Below, piece by piece: positions 1 through 64,000 of a stretch of DNA of 64,000 nt. Origin of the DNA: Kordiimonas pumila (GTDB lineage Bacteria > Pseudomonadota > Alphaproteobacteria > Sphingomonadales > Kordiimonadaceae); assembly GCF_015240255.1 (NCBI RefSeq), contig NZ_CP061205.1, positions 2,253,501 to 2,317,500 of the forward strand. Direction: 5' to 3'. Each line of letters opens with the position of its first letter. Position 1 is the stretch's first letter. The notes under the pieces are model-generated. The model did no database searches, had not been told where the DNA came from, and was given only the letters and a program-made list of their open reading frames with translations. A program made the position numbers and the translations under genes.

Positions 1-88
1 GCTTTTGGGAGAAAGGTTTAGCGATACTAAGAAGGTGTTGGAGAACCGCGCCAGCTCTAACTGGTTGGACAGCCATTTAATTAAATAA
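1..88. other. Left-edge open frames, unresolved
   Basis: Two short frames are open to the left edge. On the plus strand, frame 2 runs from base 2 to a TAA at 86-88 and could be the last 28 codons of a gene entering from the left, ending in WLDSHLIK. On the minus strand, an ATG at 74-76 opens a frame with no stop before base 1 (MAVQPVRAG), but it lacks a well-placed ribosome binding site. I recognise neither product. The plus reading would overlap the stop of the flgN-like gene by a few bases in convergent orientation. Confidence 0.25.
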
Positions 89-557
89 CCTGATTAATTT
101 GAAGCGACGTTGGCCGTGCACCTTTCAGGGGTTGATAAGATGCATTTCGTCCATAAGCCATTACAGGGCGATTTTTTTTCACAACCTCTTCACCAACACT
201 TTTAATAATGCCTTCGGCAACGGCTTTTAAACGCAGGATAATGCGAGCATGATCCCTTAGTGTTTCCCGTAAGAGATCTGTAAGTTTTCTCAAATATTTG
301 CGGGCAGGGGAATCGCTTGGACCCAAGAGCTTTTCGTTCACTTTTAAATTATTCAGTGTAGCGGTGTATTCAGCCATCAAGCGGCTTTTGGCGGCATGTA
401 AGCTTTGTGCTTCACGCGGTAGCCGTTTTTTGAGTAAGTCTGTTTCTCGGGCAATAATATCTGTTAACTCAATCGTTAATTTAGCCAGTTTGGCGCCGTG
501 GCCAGATAGAACCGGAGCACTTTCTTCTATGTCATGAGGGATTGGATCAAGGGGCAT
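81..557 (-). CDS. flgN: FlgN-like flagellar export chaperone
   Basis: A 158-residue, mostly helical, charged protein. FlgN-family proteins are cytosolic chaperones that deliver the hook-filament junction proteins FlgK and FlgL to the flagellar export apparatus. The central helix (about residues 25-120, with LTDIIARETDLLKKRL near its start) fits the FlgN fold, and the tail ending TSLQINQVI resembles the tails I recall from alphaproteobacterial FlgN proteins. The start at 557 is chosen because an AGGAG lies just upstream and the flgJ stop is one base away; a longer frame from 605 would run back into flgJ. It is the last gene of flgI-flgJ-flgN. The assignment rests on family resemblance and context, so a generic flagellar helical protein remains possible. 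Confidence 0.72.
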   Translation of the reverse strand: MPLDPIPHDIEESAPVLSGHGAKLAKLTIELTDIIARETDLLKKRLPREAQSLHAAKSRLMAEYTATLNNLKVNEKLLGPSDSPARKYLRKLTDLLRETLRDHARIILRLKAVAEGIIKSVGEEVVKKNRPVMAYGRNASYQPLKGARPTSLQINQVI

Positions 558-558
558 T

Positions 559-900
559 TTAGTGCTCCTGTAGCTTAAGAAGTTCACGGTAAACATTGTC
601 GGCAATACCTATGCCGCCACTCTTAGCGATAGATTTGCCAACTTCTTCAACCATCATGGACTGATATATTTCTTCTGCTGAACCGCCTGACATAGAGCCA
701 CCCTCGCGGTTAATTGTGTCAAACATTGGTTTCATCATTTGCGCAATAAAAACGGCTTCAAAATCTTCAGCTGCTTCTCTAAGAGAGTCTTTATTAGCGT
801 TTTTTAGAGCAGATGAACTGCTGTCCACCCTTGCTTTTGCCGCAAGGGACTGGGCGTCCATAAGCTGTGATTGCGCTACATTGAATATCTGGGTTTGCAT
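559..900 (-). CDS. flgJ: FlgJ-type rod-binding protein, N-terminal domain only
   Basis: A 113-residue protein matching the rod-binding half of FlgJ, which caps and scaffolds the growing flagellar rod in the periplasm. The signature segment is at about residues 42-105: LREAAEDFEAVFIAQMMKPM followed by EEIYQSMMVEEVGKSIAK and GIGIADNVYREL. The C-terminal muramidase domain found in enterobacterial FlgJ is absent, as is usual in alphaproteobacteria, so wall clearance must come from another enzyme. Its start codon abuts the flgI stop and its stop abuts the flgN-like start, so the three genes are translationally linked. Confidence 0.9.
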   Translation of the reverse strand: MQTQIFNVAQSQLMDAQSLAAKARVDSSSSALKNANKDSLREAAEDFEAVFIAQMMKPMFDTINREGGSMSGGSAEEIYQSMMVEEVGKSIAKSGGIGIADNVYRELLKLQEH

Positions 901-2028
901 TTACATCACCTGCAATTCAGCTTGCATGGCCCCTGCGGCTTTTAAAGCCTGCAGAATAGCGATCATGTCACGGGGACCAATTTTGAGTGAGTTTAGGCCA
1001 TCCACCAGTTCTTGCAGTGTAACGGAGGGTGGCAGAACCGCGATATGCTCTGTGCCTGTTTCCTCAACATCAACGGCTGAACGTTGTACGACTTCGGTTT
1101 GGCCGCCTTGTGAAAAGGCGCCAGGCTGGGATACTTGGGGTTGCTCGGAAATACGAATGACAAGGTTGCCCTGTGCAATGGCGACTGAATTAATGCGTAC
1201 TTCATTGCCCATAACAATAATGCCGGTACGTTCATCAATAATAACCCGTGCTTTATTTTCAGGTTGAACGCTTAATTTTTCAATGTCTGTTAGCAGATCT
1301 ACCATAGATAGGCGGTACCCAATTGGGCGCGTTAGCAGCACAGTTGCAGGATCAAGCGACCGAGCAATATCATTTTGTAAATACCCGTTAATGGCGGTTG
1401 CAATACGGCGTGCTGTCGTCAGGTCTGGGTTATGAAGAGATAGTTTGAGCGATGACATATCACGTAGTTCAAAAGGGATTTCCCGCTCAACAATACCACC
1501 GTTTGCAATGCGACCGTTTGTTGGTACACCTTGAACAACAGAGCCCGCTTCACCTGCGGCCGCAAAACCAGCTGTTGCAACCGCGCCTTGGGCAACCGCA
1601 TACACTTCGCCGTCTGCACCCATTAATGGCGTGGCAATCAGTGTGCCGCCAGAGAGATTGCTCGCATCACCCATTGAGCTAACAGAAACATCTATACGTG
1701 TGCCTTGGCGTGAAAATGCAGGGAGGTTTGCTGTTACCATAACAGCGGCAATATTTTCCGGGCGCATTGTTGTGCCTTTGGCGTTTACGCCGAGCCGTTC
1801 CAGCATGGCTGTTAGGCTTTGCTCGGTATATGGCGCATTACGGAGTGTATCACCTGTACCGTTAAGGCCCACAACCAGACCGTAACCGATCAATTGGTTT
1901 TCGCGGATTCCCTCAATTGCAACAATATCCTTAATGCGAGAAGTCGCTGCTTGCACTGATGTTCCAGCCATGAATGCCAGAGCAATAAGAGCAGAGAATA
2001 TGAGTGTGAATCGATTTGCATTTACCAT
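901..2028 (-). CDS. flgI: Flagellar P-ring protein FlgI
   Basis: A 375-residue protein of normal length for FlgI, the subunit of the periplasmic P-ring that acts as a bushing for the rod. The N terminus is a cleavable signal peptide (hydrophobic run, then TSVQAA around residue 28). Family hallmarks follow: RIKDIVAIEGIRENQLIGYG, GLNGTGDTLRNAPYTEQS and, near the end, VTLQELVDGLNSLKIGPRDM. It is the first gene of the flgI-flgJ-flgN unit and is preceded at 2087-2102 by a good sigma-54 type promoter. The P-ring assembly chaperone FlgA is encoded nearby at 4242-5237. Confidence 0.97.
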   Translation of the reverse strand: MVNANRFTLIFSALIALAFMAGTSVQAATSRIKDIVAIEGIRENQLIGYGLVVGLNGTGDTLRNAPYTEQSLTAMLERLGVNAKGTTMRPENIAAVMVTANLPAFSRQGTRIDVSVSSMGDASNLSGGTLIATPLMGADGEVYAVAQGAVATAGFAAAGEAGSVVQGVPTNGRIANGGIVEREIPFELRDMSSLKLSLHNPDLTTARRIATAINGYLQNDIARSLDPATVLLTRPIGYRLSMVDLLTDIEKLSVQPENKARVIIDERTGIIVMGNEVRINSVAIAQGNLVIRISEQPQVSQPGAFSQGGQTEVVQRSAVDVEETGTEHIAVLPPSVTLQELVDGLNSLKIGPRDMIAILQALKAAGAMQAELQVM

Positions 2029-2086
2029 AACAACTATCCGGTTTTGCGGCTAATATTGCCTTATTCCAGTTCTTCGGGCTTATATA

Positions 2087-2102
2087 TGCGAGTTTTGTGC
2101 CA
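2087..2102 (-). promoter_or_regulatory. Sigma-54 (-24/-12) promoter for flgI operon
   Basis: Reading the minus strand, TGGCAC-AAAAC-TCGCA matches the sigma-54 consensus TGGCAC-N5-TTGCW except for one base, with GG and GC at the required 10-base separation. The predicted transcript start is about 45 bases ahead of the flgI ATG. Sigma-54 control of middle and late flagellar genes is established in Caulobacter-type alphaproteobacteria; its use here is inferred. Confidence 0.7.
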
Positions 2103-2230
2103 ACCGCTGTTGTTGGTATACGCTGCTGTTTTAATTGCATTATTCTTAATTATGGTTGCAGAAGCGGAATTTGTTGCCGGTAAACCAAGCAGGGCTTGCT
2201 CTCTTCAGCAGTTAGGCATAAGTTGTGGCT

Positions 2231-2650
2231 ATGAAAATTACAGGTTCAGGTCCAGTTCAGTCAAAAACGCTCAAGAAGACATCTTCATCTAAGGGGTCTT
2301 CTGGTAGTGTTTTTAGTAGTCAGGTGTCGGGTTCGTCTGACTCCACTCCAGCTCAATCTGTCAGGGGGACCTCTGGTATTGCTTCTGTGGATGCGCTTCT
2401 TGCATTGCAGGGAGTGACAGATAGTACTGATGGGCGTTCAAAAGGGCTTGCCCGGGCAGAAGAAATGCTGAGCTTGCTTGATGATATTCGAAAAGGGATT
2501 CTTCTAGGGGCTATTTCTATGCCTAACCTTAGGAACCTTGCAGACATGGCTCGGAATCAAAAATCTAAAACCGGCGATGACCGATTGAACGAAATTTTAG
2601 CTGATATAGAGCTTAGAGCCGAAGTTGAGCTTGCTAAGTACGGTGAATAA
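2231..2650 (+). CDS. fliX: Flagellar assembly regulator FliX
   Basis: A 139-residue protein of the FliX family. In Caulobacter FliX couples completion of the early flagellar structure to the activity of the sigma-54 activator FlbD. The family pattern is visible: a MKITGSGP start, a low-complexity Ser-rich linker (about residues 10-50), then a conserved helical part with SVDALLALQGV, AEEMLSLLDDIRKGIL and LADIELRAEVELAKY. I chose ATG 2231 over a GTG two codons upstream because FliX proteins typically begin this way. It is divergent from flgI, an arrangement shared with Caulobacter-type genomes. Confidence 0.88.
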   Translation: MKITGSGPVQSKTLKKTSSSKGSSGSVFSSQVSGSSDSTPAQSVRGTSGIASVDALLALQGVTDSTDGRSKGLARAEEMLSLLDDIRKGILLGAISMPNLRNLADMARNQKSKTGDDRLNEILADIELRAEVELAKYGE

Positions 2651-2715
2651 TTCTCTCTATCATATTATTTTTTCTACTGTTTTTGATGATTAGCTGCAGT
2701 TGATGCTTATTCCGC

Positions 2716-2744
2716 TTGTTTGTTGCGTTTGAAGCCATTATATA
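2716..2744 (+). promoter_or_regulatory. Putative sigma-70 promoter of dksA
   Basis: TTGTTT at 2716-2721 and TATATA at 2739-2744 are separated by 17 bases and lie about 70 bases ahead of the dksA ATG. The bases right after the -10 box are G+C rich (ACGCCCG), the kind of discriminator seen in promoters that respond to ppGpp and DksA. This is a pattern match only. Confidence 0.4.
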
Positions 2745-2811
2745 ACGCCCGAGCTTTTTTTACGTGTTCCGAGGTGTAAGCTCTGAGTGATTATTTTGTT
2801 TGGAAGTGGCA

Positions 2812-3243
2812 ATGACACAAACTACAACGGCAATGAAATTACCCGAAGGCTATATGCCATCACCCGACGAAGAATTTATGAATGAACTGCAGCTTGAGTA
2901 TTTTCGCCAAAAATTAATAGCATGGCGTGAAGATATACTCAGGGAATCTGCAGAAACCCTGCAAAATTTACAACAGGACAATTTGCGCGAGCCAGATATT
3001 GCTGACCGTGCATCTTCAGAAACGGATTGGTCTGTTGAGCTGCGCACGCGAGACAGGCAGAGAAAACTTGTTTCGAAAATTGATTCTGCTATTCGCAGAA
3101 TTGATGAAGGTGAATATGGGTACTGTGAAGTTACTGGCGAGCCAATAAGCTTGAAACGGCTTGATGCACGGCCTATTGCGACTATGACGATTGAGGCGCA
3201 GGAAGCTCATGAGCGTGCTGAAAAAGTTCACCGCGACGAATAA
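2812..3243 (+). CDS. dksA: DksA family RNA polymerase-binding regulator
   Basis: A 143-residue DksA protein, which enters the RNA polymerase secondary channel and, with ppGpp, shifts transcription during the stringent response. The coiled-coil is at about residues 25-100; it carries the tip segment DIADRASSE, which matches the acidic DxxDxA motif of DksA. The zinc-finger domain is degenerate: only one cysteine (GYCEVTGEPISLKRLDARPI) remains and the second cysteine pair is replaced by ATMT. This variant is, from memory, common in alphaproteobacterial DksA. I start at ATG 2812; an in-frame TTG lies 12 bases upstream. The gene sits between the two minus-strand flagellar operons and is followed by a hairpin with a T-run. 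Confidence 0.9.
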   Translation: MTQTTTAMKLPEGYMPSPDEEFMNELQLEYFRQKLIAWREDILRESAETLQNLQQDNLREPDIADRASSETDWSVELRTRDRQRKLVSKIDSAIRRIDEGEYGYCEVTGEPISLKRLDARPIATMTIEAQEAHERAEKVHRDE

Positions 3244-3271
3244 ACATCAAAGACATTGATCAAGGGAAGAG

Positions 3272-3298
3272 GGGGGCTATTGATTGGCTCCCTTTTTT
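3272..3298 (+). terminator. Rho-independent terminator of dksA
   Basis: A G-rich arm (GGGGGCT) pairs, allowing G-T pairs, with GGCTCCC across a short loop and is followed directly by six T residues at 3293-3298. It lies about 30 bases after the dksA stop. Confidence 0.7.
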
Positions 3299-3302
3299 AT
3301 AT

Positions 3303-3338
3303 GAAAAAAGGGCCGGTAGCCACTGGGGGCTTCCGGCC
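3303..3338 (-). terminator. Terminator of the flgFGAH operon
   Basis: GGCCGG at 3311-3316 pairs with CCGGCC at 3333-3338. Read on the minus strand, the hairpin is followed by a run of six T residues (A-run at 3304-3309 on the plus strand). It lies about 80 bases beyond the flgH stop and faces the dksA terminator, separating two convergent units. Confidence 0.7.
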
Positions 3339-3419
3339 ACTGCACATAATGCAGAATTGAGTTGGCTTTATTCGGTAAGTAAATTCCTAGTCTTCCGTTA
3401 GACATCTCCTCTTAAATTG

Positions 3420-4226
3420 TTAAAATGGAAATACAATGTCGTACAGCTGGGTCCCATAACGAGGCTGTTGGACATCGGTAATTTGCCCCTTGCCCCCATA
3501 TGAAATGCGGGCTTCGGCAATCTTGGTGTGAGATATTTCATTCGAAGATGAAATATCTTCTGGGCGGACAATGCCGGCAAGCAACATTTCCCGCTTTTCA
3601 AAGTTTACACGGACTTCTTGGCGCGCCTGAATAACCATGTTTCCATTTGGCAGGACATCTGTAACGATTGCGGCGACTGTCATATTGATAGCTTCACTGC
3701 GGTTTACAGAGCCAGTGCCGTTATAGCTTGATGTGGCATCAGCAGTTACCATTGTGTCTGGCGCAAAAGCTGCTGCTGCCGCGGCTTTTCGGGTGCCATT
3801 GCCTGCCGCGCCCGTATCGGGGTTTGTACCATAAAGCAGGTGAGGGATCGCAGCTTCAAGCCCTAAAAAATTACTCAGCCCCGCATCTTCCGCTGTTGTG
3901 CGGGCACGAGATGTTGTGTTGCCAATTTGCGCGCTGTCTGAAATAGCAATATTGACTGTCAGAATGTCGCCAATTTTTGAGGCGCGCTGATCTTTAAAGA
4001 AGGCCCTGGCCCCTGTGCGCCAAAGCGAATTTGGTTGATAGGTTGTTGGTTCACTAGATGGCATGGGCAAACTGATAGACCGCTCTGTAACCGGAGCTTT
4101 GATATCTTTTATAGGGGTCATATCAGGGGCTTTGCCAATATCACCAATACGTTCTGCTGCACCGCAAGCGGCGACCGATAGAAGGGCCACAGTAAGGCCA
4201 GCTTTTTTAACAAATGTGCCAATCAT
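3420..4226 (-). CDS. flgH: Flagellar L-ring lipoprotein FlgH
   Basis: A 268-residue outer-membrane lipoprotein forming the L-ring around the flagellar rod. The signal peptide ends in a lipobox (SVAAC), giving lipidation at Cys 21. Family hallmarks are LWRTGARAFFKDQRASKIGD (about residues 68-87), the NGTGSVNRSEAIN stretch and the terminal YGTQLYDIVFPF. An AAGGAGA lies 7 bases before the ATG. It is the last gene of flgF-flgG-flgA-flgH. Confidence 0.97.
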   Translation of the reverse strand: MIGTFVKKAGLTVALLSVAACGAAERIGDIGKAPDMTPIKDIKAPVTERSISLPMPSSEPTTYQPNSLWRTGARAFFKDQRASKIGDILTVNIAISDSAQIGNTTSRARTTAEDAGLSNFLGLEAAIPHLLYGTNPDTGAAGNGTRKAAAAAAFAPDTMVTADATSSYNGTGSVNRSEAINMTVAAIVTDVLPNGNMVIQARQEVRVNFEKREMLLAGIVRPEDISSSNEISHTKIAEARISYGGKGQITDVQQPRYGTQLYDIVFPF

Positions 4227-4241
4227 TTTGTGTCTCCTTCT

Positions 4242-5237
4242 TTACCGTGTAGCTACCTGTTGAAAGGCAGATGACTGCACCTCAACTGTGCTCGGTGATA
4301 TAACTTTTGCTTCAAGGCTTTGTTTGCTCTTTGAGTTCATAACCCGGATAATGTCGCCTTTGCCGCCATCATCAAGCGCCCGACCTTCAACGGAGAGCAA
4401 CAAAGCACCTTGCTGGAATGTCATGGTCACGAAAGCACCTTTCTCAATCATCACGGGTGTTGCGATGTCATTTGTTCTTAAAGGGCTTCCCACTTGCAGT
4501 GCTCTGCTTACTGTTTGGCCAATAAGCTGCTGGCTGCTGACAATCGAATTTCTGTTGATTTGCCTGGTTGGCTGCTTTTCCCATGAAATATCACTTTTTG
4601 TAATGATTTCTCCGGGGGTAATCATGCGGTTTAAGACCGGCATGAGACTAACCTCTTGAATGCTTCCTGTAAGCCGTAACTCATTGGGAATAACGTCTCC
4701 CGTGGGCACCTCGATGACCGCAATAAAGCGATCTTTTCTGTCGCTAAGGGTGAAGCTTTTCCATGTGATATCTTCAACGCTGTAGCCAACAGGTAGATAA
4801 TGCCCTGACTGGCGACCATAGAGCTTGATTTCAACATCCGAGTGCACGCCGTTTTCTTGTAGCAAGCCTTTTATGATTGGCTCAAGGTCATCCAAAGTGA
4901 ATGCCTCACCTTCGCGTTGCAGATAGATACGTTTCAGATAAACAGGGCGTTCCCAGTCCAATTCATACGCCTTGGCCAGCCGGTCTAGTTCATAGCTTGT
5001 TACAACAAGACGTTTACCCGGTTCTGGGGCCTGCATAACAATTTCGTTGCCTTTTTCAGCCGTGCCAGAAAATATATCTGCAAGCCGAACTACGCTATCT
5101 TCAATAACTGGGTTTTCCAGTAGATCAGCAGCATAGGCGGGCGCAAGATACGTGCTGGTGATGCTGGTTGTAACAAGCATCAAAAATGTACGCATCATGC
5201 TTTTGCATTTGTTGTTATCTGAGGCGGTTGAAAACAT
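4242..5237 (-). CDS. flgA: Flagellar P-ring assembly chaperone FlgA
   Basis: A 331-residue periplasmic protein. FlgA helps FlgI subunits assemble the P-ring. After a signal peptide with an unusually polar front (hydrophobic core about residues 16-34, ending APAYA), the N-terminal two thirds are the alphaproteobacterial FlgA region and the C-terminal part is the SAF-like domain (MPVLNRMITPGEIITKSDI through GSPLRTNDIATP). ATG 5237 is preferred because AGGAG lies 6 bases upstream; a methionine at 5198 would give a more compact signal peptide but has no such site. It lies 12 bases after flgG. Confidence 0.9.
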   Translation of the reverse strand: MFSTASDNNKCKSMMRTFLMLVTTSITSTYLAPAYAADLLENPVIEDSVVRLADIFSGTAEKGNEIVMQAPEPGKRLVVTSYELDRLAKAYELDWERPVYLKRIYLQREGEAFTLDDLEPIIKGLLQENGVHSDVEIKLYGRQSGHYLPVGYSVEDITWKSFTLSDRKDRFIAVIEVPTGDVIPNELRLTGSIQEVSLMPVLNRMITPGEIITKSDISWEKQPTRQINRNSIVSSQQLIGQTVSRALQVGSPLRTNDIATPVMIEKGAFVTMTFQQGALLLSVEGRALDDGGKGDIIRVMNSKSKQSLEAKVISPSTVEVQSSAFQQVATR

Positions 5238-5249
5238 TGTTAGCTCCTA

Positions 5250-6035
5250 TTAGCGAAGGTTATTTGCTGCCTGAAGCATTTCGTCAGATGTTTGAATTAC
5301 TTTTGAGTTCAATTCATAGGCACGCTGTGCTGAAATCATGGCTGTGATTTCACCAACCGCGTTCACGTTTGAATTTTCAAGGAATCCTTGCATGACGACC
5401 CCAAAGCCGTCCTGACCCGGGCTGCTAAGGTTGGCAGCGCCTGACGCTTGTGATTCAAGGAAAAGGTTGTTGCCGATTGCTTCCAGCCCAATTTCGTTTG
5501 GAAAAATAGCGAGATCAAGTTGGCCAATTTGTTGAGGATTTGGCTGGCCATCAAGTTTCACGCTAATTTCGCCTTGCTCATTGATGGAGACATCAACGGC
5601 CCCTTGGGGGAAGTTAACAGCAGGCTGTACAGCATAGCCTTCAGGGGTAACTAACTGTCCATTTTGGTCAATCTGGAAAGACCCCGCTCGTGTATAAGCA
5701 TCCTGTCCGTCAGGTAGCTGAATACGGAAGTATCCTTTACCGTTTATGGCGAGATCATAGAGGTTGCCAGTATTTTGCAAGGCCCCTTGATCCGATATCC
5801 GGTAAACACCCGCAGCGCGTACACCAACACCTACCTGAATGCCGCTTGGAACAACAGTTCCTGCATCAGATGAACTGGCACCCACTCGTTCAATGTTTTG
5901 GTATAAAAGGTCTTGAAACTCTGCGCGCTGGCGTTTGAAGCCCGTGGTGTTCATGTTGGCGATATTGTTTGATATCACCTCAATGTTCAACTGCTGTGCA
6001 AGCATGCCTGTTGCGGCGGTACTAAGTGATTTCAT
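5250..6035 (-). CDS. flgG: Flagellar distal rod protein FlgG
   Basis: A 261-residue protein of exact family length, forming the distal rod. The N terminus MKSLSTAATGMLAQQLNIEV with NNIANMNTTGFKRQRAEFQD and the C terminus GFLENSNVNAVGEITAMISA followed by RAYELNSKVIQTSDEM are the paired coiled-coil motifs of rod and hook proteins. The central insertion contains the FlgG-type sequence AINGKGYFRIQLPDG. It lies 27 bases after flgF and feeds into flgA. Confidence 0.97.
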   Translation of the reverse strand: MKSLSTAATGMLAQQLNIEVISNNIANMNTTGFKRQRAEFQDLLYQNIERVGASSSDAGTVVPSGIQVGVGVRAAGVYRISDQGALQNTGNLYDLAINGKGYFRIQLPDGQDAYTRAGSFQIDQNGQLVTPEGYAVQPAVNFPQGAVDVSINEQGEISVKLDGQPNPQQIGQLDLAIFPNEIGLEAIGNNLFLESQASGAANLSSPGQDGFGVVMQGFLENSNVNAVGEITAMISAQRAYELNSKVIQTSDEMLQAANNLR

Positions 6036-6062
6036 AATATTATCCTTTCCTCAGGCCTTGGC

Positions 6063-6809
6063 TTAACGCACTTGCGATAGCCGTTTGAGGGCATCTTTTC
6101 TCAGGTCATCGTAACTTGATTCAGTTTGTGATGCTTTTTCGTAAGCTCGCATGACATCGATCATCTCTGTCATTGCTTCAATAGAGTTTACGTTTGAGCC
6201 CTCGTAGGCTTTTGAACGTAAAGCGATATCTGTCATGTTATCTTGAGCAACCGGGGCCTGAGTGGTTTCATATAAGGAAGACCCACGACGTTTCATGTCT
6301 TGCTCGTTACTAAACTGAGCTAGGCCAATTTTGCCTTTATCACCATTGTTTGTTGAAATTGTACCATCGTCGGAAATGTGAACGTCGAAGTCGTCATCAT
6401 CAAACAAAATGGGCTGACCAGAATCATCCAGAACAAGCTCACCAGAAAGTAGGGTGAGGTTTCTGTTGTTATCTATCATCATGCGGCCATTACGGGTGTA
6501 AAGGGTTTCGCCCTCTTTATTCTGAACAGGAATATAGCCTCTTCCCTTGATGAAAACATCAAGCGGATTCGAGGATGGAATCATGGTCCCAGGGTTAAGG
6601 TTACGGATAATGCCGTAATCCTGCACGTAGGAAATCTTGCCTCCAACTGTTGCTTCAGCGCCGGGCGCATCCATTAACAGCTGTCTAAAGACAACGCGTT
6701 CCTTGTTGAAGGCGGTTGTAGACATATTGGCGATATTGTGTGCCACGACATCCATTCGCCTTTTAAGTGCTGCTTTGTGAGCCAACCCGACATAAAGTGC
6801 GGTATCCAT
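6063..6809 (-). CDS. flgF: Flagellar proximal rod protein FlgF
   Basis: A 248-residue rod protein. The N terminus (DTALYVGLAHKAALKRRMDV, then AHNIANMSTTAFNKERVVF) and the C terminus (GSNVNSIEAMTEMIDVMRAY) are the axial-family motifs, and FIKGRGYIPVQNKEG marks the FlgF/FlgG type insertion. It is the first gene of flgF-flgG-flgA-flgH and is preceded by a sigma-54 type promoter at 6873-6888. Confidence 0.95.
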   Translation of the reverse strand: MDTALYVGLAHKAALKRRMDVVAHNIANMSTTAFNKERVVFRQLLMDAPGAEATVGGKISYVQDYGIIRNLNPGTMIPSSNPLDVFIKGRGYIPVQNKEGETLYTRNGRMMIDNNRNLTLLSGELVLDDSGQPILFDDDDFDVHISDDGTISTNNGDKGKIGLAQFSNEQDMKRRGSSLYETTQAPVAQDNMTDIALRSKAYEGSNVNSIEAMTEMIDVMRAYEKASQTESSYDDLRKDALKRLSQVR

Positions 6810-6872
6810 TATTCTTCTCCTGCATTCGCAGATATGGTTTCTGTGTTTTCACAGTTATTTGCCAAAAGTAAG

Positions 6873-6888
6873 AGCATGAAGTGTGCCA
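6873..6888 (-). promoter_or_regulatory. Sigma-54 (-24/-12) promoter for flgFGAH
   Basis: On the minus strand TGGCAC-ACTTC-ATGCT matches TGGCAC-N5-TTGCW with one mismatch and correct GG-to-GC spacing. The predicted start of transcription is about 50 bases ahead of the flgF ATG. Its likeness to the site before flgI supports a shared FlbD/FliX-type control. Confidence 0.72.
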
Positions 6889-6990
6889 ACTTATAATATG
6901 ATTATTTTTCAATGGGTTGCTAAAAAGCGGGCAGATACCAATGGTGACAGTTGGAAATTATTGCCGTCAATATTTGCCGAGAAGGTTGAT

Positions 6991-7019
6991 TTGGTGTGCA
7001 GGCAGGAATGCGCTATAAT
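6991..7019 (+). promoter_or_regulatory. Possible sigma-70 promoter upstream of fliL
   Basis: TATAAT at 7014-7019 is a perfect -10 box and TTGGTG lies 17 bases before it. It sits about 125 bases ahead of fliL in the 334-base gap between flgF and fliL. The -35 match is weak. Confidence 0.35.
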
Positions 7020-7092
7020 AAAAATTCATAGAAATGGTTGTTAACCATAAAGAATTAAAGGTAAAGTTTTCTTAAGGCTCTGATAATATAGT

Positions 7093-7108
7093 TGGTCCAG
7101 AATTCGCA
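7093..7108 (+). promoter_or_regulatory. Weak sigma-54-like site before fliL
   Basis: TGGTCC-AGAAT-TCGCA keeps the essential GG and GC at the right spacing and has the same -12 box (TCGCA) as the site ahead of flgI, but two bases of the -24 box deviate. It lies 36 bases before the fliL ATG. The rest of the gap 6810-7143 shows no gene. Confidence 0.4.
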
Positions 7109-7143
7109 TACCGGATCAGGCAAATTAACGGAATGGCAATTTA

Positions 7144-7719
7144 ATGGCGGGTGACATGGAAGAAACACTAGGTGAAGCCGAACTGGTTGAAGGTCTGGAA
7201 CGAAAGAAGTTTAGCGGCAAAAAGCTTGTTGTTATTGTTGCAGCACTCGTTGTTCTCCTGATTATCGTGATGGGTGTTATGTCGTTTTTTGGCGGCGAGC
7301 ATGAAGAGGATACAGGAGAAGATGCGGTTATTGAAAAAATGGCGGCAGAAGCTGCCGAGCACCGCGAACAGGCAAAGCTGGAAGAGGACAAGCCGGTTGA
7401 AGAATTGCAGGCGCTTTTTGTTGAGCTGCCAGATCAGCTATACAATCTGAACACAGGCGGACAAGGTACCAGTTTTTTACAGGCCAAAATATCTCTGGAA
7501 GTTGATCGTGAAAGCTATCGCGCCGAGATTAATGCCAAGATGCCTCGTATTCTTGATGAGTTTAATGCCTATATGCGAGAATTGCGCCCTGAAGACTTGG
7601 ATGGCGCGGCAGGTATATTCAGGCTTAAAGAAGAACTGTTAATGCGTATTAATCAGGCTGTTGCTCCAACACGGGTTAAAGATGTTCTGTTCCGCCAGTT
7701 TTTAGTGCAGGGCCAGTAA
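7144..7719 (+). CDS. fliL: Flagellar basal body-associated protein FliL
   Basis: A 191-residue single-pass inner-membrane protein. FliL forms rings around the stators and supports torque. It has a cytosolic front, a transmembrane helix at about residues 28-49 (LVVIVAALVVLLIIVMGVMS), a charged Glu-rich linker, and a periplasmic stomatin-like domain at about 95-190 ending DVLFRQFLVQGQ, a typical FliL end. A second methionine at codon 5 could be the start. It heads the plus-strand motor operon. Confidence 0.93.
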   Translation: MAGDMEETLGEAELVEGLERKKFSGKKLVVIVAALVVLLIIVMGVMSFFGGEHEEDTGEDAVIEKMAAEAAEHREQAKLEEDKPVEELQALFVELPDQLYNLNTGGQGTSFLQAKISLEVDRESYRAEINAKMPRILDEFNAYMRELRPEDLDGAAGIFRLKEELLMRINQAVAPTRVKDVLFRQFLVQGQ

Positions 7720-7754
7720 TGATAAGACATAAGGCTATGTCAGGAAAAAGATAA

Positions 7755-8888
7755 ATGGCTGACGAAGACGAACCAATTGATGATGATGCCGTAGCGGCGG
7801 AATGGGAAGCAATGGCGGGCGGCGACGATGACGCTGACCAAGATGCCATGGCTGCTGAATGGGAAGCTATGGCTGATGACGGCGATGCTGAAGCTGATGA
7901 TTCAGGCGGGCCTTCACCTGGCCGTGTTCTTGACCAGAATGAGATCGATAGCCTTTTAGGCTTTGACGGCGACAATGGTAACGATGATGTAACCGGTATT
8001 CACGCTCTTATAAACAGTGCGCTCGTTTCATATGAACGCCTACCTATGCTGGATATCGTATTTGATCGGATGGTGCGGATGATGTCCACATCTCTCCGGA
8101 ATTTTACATCCGACAATATTGAAGTGTCTCTGGATAATATAACCTCTGTGAGGTTTGGTGATTATCTAAACTCTATCCCTTTACCGGCGATGCTGGCGGT
8201 GTTCAGGGCAGAGGAGTGGGATAACTATGGTTTGATGACCATTGATTCCAGTTTGATTTATTCGATTGTTGACGTTCTGCTTGGTGGCCGCCGAGGAACG
8301 GCTGCCATGAGAATTGAAGGGCGGCCTTATACAACGATTGAGCAAACTCTGGTTGAGCGGATGATCTCGGTTATTTTGAAAGACATGTGTGGTGCGTTTG
8401 AACCGCTTAGCCCCGTGAACTTTACCTTTGACCGACTAGAGACTAATCCGAGATTTGCTACTATTGCCCGGCCGCCTAATGCCGCAGTTCTTATTAAACT
8501 GCGCGTTGATATGGAAGACCGTGGCGGCAGGTGCGAAATTCTGTTCCCTTATGCAACGCTTGAGCCTGTTCGCGAGCTTCTTCTGCAGCGCTTTATGGGG
8601 GAAAAATTTGGCCGCGATACCATTTGGGAAACGCATTTGGCTACAGAGCTTTGGCGTGCGAATGTAGATTTGCTGGCCATTATGGATGAAACCAATATGA
8701 CTTTGGGCGAAGTCATGAATTTTAAGGTGGGTCAAACCATTCTATTTAACAAGTCGCCAAAAGATGATGTGGTTTTGAAATGCGGTAATGTGCCTATGGT
8801 AAGCGGTGCTATTGGCCGGTCTGGTCAGCACGTTGCAGTTCAAATACGGCAGACGGCAGAGCGCCTGCAAAACCTAGATTTGGATTAA
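7755..8888 (+). CDS. fliM: Flagellar motor switch protein FliM
   Basis: A 377-residue switch protein of the C-ring that binds phosphorylated CheY. The CheY-binding peptide LDQNEIDSLLGF is at about residues 58-69. It is preceded by an acidic extension in which AAEWEAMA occurs twice (about residues 14-21 and 33-40). The middle CheC-like domain (about 90-270) and the C-terminal SpoA domain (about 300-370, with LGEVMNFKVGQTI) follow. It is 36 bases after fliL. The repeated acidic front is longer than in enterobacterial FliM; similar fronts occur in other alphaproteobacterial FliM proteins as far as I recall. Confidence 0.96.
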   Translation: MADEDEPIDDDAVAAEWEAMAGGDDDADQDAMAAEWEAMADDGDAEADDSGGPSPGRVLDQNEIDSLLGFDGDNGNDDVTGIHALINSALVSYERLPMLDIVFDRMVRMMSTSLRNFTSDNIEVSLDNITSVRFGDYLNSIPLPAMLAVFRAEEWDNYGLMTIDSSLIYSIVDVLLGGRRGTAAMRIEGRPYTTIEQTLVERMISVILKDMCGAFEPLSPVNFTFDRLETNPRFATIARPPNAAVLIKLRVDMEDRGGRCEILFPYATLEPVRELLLQRFMGEKFGRDTIWETHLATELWRANVDLLAIMDETNMTLGEVMNFKVGQTILFNKSPKDDVVLKCGNVPMVSGAIGRSGQHVAVQIRQTAERLQNLDLD

Positions 8889-8892
8889 GATT

Positions 8893-9306
8893 ATGACGGG
8901 TTCCATAGCAATTCCTGAACTGATAGTTGACAGTGTTCTGGCTGTTTTACTGTTTGCGGTAATCATTGTCTGCCTGATTGTGTATCGTAAGCTATCTGTT
9001 ATCAAGGAAGGCCAAACCGAACTTAGAGATTTGGTTGATAGGTTAAATACTGCTGTTTTTGAAGCACAGCGTAGTGTTGGAACCTTGGGGAAGTCTGCGA
9101 GTGATATTGAGGGCCGACTTAAAGTCGAAGTTCAAAAAGCATCGGCAATAGCCGACGAGTTATCCCTTATTACTGAGGCAGGCAATAACCTTGCGGACCG
9201 CATCGAAAAAGGTTTAACGCAAGGAGATGGTAAGCCCGCCATAGATAAAGGAACAAATAAAAAACAGCAGGAAGAAATTTTAGCTGCTCTTCGTGAGGCG
9301 CGCTGA
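8893..9306 (+). CDS. DUF6468-type flagellar-cluster membrane protein
   Basis: A 137-residue protein with one N-terminal transmembrane helix (about residues 10-32) followed by a charged helical, probably coiled-coil region (about 35-110) and a basic tail. It matches in layout and position the DUF6468 family found between fliM and a MotE-like gene in alphaproteobacterial flagellar clusters. The start lies 5 bases after the fliM stop, so it is co-transcribed. No biochemical function is known to me; a role at the motor or stator is inferred from context. Confidence 0.75.
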   Translation: MTGSIAIPELIVDSVLAVLLFAVIIVCLIVYRKLSVIKEGQTELRDLVDRLNTAVFEAQRSVGTLGKSASDIEGRLKVEVQKASAIADELSLITEAGNNLADRIEKGLTQGDGKPAIDKGTNKKQQEEILAALREAR

Positions 9307-9334
9307 TGTTTTTTTGCGAAAGGTTATATAAATA

Positions 9335-10000
9335 ATGCGAAATACCATTATTTCCCGAATACGTTTATTCCCGATGCTGATTATGGTGGCGTTGGTTTCT
9401 TTATCGCTGCGCGCTGTTGATATCTATACGGGTTTGAATTTTCTCGAGATACCTGTGATAGCGGAAGAGAATGCTGCAGAGGCCGCTACTAAAGCAGAAG
9501 AAAAAACGGAAACAGCACATGCTGACGTTGGAGGCGAAGCCGCGAGGGCTCCGATCATTGTTGGTTTACCTGATAATGAAGAAATGGAAATCATTACCCA
9601 GTTACGTCAACGCCGGGTAGAGCTTGAGCAGCGGTCAAATCAACTAGAGCTTCAAGAGCAGCTTCTTTCCAGCACAGAAAAAAGAATCGACGATAAAATT
9701 GTTCAATTGCAAGCGTTGGAGCAGCAGATTAAAGGGCACCTGCGCTTATATGAAGAGCGCGAGAATGAGCAACTGCAATCAATTGTAAAAGTGTATGAAA
9801 CGATGAAGCCAAAAGAGGCCGCACCTCGTTTTGAAGTTTTGTCATTGCAAACGCAGCTAGATCTTGTAACGCGTATGAAGCCCAACAAAGTTGCGGCATT
9901 AATGGAAAAAATGAGTCCAAACAGGGCATCTGCACTCACAACAGAGCTTGCTACCAGAGCACAGCCACCTGGGATAAGTGAGTTACAAGGGGACAATTAG
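9335..10000 (+). CDS. motE: MotE-like motility protein
   Basis: A 221-residue protein with an N-terminal membrane anchor or signal segment (about residues 10-32), a Glu/Ala-rich linker, a long coiled coil (about 85-145), and a C-terminal domain resembling the MgtE intracellular N domain (TRMKPNKVAALMEKMSPNRA at about 178-197). This layout is the MotE family; in Sinorhizobium MotE is a periplasmic chaperone for the motor protein MotC. It lies between the DUF6468 gene and cheZ, so a motor-assembly role fits. The partner here is unknown because MotC is not in the window. Confidence 0.75.
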   Translation: MRNTIISRIRLFPMLIMVALVSLSLRAVDIYTGLNFLEIPVIAEENAAEAATKAEEKTETAHADVGGEAARAPIIVGLPDNEEMEIITQLRQRRVELEQRSNQLELQEQLLSSTEKRIDDKIVQLQALEQQIKGHLRLYEERENEQLQSIVKVYETMKPKEAAPRFEVLSLQTQLDLVTRMKPNKVAALMEKMSPNRASALTTELATRAQPPGISELQGDN

Positions 10001-10039
10001 GCCTCTTTAAATTTGGTAGGGGAATAGGAGCGAAAGTTT

Positions 10040-10690
10040 ATGGCAAGTCAGGCAAAAGTCATAACACTTGAAGATCGGGTTAAAACATTAAGGGACACAT
10101 CAGGCGATAGTGTGTCAGTTGATGATATTGCAGGTGTCGTGGGTGCTCTTGTCGAGGGCACAACCCATGATGACGGCCTTGATAAAATTGCAGTAGAGCT
10201 GAGGGAGCTTTTACAGTTTATTGGGGCAGCTAAAGAAGAATTGGTCGGTATGCAGGCCAAGTCTTTATCGAACCGGGACATACCTGATGCTGGAATACAG
10301 CTTGATGCAGTTGTAAGTGCAACTGAAGTTGCTGCCAGCTCTATTATGGATGCCGCAGACCAGATTGGAGCGATTGCGGAAGACGTAGACGATGATACCG
10401 CAGTTAAGCTGAATGATATTGCTACGAACCTTTTTCAGGCATCAAGTTTTCAGGATATCACGGGACAGCGTATTACAAAAGTAACCCGCACTCTTGAGCA
10501 TCTTGAAGAACGGCTGAATGCTCTTGCTGATGCTATCGGTGATGACTATGTCGCTCCGGATGAGGCCGAGTTGGAAATTGATGAAGACGGCATTGCTGTT
10601 GACGCGGATGATTTACTGCACGGCCCGCAACTTGAAGGTGAGGGCAACAGTCAGGATGAAATTGATGCAATTTTGGCAAGTTTTGATTAA
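10040..10690 (+). CDS. cheZ: Protein phosphatase CheZ
   Basis: A 216-residue cytosolic protein of CheZ type, which dephosphorylates CheY-P. The catalytic segment SSFQDITGQRI (about residues 135-145) aligns with the enterobacterial FQDLTGQ motif, making Gln 143 the likely catalytic residue. The acidic C terminus ends SQDEIDAILASFD, resembling the CheY-binding C-terminal peptide of E. coli CheZ. The long four-helix part lies between about 45 and 180. The gene has a strong upstream GGGGAATAGGAG region and sits between motE-like and the motB-like pair. Confidence 0.88.
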   Translation: MASQAKVITLEDRVKTLRDTSGDSVSVDDIAGVVGALVEGTTHDDGLDKIAVELRELLQFIGAAKEELVGMQAKSLSNRDIPDAGIQLDAVVSATEVAASSIMDAADQIGAIAEDVDDDTAVKLNDIATNLFQASSFQDITGQRITKVTRTLEHLEERLNALADAIGDDYVAPDEAELEIDEDGIAVDADDLLHGPQLEGEGNSQDEIDAILASFD

Positions 10691-10713
10691 CAGGCAAGGT
10701 ATGGCACTGCATT

Positions 10714-11382
10714 ATGATGCATGAAGATCATCAAACTAAACGCCTTTTTGGAACAGACCCAACTATGGGACTGTTTGTTGCACTTTATCTTATTTTGCTG
10801 GCATTTTTTATTTTGATGAATGCTGTATCTGAGCACGCTGCGTCAAGGGCTATGGATGCGATGGAAAGTGTGAATAATACTTTTCAAAAAGCCAACCAGC
10901 CTACTAACCCTAAACCCTTTGACCCAGAAGGTGAAGATGTACCAGCGAGCGATGCGGTGTTGAAAAGTGTTCATCAAGCTTTTCTATCTGAAATGAATAT
11001 TGAAGGCAGGTTTTCGAGTAATGGCGGGAATGTTTTTGAGGTTGAGTTTCCTGCGGATTATTTGTTTGAACCAGGCTCTATGCGTATTCGGGATGATATG
11101 AGCCCTTTTCTGGACCAATTGATTAAAGTCGTACAGCAGGCACCAAGATCACATAAGCAACAAATGGCCATCATGTTTGGTTCAGGTACTGGTGCCGTGG
11201 CTAGAGAGATGACGCGGTCACAGGAAATTGCGACACGACGAGCTGGTGCTGTTGCGCGTTATTTGCAGCAGCAGGGTATTCCTGATGGCATCTTCACAAC
11301 CGGGTTTGTTGCTGTGCCGGAAGGAAAAATTTTAGCGGCTTTTTATAGTGCCCCCCAACCTGTTGCGGGGGTAAGGCGGTAG
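10714..11382 (+). CDS. MotB/OmpA-like protein lacking the channel aspartate
   Basis: A 222-residue protein with one transmembrane helix (about residues 18-38, GLFVALYLILLAFFILMNAV) and a C-terminal region (about 105-215) that keeps the outline of an OmpA/MotB peptidoglycan-binding domain, with RSQEIATRRAGAVARYLQQQ. The helix has no aspartate where MotB carries its proton-binding residue, and the usual GHTD motif is replaced by MFGSG. It therefore looks like a structural paralogue rather than an ion-conducting stator subunit. It overlaps the next motB-like gene by one base, so the two are made together. Confidence 0.72.
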   Translation: MMHEDHQTKRLFGTDPTMGLFVALYLILLAFFILMNAVSEHAASRAMDAMESVNNTFQKANQPTNPKPFDPEGEDVPASDAVLKSVHQAFLSEMNIEGRFSSNGGNVFEVEFPADYLFEPGSMRIRDDMSPFLDQLIKVVQQAPRSHKQQMAIMFGSGTGAVAREMTRSQEIATRRAGAVARYLQQQGIPDGIFTTGFVAVPEGKILAAFYSAPQPVAGVRR

Positions 11383-12101
11383 TGTTTAGGAATGATCAAA
11401 GAATAGCTACTACCAAGCAGGATGGTGCAGCCTGGATGCTCACTTTTGCTGATTTGCTATCGCTGTTACTAACATTTTTTGTTTTGCTATTTTCAATGAG
11501 TTCTGTGCGTTTTGAAAGCTGGAAAGCCGTTGTAGATACAATGACTTATGAGTTTAACCCTTCGCGGCCAAAGGTTGTAATTGAAGAAATAACGGATGTT
11601 GAACAAATAAAGACAAGAAAGGGTAAAGGCCTAAACTTGAATTATCTTCAAGTTTTGTTCGAGAGAGCTATGGTGAAACAGGCAGTTTTCGAAGGGTCCA
11701 GGGTGACGAGGGTTCAGGGTGGTGTTGTTATATCCATTCCAGCCAGTCTTTTATTTGTTCGGAAAGATACAATACTTCAACCTGGTGTGGAGAAAGCGCT
11801 AAAGCAAATGGCGGGCACTTTTGTGCAAATTGATAATCATATAAAGGTAGCGGGGCATACAGATTCAGCTCCGATTATCAATGGTCGGTACCGGTCTAAC
11901 TGGGAACTTTCAATGGTGCGCGCGCGTATCGTGGCGGGCATGATGTCTGATGCAGGATATACGGAGCCAATCACTGTCCTAGGCTATGCAGATACAGGAA
12001 ATGCTGAAACGGATACAATCGCCGATATGGCCTTTGATGAGCGGGTTGATATTATCATTGTCGCAGAAAGCAGAGAAAAGGGGTTGTATGATCTGTTTTA
12101 A
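11382..12101 (+). CDS. motB: Flagellar motor protein MotB-like
   Basis: A 239-residue MotB-type stator protein. The transmembrane helix (about residues 18-40) begins LTFADLLSLLLTFFVLLF; Asp 24 occupies the place of the MotB proton-binding aspartate. The C-terminal OmpA-like domain has the peptidoglycan-binding pattern GHTDSAPI and RSNWELSMVRARIVA (about 158-187). Translation starts with GTG 11382 inside the preceding stop (TAGTG). No motA lies in the window, so the channel partner must be elsewhere. Confidence 0.85.
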   Translation: MFRNDQRIATTKQDGAAWMLTFADLLSLLLTFFVLLFSMSSVRFESWKAVVDTMTYEFNPSRPKVVIEEITDVEQIKTRKGKGLNLNYLQVLFERAMVKQAVFEGSRVTRVQGGVVISIPASLLFVRKDTILQPGVEKALKQMAGTFVQIDNHIKVAGHTDSAPIINGRYRSNWELSMVRARIVAGMMSDAGYTEPITVLGYADTGNAETDTIADMAFDERVDIIIVAESREKGLYDLF

Positions 12102-15100
12102 GCGATATTTGGCGAAAGTATCTAAGGCGAGCGTGTTGGCTATTGCCTTTGCAATCAGCCCTTCGGTTTATGCTCAGGTTGGGCAGCAGGCTGTTGTGGT
12201 TCAAGCGGCCCAGCTTTCTGGTTATGCCCGACTGGGTTTTGGGGTGCCTGCCACAACTGTTTACCGGATTGCATTAACCGGCACGAAGCTCAGGATATAT
12301 TTTCAAGGTAATTTAAGCCCTAATATGATGGCTGTTGAAAATGCAGATCTAAGGCAAGTTGGTAACCCGGTCATAACTAGAAACCTGAATGAAACTATTA
12401 TAACCTTTGATGTGTTACCTAATGTTTCACCGCGCGATTTTAGATCAGGCGAGTTCTTAATCATCGATATTTATGGCGGTGATGCCGGGTCAACTTTGCC
12501 CAAACCACAACCCTTGCTGCCAAGTTCAGCGGCAAATGGGCCAGCGAAAACCGGGGGGGATGATACAAGTGGCAACTCGTCCGCGGATGATGAAAATAAG
12601 AATGATGCCGAAGAAGGCTCTGCTGATCAGGGTACACAAGCTGAAGAAGAAGCAGGTGTGGAACCACAGAGCTTGAATAGCGAGAACGATCCAGAGCCGA
12701 TTAAAGAAACTCCAAAAGCACCTGAGAAAGAACAGGCTTTACCGCCTAGCGCACCAAGTGCTGCAGTCACAGACATTGAAGCACCAGAACCACGACCTAA
12801 GGGTAGTGTTGTAGTTGCGGGTACAGAGCAAGCGGCGACGGATGCGCAGGTTGTTCCTGTTTCAGTCGCTGAAAATGATAATGGAATTTCTTTAAGCTTT
12901 GATTGGCCTGAAGCAACAGCTGCGGCAGTTTTTGAACGTGGCGGCGTATTGTGGGTGGTTTTTGATCAGATTGGCAAACTTGATAAAGAGGGTATTTATC
13001 AAGCGGATAACTTGGTTACAGGGCGTATAAACCGGATAGAACAACGCCCAAATGCTGATGCCTTTGTACTGAGAATGTTTATACGCTCCAATCAGAATGC
13101 AGTTGTTGAGCGCGATCAGAACAAATGGGTGCTTTATTTAAAAGATACGCCGGCCAAGCCACGTTTCCCCTTGAAGCCAGAGCGCAGGTCTGAGGGACAA
13201 GGGCAGCAGATTTATGTTTCTGCCACAGATATTGGCCGCAAAATTGAAGTTGAGGACCCAGATGTTGGCGACACAATTATTGTTCTGCCTCTTGCGCGGC
13301 AAGGGAATGGTTTAGCGGAAAGTTATAGTTATGCCGCAGCAGAGTTACTCGAAACAGCACAGGGTGTTGCCATTACACCACTTACTGATTTTGTTGAGGT
13401 TGAGAGATTTAGAGACGGCATCATTGTGCGGTCAACGGGTAATGATATCTTATCAGCTTCAAGGCTTTCCCGCGCAACGGGTATTGGCGATAATATACAG
13501 GCGGGCTTTTCTAGATTAATTGACTTTGAGAACTGGCGCATTGGTGAACCTTGGGAATATAGAAAGAATAAAGCCAGACTTTTGTATGAGCTTTCCTTGC
13601 AGCCCAAAAAGGAAAGAAATGGTGTTCGCTGGAAGCTTGCACGGTATTATCTCGCTCATGGTAGGGCCGCGGAATGTATAGGTGTATTAAATGTAATGCT
13701 TCTAGAAGACCCGTTGCTGGCTAAAAATACTGAATATCTAGCTGTTCGTGGGGTTGCCAACTTTAAACAGGGTAGATTAACGGAAGCTATGAGCGATCTC
13801 TCTGCCCGTGAACTTGAGGCAGAGCAGGACGCCGAACTTTGGCGTACCCTTGTTGCGGAAGCACTGGGCCAATATGAGCAAAGCCTTGAGCATTATCGTC
13901 GCGGCCGTGATGTTATGGGAACATATGACGAGTATGACCGTGCGGAAATTCAGCTTGCAGTTATAAGAGCTGCTATTGAAACAGGCAATCTTGAGCTTGC
14001 ACAGCAAGAGCTTGGATTACTGAATGGGCTCGAGCTGACCGGTGCGCAGCTAGCAGAGTCTGTTTATCAAAGTGCGCGTATTTCTGAAAAACAGGGGCAG
14101 TATGAAACGGCATATGCGCAATATGATGATTTGTCCGGTTCCAGAGAGCGTTGGATTTCAGCACGTGCGCGATACTCCCGTATTAAATTTAGCCTTAAAA
14201 ATGGCGATATTGATGTTGGTGTTGCGATTGATCAGCTTGAGCGGCTTCGGTACGCATGGCGCGGAGACAGGTTTGAATCCCAATTACTCGATGACTTGGC
14301 TAACCTGTATGTAAATGCAGGCAAATATGAGGAAGCTCTTGAAACCTTAAGGCAGGGCATTTCTTATTACCCTGAAGTAGCAAGACAAAAACGTATGCTG
14401 CTTCGTATGGGAGATATTTTCCGGTATTTGTTCCTTGATAATGGGGCAGATGAAATGACCCCTGTTGCAGCAATTGGTTTGTTTTACAAGTTTCGTGATT
14501 TAACGCCGCTTGGAACCGAGGGCGACTTGATGATCAGGCGTTTGGCTGAACGGCTTGTGTCTGTCGATTTGCTTGGGAGGGCAGCAGAGCTTCTTGAATA
14601 TCAGGTAAAAGCCCGTACAGAAGGTGCGGCGAGAGCACAAATTGCTGCAAATCTTGCAAAAATATACCTTCTCGATGAGCGGCCAAATGATGCATTAGAA
14701 ATTCTGCGCGCAACCCGAGAACCCCGATTGCCAGATGATATTGCCCAAAATCGCCAACATGTGGAAACTCGTGCTTTAATCGAGCTTGAAAAGTACGAAG
14801 AAGCCGAAGTTCTTATTGAACAGGACCGAGGTACTGAGGCTGATATTTTAAGGGCGGATATTTATTGGGGTGCGAAGGACTGGTCACGTCTTGTACCAAC
14901 AATCCGCAGGTTATTAGGAGACGGCTGGCGTCGCAATGAAACTATAACCGCTCTTCAAAGGCTAAACCTTATTCGACTTGCTATTGCTATGACTTTTACC
15001 GAAGACAGGGCGGGCTTGATCGAAATGCGCAGGCGGTACGGCAATCAAATGCGCTCTGGCGATTTTACAAATGCTTTTGAATTGCTCACAAATGATCAGG

Positions 15101-15204
15101 ACTTAACCCGTGGGGAAATTGGCTCGATAGCTAGCCAAATCGCAAGTGTAGAGAAGTTGCAATCGTTTATGCGTGATTATCGAAGCGATTTCTCTGGGCG
15201 GTAA
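12088..15204 (+). CDS. Large secreted TPR protein of the flagellar cluster
   Basis: A 1038-residue exported protein. ATG 12088 is chosen because it overlaps the motB stop by 14 bases, follows AAAGGGG, and gives a clean signal peptide (about residues 1-30, ending SVYAQ). Two beta-rich regions (about 35-130 and 265-460) flank an acidic, Pro/Glu/Asp-rich linker (about 135-255); the C-terminal half (about 500-1030) is built of tetratricopeptide-like helical repeats with many Tyr-Glu-Glu-Ala type segments. I recognise it as the TPR protein often found behind motB-like genes in alphaproteobacteria but know no function. A periplasmic scaffold for the motor or chemosensory apparatus is inferred from its operon. 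Confidence 0.75.
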   Translation: MICFKRYLAKVSKASVLAIAFAISPSVYAQVGQQAVVVQAAQLSGYARLGFGVPATTVYRIALTGTKLRIYFQGNLSPNMMAVENADLRQVGNPVITRNLNETIITFDVLPNVSPRDFRSGEFLIIDIYGGDAGSTLPKPQPLLPSSAANGPAKTGGDDTSGNSSADDENKNDAEEGSADQGTQAEEEAGVEPQSLNSENDPEPIKETPKAPEKEQALPPSAPSAAVTDIEAPEPRPKGSVVVAGTEQAATDAQVVPVSVAENDNGISLSFDWPEATAAAVFERGGVLWVVFDQIGKLDKEGIYQADNLVTGRINRIEQRPNADAFVLRMFIRSNQNAVVERDQNKWVLYLKDTPAKPRFPLKPERRSEGQGQQIYVSATDIGRKIEVEDPDVGDTIIVLPLARQGNGLAESYSYAAAELLETAQGVAITPLTDFVEVERFRDGIIVRSTGNDILSASRLSRATGIGDNIQAGFSRLIDFENWRIGEPWEYRKNKARLLYELSLQPKKERNGVRWKLARYYLAHGRAAECIGVLNVMLLEDPLLAKNTEYLAVRGVANFKQGRLTEAMSDLSARELEAEQDAELWRTLVAEALGQYEQSLEHYRRGRDVMGTYDEYDRAEIQLAVIRAAIETGNLELAQQELGLLNGLELTGAQLAESVYQSARISEKQGQYETAYAQYDDLSGSRERWISARARYSRIKFSLKNGDIDVGVAIDQLERLRYAWRGDRFESQLLDDLANLYVNAGKYEEALETLRQGISYYPEVARQKRMLLRMGDIFRYLFLDNGADEMTPVAAIGLFYKFRDLTPLGTEGDLMIRRLAERLVSVDLLGRAAELLEYQVKARTEGAARAQIAANLAKIYLLDERPNDALEILRATREPRLPDDIAQNRQHVETRALIELEKYEEAEVLIEQDRGTEADILRADIYWGAKDWSRLVPTIRRLLGDGWRRNETITALQRLNLIRLAIAMTFTEDRAGLIEMRRRYGNQMRSGDFTNAFELLTNDQDLTRGEIGSIASQIASVEKLQSFMRDYRSDFSGR

Positions 15205-15220
15205 GCGAGCAGCAAACAGT

Positions 15221-15877
15221 TTAAAGAATGGCATAGGCTCGTGTGGGGAACGTGCCAACGGCTTTTATCTTTAGTGGGGCGGCGTAAAATTTAAAACCTT
15301 GGTCTGGTAAAGCACTAAGGTTTGTTAGGTGCTCAACAATGGGTATGGCGCTTTTCAGTAAAATGGAATGAACGGGTCTTTCATTTAGCCTGATATCATC
15401 AATATTGTGACTATCTATTCCAACAAGAACAGCGCCGCCTTTTTCCAAGGCGCGTGCTGTAGCTTTCGTCAAAAACGGGTGTTTTTCCATATATGTATCG
15501 GACCCAAACTTTTTGGACCAGCCTGTATCAAACAAAACAGCTTTGTTTTTAAAGTCTTTTCCGTCAAGCGTATCTTCGTCAATTGCATGCCAGTTACAGC
15601 TATAGGGGGCACGAATAACAAGTGCAGGAAGGTTTGTTGTTGTTTCAAGGGCTAGAGTAGAGAGATCGTCGCCATCTGCATACCGGTGAAAAGGAGAGTC
15701 AATATATGTGCCGCTATTGCCCACCATTGTGAGCATATCTATTTGGAAAGAAGTGCCTTCTGCATATAATGATTTGCTTTCTTCTCTCGATAGATAGTCA
15801 CAAATATGCACAGGTGGCAGGCCTTTATAAGTGGTCTGCCCATGCTGTATGGTGTGGCTTAGGTCAATTATTGGCAT
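15221..15877 (-). CDS. Cyclase-family (kynurenine formamidase-like) hydrolase
   Basis: A 218-residue protein of the Cyclase family (PF04199), which includes kynurenine formamidases and other metal-dependent amidohydrolases. It begins IDLSHTIQHGQTTYKGLPPV, the usual family start, and has VGIDSHNIDD plus a C-terminal domain. The metal-binding motif is modified: where formamidases have HxGTHxDxPxH, this protein reads NSGTYIDSPFH (about residues 53-63), so two histidines are replaced by Asn and Tyr. Substrate is unknown. It is convergent with the TPR gene (16-base gap) and divergent from the bufferin operon. Confidence 0.8.
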   Translation of the reverse strand: MPIIDLSHTIQHGQTTYKGLPPVHICDYLSREESKSLYAEGTSFQIDMLTMVGNSGTYIDSPFHRYADGDDLSTLALETTTNLPALVIRAPYSCNWHAIDEDTLDGKDFKNKAVLFDTGWSKKFGSDTYMEKHPFLTKATARALEKGGAVLVGIDSHNIDDIRLNERPVHSILLKSAIPIVEHLTNLSALPDQGFKFYAAPLKIKAVGTFPTRAYAIL

Positions 15878-16064
15878 ATGGGTATCTACTCAGTTTTCAG
15901 AGTGTTAGCAGCGATTATATAATACGACCTAATGAAGAGTGGTTAAAGGGCTTCACCAAAGCGTGATGATAAAATTATTTTATCTTTATGTGAATTTAGT
16001 GAATCATACTTCGGCAGGCACAAAAAAGTGCACTGACAGGAAAGCCAATTGAAGGGGATACATT

Positions 16065-16343
16065 ATGAAAGTTTCTAAGTTCGCCAAGTCCGCTTTCGTC
16101 ACGACAAGTGCAGTGGCCTTTGCCATGACTGCTGCGGCAAGCATACATGCTGATGATGAGATGAAAGCCAAAAAAGAAAAATGCTATGGTGTGGTTGCTA
16201 AAGGGATGAATGATTGTGGCACCTCTACACATAGCTGTGCCGGGCAAAGTGCAGAGGATGCACACCCAGAGGAATGGGTTTATGTTCCTGCCGGAATGTG
16301 TGATCGTCTAGCGGGTGGCTCAAAAGAACCTGCTGCAATGTAA
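16065..16343 (+). CDS. bufA: Bufferin-type precursor peptide BufA (DUF2282)
   Basis: A 92-residue exported peptide. A signal peptide occupies about residues 1-29 (ending ASIHA); the mature part has four cysteines, Cys 40, 51, 58 and 79, in the DUF2282 pattern KCYGV, NDCGT, HSCAGQ and PAGMC with EWVYVPAG. In characterised bufferins an MNIO enzyme modifies such cysteines and the product binds copper in the periplasm. An AAGGGG lies ahead of the ATG. The gene is followed 32 bases later by bufB and then bufC, so this is a complete bufABC operon. The metal bound here is inferred from the family. Confidence 0.9.
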   Translation: MKVSKFAKSAFVTTSAVAFAMTAAASIHADDEMKAKKEKCYGVVAKGMNDCGTSTHSCAGQSAEDAHPEEWVYVPAGMCDRLAGGSKEPAAM

Positions 16344-16375
16344 TTTTTAAAGCAATTTAGCCCAGGTGGTAAAAT

Positions 16376-17248
16376 ATGGAGACGATATCAGATTTTTTAC
16401 CACCTGATGTCTATAAAACAGCTGGTATAAGCCTTAAAAACCAACATTTTCTTGATATTATGAAGCAAAAACCACGTGTAGGTTTTTTTGAAATACACGC
16501 GGAAAACTTTATGTCTGAAGGCGGTAATCACCGGCGCTTTCTTGAAAAAGTATGCCTAGATTATCCTTTGTCCATTCACGGGGTAGGCATGTCGCTTGGT
16601 TCTGCTGAAGGTTTATCGCACACTCATCTGAAAGCATTTAAAGCAATTGTAGATAAGTTTAACCCTATGTTGGTTTCTGAGCACTTGGCATGGTCAGCCG
16701 TTGATGGGTATTACCTTAACGACCTTCTTCCACTGCCCTTAACGCAGGAAAGCATGGCTGTTGTTGCAGATAATGTAAACCACATGCAGGACTTTTTAGG
16801 GCGTCAGATATTGATTGAAAATCCATCATCCTATCTTACGTTTAAGAACAGTGAGATACCTGAGCCAGATTTCCTTTCGGGGCTTGTTGAAAGAACAAAC
16901 TGTGGTCTCTTGCTGGATGTGAATAATGTTTATGTCTCGGCATCCAACTTAGGTTGGAATGCAGAGGAGTATTTAAAATATATTGATGGGAAAGCTGTTC
17001 AGGAAATTCATTTGGCAGGGCATACAGTTCGTACTGTTGATGGTGGCATTATTCTAATTGACGATCACGGCGCGGCTATTTCTAATAACGTTTGGAACCT
17101 TTTTCAAACAGCGCTTTCAAGTTGGGGGTCAAAACCTGTTCTTATTGAATGGGATACAAATATACCTCCTTTGGAAACGTTCGTGCAGGAAGCTGATAAA
17201 GCTTCAGTTTTGATGAGAAAATTTGAAAGAGCTAGTGCATATGCCTAG
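16376..17248 (+). CDS. bufB: MNIO (DUF692) enzyme BufB
   Basis: A 290-residue TIM-barrel protein of the multinuclear non-heme iron oxidase family. These enzymes use two or three iron atoms and oxygen to rearrange cysteine residues of precursor peptides, forming oxazolone/thioamide or 5-thiooxazole groups. Expected metal-ligand positions are present: His in LSIHGVG, Glu in SEHLAWS, Glu in LIENPSSY, Asp in LLLDVNNVYVSA, His in EIHLAGH, the IDDHG segment and Glu in LIEWDT. AGGTGG lies shortly before ATG 16376. It overlaps bufC by 8 bases, in line with the enzyme acting together with its partner protein. Confidence 0.93.
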   Translation: METISDFLPPDVYKTAGISLKNQHFLDIMKQKPRVGFFEIHAENFMSEGGNHRRFLEKVCLDYPLSIHGVGMSLGSAEGLSHTHLKAFKAIVDKFNPMLVSEHLAWSAVDGYYLNDLLPLPLTQESMAVVADNVNHMQDFLGRQILIENPSSYLTFKNSEIPEPDFLSGLVERTNCGLLLDVNNVYVSASNLGWNAEEYLKYIDGKAVQEIHLAGHTVRTVDGGIILIDDHGAAISNNVWNLFQTALSSWGSKPVLIEWDTNIPPLETFVQEADKASVLMRKFERASAYA

Positions 17249-17921
17249 TTTACATGAAGTTCAGAAAGCTATGAAAATAGCTCTTCATTCTGGTGAGGTT
17301 AAAGCCGCTCTGCTTGATGGAATTGTGAGTGATACAGTAAGCTCTAAACAGCGGCTGCAGGTATATCAGAACAATTATGTATACTCATTAACTGAAAATC
17401 TTACTTCAATATTCCCTATCGTTAACACTTTTGTTGGGGAAGATTTTATGGGCCACGTCTGCTGGGAATTTATAAAAAAATACCCGCCATCTAGACCTGC
17501 TCTCCAATCATATGGGGACAGGTTACCTGTGTTTTTGAAAAACTTTGAGCCAGCTCAAAATGTACCATATGTGGCTGATATAGCGTTGCTTGAATGGTCA
17601 GTGCATACCTTGCAGCATAAACCCCCTGTTTCTGTTGACCCAAATAGTAAGACGTTAAACCCACATATTAGAGTTATTAAAAGTAAGTACCCCCTTATGA
17701 AGCTTTGGTTGGCGGGCATTGGGCAATTAAAGCCTGAAGCAGTTTCCTTACAAGAAGGCCCGCAAACGGTGTGTATTGTTTTGTCAAACCATGAAGTGCG
17801 AATTGTAAGCCTTAATCGCGATGAAGAAAGCATTGTCTCCCTTCTTCAAGGGGGAGGGAGTATCGCCTCGTTTGCGTCTGATGAACTTGCGAGCTTAATC
17901 AAAAAAGATGTTATTTTATAA
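17241..17921 (+). CDS. bufC: DUF2063 partner protein BufC
   Basis: A 226-residue protein with the N-terminal DUF2063 domain (about residues 10-95: VYQNNYVYSLTENLTSIFPI, then GEDFMGHVCWEFI). DUF2063 proteins sit beside MNIO enzymes and are thought to present the precursor peptide to them. I start at ATG 17241, whose codon overlaps the end of bufB; a frame from 17223 would use TTG and a longer overlap. The C-terminal half (about 120-220) is less conserved and ends in a winged-helix-like segment (GGGSIASFASDELASLI). Confidence 0.9.
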   Translation: MPSLHEVQKAMKIALHSGEVKAALLDGIVSDTVSSKQRLQVYQNNYVYSLTENLTSIFPIVNTFVGEDFMGHVCWEFIKKYPPSRPALQSYGDRLPVFLKNFEPAQNVPYVADIALLEWSVHTLQHKPPVSVDPNSKTLNPHIRVIKSKYPLMKLWLAGIGQLKPEAVSLQEGPQTVCIVLSNHEVRIVSLNRDEESIVSLLQGGGSIASFASDELASLIKKDVIL

Positions 17922-17939
17922 TGTGATACCTATAAAAAA

Positions 17940-17954
17940 TGTAAAGGCTTTACA
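17940..17954. repeat. Perfect inverted repeat after bufC
   Basis: TGTAAAG-G-CTTTACA is a perfect 7-base inverted repeat with a single central base, 18 bases after the bufC stop. The loop would be too tight for a normal terminator and no T-run follows at once, so a protein-binding site is as likely as a transcription-end signal. The gap 17922-18189 shows nothing else I can name. Confidence 0.4.
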
Positions 17955-18189
17955 CTGAGCCCGCCTTTTTTGCCCTTTTGCACTGGCTGTATTGTTGCAG
18001 GTGGTTTTGTGTCAAAGAACAGGCTTTAAATTCCGGAATTAATTTTAAGAATGAAAATCCATAGATGGTGTTGCTATGGGCAATTCATTCCTTATTTTTG
18101 TACAATGTATGGTTTTCTTGGAAGAAAACGCTAAGAATATGACATTTTATGGTATATGTGTTCCAAACTATAGCTATGGGAAGATCATT

Positions 18190-18681
18190 ATGGATGACAT
18201 TGATCGTAAGATACTGAATTTACTGCAAAAAGACGCAACATTGAGTACAGCGGATATTGCTGAATCTGTTGGTCTATCAACAACGCCGTGTTGGCGCAGA
18301 ATTCAAATTCTTGAGCAAGAGGGGTATATTACACGCCGTGTGGCGCTGGTTGACCGCAATAAGGTCAATGTGCCCCTAGACGTTTTTGTTGCCATACGGA
18401 CGAATGAGCATAATTGGAAATGGCTTGATGAATTTGCAGAGATTGTCTGTGAGTTTCCCGAAGTGGTTGAGCTCTACCGTATGAGCGGTGAAATTGATTA
18501 TCTCATGCGTGTGGTTGTGCCTGACATGGCGGCTTATGATATTTTTTACAAGTCCCTTATCAAGAAGGTGCAACTCACAGATGTTAGTTCATCATTTGCG
18601 ATGGAGCGTATTAAATATACGACGGCACTTCCTCTGGATTACGCCCTTGATGATGCTCGTTCTCGCCGTAGAAAGGTTTAA
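18190..18681 (+). CDS. Lrp/AsnC family transcriptional regulator
   Basis: A 163-residue regulator with an N-terminal helix-turn-helix (about residues 2-60: DDIDRKILNLLQKDATLSTA, then VGLSTTPCWRRIQILEQEGY) and a C-terminal RAM effector domain (about 70-150) that binds amino acids in this family. ATG 18190 matches the usual family start; a longer frame from 18076 adds 38 unrelated residues. The stop is two bases from the pepN start, so regulator and aminopeptidase are probably co-transcribed, suggesting a link between amino-acid supply and peptide breakdown. The target genes are unknown. Confidence 0.88.
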   Translation: MDDIDRKILNLLQKDATLSTADIAESVGLSTTPCWRRIQILEQEGYITRRVALVDRNKVNVPLDVFVAIRTNEHNWKWLDEFAEIVCEFPEVVELYRMSGEIDYLMRVVVPDMAAYDIFYKSLIKKVQLTDVSSSFAMERIKYTTALPLDYALDDARSRRRKV

Positions 18682-18683
18682 TA

Positions 18684-21308
18684 ATGGACGCTTTAGAAGC
18701 GACGCCTGCCATAAAACAGGAAATCTTTTTGAAAGATTATCAGCCGCCGCACTTTTGGGTGGATGAAATATCACTTTGTTTCAATCTTGGCGAAAAAGGC
18801 GCGCGCGTAACGGCAGAGACTAAATTTAGAAGGAATTCTAAGACTGACAACGCGTTAGTTCTCGATGGTGGCCCGTATATGGCTCTTGAATCCATAACAG
18901 TTGATGGCACACCTCTTGATGAACGTGCTTATACAGTAAGTGCCACAGCACTGACAGTGCACAGCGTACCAGATCAGTTCCTTTTGAAAGTTGTCACAAA
19001 ACTGGACCCTGTTAATAACACACGGCTTGAAGGGCTTTATCATTCTAGTGGCAACTTTTGCACGCAGTGTGAGGCACAAGGTTTTCGCCATATCACATAT
19101 TATCCTGACAGGCCGGACGTTTTGGCAAAATACACAGTTCGGATAGAGGCAGAGCAGAGTAAGTTCCCCGTACTATTATCAAACGGAAATAGGGTAGCTG
19201 AAGGCTCTATGTCTGGTGGCTATCATTATGCAGTATGGGAAGACCCATACCCAAAGCCTTCTTATCTTTTTGCTTTGGTTGCTGGAGACTTTGCGTGCCG
19301 AAATGATCACTTTGTTACAGCTAGCGGAAAGCATGTTGAACTTAATATATATGTTGCTCCTGATGATCTGAACAAAAGTGATTATGCGATGGCTTCCCTG
19401 AAACGCTCCATGAAATGGGATGAAGAGGTTTTTGGCCTCGAATATGATCTCGATATTTATAATATTGTGGCTGTTTCTGATTTCAACATGGGGGCAATGG
19501 AAAATAAAGGCCTTAATGTTTTTAATACCAAGTATGTGCTTGCAAGCCCGGAAACCGCGACTGATGCGGATTTTAGCCATGTAGAAGGTGTGATTGGCCA
19601 TGAGTATTTCCACAACTGGACGGGAAACAGGGTTACATGCCGTGATTGGTTTCAGCTTAGCCTGAAAGAGGGGCTAACGGTCTTTCGAGATCAGGAATTC
19701 ACCAGTGACATGGCATCTCGTTCGCTTAAACGGCTTGATGATGTGCGCATACTGCGTCTATTGCAGTTCACGGAAGATAGTGGCCCACTTGCTCACCCGG
19801 TTAGGCCTGAGAAGTATGTTGAAATCAATAATTTTTATACTGCCACTGTGTATAATAAAGGCGCTGAAGTTATACGCATGATGCATACCCTTATGGGGGC
19901 TGAAACCTTTAGAAAAGGGATGGACCTATATATAGGCCGTCATGACGGCCATGCCGTAACGTGTGAAGATTTTGTCGTTGCTATGGAAGATGCAAGCGGC
20001 CTCGACCTGAAGCAGTTTAGGCTTTGGTATTCGCAGGCAGGTACCCCGCACTTAAAAGTTAACATTACGTGCAGCCACGGGACCGCCAAGCTAACTATTG
20101 ATCAATCTTGCAAACCAACGCCAGGCCAGCCAGATAAAAAGCCATATCATATGCCTTTGCTTGTTGGATGGCTTGATAGCGCAGGGAACCCTATTTGCCC
20201 TAATATTGGAGCGGGCGGTAAATGGCTCAAAGAAAGTTGCTTACTGGAACTGAAAAGCCCCAGAGAAGTGTTTGAGTTTATGGATGTTCCAGAAGGGGCC
20301 GTTATTAGCTTGCATAGGCAGTTTTCTGCACCTGTAAAGCTTGATCATAATTTGAGTGATAAAGAACTCGCATTTTTAATGGCATACGATAGTGATGCGT
20401 ATGCGCGCTGGGAGGCGGCACAACAACTTGCATCGCGTCAATTCTTGAGTGAAGTGAATGGTAAACCGTTAATTGATGGAGCCTTTGAGAAAGCATTTCA
20501 CTTTGCATTAAGAGACGAAGAAACAGACCCTGCGTTTGTCGCGGAGCTTTTAACGCTGCCCAGTGAAATTGATCTTGGTCAGAAAATGCAAACTCTGGAT
20601 CCCGCAGGTATCCATCAGGTTCGTGAAAAGCTGATAAAAAAGCTCGCGCTTGAAAATAAAGAGTATCTGATTAAACGCTACACTAAATTAAATACAGGTG
20701 TTTATTCACTCGATCAAACCTCTGTAGCCAAGCGGCGCCTGAAGAATATACTTTTGGCATATATTAGTGTTTGCCCCGAAGGCGCGACTTATGTTGAGAC
20801 ACAGTTTAAAGCGGCTGATAATATGACTGACCGCATGGCGGCACTGCAGCTTCTTGTTCATAGTGACTATGAGAACAGGCAAGAGCTGCTGAATGGCTTT
20901 TACGAAACGTGGCACTCAAATGCGCTCGTAATTGATAAATGGTTTTCTGTTCAGGCACTCAGTAAAAGGTCTGATACAGTGGAAATGGTATTAAAGCTTG
21001 TTGAGCATCCAAGTTTTAGCTTTAAAAATCCAAACCGTGTACGCTCACTTGTTTCTGCGTTTAGTATGCTGAATCAGGCTGCGTTCCATATCAGTGGTGG
21101 GGCTGGGTATCGGTTTCTTGCTGAAATGATTGTTAAGGTGGATGCGTATAATCCACAAACCGCAGCCAAGCTTGTTGCACCTCTTGGCAGGTGGCAAAGA
21201 TTAAATGCGGTTGCAATGCGTCAAATGCAAGAAAGTCTCAAGTGGATTCTAAATAAGCCTAATATTAGTGATGATGTTAGGGAGCTTTGCTTGAAGTCTA
21301 TCGAGTAA
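18684..21308 (+). CDS. pepN: Aminopeptidase N
   Basis: An 874-residue M1 zinc metallopeptidase of the bacterial PepN type, releasing N-terminal residues from peptides in the cytosol. The exopeptidase motif GAMEN is at 270-274 and the zinc site HEYFH at 306-310, with the third ligand Glu 329 in LKEGLT. Beta-sandwich and helical C-terminal domains (about 450-870) complete the usual length. It follows the Lrp-type regulator by two bases. No signal peptide is visible. Confidence 0.97.
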   Translation: MDALEATPAIKQEIFLKDYQPPHFWVDEISLCFNLGEKGARVTAETKFRRNSKTDNALVLDGGPYMALESITVDGTPLDERAYTVSATALTVHSVPDQFLLKVVTKLDPVNNTRLEGLYHSSGNFCTQCEAQGFRHITYYPDRPDVLAKYTVRIEAEQSKFPVLLSNGNRVAEGSMSGGYHYAVWEDPYPKPSYLFALVAGDFACRNDHFVTASGKHVELNIYVAPDDLNKSDYAMASLKRSMKWDEEVFGLEYDLDIYNIVAVSDFNMGAMENKGLNVFNTKYVLASPETATDADFSHVEGVIGHEYFHNWTGNRVTCRDWFQLSLKEGLTVFRDQEFTSDMASRSLKRLDDVRILRLLQFTEDSGPLAHPVRPEKYVEINNFYTATVYNKGAEVIRMMHTLMGAETFRKGMDLYIGRHDGHAVTCEDFVVAMEDASGLDLKQFRLWYSQAGTPHLKVNITCSHGTAKLTIDQSCKPTPGQPDKKPYHMPLLVGWLDSAGNPICPNIGAGGKWLKESCLLELKSPREVFEFMDVPEGAVISLHRQFSAPVKLDHNLSDKELAFLMAYDSDAYARWEAAQQLASRQFLSEVNGKPLIDGAFEKAFHFALRDEETDPAFVAELLTLPSEIDLGQKMQTLDPAGIHQVREKLIKKLALENKEYLIKRYTKLNTGVYSLDQTSVAKRRLKNILLAYISVCPEGATYVETQFKAADNMTDRMAALQLLVHSDYENRQELLNGFYETWHSNALVIDKWFSVQALSKRSDTVEMVLKLVEHPSFSFKNPNRVRSLVSAFSMLNQAAFHISGGAGYRFLAEMIVKVDAYNPQTAAKLVAPLGRWQRLNAVAMRQMQESLKWILNKPNISDDVRELCLKSIE

Positions 21309-21566
21309 TTCAACCTTAATTCGCATTATAAACCTCTGAAATGTATTAGCAGACGCGAACTTATAGTGCCTGTTGCGTATTGATTTGTATCGTAGTAGCG
21401 TGCGCCACTGCGGGGTCTAACAATTGTAATGGTTGTGTAATAAAAACATAATGTATGATGATTGGCTGTTAGGGAATTTTCAGCATGGCCGGGTGTTATA
21501 TTCTTCTATAGAATAATCCTGTTTTGGGACTTATACTGAGCATTGCCAATCACCGGAGAGAGTATC

Positions 21567-21968
21567 ATGATTAAAGGACCTGATCCTATTGATGTTCATG
21601 TAGGTCAAAGGGTGCGCGCTCGCCGAAAGATGCTGGGTCTATCACAGACACAGCTCGGGAAAGAATTGGGAGTGACTTTCCAGCAAGTGCAGAAATACGA
21701 ACGTGGCACTAACCGAATTGGATCAAGCCGATTATTCAAAATGGCTTCGACACTTGATGTTCCTGTAGCTTACTTTTTTGAGGGCGCGGAAACTAAATTG
21801 CCGGGGTATGAGAAAGAGCTTGAGGCTATAGACCAGAGTATATACGAAAAACAGGAAACTCAAGAGCTGGTGGAGGCATACTACCGTATTGCTGATCCGC
21901 GAATTCGTAAAAAAGTTTTGGGCTTGGCTCGGTTACTTTCTAGTGGTGTAGACGAATATGGCATGTAA
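21567..21968 (+). CDS. XRE-family helix-turn-helix regulator
   Basis: A 133-residue DNA-binding protein. The N-terminal helix-turn-helix (about residues 6-65) reads VGQRVRARRKMLGLSQTQLG then LGVTFQQVQKYERGTNRIGS, a form common in alphaproteobacteria. The C-terminal part (about 75-130) is helical and charged. ATG 21567 is preferred over the upstream frame from 21543 because GGAGAG lies directly ahead of it. It stands alone between pepN and the PEP-CTERM gene and is followed by a strong hairpin. The upstream gap 21309-21566 holds no gene or RNA that I can identify. Confidence 0.88.
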   Translation: MIKGPDPIDVHVGQRVRARRKMLGLSQTQLGKELGVTFQQVQKYERGTNRIGSSRLFKMASTLDVPVAYFFEGAETKLPGYEKELEAIDQSIYEKQETQELVEAYYRIADPRIRKKVLGLARLLSSGVDEYGM

Positions 21969-22002
21969 GTGCTGTAAGTCTGATGATATTACCTAGTTAA
22001 GT

Positions 22003-22038
22003 TAAAGGGCTGGGCATTTTATATGCCCAGCCCTTTAA
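22003..22038. terminator. Strong palindromic terminator, probably bidirectional
   Basis: Perfect arms of about 16 bases (TTAAAGGGCTGGGCAT and its complement) surround a 5-base loop, directly after the XRE regulator gene. Arms ending in TTTAA and starting TTAAA make it usable from both strands. It lies between the convergent XRE and PEP-CTERM genes. Confidence 0.75.
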
Positions 22039-22060
22039 CTATGCAGCTGCAACACTTAGA

Positions 22061-22088
22061 AAAAGAGCCCAGTTATAAATGGGCTCTT
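22061..22088 (-). terminator. Terminator of the PEP-CTERM gene
   Basis: AAGAGCCCA pairs with TGGGCTCTT across an 8-base loop. On the minus strand the hairpin runs into five T residues, 15 bases after the stop of the PEP-CTERM gene. Confidence 0.7.
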
Positions 22089-22103
22089 CTTATTGTTGTT
22101 AAT

Positions 22104-24491
22104 TTATGGCTTTTTAGCTTTTCTGCGTCTTCTCTCTCGCACAGTCAGGTAAACTAGCCCTGGTGCTAACAGGAACAGTGCTCCTGGCTCAGGTACTGTT
22201 GTTACAATCCTAATGATAGCTGTATCCAGGCTAGTTAAAATAATATCACCAGGCATAAAGGGCATGCCTGATCCACCACTACTACCTATATTAATAATGG
22301 CCCCATCTTGAAGAAGAACACCATCATACCGTACCGCAGCAGTAATATTAACTGTACCAGTCGTATCAAATAAAGTGCCTGCGCCCGTTTGAACGGTCAA
22401 ATAGGTTCCAGTTCCAATTTCTTGTCCGTTCAGTATCCATACGATTTCAAAATCAGACGTATCTGTTAGGTCACAGTATATCTCAGCCTCAAAAGTAGCG
22501 CCGCATCCATCAAGCTGGAAAGCTTCACCAAGTAAAACAGGGTCGTAAACTTCATCATCACCGCCACCCGCATCAAGGATGAGTCTTTTCATTTCCGGCT
22601 CCGGTGGGGGGGGAGGGGGAGGGGGAGGAGGTGGTGGCTCAGGAGTTTCAGGCTCAGGAGGCTCAGGAGTAGGTTCTGGCGTTGGCTCAGGAGTAGGTTC
22701 TGGCGTTGGCTCAGGAGTTGGTTCTGGCGTTGGCTCAGGAGTTGGTTCTGGCGTTGGCTCAGGGGTTGGTTCTGGCGATGGCTCAGGAACTGGCTCTGGC
22801 TCAGGCACAGGGGTGCCAGTAAATGGTGGCTCTGGCTCTGGTTCAGGAGTAGGTTCTGGCGTTGGCTCAGGAGTAGGCTCCGGTGTTGGTTCAGGCTCTG
22901 GTTCTGGTGATGGGGGAGGGGTTCCTCCATCAGGGGTAGCATTTTCAGATTCAGGCGTAGGCAGGCCGTTACTGTTGTCAGAGAATACAACAACCGCATC
23001 AACAATCGGAGCATCACTTCGTAGAATATTTTCTGCAGTCAGGTTGTTACCAGCGGCAGGAGCGATCCGCTCAAGAAACTCAACCATTTCTTCAGCAAGG
23101 TCTTCTTCTATATTTACATCTGGTTCAGGGTAAATAATAACCGCAGTTACATAAGTGTCTTGCCCGCCTAGTTGCCGGAAACTGATACGCAGTGTCCCAT
23201 CTACCACTTCGGCACGTGTTACAAGCATGTGCCCTGTAGCGGAATGACCACTACTACCGTCTGTTTGATAAAAAGGTGCAAAGTCGCTTGCTTGAGCAAA
23301 AGGCTCTAGCATGCCCAAATTCTGCATACCAATATTGGCACTGCCCATCCGCTCTGCGGCAAGAAGCGGGTCTGCTGATAATAGTAGCGGTGCGGAAGAT
23401 GAACCAGACATGGAATACAGTATATCAAAGCCTGCTGCATCAGCTGCCCCACCGGTTTCTGCGGGGGCATCAGTTAAACGACCAGGTCCACCGGTGGAAA
23501 GTTTCATCATGGGCACTACGTTATCCGTTGCCCGCGTGTCAACCATGTTAACTTTGCCGCCATTACGCTTTAAATCAACGCCGAACGGATAAAGTGGTGC
23601 AGAGCCATCGTTGCGCGGCGCTGTTAGAATAACAACTTTATACCGGCCATTTTTTAAGCCTGTGGCGACAAACTGTTCAACATTTCGAACACCATTACGC
23701 AGAATTGAAGGGCCTTCAACATCGCCTTCATCGCCAATGTTAGTACCTACAAGCATTTTACTTTCAGAACCAACACGGGTAAATTTGTCGTATGGTTCAT
23801 ACTGCGATGGCCCAAAGTCCCAGCCAATTGCGTCTTCTGATAACTTGAATGAGTCGTCTAGCACAAAGGGCGCCATAAAGGCGGTCCAGTGAGTGCGCGC
23901 GCCAGCTTCAATAATCAGGTTTGCGGCATCAGAAATGGTTGCCAAATCATAATCACCAGCTTTTTCTTCAATTTTATGAAGAATAGCATCCATACGCACT
24001 TTAAGAGCGTCAGCATCACCCATCGCTTGATTGAGGTAGGATTGAACAACTTGAAATCCCCATTCGTCAACAGCAAGGGCGCCCTCAACGGCTTCGTCCA
24101 ATGTTACGGTTGGGAAGGTTTCGATACGTGCTTCTACTGGCGACCGAATAAGTTCTGCGCTTCGTGTACCTGTCAGGTAAAACTCTTCTTCAGCAGCAGA
24201 AGCAGAGGCTTGGCCAATTTCATCAACTTTATCAGTTGTAACACCGCGAAGGGCAGGGCGGGCAATTTTCAGCCTACGTATACCGGGAATCTCCTTAGGC
24301 GGCGGCGTTGTCATGACATAAGTCGCTGGTGGTGGCAGCAGACCATTGCCAATTACCGGGGGGATAGTGTTATCCAGTATAGCCAAATCATCGCCATCTT
24401 TTTGGTAAACACCATAAAGTAAAGTCCCTGTTGCGACAGCAGTACCCGCAAGAAGCGTTGAAATGACAAGTGATTTATTGCTCGAAAACAT
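22104..24491 (-). CDS. PEP-CTERM surface protein with Pro-rich repeat
   Basis: A 795-residue exported protein. It has an N-terminal hydrophobic segment (about residues 8-27), a large globular region (about 80-500) with no domain I recognise, a Pro-Glu/Pro-Thr repeat (about 525-630) ending in a run of prolines, a second globular part (about 640-760), and a C-terminal PEP-CTERM sorting signal: [13 protein letters not shown], hydrophobic helix, then a basic [11 protein letters not shown] tail (766-795). Exosortase A recognises and cleaves such tails. The XrtA gene lies at 41561-43090, so this is a likely substrate. The repeat could span the cell wall or carry glycans; that is inference. It is divergent from the CobT-like gene. 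Confidence 0.88.
22600..22915. repeat. Tandem repeat encoding Pro-Glu/Pro-Thr stretch
   Basis: A run of near-identical units with 12- and 24-base periods (on the plus strand GGTTCTGGCGTTGGCTCAGG variants) encodes the PTPEPTPE repeats of the PEP-CTERM protein on the minus strand. At its left end is a G-rich run including eight consecutive G at 22606-22613, which encodes a poly-proline stretch. Copy number changes of 12 or 24 bases keep the frame; slippage in the G run would break it. Confidence 0.9.
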
Positions 24492-24546
24492 ATAAGGTCT
24501 CGTTTAATTTATCTGGACACACCAATATTATTATATTTTATAATGT

Positions 24547-24575
24547 CTTGACATAAAAAGCCAGCATGAAAATTA
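24547..24575 (+). promoter_or_regulatory. Possible sigma-70 promoter before the CobT-like gene
   Basis: TTGACA is followed after 17 bases by AATTAT, inside the A+T-rich divergent gap between the PEP-CTERM and CobT-like genes. It would give a leader of about 150 bases for the CobT-like gene. Pattern match only. Confidence 0.35.
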
Positions 24576-24735
24576 TTCACTATAGTAAACTAAGAAAAGA
24601 TTGCTTTACTTAACAATATGGCTTGATCCTTTTCTTGCGAATAAGGCATATAGTTTCATAATTATCCTCTCATTTAATTGTTTTTTAGTCAGTTTATTCT
24701 TATAGGTTTAGCAAGGCTGGCGGTTTGGAATAGAT

Positions 24736-25614
24736 ATGCAGCCACACTCTCCATTTTCTGATTTACAAGGTATCATTCATCAGTTGCCTGATATTGATCA
24801 CTGTGCTGTCAAAAAGGCACAGACGGCTTGCCCTTCACCGACCATGCAGCAGGGCCTTACTTTAATAGGGTTGAAGACTTGGCTGGCTGGTTGGCAGGGG
24901 TCGGAAACACCCTCTGTAAACGAAGCTCACATTTGTGTTTTAGCTTCTTGTTATAAAGGAGAGGATGTTTCAAGTGTAAAAAACTTTATTGCGGGGGCTT
25001 CCAAAGGCACCGCGCCGGTTAATCGATTATGTGTCGATATGGGTGTAGGGCTACGTGTGCTTGAATTAGCGCCAGAGCTACCGCATGCCTGCAATGATGG
25101 CTGGCTAGAATCTGAGTGCATGGCTGCTGTGGCATTTGGGATGGAGGCAACTGCGGCAGGTGGCAATATTCTGGGGTTGTCGGCTATTGCTCCTGGTGGC
25201 AAAGCTGCGGCTATCTCTGTTATTAAATCTATCTACGATGAAAGCTTGGGCTTGGTTCAACCGCTGCATAATGTAAATGGAGAGGTGATAGATGCGATTT
25301 CGGTTCTTCATATGATGCGTACGAATGGCGGCCGTGAAATTGCAGCGAGTATTGGTGCGTTGGTTGCTGCCCGCAGCAGAAGGTTGCCGGTGCTTATTGA
25401 TGCATGGGCCGGATTAGCTGCTGTGGCTGTTCTGGAGGCAGTGCAAAAGGGCGCTTCAGATCATGTGTTGGTGGCTGCGGCAGAGGACGATGAATATATG
25501 CTTATAGCGCGTCAAATTGGCAAGGTGCCTTTAGTTGGTTTTTGTATTGACGAAGGTACGGGTTGTGGTGTTGCTAGCAGCATGGCCCTTTTGAAAGCGG
25601 CCTGTGATATTTAA
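24736..25614 (+). CDS. Diverged CobT-like phosphoribosyltransferase
   Basis: A 292-residue protein resembling CobT, which makes alpha-ribazole phosphate from nicotinate mononucleotide and dimethylbenzimidazole for the cobamide lower ligand. The C terminus DEGTGCGVASSMALLKAA matches the CobT GEGTGAAL segment with its catalytic Glu, and RLPVLIDAWAGLAA and the Ala/Gly-rich core fit. However, the substrate-binding GEMGIGNTT motif is replaced by SAIAPGGKA (about residues 155-163), and the protein is shorter than typical CobT (about 350). No other cobalamin gene lies nearby. It may be a variant CobT or a related enzyme with another substrate. The 244-base gap before it is A+T rich with a TTGACA/AATTAT pair. 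Confidence 0.65.
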   Translation: MQPHSPFSDLQGIIHQLPDIDHCAVKKAQTACPSPTMQQGLTLIGLKTWLAGWQGSETPSVNEAHICVLASCYKGEDVSSVKNFIAGASKGTAPVNRLCVDMGVGLRVLELAPELPHACNDGWLESECMAAVAFGMEATAAGGNILGLSAIAPGGKAAAISVIKSIYDESLGLVQPLHNVNGEVIDAISVLHMMRTNGGREIAASIGALVAARSRRLPVLIDAWAGLAAVAVLEAVQKGASDHVLVAAAEDDEYMLIARQIGKVPLVGFCIDEGTGCGVASSMALLKAACDI

Positions 25615-25733
25615 GACGATGACATAAGCTTCCTGATGATTGCCCTTAAAAATAACATTTTTACAATAACTTGCCTAAGACTCATAAGCACTTTAGATTG
25701 TTGACATCCTTGGGGGTAAAAGGCTGGGTTTGA

Positions 25734-27122
25734 ATGGTTCGAATTTTTAGGCACTATGTATCGCCGGTAAAGCTGACGATAGCTCTTGTAGACTTTGGTG
25801 TTGTTCTTGCGAGTGTATTTCTGGCTGAACTTATACGATATGAAATGATTGGCCTGCAGTCATTTTTGGAAAGCCAGTCTCTTATTGCTAATTTGCTTGT
25901 TCCTTGTGTTGTTATCCCTATTCTGTTGGGGGTTGGGGGGTATGAGGCCGAAGCTATTAGCGATATGCGTGTGTTTTTCTTAAGGCTTATGGTTGGTTTG
26001 CTTGGCTCAGGTCTTGCTCTTTCAGCTTTTCTGTACATGTTACCAATGTTGCCTCTATGGCGGTCTATTCTTTTAATGACGATTTTGCTTGGTGGTCTTT
26101 TGGTTTTTGTCACGCATTGGCTGTTTTTAAAATTTACAGATAGAAATTTTCTAAGCCGAAGGGTGGTTGTTTTAGGTGCTGGCGCTTCGGCATTAGAATT
26201 GATGCAGTTATCAGGAAGGGCTGCAGATGCAGGGCTCACTATTGTGGCAACAATTGCGCTACCTGAGGATACTGTCGTTGTAAAGGATTCGGTACCTATT
26301 GAAGAAATTGGCAACCTTGAACAGTTTATACATATGTATCAGGCAGAGTTAGTGATTATTGCTGGTGATATAACCAAAAGCTTGCCCGTAGAAGCACTTA
26401 TCGCTTGTAAGTTAGCGGGTGTTGAGGTGCAGGATCGATTGGCATTTTTTGAGCAGGTCAGAGGGTATGTGGATCTGGCAAGCGTTAAGGCGGAATGGAT
26501 TATATTTTCTGACGGCTTTAAAGGTGGAAGTGGTTGGGAAAGGGCTCTGAAGCGCGTGTCTGATATTGTTGTTAGTTTAAGTGCGCTTATTCTTTTTATG
26601 CCCATTATTTTACTTGCTGCCTTGGCTGTTAAGGTTACTAGTAAAGGGCCAATTTTTTACCGCCAAGAAAGAGTTGGCTTGAACGGCGCATGTTTTAACC
26701 TTTTAAAGTTTCGGAGCATGAAGGTAGATGCGGAAAAAGATGGGGTGCCTGAATTTGCTCAAAAAGCTGACCCGAGAGTGACGCCTGTTGGTAGCTTTTT
26801 AAGGCGCACGCGCATTGATGAGTTACCTCAAGTGATGAGCGTCCTTAAGGGTGATATGAGCTTTGTTGGGCCGCGTCCGGAACGGCCTTTTTTTGTTTCT
26901 CAATTAGAAAAAGAGATACCATTTTTTAAAGAGCGACATTGTTTAAAACCTGGCATAACAGGTTGGGCGCAAATACAGTATCCATATGGGGCGTCTTTTG
27001 AAGATAGTAAAAGAAAACTTGAATATGATCTTTATTATATCAAAAATTATTCAATTTTCCTCGATCTACTTATTATACTACAAACAATACGGGTCATTTT
27101 ATTCCCTGTTGGCGTTCGATAA
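25734..27122 (+). CDS. XrtA-system priming sugar transferase
   Basis: A 462-residue polyprenyl-phosphate sugar-1-phosphate transferase (TIGR03013-like) that would put the first sugar on undecaprenyl phosphate at the inner membrane. Four hydrophobic helices (about residues 10-130) precede a nucleotide-binding-like middle part (about 135-255, with VVLGAGASALELMQ). The C-terminal catalytic domain has LLKFRSMKVDAEKDG, RRTRIDELPQ, GDMSFVGPRPERPFF and LKPGITGWAQI. It is the first gene of the XrtA locus and is followed by prsT. The gap 25615-25733 must hold the locus promoter, though I see no clear consensus. Confidence 0.93.
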   Translation: MVRIFRHYVSPVKLTIALVDFGVVLASVFLAELIRYEMIGLQSFLESQSLIANLLVPCVVIPILLGVGGYEAEAISDMRVFFLRLMVGLLGSGLALSAFLYMLPMLPLWRSILLMTILLGGLLVFVTHWLFLKFTDRNFLSRRVVVLGAGASALELMQLSGRAADAGLTIVATIALPEDTVVVKDSVPIEEIGNLEQFIHMYQAELVIIAGDITKSLPVEALIACKLAGVEVQDRLAFFEQVRGYVDLASVKAEWIIFSDGFKGGSGWERALKRVSDIVVSLSALILFMPIILLAALAVKVTSKGPIFYRQERVGLNGACFNLLKFRSMKVDAEKDGVPEFAQKADPRVTPVGSFLRRTRIDELPQVMSVLKGDMSFVGPRPERPFFVSQLEKEIPFFKERHCLKPGITGWAQIQYPYGASFEDSKRKLEYDLYYIKNYSIFLDLLIILQTIRVILFPVGVR

Positions 27123-27153
27123 TGATTGAAAAGTAACTTCAAGAGAGGCCGTA

Positions 27154-29955
27154 ATGAAACTTATACACAACCGGTTACTTTATCCTATTATTGCCGGAGC
27201 TTTATCACTCTCTTTATCAACGCAGGTTACAGCGCAAACGGCTGTTTTTGATCCTGTACAGAAATTGATTGCCAGCAAACAGTATGACCAAGCAATTGAA
27301 ACTTTAAATAAATTAACGGTTTCTTCATCTGAAGAGGCTGAAAAATATAGACTGTTAGCACAGGTTTATTTGCTAACGGGCGCAGGCATTGCTGCTGAAG
27401 CTGCGGTCGATAGAGCGCGCCGTTTAGGAGCGGATTACGCTATAACTGCAGTGCCTTATGCAAAAGCATTACTTATTCAGGGTAAATATGGGGCCGCAAA
27501 AGCAGCCTTAAGAGGGGTAAGTATCCCTGATGAATACCTGAGAGATTCTTATATCATATCAGGTGATGCAAACTTTGCTGAAAATAAATTTGCAGAAGCA
27601 CAACGTGACTATGAGCTTGCAAAAGCCAAAGATGATACTGATTTTCAAGCTTTTCTGGGGCTTGCGCGTCTGGAGTTACGCCGAGGTAACCTTGCAAAGG
27701 CACAGGAGTTCGGTGTTGAAGCGGAAAGCCGTGCAGCTGATAATACAATGGTGCAATATACACTGGGGCTTATTGCGCGCTACACAGGTGCTCCAGCAGA
27801 GGCTGAGAAGTATTTCCTTGAGGCTGTTCGGCTATACCCAGATAATATTATGGCCAATATCGAAATTGCGAGCAGTAAGGTTAATGACGGGAAAATTGCT
27901 GAAGCAGAAGCTTTGCTTGATAAGGTATATGCTGTATCGCCGCACCAGCCCTTAGCACTTTATCTATCTGCCGTTATTAATGCCTCTAAAGGGAACTATC
28001 AGGAGGCAGCAACATTATTAAGCCGCGCCAAAGGTCTTGCGGATGTGTATTTGCCTGCTGTTTATGTGAAAGGGATGGTTGCTTTTCAACTGGAAAAATA
28101 TGATGTGGCAATTGAATCTCTTACAAAAGTAATAGGCGCACGACCAGATAATAAGCCGGCACGCTTGGCGCTTGCAACCAGTTATTCTAAGTCAGAGCGA
28201 CCAGCGACTGCCCTGAAGATCTTGGCGCCTTTGCTAGAGGCGGAACAGGTGGATTTGAATGTCTTAACGGTTGCTGCTTCAGCGGCAGTTGCATCAGGAG
28301 ATGCCGCTAAAGGCGAAGAATATTATAAACGCGCTTCTGCGTTAAAGGCATCAGGAGCTAGTGGTGGTGTTGGTGGACTTAGCACCAAGCTTGCTCTTGC
28401 ACAGTATGCTGTTGGTGATAGTGAAAAAGCGCTGGCAACTCTTTCAAGTGTTATTGCAGGTAGTGAGGTTGACCTTCGGGAACTTGGCTTAATGGGTAGC
28501 ATGCAAATTCGTGCGCAGGATTATGAGGGAGCTGAAGATACAATAAACAGAGTGCTAAAATTAGCACCTGATCGTGCTCTTGGTTATAATATGCGCGGAA
28601 CATTGGAGTTTAAGCGGCGCGAATACGCTAAATCAATTGTGTCATACTCCAAGGCTCTTGATATAAGCGGCAATTATCATACGGCACGCCGTAATCGCGG
28701 CTTATCATATATGCAGCTTGGTGATTATAAAAATGCAAAGAAAGACTTAAAGCAAGTACTCTCAGATGAGCCTAATGATGTTCTTACAAAGGCTGTACTA
28801 GCCAAAACATTATTATTAATGGGGGAAGCCGCAGAGTCGACGGATTATTTTCGTGAAGCTATTCGTGTGATGCCGCGTTCTGTGAAGCTTGCCACTGATT
28901 ACGCTCAAGCCTTAACCGATGCGGGCATTACTACCCAGGCAATAGAGCAGGCGCGGAAAGCCGCCGTGATGGGGCAAGATGACCCTGCCGTTTTAAAGCG
29001 TATGGGCCTTTTACTATTGCGTTTACAGCAGCCTGCCGCAGCGGAGCGGCCTTTATCGCGGTATGCTGCGTTTAATCCGAATTCTGGCGAAGCTCATGTT
29101 ATGCACGGTAGGGCAATGTTGCAGATGGGTTTATACACCGGGTCTGCCATGTCTTTTAGCCGCGCTGAAACAGCAACTAATGACTTGGCTGATAAAGCGG
29201 AGCTTGAATGGTACTTTTTTACAGCAGAAGCTTTAGGCAATAAATACGATAGAGCTGCCGCGCGATTAAGTTCGCTTAACTTGTCGAAGAGGCCTGCAGA
29301 TATTAAAGCAAGTATTGTGGGTGATTTCCTTTTGGCGACAGGAGAGCCGGTTAAGGCAGAAGAATCTTATCGCAGTATTATGCAAAATGAACCAACGAGC
29401 GATGTTGTTATTGGTCTTGCTAATGCACTTTCGTCGCAAGAAAAGGCTGCTGAGGCTATTAAAGAACTTGAAAAGTACCTTACTAAAAAGCCTGAAGATC
29501 GCATTGTTCTAGCATCACTCGGTAAACGGTATGAGGCTGTTCAAAAGTATGATGATGCAAGCCGGCAATATGAAAAAATATTGCGGAGCGGCGTTGCTGA
29601 TGCCCAAATTGCGGCGCGGCTGGCATATGTTTATCTCATGCTTGGTAATAATAAGAGTATCAAATTAGCATCCAGCGCGCATCTTATGATGCCGGACGAC
29701 CCTTTTATTCAGGACGTTTACGGGTGGGTTATATTGCAGGCCGGACGCAATACGGAAGAGTCAATTGAGGCGCTTGAAAAAGCGGTTAGGCGTGACCCAG
29801 CAAAAGCAATTTACAAATATCATCTTGGTATGGCGTATGTAGCACGTGGTAATCGTGTTGATGCCCGTAAATTCCTTGAGCAGGCTTTAAGTTTGGACCC
29901 TACGTTTGAAGGCGCCTCTGAGGCTAGGCGACAACTTTCATTGTTAGACTATTAA
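27154..29955 (+). CDS. prsT: XrtA-system TPR protein PrsT
   Basis: A 933-residue exported protein with a signal peptide (about residues 1-28, ending TQVTAQ) and tetratricopeptide repeats along almost its entire length, for example VQKLIASKQYDQAIETLNKL near the start and DASRQYEKILRSGVADAQIA near the end. Length and position match PrsT, the large TPR protein conserved in XrtA/PEP-CTERM exopolysaccharide loci. It probably scaffolds the polysaccharide export machinery in the periplasm; direct function is unproven. It lies 31 bases after the priming transferase and 2 bases before the next glycosyltransferase. Confidence 0.92.
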   Translation: MKLIHNRLLYPIIAGALSLSLSTQVTAQTAVFDPVQKLIASKQYDQAIETLNKLTVSSSEEAEKYRLLAQVYLLTGAGIAAEAAVDRARRLGADYAITAVPYAKALLIQGKYGAAKAALRGVSIPDEYLRDSYIISGDANFAENKFAEAQRDYELAKAKDDTDFQAFLGLARLELRRGNLAKAQEFGVEAESRAADNTMVQYTLGLIARYTGAPAEAEKYFLEAVRLYPDNIMANIEIASSKVNDGKIAEAEALLDKVYAVSPHQPLALYLSAVINASKGNYQEAATLLSRAKGLADVYLPAVYVKGMVAFQLEKYDVAIESLTKVIGARPDNKPARLALATSYSKSERPATALKILAPLLEAEQVDLNVLTVAASAAVASGDAAKGEEYYKRASALKASGASGGVGGLSTKLALAQYAVGDSEKALATLSSVIAGSEVDLRELGLMGSMQIRAQDYEGAEDTINRVLKLAPDRALGYNMRGTLEFKRREYAKSIVSYSKALDISGNYHTARRNRGLSYMQLGDYKNAKKDLKQVLSDEPNDVLTKAVLAKTLLLMGEAAESTDYFREAIRVMPRSVKLATDYAQALTDAGITTQAIEQARKAAVMGQDDPAVLKRMGLLLLRLQQPAAAERPLSRYAAFNPNSGEAHVMHGRAMLQMGLYTGSAMSFSRAETATNDLADKAELEWYFFTAEALGNKYDRAAARLSSLNLSKRPADIKASIVGDFLLATGEPVKAEESYRSIMQNEPTSDVVIGLANALSSQEKAAEAIKELEKYLTKKPEDRIVLASLGKRYEAVQKYDDASRQYEKILRSGVADAQIAARLAYVYLMLGNNKSIKLASSAHLMMPDDPFIQDVYGWVILQAGRNTEESIEALEKAVRRDPAKAIYKYHLGMAYVARGNRVDARKFLEQALSLDPTFEGASEARRQLSLLDY

Positions 29956-29957
29956 TA

Positions 29958-31145
29958 ATGTCAGCTAAACCGGTGCGTATTCTTCTGTTCTCTACATTGT
30001 TTCCTCACCCAGCAGAGCCAAGCTTGGGGGTTTTTGTCGAGAACAGGTTGCGTAATTTATTAGATGATGAAGATGTTGAAGCGTTTGTCGTTGCGCCAGT
30101 GCCTTGGTTTCCTTTCACAAATGAAAAGTTTGGTTCTTACGCAAAAGCTGCACGCGCACCGTTAAAAGAAGTCCGTAGTGGAATTACTGTTTTTCATCCA
30201 CGATTTCTGGTTATACCGAAAATTGGTATGCTTTTAACCCCATTCTTTTTGTATTGGTCTGCTTTACTTTGCATTAAGAAGCTCGTTAAAAAAGGCTATC
30301 AGTTTGATCTGATTGATTCACATTACCTCTATCCGGACGCAATAGCGGCAAAATGGCTTGCGAAAAAGTTTTCTGTGCCCTTTTGTGCTACAGCACGAGG
30401 AAGTGATGTGACGCAGATAGGCCTGATGGCCTGGCCTAAAAAAATGATTTTGAATATGACTAAATCTGCCGCTCATATTATTACAGTAAGCGAAAACTTA
30501 AAGCGTGACTTGGTCAATAATGTTGGTGTTTCCTGTAGCAAAATATCAACCCTAAGAAACGGCGTTGACCTTCAGCTTTTCCATGAAACTGATCGTGATG
30601 AAACTAGAGAACGCTGGCGATCAACTGGGCCAGTAATGATTTTTGCCGGGTGGCTAATCCCCCGTAAACGCCTTGATATTGTGCTTGAAGTTACGAAACT
30701 ATTGCCTGATCTAAGAACGGTAATTGTTGGTGATGGCCCTTTGAGGGCCTCTATAGATGATTGGGTTTTAAAAGAAAGCTTGGAAAACCGTATCATTTTT
30801 GAGGGCCTTAAAAAACCTACAGAAATGCCTGCGCTGTTTAGCGGAGCTGATATACTTCTTCTGCCATCTGACCGGGAAGGGTGGGCAAATGTTTTGCTAG
30901 AGGCTATGGCATGTGGCACGCCGGTTGTAAGCAGAGATGTTGGGAGCGCCGCTGATTTTATTAGCGAGCATGTAGGGCAGGTCGTTTCATCAGATAATCC
31001 TGCTATAATAGCCGAAGCTGTTAAAAGTGTTCTCGATAGATGTAAGGACCGTGCTGCGATAAGGGAATTTGCTAATCATTATGACTGGCGCGAAACATCA
31101 AAAAGCCAAAAAGAAATTTTTGATAAAGCTCTTGGTAATAAATGA
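29958..31145 (+). CDS. GT4-family glycosyltransferase
   Basis: A 395-residue GT-B fold enzyme. The N-terminal part begins RILLFSTLFPHPAEPSLGVF, and the C-terminal donor-binding half has the GT4 signature DREGWANVLLEAMACGTPVV (about residues 308-327), where the paired acidic residues bind the nucleotide sugar. It also has IFAGWLIPRKRLDIVLEV. The enzyme likely adds a sugar to the lipid-linked repeat unit; donor and acceptor cannot be told. It is closely spaced between prsT and galE. Confidence 0.9.
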   Translation: MSAKPVRILLFSTLFPHPAEPSLGVFVENRLRNLLDDEDVEAFVVAPVPWFPFTNEKFGSYAKAARAPLKEVRSGITVFHPRFLVIPKIGMLLTPFFLYWSALLCIKKLVKKGYQFDLIDSHYLYPDAIAAKWLAKKFSVPFCATARGSDVTQIGLMAWPKKMILNMTKSAAHIITVSENLKRDLVNNVGVSCSKISTLRNGVDLQLFHETDRDETRERWRSTGPVMIFAGWLIPRKRLDIVLEVTKLLPDLRTVIVGDGPLRASIDDWVLKESLENRIIFEGLKKPTEMPALFSGADILLLPSDREGWANVLLEAMACGTPVVSRDVGSAADFISEHVGQVVSSDNPAIIAEAVKSVLDRCKDRAAIREFANHYDWRETSKSQKEIFDKALGNK

Positions 31146-31164
31146 ATAAATGGGAACTTCTTGT

Positions 31165-32169
31165 ATGAATGCTCTTATTACAGGCCCTATACTTGTTACT
31201 GGCGGTGCTGGGTATATTGGTGGGCAAACAGTTTTAAGTTTACTGGATCAAGGCGCTGATGTTGTTGTTCTTGATGATCTATCAACAGGCAGTGTACGAC
31301 CCTTTCACGAAAATACAGCTTTTTATCAAGGTAGAATCCAAGACCAAGGCCTTGTTAGTGAAATTCTGAAAAAGCACCAGATAAAGTCCATATTGCACTT
31401 TGCCGGGTTTATTAAGGTAGACGAGTCTATATCTAACCCCTTGAAGTACTATAACAACAATACAGACGGTAGCCGGGTGCTTATCGAGGCAGCCGTGCAT
31501 AACAATGTTGAGACTTTTTTGTTTTCGTCAACCGCAGCGGTATATGGTTCAATTACAGGCGTAGAAACTGTTGATGAAGCGCTTGAGGTGCACCCCCTTA
31601 ATCCATATGGGTGGTCTAAGCTCTTTACTGAGCGCCTGTTACAGGACGTTTCCAAGGCCCATGGTATGCAATACGGCATCTTTCGGTATTTTAATGTAGC
31701 CGGCGCTGATATGCGCTTTAGACATGGGCAGTTTTTAGAAAAACCGGTGCACTTGATTGGGCGTGCAATCGATGCCTTGCTGGGAACGGCTCCGCCTTTG
31801 CAGATATTTGGTAATACATTAGCAACACCCGATGGAACAGGTGTTAGAGATTATATTCACGTTTCTGACTTAGCAGATGCCCATGTTGCTTTATTACAAA
31901 ATCTACAAAGCATACCTAAAAACCGCCTATTAAATTTGGGATATGGCAAGGGACATAGTGTTCTGGATGTGATAAAGTGTCTTGAAGAAATTAGCGGTAA
32001 ACCTGTGCCTTACGAATTCGTGCCAGCAAGGGAAGGGGAAGCCGCATCCGTTGTTGCAAATGTAAAAATGCTCACTGAACATTTGGCTTGGAAACCCCAA
32101 CACGCTAATTTAAAAGAAATAATCGCGACGTCACTTGAATGGCGACAAAGAACAAACTTTGAGAAATAG
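31165..32169 (+). CDS. galE: UDP-glucose 4-epimerase
   Basis: A 334-residue short-chain dehydrogenase-type enzyme interconverting UDP-glucose and UDP-galactose. The NAD-binding motif TGGAGYIGG is near residue 12, the catalytic pair is in NPYGWSK (Tyr and Lys), and LFSSTAAVYG supplies the active-site Ser/Thr region. RYFNVAGAD and GTGVRDYIHVSDLADAHV are typical GalE segments. I start at ATG 31165, with GGGAA upstream; ATG 31150 would add five residues. In this locus it presumably supplies UDP-galactose or a related sugar for the exopolysaccharide. Confidence 0.93.
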   Translation: MNALITGPILVTGGAGYIGGQTVLSLLDQGADVVVLDDLSTGSVRPFHENTAFYQGRIQDQGLVSEILKKHQIKSILHFAGFIKVDESISNPLKYYNNNTDGSRVLIEAAVHNNVETFLFSSTAAVYGSITGVETVDEALEVHPLNPYGWSKLFTERLLQDVSKAHGMQYGIFRYFNVAGADMRFRHGQFLEKPVHLIGRAIDALLGTAPPLQIFGNTLATPDGTGVRDYIHVSDLADAHVALLQNLQSIPKNRLLNLGYGKGHSVLDVIKCLEEISGKPVPYEFVPAREGEAASVVANVKMLTEHLAWKPQHANLKEIIATSLEWRQRTNFEK

Positions 32170-32178
32170 AGACATTTT

Positions 32179-32334
32179 ATGGATACAGTCTACTTTATAA
32201 TGTTTTGTTTTATAATCGCCTATGTGATTTTTTGGTGTCTGCAAAATGATGATCAGGCCGAATTTACTGGCCAAAAAAGAGATGAAAAATTTTCAGCAAA
32301 AAACATTTCTGACAAAAATCAAAGTCCAGAGTAA
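32179..32334 (+). CDS. Small single-pass membrane protein candidate
   Basis: A 51-codon frame beginning 9 bases after the galE stop: MDTVYFIMFC then a hydrophobic helix (about residues 4-21, ending IFWCLQ) and a polar, Lys/Asp/Gln-rich tail ending KNQSPE. Codon use and spacing fit an operon member, with AGAGA ahead of the ATG. I know no homologue. It could be a small accessory to the export complex; a chance frame cannot be excluded. The following 130 bases (32335-32464) are A+T rich without a gene and may hold a promoter for the export genes. Confidence 0.5.
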   Translation: MDTVYFIMFCFIIAYVIFWCLQNDDQAEFTGQKRDEKFSAKNISDKNQSPE

Positions 32335-32464
32335 AATTTTTTAGTATATTGATTAAGTGTCTTGTCATATAGAAGGCTAAATATTTGGCTGGATTAGCTT
32401 ATTGTATTTGAGTTATACACTTTATTACTATTAATTCGAAATTTATCGATACGGGAGAGGCCTT

Positions 32465-33100
32465 GTGGTGTCTTGTTTGTTGCGTAATTGGATGAAGAGC
32501 ATGCTCGTAATTGGGGCTGTACTTATCATTTCTGGTTGTTCCAACCATGGCAAGCTGCCACCCGCGCCGTTTGTGCCTCCTAACGAAGGCCCTGGTCCTG
32601 GGTATTTAATAGGCCCACTTGACCGATTAAATGTGTTTGTATGGCGTAATCCAGAGTTGTCTGTTGGTATAACAGTGCGCCCGGACGGAAGGCTCTCAAT
32701 TCCTTTGATTGATGATTTGCCAGCTACAGGTAAAACTCCAAGCCAGCTTGCCCGTGATATCGAGGAAGCTCTTGGCGTTTATATTCAGCAGCCAATTGTT
32801 TCAATAATGGTTGAAAATTTTGTTGGCCCATTTTCGCAGCAGGTACGTGTTGTGGGGGAAGCTGCAAGCCCGCAAGCTATTCCGTATCGGGCTAATATGA
32901 CCTTGTTGGATGTGATGATCCAGGTGGGAGGCCTAACTGAGTTTGCTGCTGGAGACCGTGCAACGCTTGTACGGTTTGAAGAAGGTGAGCAAAAGGAATA
33001 TGGATTAAAGATTGAATCTTTGATTAGGGACGGCGAAATTGACGCAAATGTTAAGATTTTGCCTGGTGATGTTTTAATAATTCCAGAGAGTATTCTGTAG
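32465..33100 (+). CDS. XrtA-system polysaccharide export lipoprotein (Wza-like)
   Basis: A 211-residue outer-membrane lipoprotein of the polysaccharide biosynthesis/export family. The signal peptide ends in LIISGC, giving lipidation at Cys 25. The Poly_export domain starts at YLIGPLDRLNVFVWRNPELS, with VRPDGRLSIPLIDDL, and SLBB-like segments follow (RVVGEAASPQAIPYRANMTL). Translation probably starts at GTG 32465, since GGGAGAGG lies at the right distance. It should form the outer-membrane channel working with the chain-length protein encoded next. Confidence 0.92.
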   Translation: MVSCLLRNWMKSMLVIGAVLIISGCSNHGKLPPAPFVPPNEGPGPGYLIGPLDRLNVFVWRNPELSVGITVRPDGRLSIPLIDDLPATGKTPSQLARDIEEALGVYIQQPIVSIMVENFVGPFSQQVRVVGEAASPQAIPYRANMTLLDVMIQVGGLTEFAAGDRATLVRFEEGEQKEYGLKIESLIRDGEIDANVKILPGDVLIIPESIL

Positions 33101-33132
33101 TAAGTAGTGCACTAAAGGTTCAGGAGGTATAA

Positions 33133-34761
33133 TTGGCCGCGCAAGCATTAGGACTTCATGAAGTCTTTCAACAGCTTAAAACCATTGCTTATGGCATATG
33201 GAGAAAGCGTTGGTATTTGCTTGTGACAAGCTGGATTATCAGCTTGCTGGGCTGGGGACTAGTGTCAACAATGCCTTATCGTTACGAGGCAAATGCACGT
33301 ATCTTTGTTGATGCGGATACTATTTTGCCGATGATTGCAAAAAATCTTGGTATTGATGTTGATACAACTCGAAAAGTGGATGCTATCCGCAGGACCTTGA
33401 TAACACGTCCGAATATCGAAAAAATTATCCGCCGCTCTGATTATCTTGATCGTTTAGCAAGTAATGATGCACTATTAACCGAGATGGTAGCCAGTCTGCA
33501 GCGAGATATACGTATTATACCGCTGGATGACGGCGAATACAGAATACAGTATGAGATTGATGAAAAAAGACTGAGTGATAAGCAGCGCTCAGAAGTGGCA
33601 AAAAATGTTGTGAACAGCCTTCTTTCTTTCTTTTTGGAGAAAGGGGGAGAATCAGGCGGAAGTGACGTTCGCCAAGGTCAGGAGTTTCTTGAACAGAATA
33701 TTCGGGAATACTCCGACAGGTTAAGCTCGGCTGAAGCTGCTCATGCTAAGTTTTTACAAGATAACCTTGAGTATGTTGGTGGCGATAGCAAGTTTCTGAC
33801 ACGCCTAGATAATGCCAAAAAAGATTTAAGAGAAACGCGTAACAAGATAGGCGAGTTGCGAGTTTCGCAGCAAACATTGCAGGAACAATTAAAAAACGTG
33901 CCTCCGACAATCAGGGAGGCACGTTCTGCTCGCACTAAAAATGGAGGTGACAGAGATCCTTTGCAAGAAAGGCTCGCTGACCTGCAGAAAAAATTAGATC
34001 AACTTCGAATTCTTGGCTTCCGCGATATGCACCCTGATGTGGTGAATGTAAGTAGGCAGATCGATGCCTTAAAAGTGGAAATGGAACAGCAACAGGCAGA
34101 AGTAGCCGCTGAAATTGAAGATGCTGTTCAGACAGGGCGGGCCTCAAACCTCACCACTGAGACGCCTAACCGGCTTTATGAAGAATTAATGCTTCAAAAC
34201 GTACAAACGTTAACGCAGATCAAGTCAATGGAGCAACGTGAAGCAGAACAGATAAATCAAGTGGCTGAGCTTGAAGAAAAAGCCAAGCGTGTTCCAGAGA
34301 TTGAGGCCGAGGAAAGCCAGCTTAAGCGCGATTATAATTTGATCCGGAAAACATACGAATCATTACAGAAACAAAAACAAAGCCTTGATTTACGAGCGGA
34401 TGTTGAAGGCGCAGATGAAACCGTTGCGTTTCGTGTTGTTGAGCCTCCTGTTGCACCTAAAAAGCCCAGTGGCCCGCCGCGCTTGCTTTTTATGAGCGCA
34501 GTTCTTGTTGGTGCTTTAGTTGCCGGTATTGGTGTGGCACTTGTTTTGTCGCAGTTACGGCCTGTAATCATTACTGTTGAACAGTTGAGGGCGAGTTTTG
34601 ATTTGCCTGTTCTCGGTAATGTCACAAGGACGCTTTCTGAACAAGAGACGAAGCAGCGTAGTATCGATTTGTTGTTATTTGCGGGCCTTAGTGCGCTGCT
34701 GTTTATCGTATTTGCAGTGTTCCTTGCGATGGATATTTTAGGCGGACCATCACTTGGATAA
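33133..34761 (+). CDS. XrtA-system chain-length determinant (Wzz/GNVR)
   Basis: A 542-residue inner-membrane protein with a first transmembrane helix at about residues 29-46, a long periplasmic coiled-coil part (about 170-430) and further hydrophobic helices near the end (about 452-475 and 515-535). The Wzz and GNVR domains are recognisable (PYRYEANARIFVDADTILPM; RLYEELMLQNVQTLTQIKSM). Such proteins set the chain length and co-ordinate export with a tyrosine kinase. TTG 33133 is the likely start: AGGAGG lies 6 bases before it and no better start follows nearby. Confidence 0.93.
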   Translation: MAAQALGLHEVFQQLKTIAYGIWRKRWYLLVTSWIISLLGWGLVSTMPYRYEANARIFVDADTILPMIAKNLGIDVDTTRKVDAIRRTLITRPNIEKIIRRSDYLDRLASNDALLTEMVASLQRDIRIIPLDDGEYRIQYEIDEKRLSDKQRSEVAKNVVNSLLSFFLEKGGESGGSDVRQGQEFLEQNIREYSDRLSSAEAAHAKFLQDNLEYVGGDSKFLTRLDNAKKDLRETRNKIGELRVSQQTLQEQLKNVPPTIREARSARTKNGGDRDPLQERLADLQKKLDQLRILGFRDMHPDVVNVSRQIDALKVEMEQQQAEVAAEIEDAVQTGRASNLTTETPNRLYEELMLQNVQTLTQIKSMEQREAEQINQVAELEEKAKRVPEIEAEESQLKRDYNLIRKTYESLQKQKQSLDLRADVEGADETVAFRVVEPPVAPKKPSGPPRLLFMSAVLVGALVAGIGVALVLSQLRPVIITVEQLRASFDLPVLGNVTRTLSEQETKQRSIDLLLFAGLSALLFIVFAVFLAMDILGGPSLG

Positions 34762-34778
34762 CATTGAAGAGTAGTAAA

Positions 34779-35882
34779 ATGGATATTATAGAACGGTCAG
34801 CAAAAGACGAAGAAAAGAAAAAGAAGGCCTCCAGCCTTGTTGAGCGAGCTGCCTCTCTCGACGGAAAATCGCCTTTTGCGTCTAAAAAACAATCTGGGGA
34901 CGCCAAAACAGAGAAGCGTGACCCTTCTTCAATGAACCCTGGAGATCAGGAAAGTCAGAGCAGACCATTTGCTGGTGGAATAGGCGATTCAAGTGCGAGA
35001 AAAAATCGCGAAGCAAAGCCAAAAGACGAAAACGCGGATGCAGATTTACCGCAGAAAGACGATCCAACAACACTTGCGATAGGCAAAAGCCATATCGATA
35101 GCGGGGGGGCAGATAAAACTCCTGTTGAGATAAAAAAAGCCAAGAAAAAGCCGGAGCAAGAAGTTGATTTGGTAAGCTTGCGTGAGGCGGGCTATATTAC
35201 ACCTGACATGCCACCTAACTTAATGTCAGAGGAATTCAGGATCATCAAACGGTCTATTCTTCTAAATGCTTTTTCGAAGGGCATGCAGAAAAGCAAAAAT
35301 AGTAATGTTATTTTGGTAACGAGTTCTAATCCGGCTGAGGGAAAAACATTTTGCACAATTAATCTAGCACTTTCCATCGCTACGGAGCAGGATACTACCG
35401 TATTACTTGTCGATGCGGATTTCTCGAAACCAGAGGTTCTTAATAGGCTTGGTGTTGCTGGTGGCCGAGGTTTAATGGATGTGGTGGCAGACGGTGAGCT
35501 TGATGTATCAGACTGTCTCATTCGCACCAACATTCCCAATCTGGTACTGTTACCAGCCGGGCGGCAGCATAATTTGACAACCGAGCTACTGGCCAGTGAG
35601 CGGATGGAAGCAATCGTTGATGAAATTGCTACACGCTACCCTGATCGACTTGTTATTTTTGATTCGCCTCCAGTTCTTGCCAGTTCTGCAGCTTCAGTTC
35701 TTGCCCTTTATATGGGGCAAGTTGTTTTCGTTATTAAGGCAGAAGAAACATCAGAGCCGCAGATCAAGGAAAGCCTTAACATGATCAGTGCGTGCGAAAA
35801 TATTAACCTGTTACTTAACCAAACGAAATTTAGCGGCAGTAATAAGCGTTTCGCTACGTACTATGGCTATGGTGGTCGGTAG
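34779..35882 (+). CDS. XrtA-associated tyrosine autokinase
   Basis: A 367-residue bacterial tyrosine kinase of the CpsD/CapB type. A charged, low-complexity N-terminal stretch (about residues 1-135) precedes the P-loop ATPase: SSNPAEGKTFCTINLAL (Walker A), VLLVDADFSKPEV (Walker A prime) and RLVIFDSPPVL (Walker B). The C terminus RFATYYGYGGR holds the tyrosines that would be autophosphorylated. I start at ATG 34779; a TTG 15 bases upstream is in frame. It should work with the chain-length determinant encoded just upstream to control polymer length and export. Confidence 0.92.
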   Translation: MDIIERSAKDEEKKKKASSLVERAASLDGKSPFASKKQSGDAKTEKRDPSSMNPGDQESQSRPFAGGIGDSSARKNREAKPKDENADADLPQKDDPTTLAIGKSHIDSGGADKTPVEIKKAKKKPEQEVDLVSLREAGYITPDMPPNLMSEEFRIIKRSILLNAFSKGMQKSKNSNVILVTSSNPAEGKTFCTINLALSIATEQDTTVLLVDADFSKPEVLNRLGVAGGRGLMDVVADGELDVSDCLIRTNIPNLVLLPAGRQHNLTTELLASERMEAIVDEIATRYPDRLVIFDSPPVLASSAASVLALYMGQVVFVIKAEETSEPQIKESLNMISACENINLLLNQTKFSGSNKRFATYYGYGGR

Positions 35883-35890
35883 GAGTTTTT

Positions 35891-37363
35891 ATGCAGACTG
35901 CTGCCCCATATAGAAAAGCTGCACGCGTTGCAGTGTTTTTTTTATTACCCGTAGTGAGCTTACAGGCTGCGTATGCACAGCATGTATGGATTGATCCACG
36001 GGGTGAAGGGCGAGTGACATTAACGGATAATGCTAATCTCACTGAAAGCGACAGGGTGCAAGATGCTGTGTTAAACCTTTCTCCCGGCATAAATGTGCAT
36101 GTTGAAAGTGCTAGAACGCGTCTAGCGCTAGATTACGCTTACGATTATTATTATTATTTGTCTGACGGTGGCCATGATGTCCGGCACAAAATGTTTAGTA
36201 CGCTCGATTCTGAGATATGGAAAGATCACTTAAGCATTAATGGTCGGGCTAGTATTAGCCAGCAATACCTTAACCAGCGGGGTAGCCTTTCAAGTAGCTT
36301 TGCAAACCGGACAGATAACAGAAGAACGTTGCAAAATTATACAGGCACAGCAATCCTGAAGGGTGGCTTGAGGGATTATGCAGATTGGCGCATGACATAT
36401 CGGTATGGTGTTTCATTGTCGCCCGCTGATAATCTTGATGACGAGACATTGACTTCCAATTTTTCTGACTCAACTTCGCAAGAACTAACAGCATCTCTTG
36501 GTTCTGGGGACAGGTTTACACATTTTGAGTGGCGGTTATATGCGGATAGTTCAAAGGTTAGCCGTAGTCTTGAGACGAATGACTTTCGTAATGAACATGT
36601 GGGCGCTGAGCTAAAGTACAAATTTAACCGTTTCTTTTCACTTCTTGGATCTGTTAGCTATTCTTCTAATGATTTTCAAAGCGCGATCTTGTCTGAACAG
36701 GGTTTTGGCTGGGATGCAGGTTTTCGCTGGACACCAGGCCGTAAGCTCGATTTAACCGTCAGACATGGTAGAGAGGGAAGCCGCAAAACATGGTATGCTA
36801 CGATGCAATACCTTATAACGTCGCGGGTTCAATTAACGGGTTCATATCAGGACATTATCACAGCGAACACTATTGTTGGAAATGATACACTGCAATCATA
36901 CCAGTTTAATGATGATATTGGCATAATAGATAGCCAAGGCTTACCTTCAGATGAATCAGATCCAAAATTCTCGTTTTCAGATATAGATTTTCGTCGCAGG
37001 GTTGCGAAAATGACACTTTCATGGCGCCATAAACGAACTGATGCGTATATCACCGCAAATTATGAACGTCGCACATTTGATAATGATTCAGGCACGGCCA
37101 ATTCTTATGGTACATCGACGGGCTTTAAGCACAAAATAAACAAAAGCACTACACTTTCTGGCAGTTTAGGGTATCGTCGCAGTGAATTTGAAAATTCTGA
37201 CCGTGTAGACGATTATTTTGAAGGTAACTTGGATTGGGCAAAAACAGTTTCCAGATATTTCAAAATTGCCGTAGGATACGGGCATAGTGAGAGGTTATCA
37301 ACTGCGCAAGGTGCAGATATTGAAGAGAACACTCTGACTTTTTATATAAGAGGAACGTATTAA
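35891..37363 (+). CDS. XrtA-associated outer-membrane beta-barrel protein
   Basis: A 490-residue exported protein with a signal peptide (about residues 1-29, ending AAYAQ). The mature part is rich in alternating aromatic/polar strands such as ARTRLALDYAYDYYYYLSD and RFFSLLGSVSYSSNDFQS and ends in a C-terminal strand TLTFYIRGTY typical of outer-membrane barrels. Position and length match the TIGR03016-type protein conserved in XrtA loci. It may act as an outer-membrane component or porin of the exopolysaccharide pathway; this is inferred. AGGAG precedes ATG 35891. Confidence 0.9.
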   Translation: MQTAAPYRKAARVAVFFLLPVVSLQAAYAQHVWIDPRGEGRVTLTDNANLTESDRVQDAVLNLSPGINVHVESARTRLALDYAYDYYYYLSDGGHDVRHKMFSTLDSEIWKDHLSINGRASISQQYLNQRGSLSSSFANRTDNRRTLQNYTGTAILKGGLRDYADWRMTYRYGVSLSPADNLDDETLTSNFSDSTSQELTASLGSGDRFTHFEWRLYADSSKVSRSLETNDFRNEHVGAELKYKFNRFFSLLGSVSYSSNDFQSAILSEQGFGWDAGFRWTPGRKLDLTVRHGREGSRKTWYATMQYLITSRVQLTGSYQDIITANTIVGNDTLQSYQFNDDIGIIDSQGLPSDESDPKFSFSDIDFRRRVAKMTLSWRHKRTDAYITANYERRTFDNDSGTANSYGTSTGFKHKINKSTTLSGSLGYRRSEFENSDRVDDYFEGNLDWAKTVSRYFKIAVGYGHSERLSTAQGADIEENTLTFYIRGTY

Positions 37364-37369
37364 GTCGTT

Positions 37370-38413
37370 ATGTATGAAAGTTTTTACAATCTACAGGGGC
37401 GCCCGTTTCAGTTAACACCTGATCCGCGTTTTTATTATAGTTCCCGTACTCATAAAAAAGCTATGGCTTATCTCACCTATGGTCTTAATCAGGGTGAGGG
37501 TTTTATTATTGTAACAGGTGATATTGGTACGGGTAAAACTACATTGGTCAGGCATTTGTTTGATACACTTGATCGCAATGAATATATTGCAGCAATGATC
37601 GTAAGTACGCAGTTAAGCGCTGAGGATTTGCTTCGAAGTGTTGTTGCAGCTTTTGGCCTTGATGCGCAGGCAGATGATAAAGGTCAGCTTTTAGCTCGGC
37701 TTGAAAGATACTTGCGAGAGCAATTTAAGCTCGGGCGGAGGGCCTTGCTTGTTGTTGATGAGGCTCAAAACCTATCCAACGCAGCTCTTGAAGAAATGCG
37801 GATGTTATCTAACTTTCAAGAAGGTGACAAAGCGCTTATTCAAAGCTTCTTAGTCGGGCAGCCAGAGTTTAGAGAGCGGATTTTCGCGGCACCGGAGCTT
37901 GAGCAATTGCGACAACGTGTTATTGCCACCCATCACCTTGAGCCTATGGAAAAGGAAGAGCTGGCCCTGTATATTGAACACCGTTTGAAGCTTGTTGGGT
38001 GGGATAATGATCCATGCTTTACAGCTGATGCGGTAGAAGCAATTTACGAGCAATGCCAAGGTGTACCTCGTAGGTTGAATACACTTTGCTCTCGTGTGCT
38101 TCTATATGGTGCACTTGAAGAAGTTCATGATATTGATGGTGAGGTTATTGCTGCTGTGGTAGCAGATATGTCCAGCGATCAACGACCCGTTGTTGCCACT
38201 TCTTCAGCGCGACCTGTGAGGCTTTCACCTGTTAACCGGCAGAATGATTCAACTATTCCTCTTGAAGCGGCTGATAAAAAAGAAGTTGATGAAATGGAAA
38301 ATCGTTTAGGGAAGCTTGAAAACATGATGAAATCCCAAGACGAAACTCTTCAAAAACTGACAAATATTATGGCACAGCTAGCGGGTGGTGGTTCAAAGGG
38401 CAATGAAAGCTAA
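37370..38413 (+). CDS. XrtA-associated ExeA-like AAA ATPase
   Basis: A 347-residue ATPase (TIGR03015-like). It begins MYESFYNLQGRPFQLTPDPR, the usual start of this group, followed by Walker A GDIGTGKTTL (about residues 46-55), Walker B ALLVVDEAQNL and the arginine-finger region QGVPRRLNTLCSRVLL. The C-terminal tail (about 270-347) has a coiled-coil stretch (MENRLGKLENMMKSQDETLQ). It is cytosolic and may energise or regulate assembly of the XrtA polysaccharide system. It overlaps the next gene by 11 bases. Confidence 0.93.
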   Translation: MYESFYNLQGRPFQLTPDPRFYYSSRTHKKAMAYLTYGLNQGEGFIIVTGDIGTGKTTLVRHLFDTLDRNEYIAAMIVSTQLSAEDLLRSVVAAFGLDAQADDKGQLLARLERYLREQFKLGRRALLVVDEAQNLSNAALEEMRMLSNFQEGDKALIQSFLVGQPEFRERIFAAPELEQLRQRVIATHHLEPMEKEELALYIEHRLKLVGWDNDPCFTADAVEAIYEQCQGVPRRLNTLCSRVLLYGALEEVHDIDGEVIAAVVADMSSDQRPVVATSSARPVRLSPVNRQNDSTIPLEAADKKEVDEMENRLGKLENMMKSQDETLQKLTNIMAQLAGGGSKGNES

Positions 38414-39320
38414 GACACTGTCTGCTTCGTCTTTTAAAGCGCCCATAGTGAAGGCAAATGCACTTTCCGGTACGTTTGCCTTTACTGTTGATGTGGAAGA
38501 GTGGTTTCAGGTTGGCGCTTTTGAGACGACCTTTACAAAAGCAGACTGGCCAAGTCTTGAAAGCCGTGTAGAGCTTCAAACATTAAAGCTTTTGGACTTT
38601 ATGCGCGGCGCATCTATCAAAGGCACTTTTTTTTGCCTTGGTTGGGTTGCTGAAAAGTATCCGTCTCTTTTAAAAGCTATAGTGAATGATGGCCATGAAA
38701 TTGCCTGCCACGGCCTTGATCATGATCGTTTGTTTACGATGAGCAAGGCTGACTTTAAAGCAGATATTCAGCGCTCCAAGGGCGCGATTGAAGATGTTAC
38801 AGGTGTAACAGTTATTGGCTACAGAGCACCGAGTTTTTCTCTGACACCAAACGTATGGTGGGTTTATGATCTTTTGGATTCAGAGGGATTTAAATATTCA
38901 TCCAGCCTCTATCCTGTGAAAACAGATCATTATGGTATGGAGTCCGCGCCTAGAGCGCCTTTTTACCCTGCAAATTCTTCAATAGTAGAAATACCTATGA
39001 CAGTTTGTGATGTGCCTTTCAGGCGGTTACCAGCATCGGGTGGAGGATATTTTAGGTTAATGCCTTATTGGCTGTCACGGTATTTACTTCGTAACGGTGC
39101 GAAGCAATCGTCTGCCCCAGCAATTTTTTATATGCACCCCTGGGAAATGGATACAGATCAGCCTTATGTGAAGGAAGCCCCCCTTTTATCAAGGTTTAGG
39201 CATTACCAAGGGCAGGCTAGGCTGCCAGCAAAATTAACGCGTTTAGCAAAAGATTTTTCATGGGGGCGCATGCAGGATATATATGAAAATATCCTCACAG
39301 AAGTCAAAGTTGGAAAATAG
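38403..39320 (+). CDS. XrtA-system polysaccharide deacetylase
   Basis: A 305-residue NodB-type carbohydrate deacetylase. The catalytic motifs are FTVDVEEWF (metal-binding Asp), CHGLDHDRL (metal-binding His pair in the HExxxHxxxH-type segment) and YRAPSFSLT; the C-terminal YMHPWEMDTDQP completes the family pattern (TIGR03006-like). It likely removes N-acetyl groups from sugar residues of the polymer. I start at ATG 38403, inside the end of the ATPase gene; a GTG at 38385 is the alternative. Confidence 0.92.
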   Translation: MKAKTLSASSFKAPIVKANALSGTFAFTVDVEEWFQVGAFETTFTKADWPSLESRVELQTLKLLDFMRGASIKGTFFCLGWVAEKYPSLLKAIVNDGHEIACHGLDHDRLFTMSKADFKADIQRSKGAIEDVTGVTVIGYRAPSFSLTPNVWWVYDLLDSEGFKYSSSLYPVKTDHYGMESAPRAPFYPANSSIVEIPMTVCDVPFRRLPASGGGYFRLMPYWLSRYLLRNGAKQSSAPAIFYMHPWEMDTDQPYVKEAPLLSRFRHYQGQARLPAKLTRLAKDFSWGRMQDIYENILTEVKVGK

Positions 39321-39321
39321 T

Positions 39322-40365
39322 ATGGCTGTTTCTATCAGGAAAATGACCTCATCAGATATTGCATCATGGAATGCTTTTGTCGATAGACACGTTGATGGGA
39401 CCTTTTGTCATTATGCTGAGTGGAAAACGGTTATTGAAAACGGCGCAAACCATGAATGTCCGTTTTTGGTAGCTGAGGATAATGCCAAGATTGTTGGCAT
39501 TATGCCGCTAACACTGCGTAAAAGTAAGCTTTTTGGTAATGCCCTTATATCCAATATGTTCTGTGTTTATGGTGGCCCCTTAGCTATTAATTCTGGGGTG
39601 TATGATGAGCTTGATGCCGCAGCTTGGGAGCTTGCCTGCCAAAATGGTATCAAGGTCCTTGAATATCGTACTGTTAAAGCGCGACATGTAGGGGATAACG
39701 AATGGTCTATACCAGTTGCAAACGCCGCTACTTTTCAAAAGCCTTTACAAAACACCCCTGAAGCTATCCTTCTTGATATACCCAGAAAACAAAGAGCCGT
39801 CGTCAGGAAAACACTGGATGCAGGCCTTAGCTGTAGTTTTGACTCTGATATTGAAAATTTCTATAAGCTTTATGCTGAGAGTGTACGGGGGCTTGGCACA
39901 CCGGTTTTCCCTAAAAAGCTTTTTACCGCGCTCTATGAAAGCTTTGGTGAAAAAATTCAGGTGCAAATCATACGGTCTCCAAAGGGGCAAGCTATTGCTA
40001 GCCTTATGAGCTTTTATGCAGATAAGGCAGTTCTTCCTTATTATGCGGGCGGGAACCAGTTTGCTCGCCAATATGGTGCGCATGATTTTATGTATTATCA
40101 GCTAATGATTAAAGCTTCAGAAAAAGGTAAAACACATTTTGATTTTGGCCGTAGCAAAATGGACACCGGGCCTTACAGGTTTAAAAAGAATTGGGGCTTT
40201 GAACCTGTTTTACTTCAATATGAAACTCGTTTAGCCGAAGGGGGAACGCTGCCAGATTTGAACCCTAGTAGCAGTAAATATAGGATGCTGGTTGCAGCTT
40301 GGAAAAGGTTACCTTTACCAATTGCAAATACAATAGGGCCAATGCTTGCAAGGCATTTAGGGTAA
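39322..40365 (+). CDS. XrtA-associated FemAB-like acyltransferase
   Basis: A 347-residue protein of the FemAB/GNAT-like fold (TIGR03019-like). Segments typical of the group are DRHVDGTFCHYAEWKTVIE near the start, LYAESVRGLGTPVFPKKLF in the middle, and HFDFGRSKMDTGPYRFKKNW near the end. FemAB proteins transfer aminoacyl groups; in XrtA loci the acceptor is unknown and could be the polysaccharide or lipid-linked intermediate. ATG 39322 is just after the deacetylase stop; an upstream ATG at 39283 would overlap that gene. Confidence 0.9.
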   Translation: MAVSIRKMTSSDIASWNAFVDRHVDGTFCHYAEWKTVIENGANHECPFLVAEDNAKIVGIMPLTLRKSKLFGNALISNMFCVYGGPLAINSGVYDELDAAAWELACQNGIKVLEYRTVKARHVGDNEWSIPVANAATFQKPLQNTPEAILLDIPRKQRAVVRKTLDAGLSCSFDSDIENFYKLYAESVRGLGTPVFPKKLFTALYESFGEKIQVQIIRSPKGQAIASLMSFYADKAVLPYYAGGNQFARQYGAHDFMYYQLMIKASEKGKTHFDFGRSKMDTGPYRFKKNWGFEPVLLQYETRLAEGGTLPDLNPSSSKYRMLVAAWKRLPLPIANTIGPMLARHLG

Positions 40366-40370
40366 ATACT

Positions 40371-41564
40371 ATGGCGGAGATCCTTTTTTTAGCTCACAGA
40401 ATTCCATATCCCCCTAATAAGGGCGATAAAATACGGTCTTGGAACTTTCTGCATCATTTAACAAAGAAGCATAAAGTACACCTTGGCTTTTTTGTTGATG
40501 ATAAAAAAGACCTTGAGCATATTTCTATGTTGGAAAACATTACTCAATCTTTGTGTTTCCAATATGTTTCACCCCTGCATCAAAAAATATTGAGTTTGTC
40601 AGGCATGTTAACCGGGCAACCTCTAACACTAGCTGCTTATCCACATAGTCATATGCAGCGATATGTGGATAGCCTCATAGCTAAAAAATCTCTTGATGCA
40701 GCTTTTGTTTTTTCTGCAGCCGTTGGGCAGTTTATACCTCAGAAATGTTCATTTCCTGTTCTTACTGATCTGGTGGATGCGGATTCTGAAAAATGGGCTG
40801 CTTATGCTGATAAGGCTAAATGGCCTTTATCCTATATATACTCGAGAGAGGCTAAAACCTTGGGGGCCTATGAACTGAAACTAATTCAACGTTCTGAGCG
40901 CACTTTTTTGGTGAGTGAGCAAGAGGCAAATATGCTTCGCCCTGTTGCAGGTGTTCATAAAGAGAAGGTAATTGCCCTCAAAAATGGTGTGGATCTCTCG
41001 CAGTTTGACCCATCCAAATATACTTCAAACCCTGATGAAAACCTGATCATATTTAGTGGGGCAATGAACTATCAGCCTAATATTGAAGCGGTTGAATGGT
41101 TTTGCAATGATGTTTGGCCGCTCGTTCAGGATGCTATACCGACGGCCAAATTTCGGATTGCTGGGGGGCCTCATCATAAAAGGGTTGATGCACTTGCCAC
41201 CATCAATGGGGTTGAGGTTACAGGATATGTTGATGACATGGCATCTGAAATAGCAAAGGCCTGTGTTGCTGTGGCGCCGTTACAAACGGCACGGGGTGTG
41301 CAAAATAAAGTATTAGAAGCAATGGCGATGGCCAAAAGTGTTGTGGCAACATCATGTGCGAATGAGGGCATAGAGGCTGATGAAGGCAATACCATATGGG
41401 TTACGGATGATCCATCGGAGTTTTCAACGCGTTTAATTGCACTCCTTAACGATAAAGCTCTTGCCAAAAAGATAGGTACTGCAGCTCGGGAATTTGTTAC
41501 AAAAAACTTTTCTTGGGAAAGCAGTTGTAAAGAACTTGATGGGTATGTGCAGGAAATATTATGA
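40371..41564 (+). CDS. XrtA-system GT4 glycosyltransferase (TIGR03087-like)
   Basis: A 397-residue glycosyltransferase. It starts AEILFLAHRIPYPPNKGDKI, the mark of this XrtA-linked group, and its donor-binding half has LIIFSGAMNYQPNIEAVEWF, VAPLQTARGVQNKVLEAMAM and a conserved AMAKSVVAT segment. ATG 40371 is chosen because it matches the family start and lies after the FemAB-like stop. The last bases overlap the exosortase start (ATGA), so both are tightly coupled. Confidence 0.92.
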   Translation: MAEILFLAHRIPYPPNKGDKIRSWNFLHHLTKKHKVHLGFFVDDKKDLEHISMLENITQSLCFQYVSPLHQKILSLSGMLTGQPLTLAAYPHSHMQRYVDSLIAKKSLDAAFVFSAAVGQFIPQKCSFPVLTDLVDADSEKWAAYADKAKWPLSYIYSREAKTLGAYELKLIQRSERTFLVSEQEANMLRPVAGVHKEKVIALKNGVDLSQFDPSKYTSNPDENLIIFSGAMNYQPNIEAVEWFCNDVWPLVQDAIPTAKFRIAGGPHHKRVDALATINGVEVTGYVDDMASEIAKACVAVAPLQTARGVQNKVLEAMAMAKSVVATSCANEGIEADEGNTIWVTDDPSEFSTRLIALLNDKALAKKIGTAAREFVTKNFSWESSCKELDGYVQEIL

Positions 41565-43090
41565 AAATGTTCTCCTACCATATTCTAGGCAAATTGTTTG
41601 TAACACTTATTGCTCTAACACTGGTCACTTATGTTTGGTTTGACCCTGTTCAACACCTTTTTTATCTGATTACCAATGTTGACATATTTTCTCATGGGCA
41701 GGTAATTCCCTTCGTTTCTATGGCCTTGGTGTGGAGTAGACGCGATATCTTAAAAAGCGTTCCGGCGTTTTACTGGTGGCCCGGCCTGATTATCACAGCG
41801 TCCGTTATGGTGGTCCAGTTCCTTGCTGTGGCAATTGATATTAAGATTTTGCAACATGTTAGCTATATTCTATGCATACAAGCCATTATTCTCACCGTTT
41901 TTGGGCCTTATGTATTTAGGGCGATCCTTTTTCCTGTTGCGTTTCTTATATTGATTGTGCCTTTTGGCAGTGCCCTTGTGCCTGTCATGCAGTACATCAC
42001 CGCAGATATGGTTATAAACATGCTGTCTGTAATGGGGGTGGCAAATTCCTCTGATGGTGTTTTGATAACTTTATCAAGCGGTTTGTATGAAGTTGCACAG
42101 GCGTGTGCGGGTATCAAATTTCTGTTTACCAGTATGGTTACTGGCGTTTTATTGGCCCATCTTGCATACGACAGCTGGTTTAAGCGTGTTTTGTTGGTTC
42201 TAGCTTCTGCGGCGATACCGATTTTTGCTAATGCTTTTAGAGTGTTAGGGATTTTATTAATTGCGGAAGCTACAGATCAGTCTTTTGCGCGTGGCATCGA
42301 TCATATCGTTTATGGCTGGGGCTTTTTGTCCTTTGTATTATTGATACTGATTGCTGTTGCTTATAAATTTTCAGATAAAAAAGCGTTTGAAAATGACATG
42401 GCTGTCGAGCCTGTATCAGTGCATCATATATCCAGAAAACAGGGTATTGCCGTTGCTGTGACAGTGTGTTTGTTACCATTGTTTTTCTGGACTATTTCCC
42501 CAAAACGGTATCTGAGTGCTTTGGATGTGGGTATGCTTCAGGCACCAACATGTGATGATTGTGGTATTCGCCTTTTAGATATTGATACAAAAGGGGAAAA
42601 AGCACCTTTTGAGAATGCTGATGAAACTTTTTCAGCGCGCTACCGAATTGGTGCTGATTACGTTTTTATAGATACGGCTCTTTATTGCCCTGTGCGAACA
42701 GAAAAGCCTATGCTGTTTAAGCTGCCGCGCACAGAAGATAACTGGACAAGTTTGCCCGGGGTTGGGCCTGGTAATTTTTCAGTTGCAGGGTGGGACTTTG
42801 AAGAAAGACATTATACCGGCTTTCGTGCTAACAAAGTGCTCTGGACCAGTTATTATATTGCAGGTAAAGGTATGAACTCCGGCCTTAATATTAAGCTTGC
42901 ATCTGCAAAAGAAAAACTGCTGTACGGAAAAACCGCAGGTGCTTTGCTGACAATTACCATCCCGGTATATGAGGGTGCACCCCCTGCCGAGGTTTTGCTG
43001 AAAAGGTTCTTGTCAACATTTGCGCCGGAAGACTTTCTCTGGAATGAAATTAAGCCCTCAGAAACAGGAAAAATTTTATGTGTGGCATAG
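41561..43090 (+). CDS. xrtA: Exosortase A with fused EpsI domain
   Basis: A 509-residue multi-pass membrane cysteine transpeptidase that cleaves PEP-CTERM tails and attaches the proteins to a still-unknown carrier. The catalytic triad pattern is present: Cys 182 in VAQACAGIKF, Arg 227 in NAFRVLG and His 248 in GIDHIVYG. About eight hydrophobic helices fill residues 10-270; another near 300-312 leads into the periplasmic EpsI-like domain (about 320-509), which is commonly fused in the exosortase A type. It overlaps the amidotransferase by 13 bases. A probable substrate is encoded at 22104-24491. Confidence 0.95.
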   Translation: MKMFSYHILGKLFVTLIALTLVTYVWFDPVQHLFYLITNVDIFSHGQVIPFVSMALVWSRRDILKSVPAFYWWPGLIITASVMVVQFLAVAIDIKILQHVSYILCIQAIILTVFGPYVFRAILFPVAFLILIVPFGSALVPVMQYITADMVINMLSVMGVANSSDGVLITLSSGLYEVAQACAGIKFLFTSMVTGVLLAHLAYDSWFKRVLLVLASAAIPIFANAFRVLGILLIAEATDQSFARGIDHIVYGWGFLSFVLLILIAVAYKFSDKKAFENDMAVEPVSVHHISRKQGIAVAVTVCLLPLFFWTISPKRYLSALDVGMLQAPTCDDCGIRLLDIDTKGEKAPFENADETFSARYRIGADYVFIDTALYCPVRTEKPMLFKLPRTEDNWTSLPGVGPGNFSVAGWDFEERHYTGFRANKVLWTSYYIAGKGMNSGLNIKLASAKEKLLYGKTAGALLTITIPVYEGAPPAEVLLKRFLSTFAPEDFLWNEIKPSETGKILCVA

Positions 43091-44967
43091 CTGGCATGAT
43101 GGTACCTGAGACTATGGAACTACCTCAGCAGGTGCTGAGGACCATGACTAATGCCATTAGCCACCGAGGCCCTGACGGAGATGGTTTTTATTATGGCAAG
43201 ACAGTTGGCTTAGGTCACCGAAGACTGAGTATCATTGATCTTGAAGGCGGTGCCCAGCCTATGTATTCGGCTGATGGGCAAGTTATTATCAGTTTTAACG
43301 GTGAAATATATAATTATCAGGCATTAAGGCGTGAATTGGAAAGTCTTGGCCATCATTTTACAAGCAAGTCTGATACGGAGGTCTTATTACAAGCCTATCT
43401 GGAATGGGACCGAGATTGTGTTACACGTCTGCGTGGGATGTTTGCTTTTGGTATTTGGGATAACCGTAAGCAGGAGTTATTTTTAGCACGCGATCGGCTT
43501 GGTATTAAGCCTTTGTATTATACAACAGTATCCGATGGGACTTTTGTCTTTGGTTCTGAATTAAAGGCAATACTTGAGCACCCTGCCTGCCGTAGAAAAT
43601 TGCGTATAGACGCCCTTGAAGATTATTTGGCACTTGGCTATGTACCTGACCCCAAGTCATTGGTTGCAGGTGTTTGTACGTTGCCGCCAGCATGTACAAT
43701 GATCAAGCGTCAAGGCCAAACGAAGGATGATATTAGAGAATACTGGTCACCAGATATTACAGGGGGGTCTGGGGTTGTTACTGATGCATCGGAATTACTT
43801 GGCCGGTTGGAGGAAGCCGTTAAATTACGGATGATAGCGGACGTGCCTTTAGGCGCATTTCTCTCTGGAGGGGTAGATTCTTCAGCTGTTGTGGGTCTCA
43901 TGAGCAAAAACAGCACATCTCCGGTGGAAACATGTGCTATTGGCTCTGAGGATATTGAATATGATGAAAGTGGTTATGCCGAGAGGGTCGCTAACCATTT
44001 TAAAACCCATCACAGATTAAGGTTTTCCTCGGCGGAGGACGGCGGCTTAATACGCACAATGGCCAAAGTATATGATGACCCATTTGCTGATCTTTCAGCC
44101 TTTCCTACTTATAAGGTTTGCGCGTTGGCGCGTGAAAAGGTGATAGTGGCATTATCTGGTGATGGTGGTGACGAGCTATTTGCAGGATACCGCCGATACA
44201 AGTTTCATATGATGGAAGAAAAGCTGCGGAAAACTATACCTCTTAGTCTGCGCCGCATCATTTTTGGGCCGCTTGCAAAGCTTTACCCTAAGCTTGATTA
44301 TGCACCGCAGTTTTTGCGAGCGAAGTCAACGTTTGAAGCCTTATCCCGTTCATCTGCCGAAGCTTACTTTCAAACAGTGAGTAAAACACCTGACCGTGAC
44401 AGAGTGAGACTGCATACAGAAAAAATGCGTGGTTATTTAGATGGTTATCATCCACACGAGCGGTTTAAGGAGTTAGCGAAGGAGGTCGAGGGAGCGGATC
44501 CTTTATCAACTATTCAGTATATTGATTTAAAAACCTATTTACCCGGTGATATTCTTACGAAAGTTGATCGGGCAAGTATGGCTCATTCACTTGAGGTTCG
44601 TGTGCCGATCCTGGATCATAAGTTTATTGAGTATGGCTTACGCCTACCGGCTTCAGACAGGATAATGGACGGTGAAGGCAAGGCAGTTTTCAAGAAAGCT
44701 CTTGAAGGTTTTTTGCCGGATGAAATATTATACCGTCAGAAAAAGGGCTTTATTGTACCCGTGGTTAACTGGCTTCGTAATGAACTTATACCCGAGTTGG
44801 AAAAATTAAAAGCGAGTGAAATTCTGTTTGATACAGGCCTTATTGACCAACAAAATGTTTGTATACTCATTGATGAGCATGTCAGCGGTAGAAGAGATCA
44901 TCATATGACATTATGGTCATTGTTGATGTTAAATGCATCCCTTGAAAACCTTCAGTTAAGTCTGTAG
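43078..44967 (+). CDS. Exosortase-A-associated amidotransferase (AsnB-like)
   Basis: A 629-residue asparagine-synthetase-like enzyme (TIGR03108-like). The N-terminal glutaminase domain starts with Cys 2 (MCGIAGM) as nucleophile; ISHRGPDGDGFY and ISFNGEIYNYQALRRELES follow. The synthetase domain carries the ATP PP-loop LSGGVDSSAVVGLM (about residues 262-275). In XrtA loci such proteins are thought to amidate a sugar acid or other precursor of the polymer rather than aspartate; this is inference. It ends the plus-strand locus and converges on phoB. Confidence 0.92.
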   Translation: MCGIAGMMVPETMELPQQVLRTMTNAISHRGPDGDGFYYGKTVGLGHRRLSIIDLEGGAQPMYSADGQVIISFNGEIYNYQALRRELESLGHHFTSKSDTEVLLQAYLEWDRDCVTRLRGMFAFGIWDNRKQELFLARDRLGIKPLYYTTVSDGTFVFGSELKAILEHPACRRKLRIDALEDYLALGYVPDPKSLVAGVCTLPPACTMIKRQGQTKDDIREYWSPDITGGSGVVTDASELLGRLEEAVKLRMIADVPLGAFLSGGVDSSAVVGLMSKNSTSPVETCAIGSEDIEYDESGYAERVANHFKTHHRLRFSSAEDGGLIRTMAKVYDDPFADLSAFPTYKVCALAREKVIVALSGDGGDELFAGYRRYKFHMMEEKLRKTIPLSLRRIIFGPLAKLYPKLDYAPQFLRAKSTFEALSRSSAEAYFQTVSKTPDRDRVRLHTEKMRGYLDGYHPHERFKELAKEVEGADPLSTIQYIDLKTYLPGDILTKVDRASMAHSLEVRVPILDHKFIEYGLRLPASDRIMDGEGKAVFKKALEGFLPDEILYRQKKGFIVPVVNWLRNELIPELEKLKASEILFDTGLIDQQNVCILIDEHVSGRRDHHMTLWSLLMLNASLENLQLSL

Positions 44968-44988
44968 CGGAAGGTACTGCAGACTTAA
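44956..44988. terminator. Hairpin between XrtA locus and pho operon
   Basis: TTAAGTCTGTAG pairs with CTGCAGACTTAA (12 bases, one G-T pair) around a 9-base loop at the end of the amidotransferase gene and before the convergent phoB stop. No T-run follows directly, so it may act as a bidirectional pause or a processing structure rather than a classic terminator. Confidence 0.5.
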
Positions 44989-44998
44989 CAATGAGATT

Positions 44999-45688
44999 TT
45001 ACTTTTTGTTATCAAGCGCGTAGCCCGCAGAGCGCACAGTGCGGATATAATCACTCATATCGCCTTCGTTGATAGCTTTCCTAAGCCGGCGAATATGAAC
45101 ATCAACAGTTCTAGGTTCGACATAAACATCGCGGCCCCATACTGCATCTAAAAGCTGTTCGCGAGAAAACACCCGGCCGGGGTTCTCCATGAAGTGCCTC
45201 AAAAGCCTATATTCCGTTGGGCCCAAGTGGATCACTGCGTCACCGCGACTTACACGGTGCGATACGTTATCAAGGCTTATGTCCTCAAACGTCAGTTCGT
45301 GTCCTGCAAGGGCAGGGCGAACACGGCGTAGTACAGCTTGTATACGCACAACAAGCTCTTTAGGAGAGAAAGGTTTTACAATGTAATCATCTGCACCAGT
45401 TTCTAGGCCTCTAATGCGGTCTGGTTCATCAGCCCGGGCAGTTAGCATAATAATGGGTACATTCTGTGTGCTTGAATTGCGACGAAGTTGACGGCAAATC
45501 TCTAAGCCTGACAGGTTTGGAAGCATCCAATCCAATAATATGACATCTGGTGTTTCTGATGTTGCGTGATAGAGGCCTTCTTCTCCATCTGCGATGCAGT
45601 CAACAAGATAGCCTGCACGTTCAAGGTTATATCGAACCAGTTCGGTGATGTTTTCATCATCTTCAACAAGTAAAATTCGAGTCTTCAC
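44999..45688 (-). CDS. phoB: Phosphate regulon response regulator PhoB
   Basis: A 229-residue OmpR-type regulator. The receiver domain (about residues 1-120) has the acidic pocket VEDD, phosphorylation site Asp 53 in LLDWMLP and Lys in IVKPFSPKEL; the C-terminal winged helix (about 130-228) has VFSREQLLDAVWGRDVYVEP with RTVDVHIRRLRKAI. When phosphorylated by PhoR it activates genes carrying Pho boxes, such as the one before pstS here. It is the last gene of phoR-pstS-pstC-pstA-pstB-phoU-phoB. Confidence 0.97.
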   Translation of the reverse strand: MKTRILLVEDDENITELVRYNLERAGYLVDCIADGEEGLYHATSETPDVILLDWMLPNLSGLEICRQLRRNSSTQNVPIIMLTARADEPDRIRGLETGADDYIVKPFSPKELVVRIQAVLRRVRPALAGHELTFEDISLDNVSHRVSRGDAVIHLGPTEYRLLRHFMENPGRVFSREQLLDAVWGRDVYVEPRTVDVHIRRLRKAINEGDMSDYIRTVRSAGYALDNKK

Positions 45689-45723
45689 TTTTATATCCTT
45701 TGCTCGAAAGGCGTTTTATACAG

Positions 45724-46428
45724 CTACTGAATAACTTCTGTACTGGTTTTATCATTCTTCGGACGCCTTGCATCCTCTAGCATGATGCCAGTTATTGTAT
45801 AGTAAATTTGTTCTGCAATATTTGTGGCCTGATCCCCAATGCGTTCAAGGTTTTTGGCAATCATGAGGTAGTGCGTATAAGCGTTAATATACTCAGGCAT
45901 TTCCATCATACGTGCGAGAATTTGCCGAAAAGCAGCATTATGCATATTGTCCAAAGTTTCGTCGCGCTCCCATACTTCCATGGCGGCGTCAGCATCGCGG
46001 TGAACATAGGCGTCCATTACATCTTGTATCATATGATGTGCGGCTTCAGCCATGGCATCGAGCGTTTGCGGCATAACAACCGGCTTGCCGTCAGTTATAG
46101 CAAGAGTACGTTTGGCAATGTTTTTGGCGTAATCGCCCATACGTTCAATAAGGGTAGTCATTTTAAGCGCTGATACTACTTCCCTAAGGTCGTCAGCAAC
46201 AGGTGCCCTGCGGGCAAAAACACCTATAGCTGCTCGTTCAGCAGTAATTTCAAGCTTGTCCAGTTCCTTGTCTGCTTCCCGAACCCTATTGGATTCAGCA
46301 CGATCAAGCTCTTTTAATGCTGTCATGGCAGCGATTAACTGATCAGCAGCCATGCCGCCCATGCGGCTAACAATGCTGCGGAGTTCCTTTAGTTCGTCGT
46401 CATACGCGGATAAAGTATGTTCTGACAT
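45724..46428 (-). CDS. phoU: Phosphate signalling protein PhoU
   Basis: A 234-residue protein of two three-helix bundles (about residues 10-110 and 120-220), each with the PhoU metal-binding pattern (LIERMGDYAKNIAKRTLA and NLERIGDQATNIAEQIYY). PhoU links the phosphate transporter to PhoR and keeps the regulon off when phosphate is plentiful. It lies 14 bases after pstB and ahead of phoB. Confidence 0.97.
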   Translation of the reverse strand: MSEHTLSAYDDELKELRSIVSRMGGMAADQLIAAMTALKELDRAESNRVREADKELDKLEITAERAAIGVFARRAPVADDLREVVSALKMTTLIERMGDYAKNIAKRTLAITDGKPVVMPQTLDAMAEAAHHMIQDVMDAYVHRDADAAMEVWERDETLDNMHNAAFRQILARMMEMPEYINAYTHYLMIAKNLERIGDQATNIAEQIYYTITGIMLEDARRPKNDKTSTEVIQ

Positions 46429-46442
46429 GCTATTCTTTTCCT

Positions 46443-47243
46443 TTACCCAAACCGGCCAGTGATATAGTCACGGGTCCGTTCTTTTTTAGGGGATGTAAAA
46501 ATCTCTGTTGTGTCGCCATGCTCAACAAGATCACCCATGTGAAAGAATGCTGTCTTTTGTGAAATACGGGCTGCTTGCTGCATACTGTGTGTCACAATTA
46601 TAATAGCATACCTACCTTTAAGTTCATCAATCAGGTTTTCAACTTTTGCTGTTGCGATTGGGTCAAGCGCAGAACAGGGTTCATCCATTAAGATAACCTC
46701 AGGGTTAACGGCAATAGCGCGCGCAATACATAACCGCTGCTGTTGGCCGCCAGAAAGGGCAGTTCCTGGTGCATCGAGCCGGTCTTTAACTTCATTCCAT
46801 AGGCCTGCTTTTTCAAGCGCTGTGGTAACAATTTCATCAAGATCAGTTCTATTGTTTGACAGGCCGTGAATGCGAGGCCCGTAAGCAATATTATCATATA
46901 TAGATTTAGGGAAGGGATTTGGCTTCTGAAATACCATACCAACTCTTGCGCGAAGCTGAACAACATCAATCTTTGATGCGTAAATGTCATCGCCGTCAAG
47001 AGATATTGAGCCTTCTACACGGCAACTGGCGACAGTATCGTTCATACGGTTCAAGCACCGCAAGAAGGTTGATTTACCGCATCCGGATGGGCCAATTAGA
47101 GCTGTAACTTCATCTCTAAATAAATCCAGAGAGATATTATGGATCGCGTGATTATCGCCATAATAAACATTTACGCCCTTAGCAGACATTTTAGGGGTGC
47201 GTTGTTCTGTCATTGAATCATACTCAGGTGAGGATTTAAACAT
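46443..47243 (-). CDS. pstB: Phosphate ABC transporter ATPase PstB
   Basis: A 266-residue ABC ATPase powering phosphate import. Walker [10 protein letters not shown] is at about residues 53-61, the Q-loop is followed by [18 protein letters not shown], the signature is [16 protein letters not shown], Walker B is [13 protein letters not shown] and the switch His is in [12 protein letters not shown]. The start is uncertain: ATG 47243 sits just after the pstA stop, whereas ATG 47213 ([13 protein letters not shown]) would drop ten residues. Confidence 0.95.
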
Positions 47244-47245
47244 TT

Positions 47246-48562
47246 CTACCACTGTTGCTCAAATTTTTGCCGTAACCAGATGGCTAGGCCGTTCATTGCA
47301 ATAAGGAAAGCCAGCAACACCATAATAGCTGCTGAAGTTTTCTCAACAAAAGCCCGTTCAGGGCTATCTGCCCATAGGTATATTTGAACGGGCAAGGCGG
47401 TTGCAGCATCGGTTATTCCGCCGGGTATATCAACAATGAAAGCTACCATGCCTATCATCAATAGCGGTGCTGTTTCACCGAGTGCTTGTGCCATACCAAT
47501 AATGGTTCCGGTTAGAATGCCAGGCATGGCCAGTGGCACAACATTATGAAAGACAACTTGCATTGGTGAAGCCCCAAGACCGCGGGCTGCGTCGCGAATG
47601 GAGGGCGGAACGGCTTTGATCGATGCCCTTGCAGCAATAATGATAGTTGGCAACGTCATTAAAGCCAGTGTAAGTCCACCAACAAGTGGAGCAGAGCGAG
47701 GAAGGTTCATGAAGCCGAGGAAAACTGCTAGCCCTAATAAACCAAACACAATCGAAGGTACTGCAGCCAAGTTATTGATATTCACTTCAATTAAATCAGT
47801 TAACCGGTTTTTAGGGGCAAACTCTTCTAGATATATAGCGCTTAAAACACCGACAGGGAAAGCAATAGCAAGTGTTACAAGGAGGGTAAGGGCTGAACCA
47901 ACAGCGGCCCCCCAAATTCCTGCAAGCTCAGGTTCCCGAGAATCACCCTGAGTGAAAAAGCGAGTATGGAAATTCAGTGACACCCGGCCTTCAGAATCCA
48001 ATTTGTCTAGCCAGATTATCTCATCATCTTTAACTTTACGGTTCGCCTCAACAATAGTGGTGTCAGTATTTCCTTTAACCACCTGATCTACATCATCAGA
48101 CGCAAGCAAAGAAACCTGCCTAGTGGTGCCAATATAATTGGGGTTTTCCAAAATTTCGTTGCGCAGTTGTTCGCGTGCGCCTGTACTAATCAGTTTCAGC
48201 AGCTTTCTTTTATCGCGTTTGTTTGTGACTTCAGGAAAGTGATGAGACATTGCAGCTTGAACAAGCAGAAGCATATTCGTTTTCTTGACACGTTCCTGAA
48301 AAGCTTCAATACCAATTTCACGCGGGTTACCAAGTGTTTTCTCATCAAAGGTTATATCCAGAACAATGCTGGTTTGGAGAAAACCTTTCATGCCATCTGT
48401 GACAATATTACCTAAAAGGGTAACCAGAAATAAACCCGCTATAATAACGGCAGACAGACCACAAATACGGAATGTTTTTTCCCGTTTGTACCGACGTTTA
48501 ATACGCTTCGCCATCTCTGGTGATGTCCAGTCAGTCGGTTGAAATTTTTCTGTTTCAGACAT
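47246..48562 (-). CDS. pstA: Phosphate ABC transporter permease PstA
   Basis: A 438-residue membrane subunit of the phosphate importer. The first transmembrane helix (about residues 35-57) is followed by a long periplasmic insertion (about 60-190), then a helical block carrying the permease motif (about 320-345: [20 protein letters not shown]). The large insertion makes it longer than E. coli PstA (about 300), as is usual in alphaproteobacteria. I use ATG 48562, 7 bases after the pstC stop; a longer frame overlapping pstC is unlikely. Confidence 0.93.
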
Positions 48563-48569
48563 GGTTTTA

Positions 48570-49949
48570 TTACTCGTATGCTTCGCGGTATTTTCTAACA
48601 ACGCGTAGGGCAAAGATATTAAGGCACATTGTGATAACAAACAGGGTTAGACCAAGTGCAAATGCTGAGAGCGTTTTGGCACTGTCAAACTCTTGGTCAC
48701 CTGTTAAAAGCGCTACAATTTGCACTGTAACTGTTGTTACTGCTTCAAAGGGGTTAGCAGTAAGGTTTGGCTGCATGCCCGCTGCCATAACAACAATCAT
48801 CGTCTCACCTACGGCACGACTGATTGCAAGTAGGAAGGCACCGACAATGCCGGGTAGTGCTGCGGGTAAAAGCACCTTTATAATTGTCTCTGATTTTGTG
48901 GCGCCTAGTGCTAAAGACCCGTCTTTGAGGGAGTTCGGTACTGCTGTAATTGCATCATCTGATAATGATGAAACAAATGGAATAATCATTATACCCATCA
49001 CGAAACCTGCAGCAAGTGCGCTTTCACTGGCGATGTGAATGCCGAAAAAATCGCCTGTATCTCTAAAAAGTGGTGCAATGGTGAGGGCTGCAAAAAAACC
49101 ATAAACCACTGTTGGCACACCAGCGAGAATTTCAAGCATAGGCTTTACAATTTTGCGTACCCTTTCACTTGCATACTGTGTCATATAAATTGCTGAAAAC
49201 AGCCCTACAGGCCCAGCTATAAGCATAGCGAGAAGACTGATTAAAAACGTGCCGGCAAATAGGGGCACAGCACCAAAGGCACCGGAAGATCCCACTTGGT
49301 CAGCGCGTAGGGCAATCTGTGGGCTCCATTTAAGACCAAATAGAAATTCTGTAAGAGGAACTTCTTTAAAGAAGCGCACGCTTTCAAAAAACAATGAAAT
49401 GATAATGCCGAGTGTAGTGAAAATAGCGATGGCAGAACTAGCAATCAGGAAGGCAGTCATTACTTTTTCAAAGCGATTTCTTGCACGAAAGTCAGCGTGC
49501 GCTCTATTCAGTGCAAAGAACAAACCTAGTAAGCCAGCAGCAAGAGATAAACTAAACGCCGCCCATATACCTTTCAAGTAAAGCGCATGGTAATGGGATG
49601 CAGCGGCTAAAATGTCAGGGTTTGATTCTAGATTAGCACCATTCTCTATTACCAGCCGTATACGGTTAATAATGAGTGTTGCATGCTCTCTATATTGCTC
49701 GGTTATCCCTTCCGGCAAACCTGCAATCATGATGCTTTCAAGAATGTCCTGGCCAAATATAATCCAGAGGATGAACACCAATAAAGAAGGCAAAAGCACA
49801 CAGCTAGCTGCAAAATATCCATAGTGCCTTGGAAGTGAATGTAGCTTGGATGTATCACCGTCAACAGAAGCAAGTGCTTTCTGCCGGACAATTGCGAAGG
49901 CCAGCAGGGCCAGTACAGAAACAATAACAAATATTACGGAGCTAGTCAT
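48570..49949 (-). CDS. pstC: Phosphate ABC transporter permease PstC
   Basis: A 459-residue membrane permease subunit partnering PstA. Helices lie near residues 5-20, 47-70, 130-150 and 165-190, then the permease core with the motif SLALGATKSETIIKVLLPAA (about 350-370) and VGETMIVVMAAGMQPN. The N-terminal half is extended relative to the E. coli protein (about 320 residues). It lies downstream of pstS with an 87-base gap. Confidence 0.93.
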   Translation of the reverse strand: MTSSVIFVIVSVLALLAFAIVRQKALASVDGDTSKLHSLPRHYGYFAASCVLLPSLLVFILWIIFGQDILESIMIAGLPEGITEQYREHATLIINRIRLVIENGANLESNPDILAAASHYHALYLKGIWAAFSLSLAAGLLGLFFALNRAHADFRARNRFEKVMTAFLIASSAIAIFTTLGIIISLFFESVRFFKEVPLTEFLFGLKWSPQIALRADQVGSSGAFGAVPLFAGTFLISLLAMLIAGPVGLFSAIYMTQYASERVRKIVKPMLEILAGVPTVVYGFFAALTIAPLFRDTGDFFGIHIASESALAAGFVMGIMIIPFVSSLSDDAITAVPNSLKDGSLALGATKSETIIKVLLPAALPGIVGAFLLAISRAVGETMIVVMAAGMQPNLTANPFEAVTTVTVQIVALLTGDQEFDSAKTLSAFALGLTLFVITMCLNIFALRVVRKYREAYE

Positions 49950-50036
49950 GGCGGCCTATATGTTACAATTATCACTAACAGTGTTTTTTAGTACAGGTGC
50001 TAGGGGTAGTTTGTGTTTACCCCTAGCATGTATTTA

Positions 50037-51113
50037 TTAGTCGAGAGTCAGAGGCTTCAACGTTTCAGCTGCGTGCTTTACTTCTTCCTGTTCTTCACTG
50101 GAAAGAGGGATAAGGCCGCGATCCGATAAATACCCTAGGTCACCGATTGCTTTATCACTGGTGAACTCTGCAAGATATTCTTCAATGCCTGGAATAACAC
50201 CAATGTGAGCTTTCTTAACATAGAAGAATAGAGAGCGTGATATTGGGTATGCACCATCGGAAATCGCTTCAAAAGTCGGCTCTTGTGGTTCGTCACCAAC
50301 ATGTTTAGCAACAGGGAAAGCAATAATCACGTCAGCATTTTGGTCAAGAAAGCTGAAACCAAAGACACCAACTGCTTTATCATCGGCTTGTAGCTTTTGA
50401 ACAATAAGGTTGTCGTTTTCACCAGCTTCAACATAAGCACCGTCTTCACGAATGCTGAGGCAAACAGCTTTATATGTTTTAGGCTCAGTTTTCTTGAGGG
50501 CTGCATTACCTGAGAATGAATCACAGCCTGCTTCAATTGCTAGCTCATTAAAGGCATCGCGGGTCCCTGATGTTGGAGGAGGGCCAAGCACAACAATGGG
50601 TTTATTTGGAAGGGAAGGGTTAACTTCATTCCAGTTTTTGTATGGGTTGTCTATAATGTGATCAAGACCACCCTCTGTGCCTTTTTCAGGCACCTTAGCG
50701 GCAAGAGCCAAATACAGGTCTTTTAAGGTTAATGTCATTGGCTCCGCATTTTTTGATGCGGCAATAACAATACCGTCATATCCAATTTTTACTTCTATGA
50801 TGTCTGATACACCATTACTCGCGCATAGCTCTACTTCAGATTTTTTAATTCGGCGCGAAGAGTTGGTAATATCTGGGTGGCTCGTGCCGATGCCTGCGCA
50901 AAAAAGTTTCAGGCCGCCGCCGGAACCTGTTGATTCAACAATTGGCGTTTTAAAAGATGATGTGCGCCCAAACTCTTCTGCCACGGCTGTGGAAAATGGG
51001 AATACAGTAGAAGAGCCAACAATGCGGATTTGATCGCGTGATTGTGCTTCAGCGTTTTGTGAAGTGAAGGATACTGTGCCTATAAGGGCAGCAAGAAGTG
51101 CTAACTTTTTCAT
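50037..51113 (-). CDS. pstS: Periplasmic phosphate-binding protein PstS
   Basis: A 358-residue solute-binding protein. ATG 51113 gives a normal signal peptide (about residues 1-23, ending QNAEAQ) and has AGAGGA at the right distance; an upstream frame to 51173 would not begin with a signal. Phosphate-contacting motifs are RIVGSSTVFPFSTAVAEEF, ESTGSGGGLKLFCAG and PPTSGTRDAFNELAI. It captures phosphate for the PstCAB importer and is the second gene of the regulon, with its own Pho box. Confidence 0.95.
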   Translation of the reverse strand: MKKLALLAALIGTVSFTSQNAEAQSRDQIRIVGSSTVFPFSTAVAEEFGRTSSFKTPIVESTGSGGGLKLFCAGIGTSHPDITNSSRRIKKSEVELCASNGVSDIIEVKIGYDGIVIAASKNAEPMTLTLKDLYLALAAKVPEKGTEGGLDHIIDNPYKNWNEVNPSLPNKPIVVLGPPPTSGTRDAFNELAIEAGCDSFSGNAALKKTEPKTYKAVCLSIREDGAYVEAGENDNLIVQKLQADDKAVGVFGFSFLDQNADVIIAFPVAKHVGDEPQEPTFEAISDGAYPISRSLFFYVKKAHIGVIPGIEEYLAEFTSDKAIGDLGYLSDRGLIPLSSEEQEEVKHAAETLKPLTLD

Positions 51114-51186
51114 TCTGGTCCTCTCCAACCCGCATTTTTTGCGGAAGATTTGGTTCGTTATCAAGAAACACATCTAAAATTAGATT

Positions 51187-51243
51187 TTATATATGTGATC
51201 TTCATGTGACCGATACAGCTTGAATGTTACAAGTTAATGACAG
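51187..51243 (-). promoter_or_regulatory. Pho box and -10 region ahead of pstS
   Basis: On the minus strand CTGTCAT (51237-51243), spacer TAAC, TTGTAAC (51226-51232) gives two Pho half-sites in the 11-base periodicity recognised by PhoB, and a further CTGTAT follows one period on. An A+T-rich TATATAAAATC lies at about 51184-51194 in a position for a -10 box. The pattern matches the established PhoB consensus of CTGTCAT repeats. Confidence 0.7.
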
Positions 51244-51257
51244 TCGCTTAGTGTTAA

Positions 51258-52565
51258 TTATTTCACTTTCGTGACATCACTGGGGGCCGTGTTTCGTGAA
51301 ACCGGCAATTTGAAGCTGAAGACGGTACCTTGGCCGATTTTACTTTTGATGTCTAGCTGTGAACCATGTCGCAAAAGTATGTGTTTTACAATAGCAAGTC
51401 CAAGCCCTGTACCCCCCATTTTTCGCGACCGGGCAGTATCCACACGGTAAAAGCGTTCTGTGAGTCTGCCTAAATGTTCCATCGCTATTCCAGGGCCTTC
51501 ATCACGCACAGAAAGAATGACGCTTTTACCGGTATGTGCAAGAGTGGCGCTCACATGAATATTGGTGTCTTGATCTGCATACTTTGCAGCATTCCCAATG
51601 AGGTTGACAAAAACCTGTGTGATTTGGTCACTGTCAGCGACAACGCGGGGCAAATTATCTTCCATATTTGAGATAAATTTAATACCACGTTTGCTAGCGC
51701 GTGTTGAAAAGGTTGTTATTGTACTGTTAATAACAGTTTGTACATCAATAGTGCTTTCTGGCGTGATGTGGCGTGTCATTTCAATTTGTGACAATGATAA
51801 TAAATCATCAATCAGGCGTATCATTCTATCGGCTTCACTTGACATAATGTCCAGAAAACGCTGCTGCGCCTCAATGTCGTCGCGTGCTGGCCCTTGAAGG
51901 GTTTCTATGAAGCCGGTAATGGATGTAAGGGGGGTTCTTAGCTCATGGCTGGCATTGGCTACAAAATCTACCCGCATTTGCTCTGTACGTAACAAGCTTG
52001 TGACTTCATAAAAGAACACCAGTGCCTGTATTGGTTCAGCGGCGTTTGCTTCCGTGTTTGTGACAGGTCCCAGTGTTAAATCAAAGCTACGACCATGGCT
52101 GTTGGTGTAACGAATTGTACCATTATGGGCTGGATCTCCAGCAAGGACTTTGTCCAGAGCTGTAACAAAACTTGACTGGCGCAAATAAAGGAAAACGTCA
52201 TTTGTTACAATTTCATGACCAAGGAGGGTTAGTGCGGCATCGTTAGCAAAGGTAATAGTATGGTTGTCATCAACCAATACTATAGGGGAGGGTAAGCCGT
52301 TTAAGGCATTAGCGCGTAAGGACTGAACCCCTTGTTCATTAGTAATACGACGTTCTTGAGCGACAGACCGTCTGATTTTTAGTTCCTCAATGCGGTTATT
52401 AACTTCTAACTGTAATAAAAGAGCGGCGGCACTACCTGCTATAACAAAAAAGCTTATAAATGTCAGTTGGTTAACCGACCATAGCACTGCAATCACAGCA
52501 ATGATAACTATGAGAATACCTTTTTCTGTTACAAGGGTTTTATAGTCTTTTAAAGGTGAACTCAT
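51258..52565 (-). CDS. phoR: Phosphate regulon sensor kinase PhoR
   Basis: A 435-residue membrane histidine kinase. Two closely spaced hydrophobic helices (about residues 15-52) anchor it, a PAS-like domain follows (about 85-190: LPSPIVLVDDNHTITFAND), then the phosphoacceptor helix FVANASHELRTPLTSI with His 207, and the ATPase domain with NLIGNAAKYAD, RDEGPGIAMEHL and MGGTGLGLAIVKHI. It phosphorylates PhoB under phosphate limitation. It heads the regulon and is transcribed away from the gene at 52875. Confidence 0.95.
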   Translation of the reverse strand: MSSPLKDYKTLVTEKGILIVIIAVIAVLWSVNQLTFISFFVIAGSAAALLLQLEVNNRIEELKIRRSVAQERRITNEQGVQSLRANALNGLPSPIVLVDDNHTITFANDAALTLLGHEIVTNDVFLYLRQSSFVTALDKVLAGDPAHNGTIRYTNSHGRSFDLTLGPVTNTEANAAEPIQALVFFYEVTSLLRTEQMRVDFVANASHELRTPLTSITGFIETLQGPARDDIEAQQRFLDIMSSEADRMIRLIDDLLSLSQIEMTRHITPESTIDVQTVINSTITTFSTRASKRGIKFISNMEDNLPRVVADSDQITQVFVNLIGNAAKYADQDTNIHVSATLAHTGKSVILSVRDEGPGIAMEHLGRLTERFYRVDTARSRKMGGTGLGLAIVKHILLRHGSQLDIKSKIGQGTVFSFKLPVSRNTAPSDVTKVK

Positions 52566-52874
52566 AGGGTTAAACTGCGTATAATATTACTGTTGAAAAT
52601 GTGGTGAAGTAGAAACTACTGTATAGAACTCAAGCTTTAATAGTAGCGCTGTCATTTAAGATGAAAAATGTTTCATTTTTATGAATTATATATGTCACCA
52701 ATCAATTCAGGCTTAATTCAATACAAAAGTGTGCCAAAAACGATTACTGGATAAAAGATCCTAGACCTAAAGCATAATAATCTGTAAAATTGGAATAAAT
52801 ATGTTTATACATATAGTGTAAAGTAGATGATCTACTCTATGCTTATTATTATTCCAGTGTCTTAGTGAGGCCAT
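52566..52874. other. 309-base divergent intergenic region
   Basis: No gene is visible. It holds a CTGTCAT at 52649-52655 on the plus strand without a clear second half-site, an inverted repeat AAAAATG/CATTTTT (52664-52680), and AGTAGA-TGA-TCTACT (52822-52836), a perfect 6-base inverted repeat about 40 bases ahead of the start at 52875, in a likely promoter position. The region is A+T rich and should contain the promoters for phoR and for the Tat-like gene. Confidence 0.5.
52822..52836. promoter_or_regulatory. Inverted repeat, possible operator
   Basis: AGTAGA-TGA-TCTACT lies in the leader of the 52875 gene. Its arms are perfect. A repressor or activator site is plausible; no regulator gene is adjacent. 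Confidence 0.35.
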
Positions 52875-53714
52875 ATGCAAGACCCAATACAGCAGCCACA
52901 TGACCATAATAGGGCGTTTAGAGCTAAACGACGCCAATTGCTGCGAATGGGCGCGGCAGGTATGCCTATGGTGCTGACGCTTCGCGCTAGTGCCTCTGAA
53001 GCTATTATATCTCAGCTACGCTGTATGTTTACTATCCCTAGTAATCTGAAGATTTTGGTAGATAGTGAAGGCCAGGCTTGGGTGGGCGATGCCAGTATCC
53101 AGCAAGGCGCAAATGGCATGTTTGTGTCAGATGTGCAGTCTTTCAAAGATGGTGCAGATTATGTGTTCCCTGCGGGCAGTGTTCCTGAAAGTTACCGTCC
53201 TGATGCTTGCTCCAGTAACAGTAATCAATGCGGCGATGACGATGGCTGGGGTTGGGGTGACGATGACGATGATGGTGGTAGTAACGGTCACGGACATGGT
53301 CATGGCAGTAATTCATTAACCTATGAATATGCCGCATCTGGTAGTGATGAGCACGGCTATTATGCTGCTGATAATATGGGGCGTACATATGGCGGTAGTC
53401 ACGGAAACGGAAACGGCAATGGCCACGGCAATGGCAATAGCGGTGACGATGATGATGATAGTGGCCATGGTTCTGGAGATGACGATTGTGGTGAAAGTGA
53501 GTGGGTAGACTGCGGTTATACGCTTTATACTTATGGGTCCAATCACTCTATTTCGGTTGCTGACTATGTGAATGACCAAGGTAACTGGACACTTTCTGGT
53601 GACGATGGTCTCTTTCTTACACTTTCCATGATTTATGCAGACAGCTATGGTGGTGCTGGATCGTGGCCGGGAATATCCTGTATCGTTTCTGTTCTTACAT
53701 ACCTAGGGCAGTAA
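52875..53714 (+). CDS. Tat-like exported Gly/Asp/His-rich protein, HPr-rel-A locus
   Basis: A 279-residue protein of unknown function. The N terminus has a twin-arginine-like signal (Arg 19-20 in AKRRQLLRMGAAGMPMV, cleavage possible after about residue 41). After a short globular part (about 45-112) come two low-complexity stretches, about 119-145 and 173-205, made of Gly, Asp, His and Asn (for example GHGHGHG and DDDDD), which look able to bind metal ions. Six cysteines (50, 112, 119, 205, 213, 269) flank these stretches. GTGAGG precedes ATG 52875. It is followed by PqqD-like, HprK-like and nucleotidyltransferase genes, so it may be their substrate; that is inference from position. Confidence 0.7.
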   Translation: MQDPIQQPHDHNRAFRAKRRQLLRMGAAGMPMVLTLRASASEAIISQLRCMFTIPSNLKILVDSEGQAWVGDASIQQGANGMFVSDVQSFKDGADYVFPAGSVPESYRPDACSSNSNQCGDDDGWGWGDDDDDGGSNGHGHGHGSNSLTYEYAASGSDEHGYYAADNMGRTYGGSHGNGNGNGHGNGNSGDDDDDSGHGSGDDDCGESEWVDCGYTLYTYGSNHSISVADYVNDQGNWTLSGDDGLFLTLSMIYADSYGGAGSWPGISCIVSVLTYLGQ

Positions 53715-53749
53715 AACTGGTAACTAGCAGCAAGGGGCCAGCATAAGCT

Positions 53750-54064
53750 ATGGCAGCAGGACCAGTTGATTCCAGTTTTTTATGGGTCGCAGATGCGGCC
53801 CATATTTCTAACCGGCAGTTTGAAGATGTTTTTCTGGTTTTTAATAAACTGTCTGGCGATACTCACATTTTGAACTTCTTATCCGCCGCTATACTTGATT
53901 TTTTAAGTGATGAGAAAATGCAGGTAGCTGATCTGGCTGCCCGTATTTGGTTGGAATTAGAGCTTGACCAAGAGGACTGTCCTGTAAGCCTGATTGAAAC
54001 TACACTTGCAGAGTTAGACACAACGGGGCTGGTTACACCTGTAACTGGAGCGCGCGATGATTGA
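53750..54064 (+). CDS. PqqD-like peptide chaperone, HPr-rel-A system
   Basis: A 104-residue protein with the PqqD fold, which in PQQ and other RiPP pathways binds the precursor peptide and hands it to the modifying enzyme. The typical segment is DVFLVFNKLSGDTHILNFLS followed by AAILDFLSD, then a helical C-terminal part (LIETTLAELDTTGLV). Its partner here is not a radical SAM enzyme but an HprK-related kinase, the combination named the HPr-rel-A system from genome context. It overlaps the kinase gene by 8 bases. Confidence 0.82.
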   Translation: MAAGPVDSSFLWVADAAHISNRQFEDVFLVFNKLSGDTHILNFLSAAILDFLSDEKMQVADLAARIWLELELDQEDCPVSLIETTLAELDTTGLVTPVTGARDD

Positions 54065-54989
54065 GTTTCGGCGAGCACGCGATTTTTCTCGTGATGAAAT
54101 TCTCGGTGCTATGAAGCAAGGCACGCTTGAAATGTCGCTTGGTCCTTTTACGACACTTGTTAAAGCAAACAGTCCGTCACTGCTTGAGTTTTTTTACGAT
54201 GCATACCGTGATGTACCTGTTCGGCTGGTGATGCAGGATGTTACAGATATAACGCTTGAGATGCGTGCGCCCACTATAGTGCGGCGGTATATTCGTAAGC
54301 AAATTATCCCTGACCCAGGCTTTCAGGTGCCCGCTATTCCGCTGCCGGAAAGTATGGCTGCCTTATCTTTTGAAATGGGCTTAAATCTTGCTGTAGCTTT
54401 AAAGTGTTGCCGCTATGTAACCTTTCATGCAGGTGTTGTTGCAGGGCCTAAAGGGGCTATCTTAATGTGTGCTGCATCTGGCGGTGGTAAAAGCACTCTT
54501 GTGTCTGCATTAATGGAGGAAGGATACAGGTTATATTCTGATGAATTTGGCCTCCTGAATTTGCAAACGGCAAAACTGCATGCTTACCCGCGACCAATTT
54601 CCCTAAAAGGGAGTTCCATCCCAATTGTGCGGGATATGTCTGGGCCTGACTGGATGACACCTGCCTTAACAGGCACTCCAAAGGGGCAGATTGCATACCG
54701 CCGGCCAAGGCCGGAAGATATTTTGAATGAAAACCCGGTTGCGGTTACTCGGTTAATATTTTTTCCACGTTTTCAGGAAGGCGCACGCCCCGCAGCTCGT
54801 AAAATGGCTAAATCAGAAGCTATTATGCGACTTATTCCAAGCTCGACAAATTATCACCTGCTTGGGGAAGAGGCCTTTACTGCCCTTGCTAATATGGTTG
54901 CTGGTGCTGAAGCCTATGAACTTGTGTACGGTAATACGCGGGATAGTTTGGTAATGGTGAAAGACTTGGCTGCAAAGGTGATGGTATGA
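54057..54989 (+). CDS. HprK-related kinase A
   Basis: A 310-residue P-loop kinase related to the HPr kinase/phosphatase. The Walker A segment is ASGGGKSTLVSAL (Lys 145), an acidic SDEF motif (Asp 162) follows at the expected Mg position, and an N-terminal domain (about residues 1-110) precedes it. HprK phosphorylates a serine of HPr; here the substrate is unknown and may be the product of the upstream genes. The PqqD-like gene overlaps its start and its own stop overlaps the nucleotidyltransferase start, so all three are translated together. Confidence 0.85.
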   Translation: MIEFRRARDFSRDEILGAMKQGTLEMSLGPFTTLVKANSPSLLEFFYDAYRDVPVRLVMQDVTDITLEMRAPTIVRRYIRKQIIPDPGFQVPAIPLPESMAALSFEMGLNLAVALKCCRYVTFHAGVVAGPKGAILMCAASGGGKSTLVSALMEEGYRLYSDEFGLLNLQTAKLHAYPRPISLKGSSIPIVRDMSGPDWMTPALTGTPKGQIAYRRPRPEDILNENPVAVTRLIFFPRFQEGARPAARKMAKSEAIMRLIPSSTNYHLLGEEAFTALANMVAGAEAYELVYGNTRDSLVMVKDLAAKVMV

Positions 54990-56029
54990 GCGCGCAGTGG
55001 TTAAGGGTTATTGCCGGTAAAATGCCTTTACCTGATGATATGCTAGAACGATCAAAGCTGTTAAATTATGCTGATGGTCATCATGTTTTAGGCCAAATGG
55101 CTACAGTTTGGTTGAATGAAGCAACGGGCAAAACCCATGACGTAATGGAAAATGCTCTTTATAGGGCTCGCTTTGATCACAATATGCTGCAGTTTGAAAT
55201 AAACCGCCTGCAAAGAGCTTTGTTGGGGAGTGATATAAAGGCGGTTCTGCTTAAAGGCGGTGCCTATGTAGCTTCCGACTTAAAGGCTGGCCGTGGCAGG
55301 CGCGTTAGTGACCTGGATATTCTTGTTGTAGAAGCTGATATTAAAAAAACCGAAAAGCTATTACTGGAAGCTGAATGGGCTTTTGATGAGACAACTGCTA
55401 ATCCGTATGATCAGCAGTATTACCGAGAAAATATGCATGAGTTACCACCTTTAAGGCACACTAAAAGGCGCACTATATTAGATGTACATCATTGTTTGTT
55501 GCCTAAAACTGCTCGTGTTAAAATAAGATCCGAGTTGTTTTTTGATACTATAAAGCCATTTGCCAATACTGGCCTTTATACTTTTGATGAATTAGATACA
55601 TTTATCCATTCGGCTATTCATTCATTTGCCGATGGCTCCTTTGATACACCAGCACGCAGCGTTTTGGAGCTATGGTATCTATTGCAAGATATTCCAGAGA
55701 CCAAAGATGAAGCGTTATGGCACCGTGCACAAGCAACGGGCGCAGAAAAGCCTGTGAGCTATGCTTTATGGGCGGTTGGTGCTTTTCTTGATGAGGAACG
55801 AGCCAATGCTCTTTTAACGAGAAGTTCGGTTAAGCTTTCAGTGTTGGTGAGATGGTGTTTCAGGCAAAAGCTGGAAAAGCCTGATCAAGCATATTTTGCA
55901 AAGCTGGTTTTGTATATTCGCAGCCACTATATGCGAATGCCTATGGGCAAATTGGTCGGTCATTTAGCAGTAAAGCTATTTCGGCGTCTTAAAGGTCTAA
56001 TAGACCAACAAGATCAGACAAAGACGTAA
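54986..56029 (+). CDS. Nucleotidyltransferase-family protein, HPr-rel-A locus
   Basis: A 347-residue protein of the NTP_transf_5 type. The nucleotidyltransferase core is at about residues 85-120: AVLLKGGAYVA followed by RRVSDLDILVVEAD, with the metal-binding Asp pair 109 and 111. A His-rich HELPPLRHTKRRTILDVHHC segment (about 152-170) and an alpha-helical C-terminal half follow. Family members occur beside HprK-related kinase A genes; the target molecule is unknown. Its 3' end overlaps the convergent gph-like gene by 41 bases. Confidence 0.8.
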   Translation: MSAQWLRVIAGKMPLPDDMLERSKLLNYADGHHVLGQMATVWLNEATGKTHDVMENALYRARFDHNMLQFEINRLQRALLGSDIKAVLLKGGAYVASDLKAGRGRRVSDLDILVVEADIKKTEKLLLEAEWAFDETTANPYDQQYYRENMHELPPLRHTKRRTILDVHHCLLPKTARVKIRSELFFDTIKPFANTGLYTFDELDTFIHSAIHSFADGSFDTPARSVLELWYLLQDIPETKDEALWHRAQATGAEKPVSYALWAVGAFLDEERANALLTRSSVKLSVLVRWCFRQKLEKPDQAYFAKLVLYIRSHYMRMPMGKLVGHLAVKLFRRLKGLIDQQDQTKT

Positions 56030-56651
56030 TACAAGCATCAGGCCCAAGAGATAAAATAGGCTGGTCTGGGTAGCCATAATTTGCGGCAATAACCGGTATA
56101 CCAGCTGCCTTAGCGCATAAAATATCCGGTGAGCTATCACCAACCATCACGGCAGGCCCCTTTATACCCATCAGTTTAATGGTTTCCTGCAAATGCCTAG
56201 GGTCAGGTTTTTTATAAGGGAAACTATCGCCCCCAGTGATTGCTTCAAAATAAGAGGAAAGGCCTAAGTCCCCCAGCAGTTGCTGTGCCAAACCTAAAGG
56301 TTTATTTGTGCATATAGCCATTTTAACCCCTGCACCTTGAAGGGTATTAAGCATTTCCGAACCGCCCGAAAACAAGCGGGAATGTACAGAGATGTGGTTG
56401 CTGTAATAGCTTAGAAACATGTCTTTATAGTCATGTGCGTTATACTTAGTTGTGTTGCCGGAGAGTTCCAAACCTGTTTCAATAAGCTTAATAGCACCAA
56501 AGCCTACATAAGGCCTAACCTGCTCAAGTGTAGCCGGAGCAATGTTCAGGCTTTTTAAAACATGGTTTGTTGCGGCATGCAGATCAACTGCTGTGTCAAT
56601 TAAGGTACCATCCAAATCAAAAACCACTATTTTGGCAGGAAATTTAGTCAT
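55989..56651 (-). CDS. gph: HAD-family phosphatase (phosphoglycolate phosphatase-like)
   Basis: A 220-residue haloacid dehalogenase-type phosphatase. Motif I is VVFDLDGTLIDT near the start (nucleophile Asp, acid/base Asp), motif II is ICTNKPLG, motif III is PYKKPDPRHL and motif IV is MVGDSSPDI. The helical cap (about residues 20-85) is of the Gph type, suggesting dephosphorylation of 2-phosphoglycolate, though substrate cannot be fixed by eye. I use ATG 56651; a GTG at 56705 would add 18 residues without a ribosome binding site. Confidence 0.85.
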   Translation of the reverse strand: MTKFPAKIVVFDLDGTLIDTAVDLHAATNHVLKSLNIAPATLEQVRPYVGFGAIKLIETGLELSGNTTKYNAHDYKDMFLSYYSNHISVHSRLFSGGSEMLNTLQGAGVKMAICTNKPLGLAQQLLGDLGLSSYFEAITGGDSFPYKKPDPRHLQETIKLMGIKGPAVMVGDSSPDILCAKAAGIPVIAANYGYPDQPILSLGPDACITSLSDLVGLLDL

Positions 56652-56870
56652 AAAGCAGCTGTATCCTTGAAGCTCACAAAAGCGCCCATACCTATTATCG
56701 GTCACTGTTTGAAAAGCAAGTTTATTTAAATTTTAGTAGCAGTAATAGGGCATTTTCTGTTGATATAACTTGCGTCTGACATTTTTGCATGATTTAAGGG
56801 TCCGCCGTAAGGCTACAGACCAAAAAAGATCATGTTTAGGTATGTGATGGAACTAGATTGAGGAACTGTG

Positions 56871-58244
56871 ATGAGTGAATGGCGCCCCGATAGTTGGAAA
56901 AGCAAACCTGTAATACAGGTGCCAGAGTATCCTGACCAAAATATTGTAAAGCAAGTTGAGGAAGAGCTTTCAAGCTATCCTCCGCTGGTTTTTGCAGGTG
57001 AAGCACGAAACCTTAAAGCCAAATTGGCTGAGGTTGCTGAGGGCCGCGCATTTTTATTGCAGGGCGGTGACTGCGCTGAAAGCTTTGCTGAGTTTCATCC
57101 AAACAATATACGCGATACATTCCGTGTTATTCTGCAGATGGCGGTTGTGCTGACATATGCGGCCAGTTGTCCTGTTGTTAAGGTGGGTAGGCTTGCGGGT
57201 CAGTTTGCTAAGCCACGTTCTTCTAACACAGAAGTTATTGATGGTGTTGAGCTACCTAGTTATAGAGGCGATATTATCAACAGCATTAATTTTGATGCTG
57301 CCTCACGGATACCTGACCCAACCAGAATGCTGAAAGCTTACAGCCAGTCTGCTGCAACATTGAACCTGCTGCGTGCCTTTGCACAGGGTGGTTATGCAAA
57401 CCTTATGTCTGTGCACCGCTGGAACCTTGATTTTGTTGAAAAAAGTGGTGCAGGGGAACAGTATCAAGCACTGGCTGACCGTATTGGCGAAGCTCTGAAC
57501 TTTATGGAAGCATGCGGTATTAATGCGAACGCTGTACCTCAGTTGCAAGGTACAGACTTTTTTACATCGCACGAAGCGTTGTTGCTAGGTTATGAACAGG
57601 CGCTTACTCGCGTGGATTCTACTTCAGGTCAGTGGTATGATACTTCGGCTCATATGCTGTGGGTAGGAGATCGTACCCGGCAAACTGATGGTGCTCATCT
57701 TGAGTTTCTGCGCGGGATTGGTAACCCTGTTGCATCAAAAGTTGGTCCGTCAACAGACCCTGATGACCTCATTCGGTTGATCGATATTTTGAACCCGAAA
57801 AACGAAGCTGGTCGTTTAACGCTTATCTCTCGTTTTGGTGCAGACAAGGTCGAAGACTATCTGCCTCGCTTGTTGCGGCGGGTAAAAGAAGAGGGCCGTA
57901 AAGTTGTTTGGTCATGCGATCCAATGCACGGTAACACTGTTAAGGCGTCTGGCGACCTGAAAACACGGCCGTTTGAGCGCATTCTTGCCGAAGTGAAACA
58001 AGTATTTGCCTGCCATAAAGCAGAAGGTACTTATGCGGGCGGTATTCACCTTGAGCTAACTGGCCAGAATGTAACGGAATGTACAGGCGGTGCAATTGCT
58101 GTGACGGAAGATACTTTAGCATCGCGGTATCATACACACTGCGACCCGCGTTTGAATGCAAGCCAGGCAATTGAGCTAGCGTTCCAGTTAGCGGAAAGCC
58201 TGAAAGATGAGCGTGAATCCCTTGTTAAAAATGCAGCTGCCTAA
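56871..58244 (+). CDS. aroH: Class II DAHP synthase
   Basis: A 457-residue 3-deoxy-D-arabino-heptulosonate 7-phosphate synthase of class II (AroAII), the first step of the shikimate pathway. It begins [20 protein letters not shown] as is usual for this class and has [53 protein letters not shown] and [13 protein letters not shown], which include the metal-binding Cys, His, Glu and Asp residues. GAGGAA precedes ATG 56871. A T-rich hairpin follows. The symbol is by analogy; several names are used for this class. Confidence 0.95.
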
Positions 58245-58265
58245 AGCAAGGTGATATAAGATTGT

Positions 58266-58289
58266 AAGGGCGGCTTGTGTCGCCCTTTT
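58266..58289 (+). terminator. Rho-independent terminator after DAHP synthase
   Basis: AAGGGCG pairs with CGCCCTT around an 8-base loop, and four T residues begin within the 3' arm (CGCCCTTTTC). It lies 22 bases after the stop codon. Confidence 0.75.
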
Positions 58290-58331
58290 CTTTGTCTTGT
58301 TCACATTGTGTTTGCGGGGTAAAAGTCCGTT

Positions 58332-60002
58332 ATGAAAAATGATTTGTCCATATATCTGGTGCAATTTAACCCTAGTCTGGGGGCTGTTGCCGGGAACTGT
58401 GAAAAGATAGCGGCATACTACGGTTTGGCGTCTGCAGAGAATGTAGACCTTGTACTAACGCCAGAGCTTTCAATTACAGGGTACCCGCTTGAGGACTTAG
58501 TATTAAAGCCACACTTTGTGCAAGAGGCGATGCGTGCCATTCATGCTCTTGCTTCCATCACGGAAGGTGAAAATGAACCGGGCTTAATTGTGGGGTGTCC
58601 TTGGGATGATAATGGCACTTTAAGAAATGCTATTCTTTTACTCGCGGGCGGGATTGTTCAACAAGTCCGATATAAGCACGAACTGCCAAACTATGGTGTT
58701 TTTGATGAAAAGCGAGTTTTCGCTGCTGGCCCACTACCTGAACCTATAGTTTTTAAAGGCTTTAAGCTGGGGGTTATGATCTGCGAGGACATGTGGTTTG
58801 ATGGCTGCACTTTAGCCTTGAAGAAAGCAGGGGCAGAAGTTTTGCTCGTCCCAACCTGTAGCCCGTTTGAAATGGATAAACAAATAGAGCGTCAAAAACA
58901 TGCTTTAAAGCGTGTTGAAGAAAGTGGTTTGCCCCTTGTTTTCTGTAACCAGATATGTGGGCAAGATGAACTTGTTTTTGATGGTAGCAGCTTTGTAATA
59001 GCATCAGATTGCAATGTTGCTGTGCAAATGAAAAGCTGGGCAGAAGAAGCTTTTGTTGTGCGGTGGGAACGGCAGGGACATGTTCTTGCTCTCCTTAGTA
59101 GCTATAACGCACCTCGGCCAGATAGAATGGAAACCATTTACCAAGCGATGATGCTGGGGCTGCGGGATTATGTACTCAAAAACCGCTTTCCGGGTGTTCT
59201 TATTGGCCTTTCAGGCGGTATTGATAGTGCTTTAACCGCAGCAGTAGCTGTTGATGCACTGGGGGCTGATAAAGTTCACTGTGTTATGATGCCGTCACGC
59301 TATACGTCTGGGGAAAGCCTCTCTGACGCTGAAAAATGCGCGAAAGCCCTTGGGGTACGCTATGATACAATTGCTATAAAACCCGGTGTTGATGCATTTG
59401 ATGATATGCTATCGAACGCTTTCACAGGTTTAAAGCCTGATACAACGGAAGAAAATATTCAGTCACGTCTTCGCGGCCTTATCCTGATGGCTCTTTCTAA
59501 CAAGTTTGGCCATATGGTTGTAACAACAGGCAACAAGTCAGAGATGTCTGTAGGGTATGCAACCCTCTACGGTGATATGTGTGGCGGTTATAATGTGCTG
59601 AAAGATGTATATAAAACAGATGTTTTTGCCTTGTCTAGCTGGCGTAATAGTTCTGTCCCTGCCGGGGCCTTAGGCCCAGTAGGTGAAGTGATACCAGCGA
59701 ACATTATTACAAAACCACCTTCTGCGGAATTGCGGGATGACCAGAAAGATGCAGATAGTTTGCCGCCTTATGAAGCGCTCGATGATATGCTATCGTGCCT
59801 TGTAGACAGGGAAATGTCAGTTGATGAAATTGTTGCGCGCGGGCATGAAAGATCAGAGGTTGCGCGCATAGAACACCTGCTGTACATCGCAGAATACAAA
59901 AGACGGCAAGCGCCGCCGGGCGTAAAGATTACACGTAAGAACTTTGGCAGGGACAGAAGATACCCAATCACCAATGGGTATCGAAGCGCCCGAAAGACCT
60001 AA
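58332..60002 (+). CDS. nadE: Glutamine-dependent NAD synthetase
   Basis: A 556-residue two-domain enzyme converting deamido-NAD to NAD. The N-terminal nitrilase-like glutaminase (about residues 5-260) has the triad Glu in TPELSITGYP, Lys in YKHELPNYGVFDE and Cys in GVMICEDMWF. The C-terminal synthetase has the ATP PP-loop GLSGGIDSALTAAVA (about residue 290) and TTGNKSEMSVGY. Length and order are normal. It stands between the DAHP synthase terminator and gltX with a 46-base gap to the latter. Confidence 0.96.
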   Translation: MKNDLSIYLVQFNPSLGAVAGNCEKIAAYYGLASAENVDLVLTPELSITGYPLEDLVLKPHFVQEAMRAIHALASITEGENEPGLIVGCPWDDNGTLRNAILLLAGGIVQQVRYKHELPNYGVFDEKRVFAAGPLPEPIVFKGFKLGVMICEDMWFDGCTLALKKAGAEVLLVPTCSPFEMDKQIERQKHALKRVEESGLPLVFCNQICGQDELVFDGSSFVIASDCNVAVQMKSWAEEAFVVRWERQGHVLALLSSYNAPRPDRMETIYQAMMLGLRDYVLKNRFPGVLIGLSGGIDSALTAAVAVDALGADKVHCVMMPSRYTSGESLSDAEKCAKALGVRYDTIAIKPGVDAFDDMLSNAFTGLKPDTTEENIQSRLRGLILMALSNKFGHMVVTTGNKSEMSVGYATLYGDMCGGYNVLKDVYKTDVFALSSWRNSSVPAGALGPVGEVIPANIITKPPSAELRDDQKDADSLPPYEALDDMLSCLVDREMSVDEIVARGHERSEVARIEHLLYIAEYKRRQAPPGVKITRKNFGRDRRYPITNGYRSARKT

Positions 60003-60048
60003 ACAATAGACAACACATCATCAGGCAATAAGTGCCAGGATAAATATT

Positions 60049-61380
60049 ATGACTGTTAAAGTACGCTTCGCACCATCACCAACCGGTAAACTGCATGTGG
60101 GTAATATCAGAGCTGCTCTTGTTAACTGGCTTTTTGCTCAGCAACAGGGTGGGCAGTTTGTTTTGCGTATTGATGATACAGACCGTGAGCGCTCAACAGT
60201 TGAGAACGAAGAAGCAATTAAGGCTGATCTCACATGGCTTGGGCTTTTGTGGGCAGAAACTTTTCGCCAAAGCGATCGCTTCGAGCGCTATGACGCTATT
60301 GTTGCACAGTTAAAAGCAGATGGTCGTCTTTATCCATGCTTTGAAACCGCTGACGAGCTGGAAATGAAGCGTAAGATACAGATGGGCCGAGGGATGCCGC
60401 CTGTGTACGACAAGGCTGCCTTAAGTCTGACTTTGGAACAGATAGCTGCATATGAAGCTGAAGGCCGCCAGCCGCATTGGCGTTTTAAGCTTGAGGTTCC
60501 CTCCAGGGTTGAATGGAATGACTTGATTAGAGGTACTGTATCTATCGATATGGCTTCTGTATCAGACCCTATACTTATTCGGGAAGATGGCAGCTATCTC
60601 TATACGCTACCAAGCGTGGTTGATGATGTGGATTACGGTATAACACACATTGTACGCGGTGAAGATCATGTAACCAACTCTGCCGTACAGGCACAGATTT
60701 TTGAAGCTATCGGTGGCACTGTGCCAGAGATGGCACATTTTGCTCTCTTAACGGGTAAGGGCGGTGAGGGCCTTTCAAAACGACACGGCGCTATGTCTAT
60801 CGCAGAATACCGGGATGAAGCCGGTCTAGAGCCTATGTCTATAGTATCTCTTTTGGCGCGGGTTGGCACAAGTGAGCCAATCGAAGCTTTCATAGAACCC
60901 AAAGGACTTATAGAGGGCTTTGACTTTGCAAAGTTTGGTCGTTCTACGGCTAAGCTCGACCTTGCTGACCTAGAGCTGTTGAATACAAAAATACTGCATA
61001 TGCTGCCATATGATGCAGTGAAAGACAGATTACCGGGTCTTGATGCCGAGTTTTGGGCGATTATACAACCAAACCTCAAAAAGATTTCTGATGTTAGTGA
61101 GTGGCAAACTATTATTAATGGCCCAGTAACCCCAGTTATTGAAGATTCTGACCATATGGCTAAGGCACTTGCGTTATTGCCTGAGGGCAAACTGACAGCG
61201 GATAGCTGGTCAGAATGGACAACGGCTATAAAAGAACAAACCGGCATTAAGGGCAGGGCGCTTTTCATGCCGCTGCGTCAGGCCCTTACAGGCCAGGATC
61301 ACGGCCCTGATATGGGCATGTTGCTGCCCTTAATAGGCCGTGAAAAAGTGGTGGCACGGCTGGAAGGTAAGGCCGCGTGA
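60049..61380 (+). CDS. gltX: Glutamyl-tRNA synthetase
   Basis: A 443-residue class I aminoacyl-tRNA synthetase charging tRNA with glutamate. It begins VKVRFAPSPTGKLHVGNIRA, containing the HIGH-like motif (HVGN), and has the KMSKS-like motif in GEGLSKRHGAM (about residue 240). The IDDTDRERS and FALLTGKGG segments are standard. Alphaproteobacteria often carry two such genes; this is the short type. The stop overlaps the cysS GTG start, so the two are co-expressed. Confidence 0.95.
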   Translation: MTVKVRFAPSPTGKLHVGNIRAALVNWLFAQQQGGQFVLRIDDTDRERSTVENEEAIKADLTWLGLLWAETFRQSDRFERYDAIVAQLKADGRLYPCFETADELEMKRKIQMGRGMPPVYDKAALSLTLEQIAAYEAEGRQPHWRFKLEVPSRVEWNDLIRGTVSIDMASVSDPILIREDGSYLYTLPSVVDDVDYGITHIVRGEDHVTNSAVQAQIFEAIGGTVPEMAHFALLTGKGGEGLSKRHGAMSIAEYRDEAGLEPMSIVSLLARVGTSEPIEAFIEPKGLIEGFDFAKFGRSTAKLDLADLELLNTKILHMLPYDAVKDRLPGLDAEFWAIIQPNLKKISDVSEWQTIINGPVTPVIEDSDHMAKALALLPEGKLTADSWSEWTTAIKEQTGIKGRALFMPLRQALTGQDHGPDMGMLLPLIGREKVVARLEGKAA

Positions 61381-62714
61381 CAGAGGTAAGGCTATATAAT
61401 ACGCTGGCGCGTGAGAAGCAGGTTTTTAAGCCGATAGACCCTTTAAATGTACGGATGTACGTTTGTGGCCCTACGGTTTATAATTACGCCCATATTGGTA
61501 ATGCGAGACCTGTTGTTGTCTTTGATGTGTTGTTTCGTTTATTACGGCACCTCTACGGCACGGAACATGTTAAGTATGCCCGTAATATTACGGATATTGA
61601 TGATAAGATAATGGCTGCAGCCGATGCTGAAGGTGTGGGCATTAAAGCTATCACACGCCGATATGCTGAGGCATATACGGCGAATATGGCGTCCCTTGGG
61701 GCCTTGACACCATCTGTTACGCCTAAGGCAACCGAGCATTTACCTGAGATGATTAAGATGGTGCAGAGCCTTATTGAACAGGGCCATGCTTATGAGGCGG
61801 AAGGGCATGTTATGTTTAATGTGCCTTCAATGGAAACATATGGTGCTCTTTCAAAACACGGGCGAGATGAACTGATTGCGGGTGCCAGAGTTGAAATCGC
61901 TCCTTATAAGCGCGATCCTGCAGATTTTGTACTGTGGAAGCCGTCAACAAAAAATCAGGTTGGTTGGGGTAGCCCTTGGGGTCGTGGAAGGCCAGGATGG
62001 CACCTTGAATGTTCCTGCATGATTGAAAAGCATTTGGGTGAAACCATTGATATTCACGGCGGTGGTCAAGATTTAATATTTCCACACCATGAGAATGAAA
62101 TTGCTCAAAGTGAGTGCGCACACGGTAAACAGTTTGTTAAGTATTGGATGCATAACGGTTATTTGACTGTTGACGGCGAGAAAATGTCCAAATCACTCGG
62201 CAACTTTCACACAGTAGATGATCTTCTTAAAGATCATGAAGGAGAGGCTTTGCGGCTTTCGCTTTTAACGGCGCACTATAGGCAACCGATTGATTTTTCT
62301 ATTGAAAGTGTTAACGAGCAAAAACGTCGCCTTGATCGCTGGTACAGGATAACAGACAATGTTGAGGCAGCATCTACCGTGCCAGAAACAGTAGTGAATG
62401 CTTTGAAAGATGACATTAACACCCCAAAAGCAATCGCAGCTCTTGACGAGCTTGCAGCGGATGAAACGGCTTCAGAGCTGAAAGCTGGCGCTCAGTTCCT
62501 TGGCTTTATAACACGCAGTGCTGCTGAGTGGTTTCAGGCCGGTATTGCAGGCGATATTTCACCGCTTGCTATTGATGCGATGATTGATGCTCGTAATCAA
62601 GCCCGCCGTGAGAGGGACTTTGCAGAGTCTGATAGAATCCGTGATGAGCTGCTCGGCCTTGGCATTGCACTGGAAGATACGCCAGAAGGCACTCTTTGGC
62701 GTAAGGCTGACTAA
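61377..62714 (+). CDS. cysS: Cysteinyl-tRNA synthetase
   Basis: A 445-residue class I synthetase. The GTG start overlaps the gltX stop (GTGA). The zinc ligands and HIGH motif are in RMYVCGPTVYNYAHIGNARP; further Zn ligands are in WHLECSCMIEKHLG and the HHENE region; the KMSKS motif is EKMSKSLGNF (about residue 268). The C-terminal anticodon-binding part ends IALEDTPEGTLWRKAD. Directly followed by trmJ with no gap. Confidence 0.96.
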   Translation: MTEVRLYNTLAREKQVFKPIDPLNVRMYVCGPTVYNYAHIGNARPVVVFDVLFRLLRHLYGTEHVKYARNITDIDDKIMAAADAEGVGIKAITRRYAEAYTANMASLGALTPSVTPKATEHLPEMIKMVQSLIEQGHAYEAEGHVMFNVPSMETYGALSKHGRDELIAGARVEIAPYKRDPADFVLWKPSTKNQVGWGSPWGRGRPGWHLECSCMIEKHLGETIDIHGGGQDLIFPHHENEIAQSECAHGKQFVKYWMHNGYLTVDGEKMSKSLGNFHTVDDLLKDHEGEALRLSLLTAHYRQPIDFSIESVNEQKRRLDRWYRITDNVEAASTVPETVVNALKDDINTPKAIAALDELAADETASELKAGAQFLGFITRSAAEWFQAGIAGDISPLAIDAMIDARNQARRERDFAESDRIRDELLGLGIALEDTPEGTLWRKAD

Positions 62715-63449
62715 ATGAGCAAAGGTTTCTTGCCCGCTATCGTACTTGTAAGGCCACAACTGGGCGAAAATATTGGTAAGACAGCACGGGCTATGTTGAA
62801 TTTTGGTTTAACTGACCTTCGGCTTGTAGCCCCGAGAGATGGTTGGCCAAACCCTGATGCAGGCCCGTCTGCAGCTGGCGCGGGGCGTGTGATTGAGGCG
62901 GCGCGTGTATTTGAAACTGTTGAACAGGCCATTGCTGATTGCACGCACGTTTATGCTACAACAGTGAGAGACAGGGATATGCCTAAGCCGGTTGTGACGC
63001 CGTCTGAGGCCGCTGCACAAATCCACGGCCTTCAGAAAATGGGCAATCAGACCGCTATACTGTTTGGGCCAGAGCGGTCTGGCATGACAAATGATGATGT
63101 TGCTCTTGCAGATACGGTTTTAACGGTGCCAGTTAATTCTGAATATGGTAGCTTGAACTTGGCGCAGGCCGTGATACTGGTTGCATATGAGCTCTTTAAA
63201 ACACATGATACTACACCTGTGCATCAGCCTGCACACCCAGAAGGACTGGCCACAAAAGCAGAAGTGGTCGGACTTATGGAGCACCTTGAGGCTGAATTAA
63301 CAAAGTCTGGTTTTTTTAGAAGTAAAGACAGACAGGATAGTATGCGTCGAACCATCAGAAACTTAATCCAAAATGCGGGTTTCTGTTCACAGGAAGTTCA
63401 GACTATGCGGGGTATTGTAAAATCATTATCGCGGCGAAAGCCTGAATAG
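62715..63449 (+). CDS. trmJ: TrmJ-type tRNA/rRNA 2'-O-methyltransferase
   Basis: A 244-residue SPOUT methyltransferase with the three SpoU motifs: PQLGENIGKTARAMLNFGL (about residues 14-32), ILFGPERSGMTNDDV (about 116-130) and SEYGSLNLAQAVILVAYEL (about 141-159), which form the knotted SAM-binding site. The C-terminal helical extension fits TrmJ, which methylates the 2'-OH of nucleotide 32 in tRNAs. Its start is right after the cysS stop, making gltX-cysS-trmJ a translation-related operon. Confidence 0.9.
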   Translation: MSKGFLPAIVLVRPQLGENIGKTARAMLNFGLTDLRLVAPRDGWPNPDAGPSAAGAGRVIEAARVFETVEQAIADCTHVYATTVRDRDMPKPVVTPSEAAAQIHGLQKMGNQTAILFGPERSGMTNDDVALADTVLTVPVNSEYGSLNLAQAVILVAYELFKTHDTTPVHQPAHPEGLATKAEVVGLMEHLEAELTKSGFFRSKDRQDSMRRTIRNLIQNAGFCSQEVQTMRGIVKSLSRRKPE

Positions 63450-63522
63450 AGGCACTTTGCAGAGATTATATGCATTGTTATAGTAAACTATATAGACTGA
63501 GCCACCTAACACAGGAGAAGCT

Positions 63523-64000
63523 ATGTTTTTCTCGGGACTGCTAATTGCTGCGGCCATGATGTTTCAAACAGATATTGATGATACTGGGACGGCCGTTGCG
63601 CGCCCGATGGGCAATGCTATTTTGGAACCGGACACTGGCAGTTATTATCAGGTTTTTGAGTTTTATGGTAGGCCCCCGTACACATGGGAGCATGCTAACC
63701 GTATGGTGAAAGGGTATCACTACCAAGGGCGAGAAGGACGATTAGCAGAAGTAAAATCAGGTAATACCCATTATTTTTTACTGGTTAATTTTCCAGATAT
63801 CAGAACAAATCCTATGTGGATTGGCCTTCATGTTGAATGTAACGAAACTGCCGAGATTAAATGGCAGGATGGAAGTAGCCTTTCTGAGCAATCGTTCAGG
63901 GCATGGAATGACGGGACACCCAAAAATATTAGCCGTACCTGCCGCGAACATAAAGAAAGCGGTATGATACTACCGGTATTTTATCAGGCGCATGAACTTG
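63523..64000 (+). CDS. C-type-lectin-like exported protein, truncated by window edge
   Basis: An open frame of 159 codons beginning at ATG 63523 (AGGAGA just upstream) and continuing past the right edge. The first 12 residues are hydrophobic and may be part of a signal peptide. Residues about 40-130 resemble a C-type lectin fold: PPYTWEHANRMV, YQGREGRLAEV, WIGLHVEC, KWQDGSSL and FRAWNDGTPKNI. Such domains bind sugars or proteins in a calcium-dependent or independent way. Its full length and partners are not visible. I recognise no specific family member. Confidence 0.65.
   Translation, partial: MFFSGLLIAAAMMFQTDIDDTGTAVARPMGNAILEPDTGSYYQVFEFYGRPPYTWEHANRMVKGYHYQGREGRLAEVKSGNTHYFLLVNFPDIRTNPMWIGLHVECNETAEIKWQDGSSLSEQSFRAWNDGTPKNISRTCREHKESGMILPVFYQAHEL

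Follow-up and report, generated by a model that had tools for sequence, protein, structure and literature searches.

HPr-rel-A is a previously named system, in which both the kinase (TIGR04352, HprK_rel_A) and the PqqD-like protein (TIGR04353, PqqD_rel_X) have family models. A literature search on HPr-rel-A, TIGR04352 and HprK-related kinases with PqqD returned no paper, and in the literature found the system is a name without a known substrate. The closest described chemistry is that of lasso peptides: according to reviews, HPr-kinase homologues phosphorylate the C-terminal Ser of lasso precursors, and PsmN, a nucleotidyltransferase homologue, adds hexose to the Ser phosphate (PMC9266682, PMC8498205). 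The enzymes named there for phosphorylated lasso peptides are PadeK (paeninodin), ThcoK, SyanK and the PsmK/PsmN pair (pseudomycoidin). A paper on PqqD-family peptides (PMC9064862) deals, in the part drawn on here, with lasso clusters.

Results and Discussion

In the window (the whole stretch of 64,000 nucleotides from Kordiimonas pumila), positions 52875-56029 hold four plus-strand open reading frames (ORFs), listed here together with the kinase P-loop:

52875..53714, plus strand: gene 1 (protein P0001), RR-signal, putatively exported protein and candidate substrate, 279 aa; an RR-signal ORF is in the cluster at 69/76 assessable loci
53750..54064, plus strand: PqqD-like, putative substrate-presenting protein, 104 aa; TIGR04353, 50.4 bits (cut-off 35)
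54057..54989, plus strand: HprK-related kinase A, 310 aa; TIGR04352, 223.1 bits (cut-off 200)
54474..54497, plus strand: kinase Walker A (P-loop), residues 140-147; G142, G144, K145 and S146 invariant (n = 35)
54986..56029, plus strand: nucleotidyltransferase NTP_transf_5, 347 aa; PF14907, 122.9 bits (cut-off 31.2)

The original prediction had described four ordered genes on this strand, the last three overlapping, and had named the PqqD-like protein, the HprK-related kinase and the NTP_transf_5 nucleotidyltransferase. The ORF coordinates bear out this order, with the PqqD-like stop and the kinase start overlapping by 8 nt and the kinase stop and the nucleotidyltransferase start by 4 nt, and each profile score lies above its cut-off. 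The 104-aa PqqD-like protein has no Pfam match at E ≤ 0.1, and P0004 has no relative among PDB sequences at E ≤ 1. H124, K145, D162 and E163 of the kinase are invariant (35 sequences). The nucleotidyltransferase profile matches at 76/80 loci and the PqqD profile at 74/80, and NTP_transf_5 is a regular third gene of HPr-rel-A loci. The bearer of this little-known three-gene protein-modifying set is a marine bacterium.

The kinase is held by 80 of the 147 genomes of the host's order, and the identical 80 hold a relative of gene 1, with no discordant genome (80/80 with the kinase, 0/67 without it). The cluster includes an RR-signal ORF at 69 of the 76 kinase loci that could be assessed, 63 of them recognised by profile and six by the signal alone; in the remaining seven, one partner is displaced and broken and six loci have a relative elsewhere. 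This is beyond chance, since among the 1,100 ORFs of at least 100 aa at loci L032-L159, 113 fit a loose RR pattern, and these include the partners themselves (60 with CxxS) as well as some kinase ORFs. Linked loci span Alpha-, Beta- and Gammaproteobacteria and one Magnetococcales MAG. The partner is kept although apart from the kinase in at least five genomes of the order (G035, G053, G080, G097 and G118), and is also apart from it in five Sphingopyxis genomes and one Methylococcaceae genome, while at one rearranged locus (L148) it remains with the PqqD gene. Eight genomes of the host genus carry a second partner copy away from the kinase; such copies fit action in trans and weaken one-to-one linkage. 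The check proposed with the original prediction, that homologues of gene 1 should lie beside HPr-rel-A genes elsewhere, thus came out in its favour at 69/76 loci, and the reading of gene 1 as a dedicated HPr-rel-A partner is supported also by its co-occurrence with the kinase, which is complete across the 147 genomes whether or not the two are linked. Since the exported partner is almost always found with the three enzyme genes, it is probably the protein that they modify.

The features of gene 1 are as follows:

52875..53000, plus strand: N-terminal signal, residues 1-42, with R19, R20 and T35; conservation in 54 and 64 sequences
53022..53024, plus strand: C50, invariant Cys opening the mature domain; 54/54 in alignment A2
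53214..53489, plus strand: Gly/Asp/His-rich low-complexity insert, approximately residues 114-205; low pLDDT, variable across members
53679..53690, plus strand: C269-x-x-S272 motif, with S272 as the proposed modification site; S272 invariant, C269 at least 90% (n = 54)

The N-terminal region of P0001 carries KRRQLLRMGAAGMPMVLTLRASA, where a hydrophobic stretch and A-x-A come after the twin arginine (cleavage site by eye), as in Tat substrates. In alignment A2, which consists of 54 kinase-linked members so that unlinked relatives may escape it, R20 is invariant (54/54) and R19 is conserved in at least 90%; position 35 is T or S in 63/64 sequences. The signal of P0001 was assigned by eye only: TIGR01409 (TAT_signal_seq) does not match it at E ≤ 1, nor does P0001 figure among the 13 places that this model picks out at E ≤ 10 across the organism's genome, and one relative scores 13.3 bits, below the cut-off of 16.7. 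The pattern RR...P-x-x-[TS]-[LIFVM] is found in 34/54 partners in its strict form and in 52/54 when relaxed; the strict form is in 0/11 control segments near the 13 TIGR01409 matches, which is a weak control as only about five of the 11 segments lie at the match. The twin-arginine-like signal of the original prediction therefore holds for its visible traits, although not for recognition by TIGR01409, and Tat export, read from sequence, would be the expected route.

In the mature part, the two Gly/Asp/His-rich stretches and six cysteines previously pointed out are seen in P0001 (the runs by eye; Cys 50, 112, 119, 205, 213 and 269), but they are not family features. The stretches are missing from most members shown outside the host's family, are found again in G006 and G036, and fall in residues 111-210 of the predicted model, where the block-mean pLDDT is 35-64; as they form an insert that varies and is modelled with low confidence, they were ruled out as the functional core. 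Beyond the signal, C50 and S272 are the sole invariant residues in the 54 sequences. The [ST]CxxS motif is present in 108/121 non-redundant hits, against 4.5% in shuffles. Its Ser is followed by 3-49 residues in these 108 members (S272 of 279 in P0001), and in 104 of them it lies at most 25 residues from the end of the protein. The family is defined by the RR signal, the early Cys (C50) and a mostly C-terminal [ST]CxxS. A structural role may also explain why the Gly, Cys and Ser are conserved.

The P0001 model has a mean pLDDT of 71.4, with 115 residues at 90 or above, so its mature part is predicted to be a folded domain; the model of a short family member has a pLDDT of 68.6. None of 89 Foldseek PDB matches reaches E ≤ 0.001, none of 234 chains has Z ≥ 2, and the partner profile searched against PDB sequences gives a best E of 0.13. 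P0001 has no Pfam and no relevant NCBIfam family, and neither a paper nor a model for the exported partner was found.

Six linked partners (L126, L127, L131, L136, L143 and L145) match no partner profile; they and the partner at L182 have no C-terminal CxxS. Some partners of this kind have, by eye, a C-x-x-S early in the mature part, which leaves two readings: a site that moves, or partners of a different nature. Nitrosomonas-type partners lack the Cys and retain, near the C-terminus, a Ser followed by a hydrophobic residue (by eye). The partner types without a C-terminal CxxS, and the putative status of any modification of gene 1, would suit an arrangement in which the kinase and nucleotidyltransferase act on another molecule and gene 1 encodes an exported protein merely sharing the pathway; against the exceptionless co-occurrence in 147 genomes, the retained link with the PqqD gene at L148 and the invariant Ser near the C-terminus, we regard this as rather unlikely.

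It is more probable, and is the reading we favour with reasonable confidence, that the four genes are one system, whose substrate, encoded by gene 1, is phosphorylated at S272 and then receives a cap from the nucleotidyltransferase before Tat exports it. Gene 1 would encode a dedicated substrate with a Tat-type RR signal, to which the PqqD-like protein would bind in the cytoplasm, probably via the unusually conserved signal region, presenting it to the HprK-related kinase. The kinase would phosphorylate the conserved Ser of the C-terminal [ST]CxxS, the nucleotidyltransferase would then put a nucleotidyl or sugar group on that phosphate, and the modified protein would leave via the Tat route, after which a C50-C269 disulfide may form outside. 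We propose this because of the absence of discordance in 147 genomes, the 69/76 linkage, the invariant C50 and S272, the [ST]CxxS motif, the Ser that Nitrosomonas-type partners retain near the C-terminus, and the persistence of the partner when unlinked from the kinase or, at L148, with the PqqD gene; phosphorylation followed by capping is suggested by analogy, since lasso-peptide kinases modify a C-terminal Ser. Counting against it are the position of S272, which lies close to the C-terminus whereas the lasso Ser is terminal, the non-recognition of the signal by TIGR01409 and the partner types without C-terminal CxxS; T/S35 inside the signal is a rival modification site, as well conserved (63/64). 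The original claim that gene 1 is the modified substrate therefore stands as to the dedicated partner, while its phosphate or nucleotide modification is something that we infer; the sequences themselves show which genes make up the set, that they co-occur with the partner and which residues are conserved.

The lineage-dependent mature parts, which can be very short behind a similar signal (ORFs of 75 aa in L183 and 93 aa in L184), recall a RiPP-like precursor, with the signal region as leader and a C-terminal fragment modified, excised and released as a small product; RiPP leaders are bound by PqqD-like B1 proteins, according to the part of a review that treats them. However, the four recurrent genes include no peptidase and no transporter, a genome-wide search for PF13471 (the lasso B2 transglutaminase-like leader peptidase) comes up empty at E ≤ 0.001, and the mature part of P0001 is predicted to be folded, which makes such a product unlikely.

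On the other side of gene 1 lie phosphate genes, on which the original prediction is silent:

51258..52565, minus strand: phoR-like sensor kinase, divergent neighbour; best model TIGR02966, 312.9 bits, just below the cut-off of 334.2
50037..51173, minus strand: pstS-like phosphate-binding protein; TIGR02136, 140.5 bits, below the cut-off of 206.6
48570..49949, minus strand: pstC phosphate permease; TIGR02138, 289.1 bits (cut-off 196.45)

A phoR relative lies upstream in 31 of the 38 order loci with enough flank, and gene 1 is divergent from phoR also where it is separated from the kinase (five genomes of the order and five Sphingopyxis). Gene 1 might accordingly be a periplasmic partner or sensor of PhoR/Pst, with the enzymes' modification reporting phosphate state. 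This is quite improbable, as the gene set is retained in loci of Pelagibius, Nitrosomonas, Methyloversatilis and others in which phoR was not found, and proximity to phoR could be inherited gene order. Nor do 40 upstream regions, one from the window and the others from 39 loci selected within L073-L151 (one of these, L073, is without phoR), share a conserved Pho box when scored on both strands with CTGTCATN4CTGTCAT, which we take as the consensus: the mean best score is 9.4/14 against 8.9 in shuffles, and the highest is 12/14 (L083). More tentatively than the four-gene system itself, we suggest that the Tat signal doubles as a PqqD-bound leader, that the CxxS Ser is phosphorylated and nucleotidylated or glycosylated before export, and that the tie to PhoR belongs to one order.

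Significance and Comparison with Described Systems

The partner supplies a protein to assay and a specific Ser to mutate, and culturable hosts are many (Kordiimonas, Sphingomonas, Sphingopyxis and Nitrosomonas). If the proposal is true, PqqD-guided chemistry would extend beyond small peptides to proteins that are exported and, in one lineage, would be tied to phosphate sensing.

As regards HprK/P, the kinase profile finds HprK structures as its best PDB matches (E 1.3e-4, His-Walker A-Asp region), whereas in those matches the similarity extends over only about 50 residues and there is no full-length family match (NF003883, 11.1 bits against a cut-off of 252). TIGR04355, also an HprK-related kinase model (kinase B, of the GAK system), scores 16.6 bits only (cut-off 200).

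With the phosphorylated lasso systems, as far as the sources cited above describe them, the locus shares an HPr-kinase homologue, a PqqD-like B1 protein, a nucleotidyltransferase homologue and a Ser at or near the C-terminus. It differs in that the substrate would be larger, a protein bearing an RR signal, whose Ser is not the last residue; lasso peptide membership was ruled out, given no PF13471 in the genome and 3-49 residues after the Ser. With TIGR04352 (cut-off 200), the kinase of L201, whose neighbourhood is lasso-like, scores no more than 64.4 bits.

HPr-rel-A itself fits, both proteins being above the curated cut-offs and their genes overlapping. The model names give no substrate, and what is added here is the exported partner, its CxxS motif and the phoR neighbourhood; we propose the RR-signal exported partner, present in 80/80 kinase genomes and 0/67 others, as a fourth member of HPr-rel-A.

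Results and Discussion

The Gene Set and Its Linkage to an Exported Partner

The genome that holds the window is 4.04 Mb in a single contig, and ORF calling returned the four plus-strand frames as they had been described in the original prediction, with overlaps of 8 and 4 nt among the last three. These and their neighbours are:

51258-52565, minus strand, phoR-like sensor kinase gene, divergent from gene 1
52875-53714, plus strand, gene 1, an exported protein of 279 residues with an RR signal (the candidate substrate, here the partner)
53750-54064, plus strand, PqqD-like protein (TIGR04353)
54057-54989, plus strand, HprK-related kinase (TIGR04352)
54986-56029, plus strand, nucleotidyltransferase (PF14907, NTP_transf_5)
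55989-56705, convergent with the nucleotidyltransferase gene and overlapping its end, phosphoglycolate phosphatase (TIGR01449, 186.1 bits, cut-off 180), a relative of which is present downstream in many loci

In the profile search of the window's proteins, the kinase, the PqqD-like protein and the nucleotidyltransferase passed their curated model cut-offs, and the gene 1 protein matched no Pfam family. None of 54 aligned partner members matched Pfam at E ≤ 0.01, and NCBIfam returned three unrelated models, each for one member.

The evidence that the gene 1 protein is a dedicated partner of the HPr-rel-A genes is strong, and we regard this as very probable. Searched by phmmer, the window's gene 1 matched 38 ORFs, spread over 35 of 72 loci; these counts include the window itself and its copy L001. 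The kinase alignment was also scanned against genome contigs, and the best 80 of 532 confirmed loci were taken; L109, L113, L115 and L149, whose sequence upstream of the kinase is shorter than 700 nt, were dropped from the linkage count, leaving 76 assessable loci. It had been predicted that gene 1 homologues would stand beside HPr-rel-A genes in other genomes, and an RR-signal ORF does lie inside the cluster in 69 of these 76; 63 are partner-profile matches, while six (L126, L127, L131, L136, L143, L145) are recognised by signal and place only. In 68 of the 69 the partner precedes the PqqD or kinase gene; in L148 it comes after the nucleotidyltransferase gene, yet still adjoins the PqqD gene. 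In L127 and L145 the search detected no PqqD gene in the interval from partner to kinase, and in L005, L043, L051 and L055 partner genes stand in tandem, at least two per locus. In L146 the partner (3924-4238) is frameshifted and displaced from the cluster by about 1.5 kb, with phoR still close to it. Five Sphingopyxis loci (L117, L123, L129, L138, L150) have a partner relative elsewhere in the genome, as does the Methylococcaceae locus L106, where the relative, outside the L106 stretch, ends in an SCWASL motif.

Co-Occurrence Across Genomes

Of 147 genomes sampled from the order, 80 have the kinase with a score of at least 187 bits (78 above the cut-off of 200; next score 54 bits) and 80 match the partner profile (E ≤ 0.001); these are the same genomes, the other 67 having neither. 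The Fisher value for this overlap, 1.5e-43, takes no account of shared ancestry and should not be read as the probability of independent events. Genomes G006 and G036 gave marginal partner matches (2.9e-4 and 7.2e-4); read as frames, these are whole partners with RR signals and [ST]CxxS close to the C-terminus, directly upstream of the PqqD-like frame. At these two loci (L166, L167), in a different family of the order, the partners again contain Asp/His/Gly-rich inserts resembling the one in the window's partner. Partner and kinase are separated in five genomes of the order, all of which retain both genes; in a further genome, G045, the two are on different short contigs.

In a class sample of 289 genomes, at least four of them common to the order sample, the kinase was present in 8, and the partner profile matched 11, of which 7 have the kinase. 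G164, which has the kinase, carries a partner-like ORF after the nucleotidyltransferase gene (L183) that the profile search missed. At G280 a partner and a PqqD gene stand at a contig end, where no kinase was found; the G318 match covers the signal only, close to a contig edge, and those of G243 and G315 resemble ordinary RR-signal proteins.

Eight genomes of the window's genus have a second partner distant from the kinase (L152-L159). All eight copies retain [ST]CxxS, all eight genomes have the kinase, and a sigma-70-like gene adjoins seven copies by eye, one being verified by profile (Sigma70_r2, 48.6 bits).

Among the 38 order loci that extend 2.5 kb or more upstream of the kinase, 31 have a phoR relative there on the opposite strand; a wider scan, partly overlapping this set, gave 40 of 66 loci. 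The phoR gene adjoins the partner in all five genomes with partner and kinase apart and in the five Sphingopyxis with an unlinked partner. No phoR was found at the Pelagibius, Denitrobaculum, Nitrosomonas and Methyloversatilis loci or at gammaproteobacterial loci with enough flank. The window's PhoR scores slightly below its own model's cut-off, and no Pho box was found in the upstream regions scored; the association may reflect function or inherited gene order. In L045, L048 and L049 an asparagine-synthase-like ORF was seen by eye upstream of the partner (MCGITG start; a fragment in L049), and no phoR was found in L045 and L048.

The Partner and the Proposed Mechanism

Only R20, C50 and S272 are invariant in the 54 aligned partners, with R19, L23, G26, S46, G266 and C269 reaching 90%. 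A wider alignment of 64 rows, including one known wrong row (L081, wrong frame), keeps S272 in 60 rows and C50 in 59; position 35 is T or S in 63. The motif [ST]CxxS, in the window C269-x-x-S272, occurs in 108 of 121 non-redundant partner matches (4.5% of shuffled mature parts), with its serine at most 25 residues from the C-terminus in 104 of the 108. The 13 without it comprise two ordinary RR-signal proteins, one frameshifted, one by a contig edge and nine other partner types. Nitrosomonas-type partners have AYTSL or AFNSI in the C-terminal region, and L132 has ALNSF. A further RR-signal type (L126, L127, L131, L136, L143, L145, L182) has an SPGYW-like or Cys-rich mature part without the C-terminal CxxS; by eye, L126, L127, L131 and L136 show C-x-x-S early in the mature part. 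A Pfam scan of the L127, L131, L136, L145 and L182 partners gave nothing reaching cut-off.

The AlphaFold model of the gene 1 protein (mean pLDDT 71.4, pTM 0.59) has a confident core interrupted by a low-complexity insert, and places S272 in the last helix, 267-277. A 134-residue Sphingomonas partner, predicted with lower confidence (68.6), has S129 in its last helix, 124-131; C49, C126 and S129 count among the residues found invariant by alignment.

Of the possible mechanisms, the most economical is a dedicated substrate: the PqqD-like protein would present the exported protein first to the serine kinase and then to the nucleotidyltransferase. The partner is probably the molecule that is modified; that S272 is the modified residue is an even call, and the order of action, kinase before nucleotidyltransferase, is offered tentatively.

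Comparison with Known Kinases

Weak TIGR04352 relatives were seen at L201, where the surroundings are lasso-like and a PqqD-like gene adjoins, and at L203, with a nucleotidyltransferase relative directly 3'. In the kinase itself, the best PDB matches are HprK structures, across about 50 residues, and H124, K145, D162 and E163, invariant in 35 sequences, resemble the His-Lys-Asp-Asp motif that a review gives for lasso kinases.
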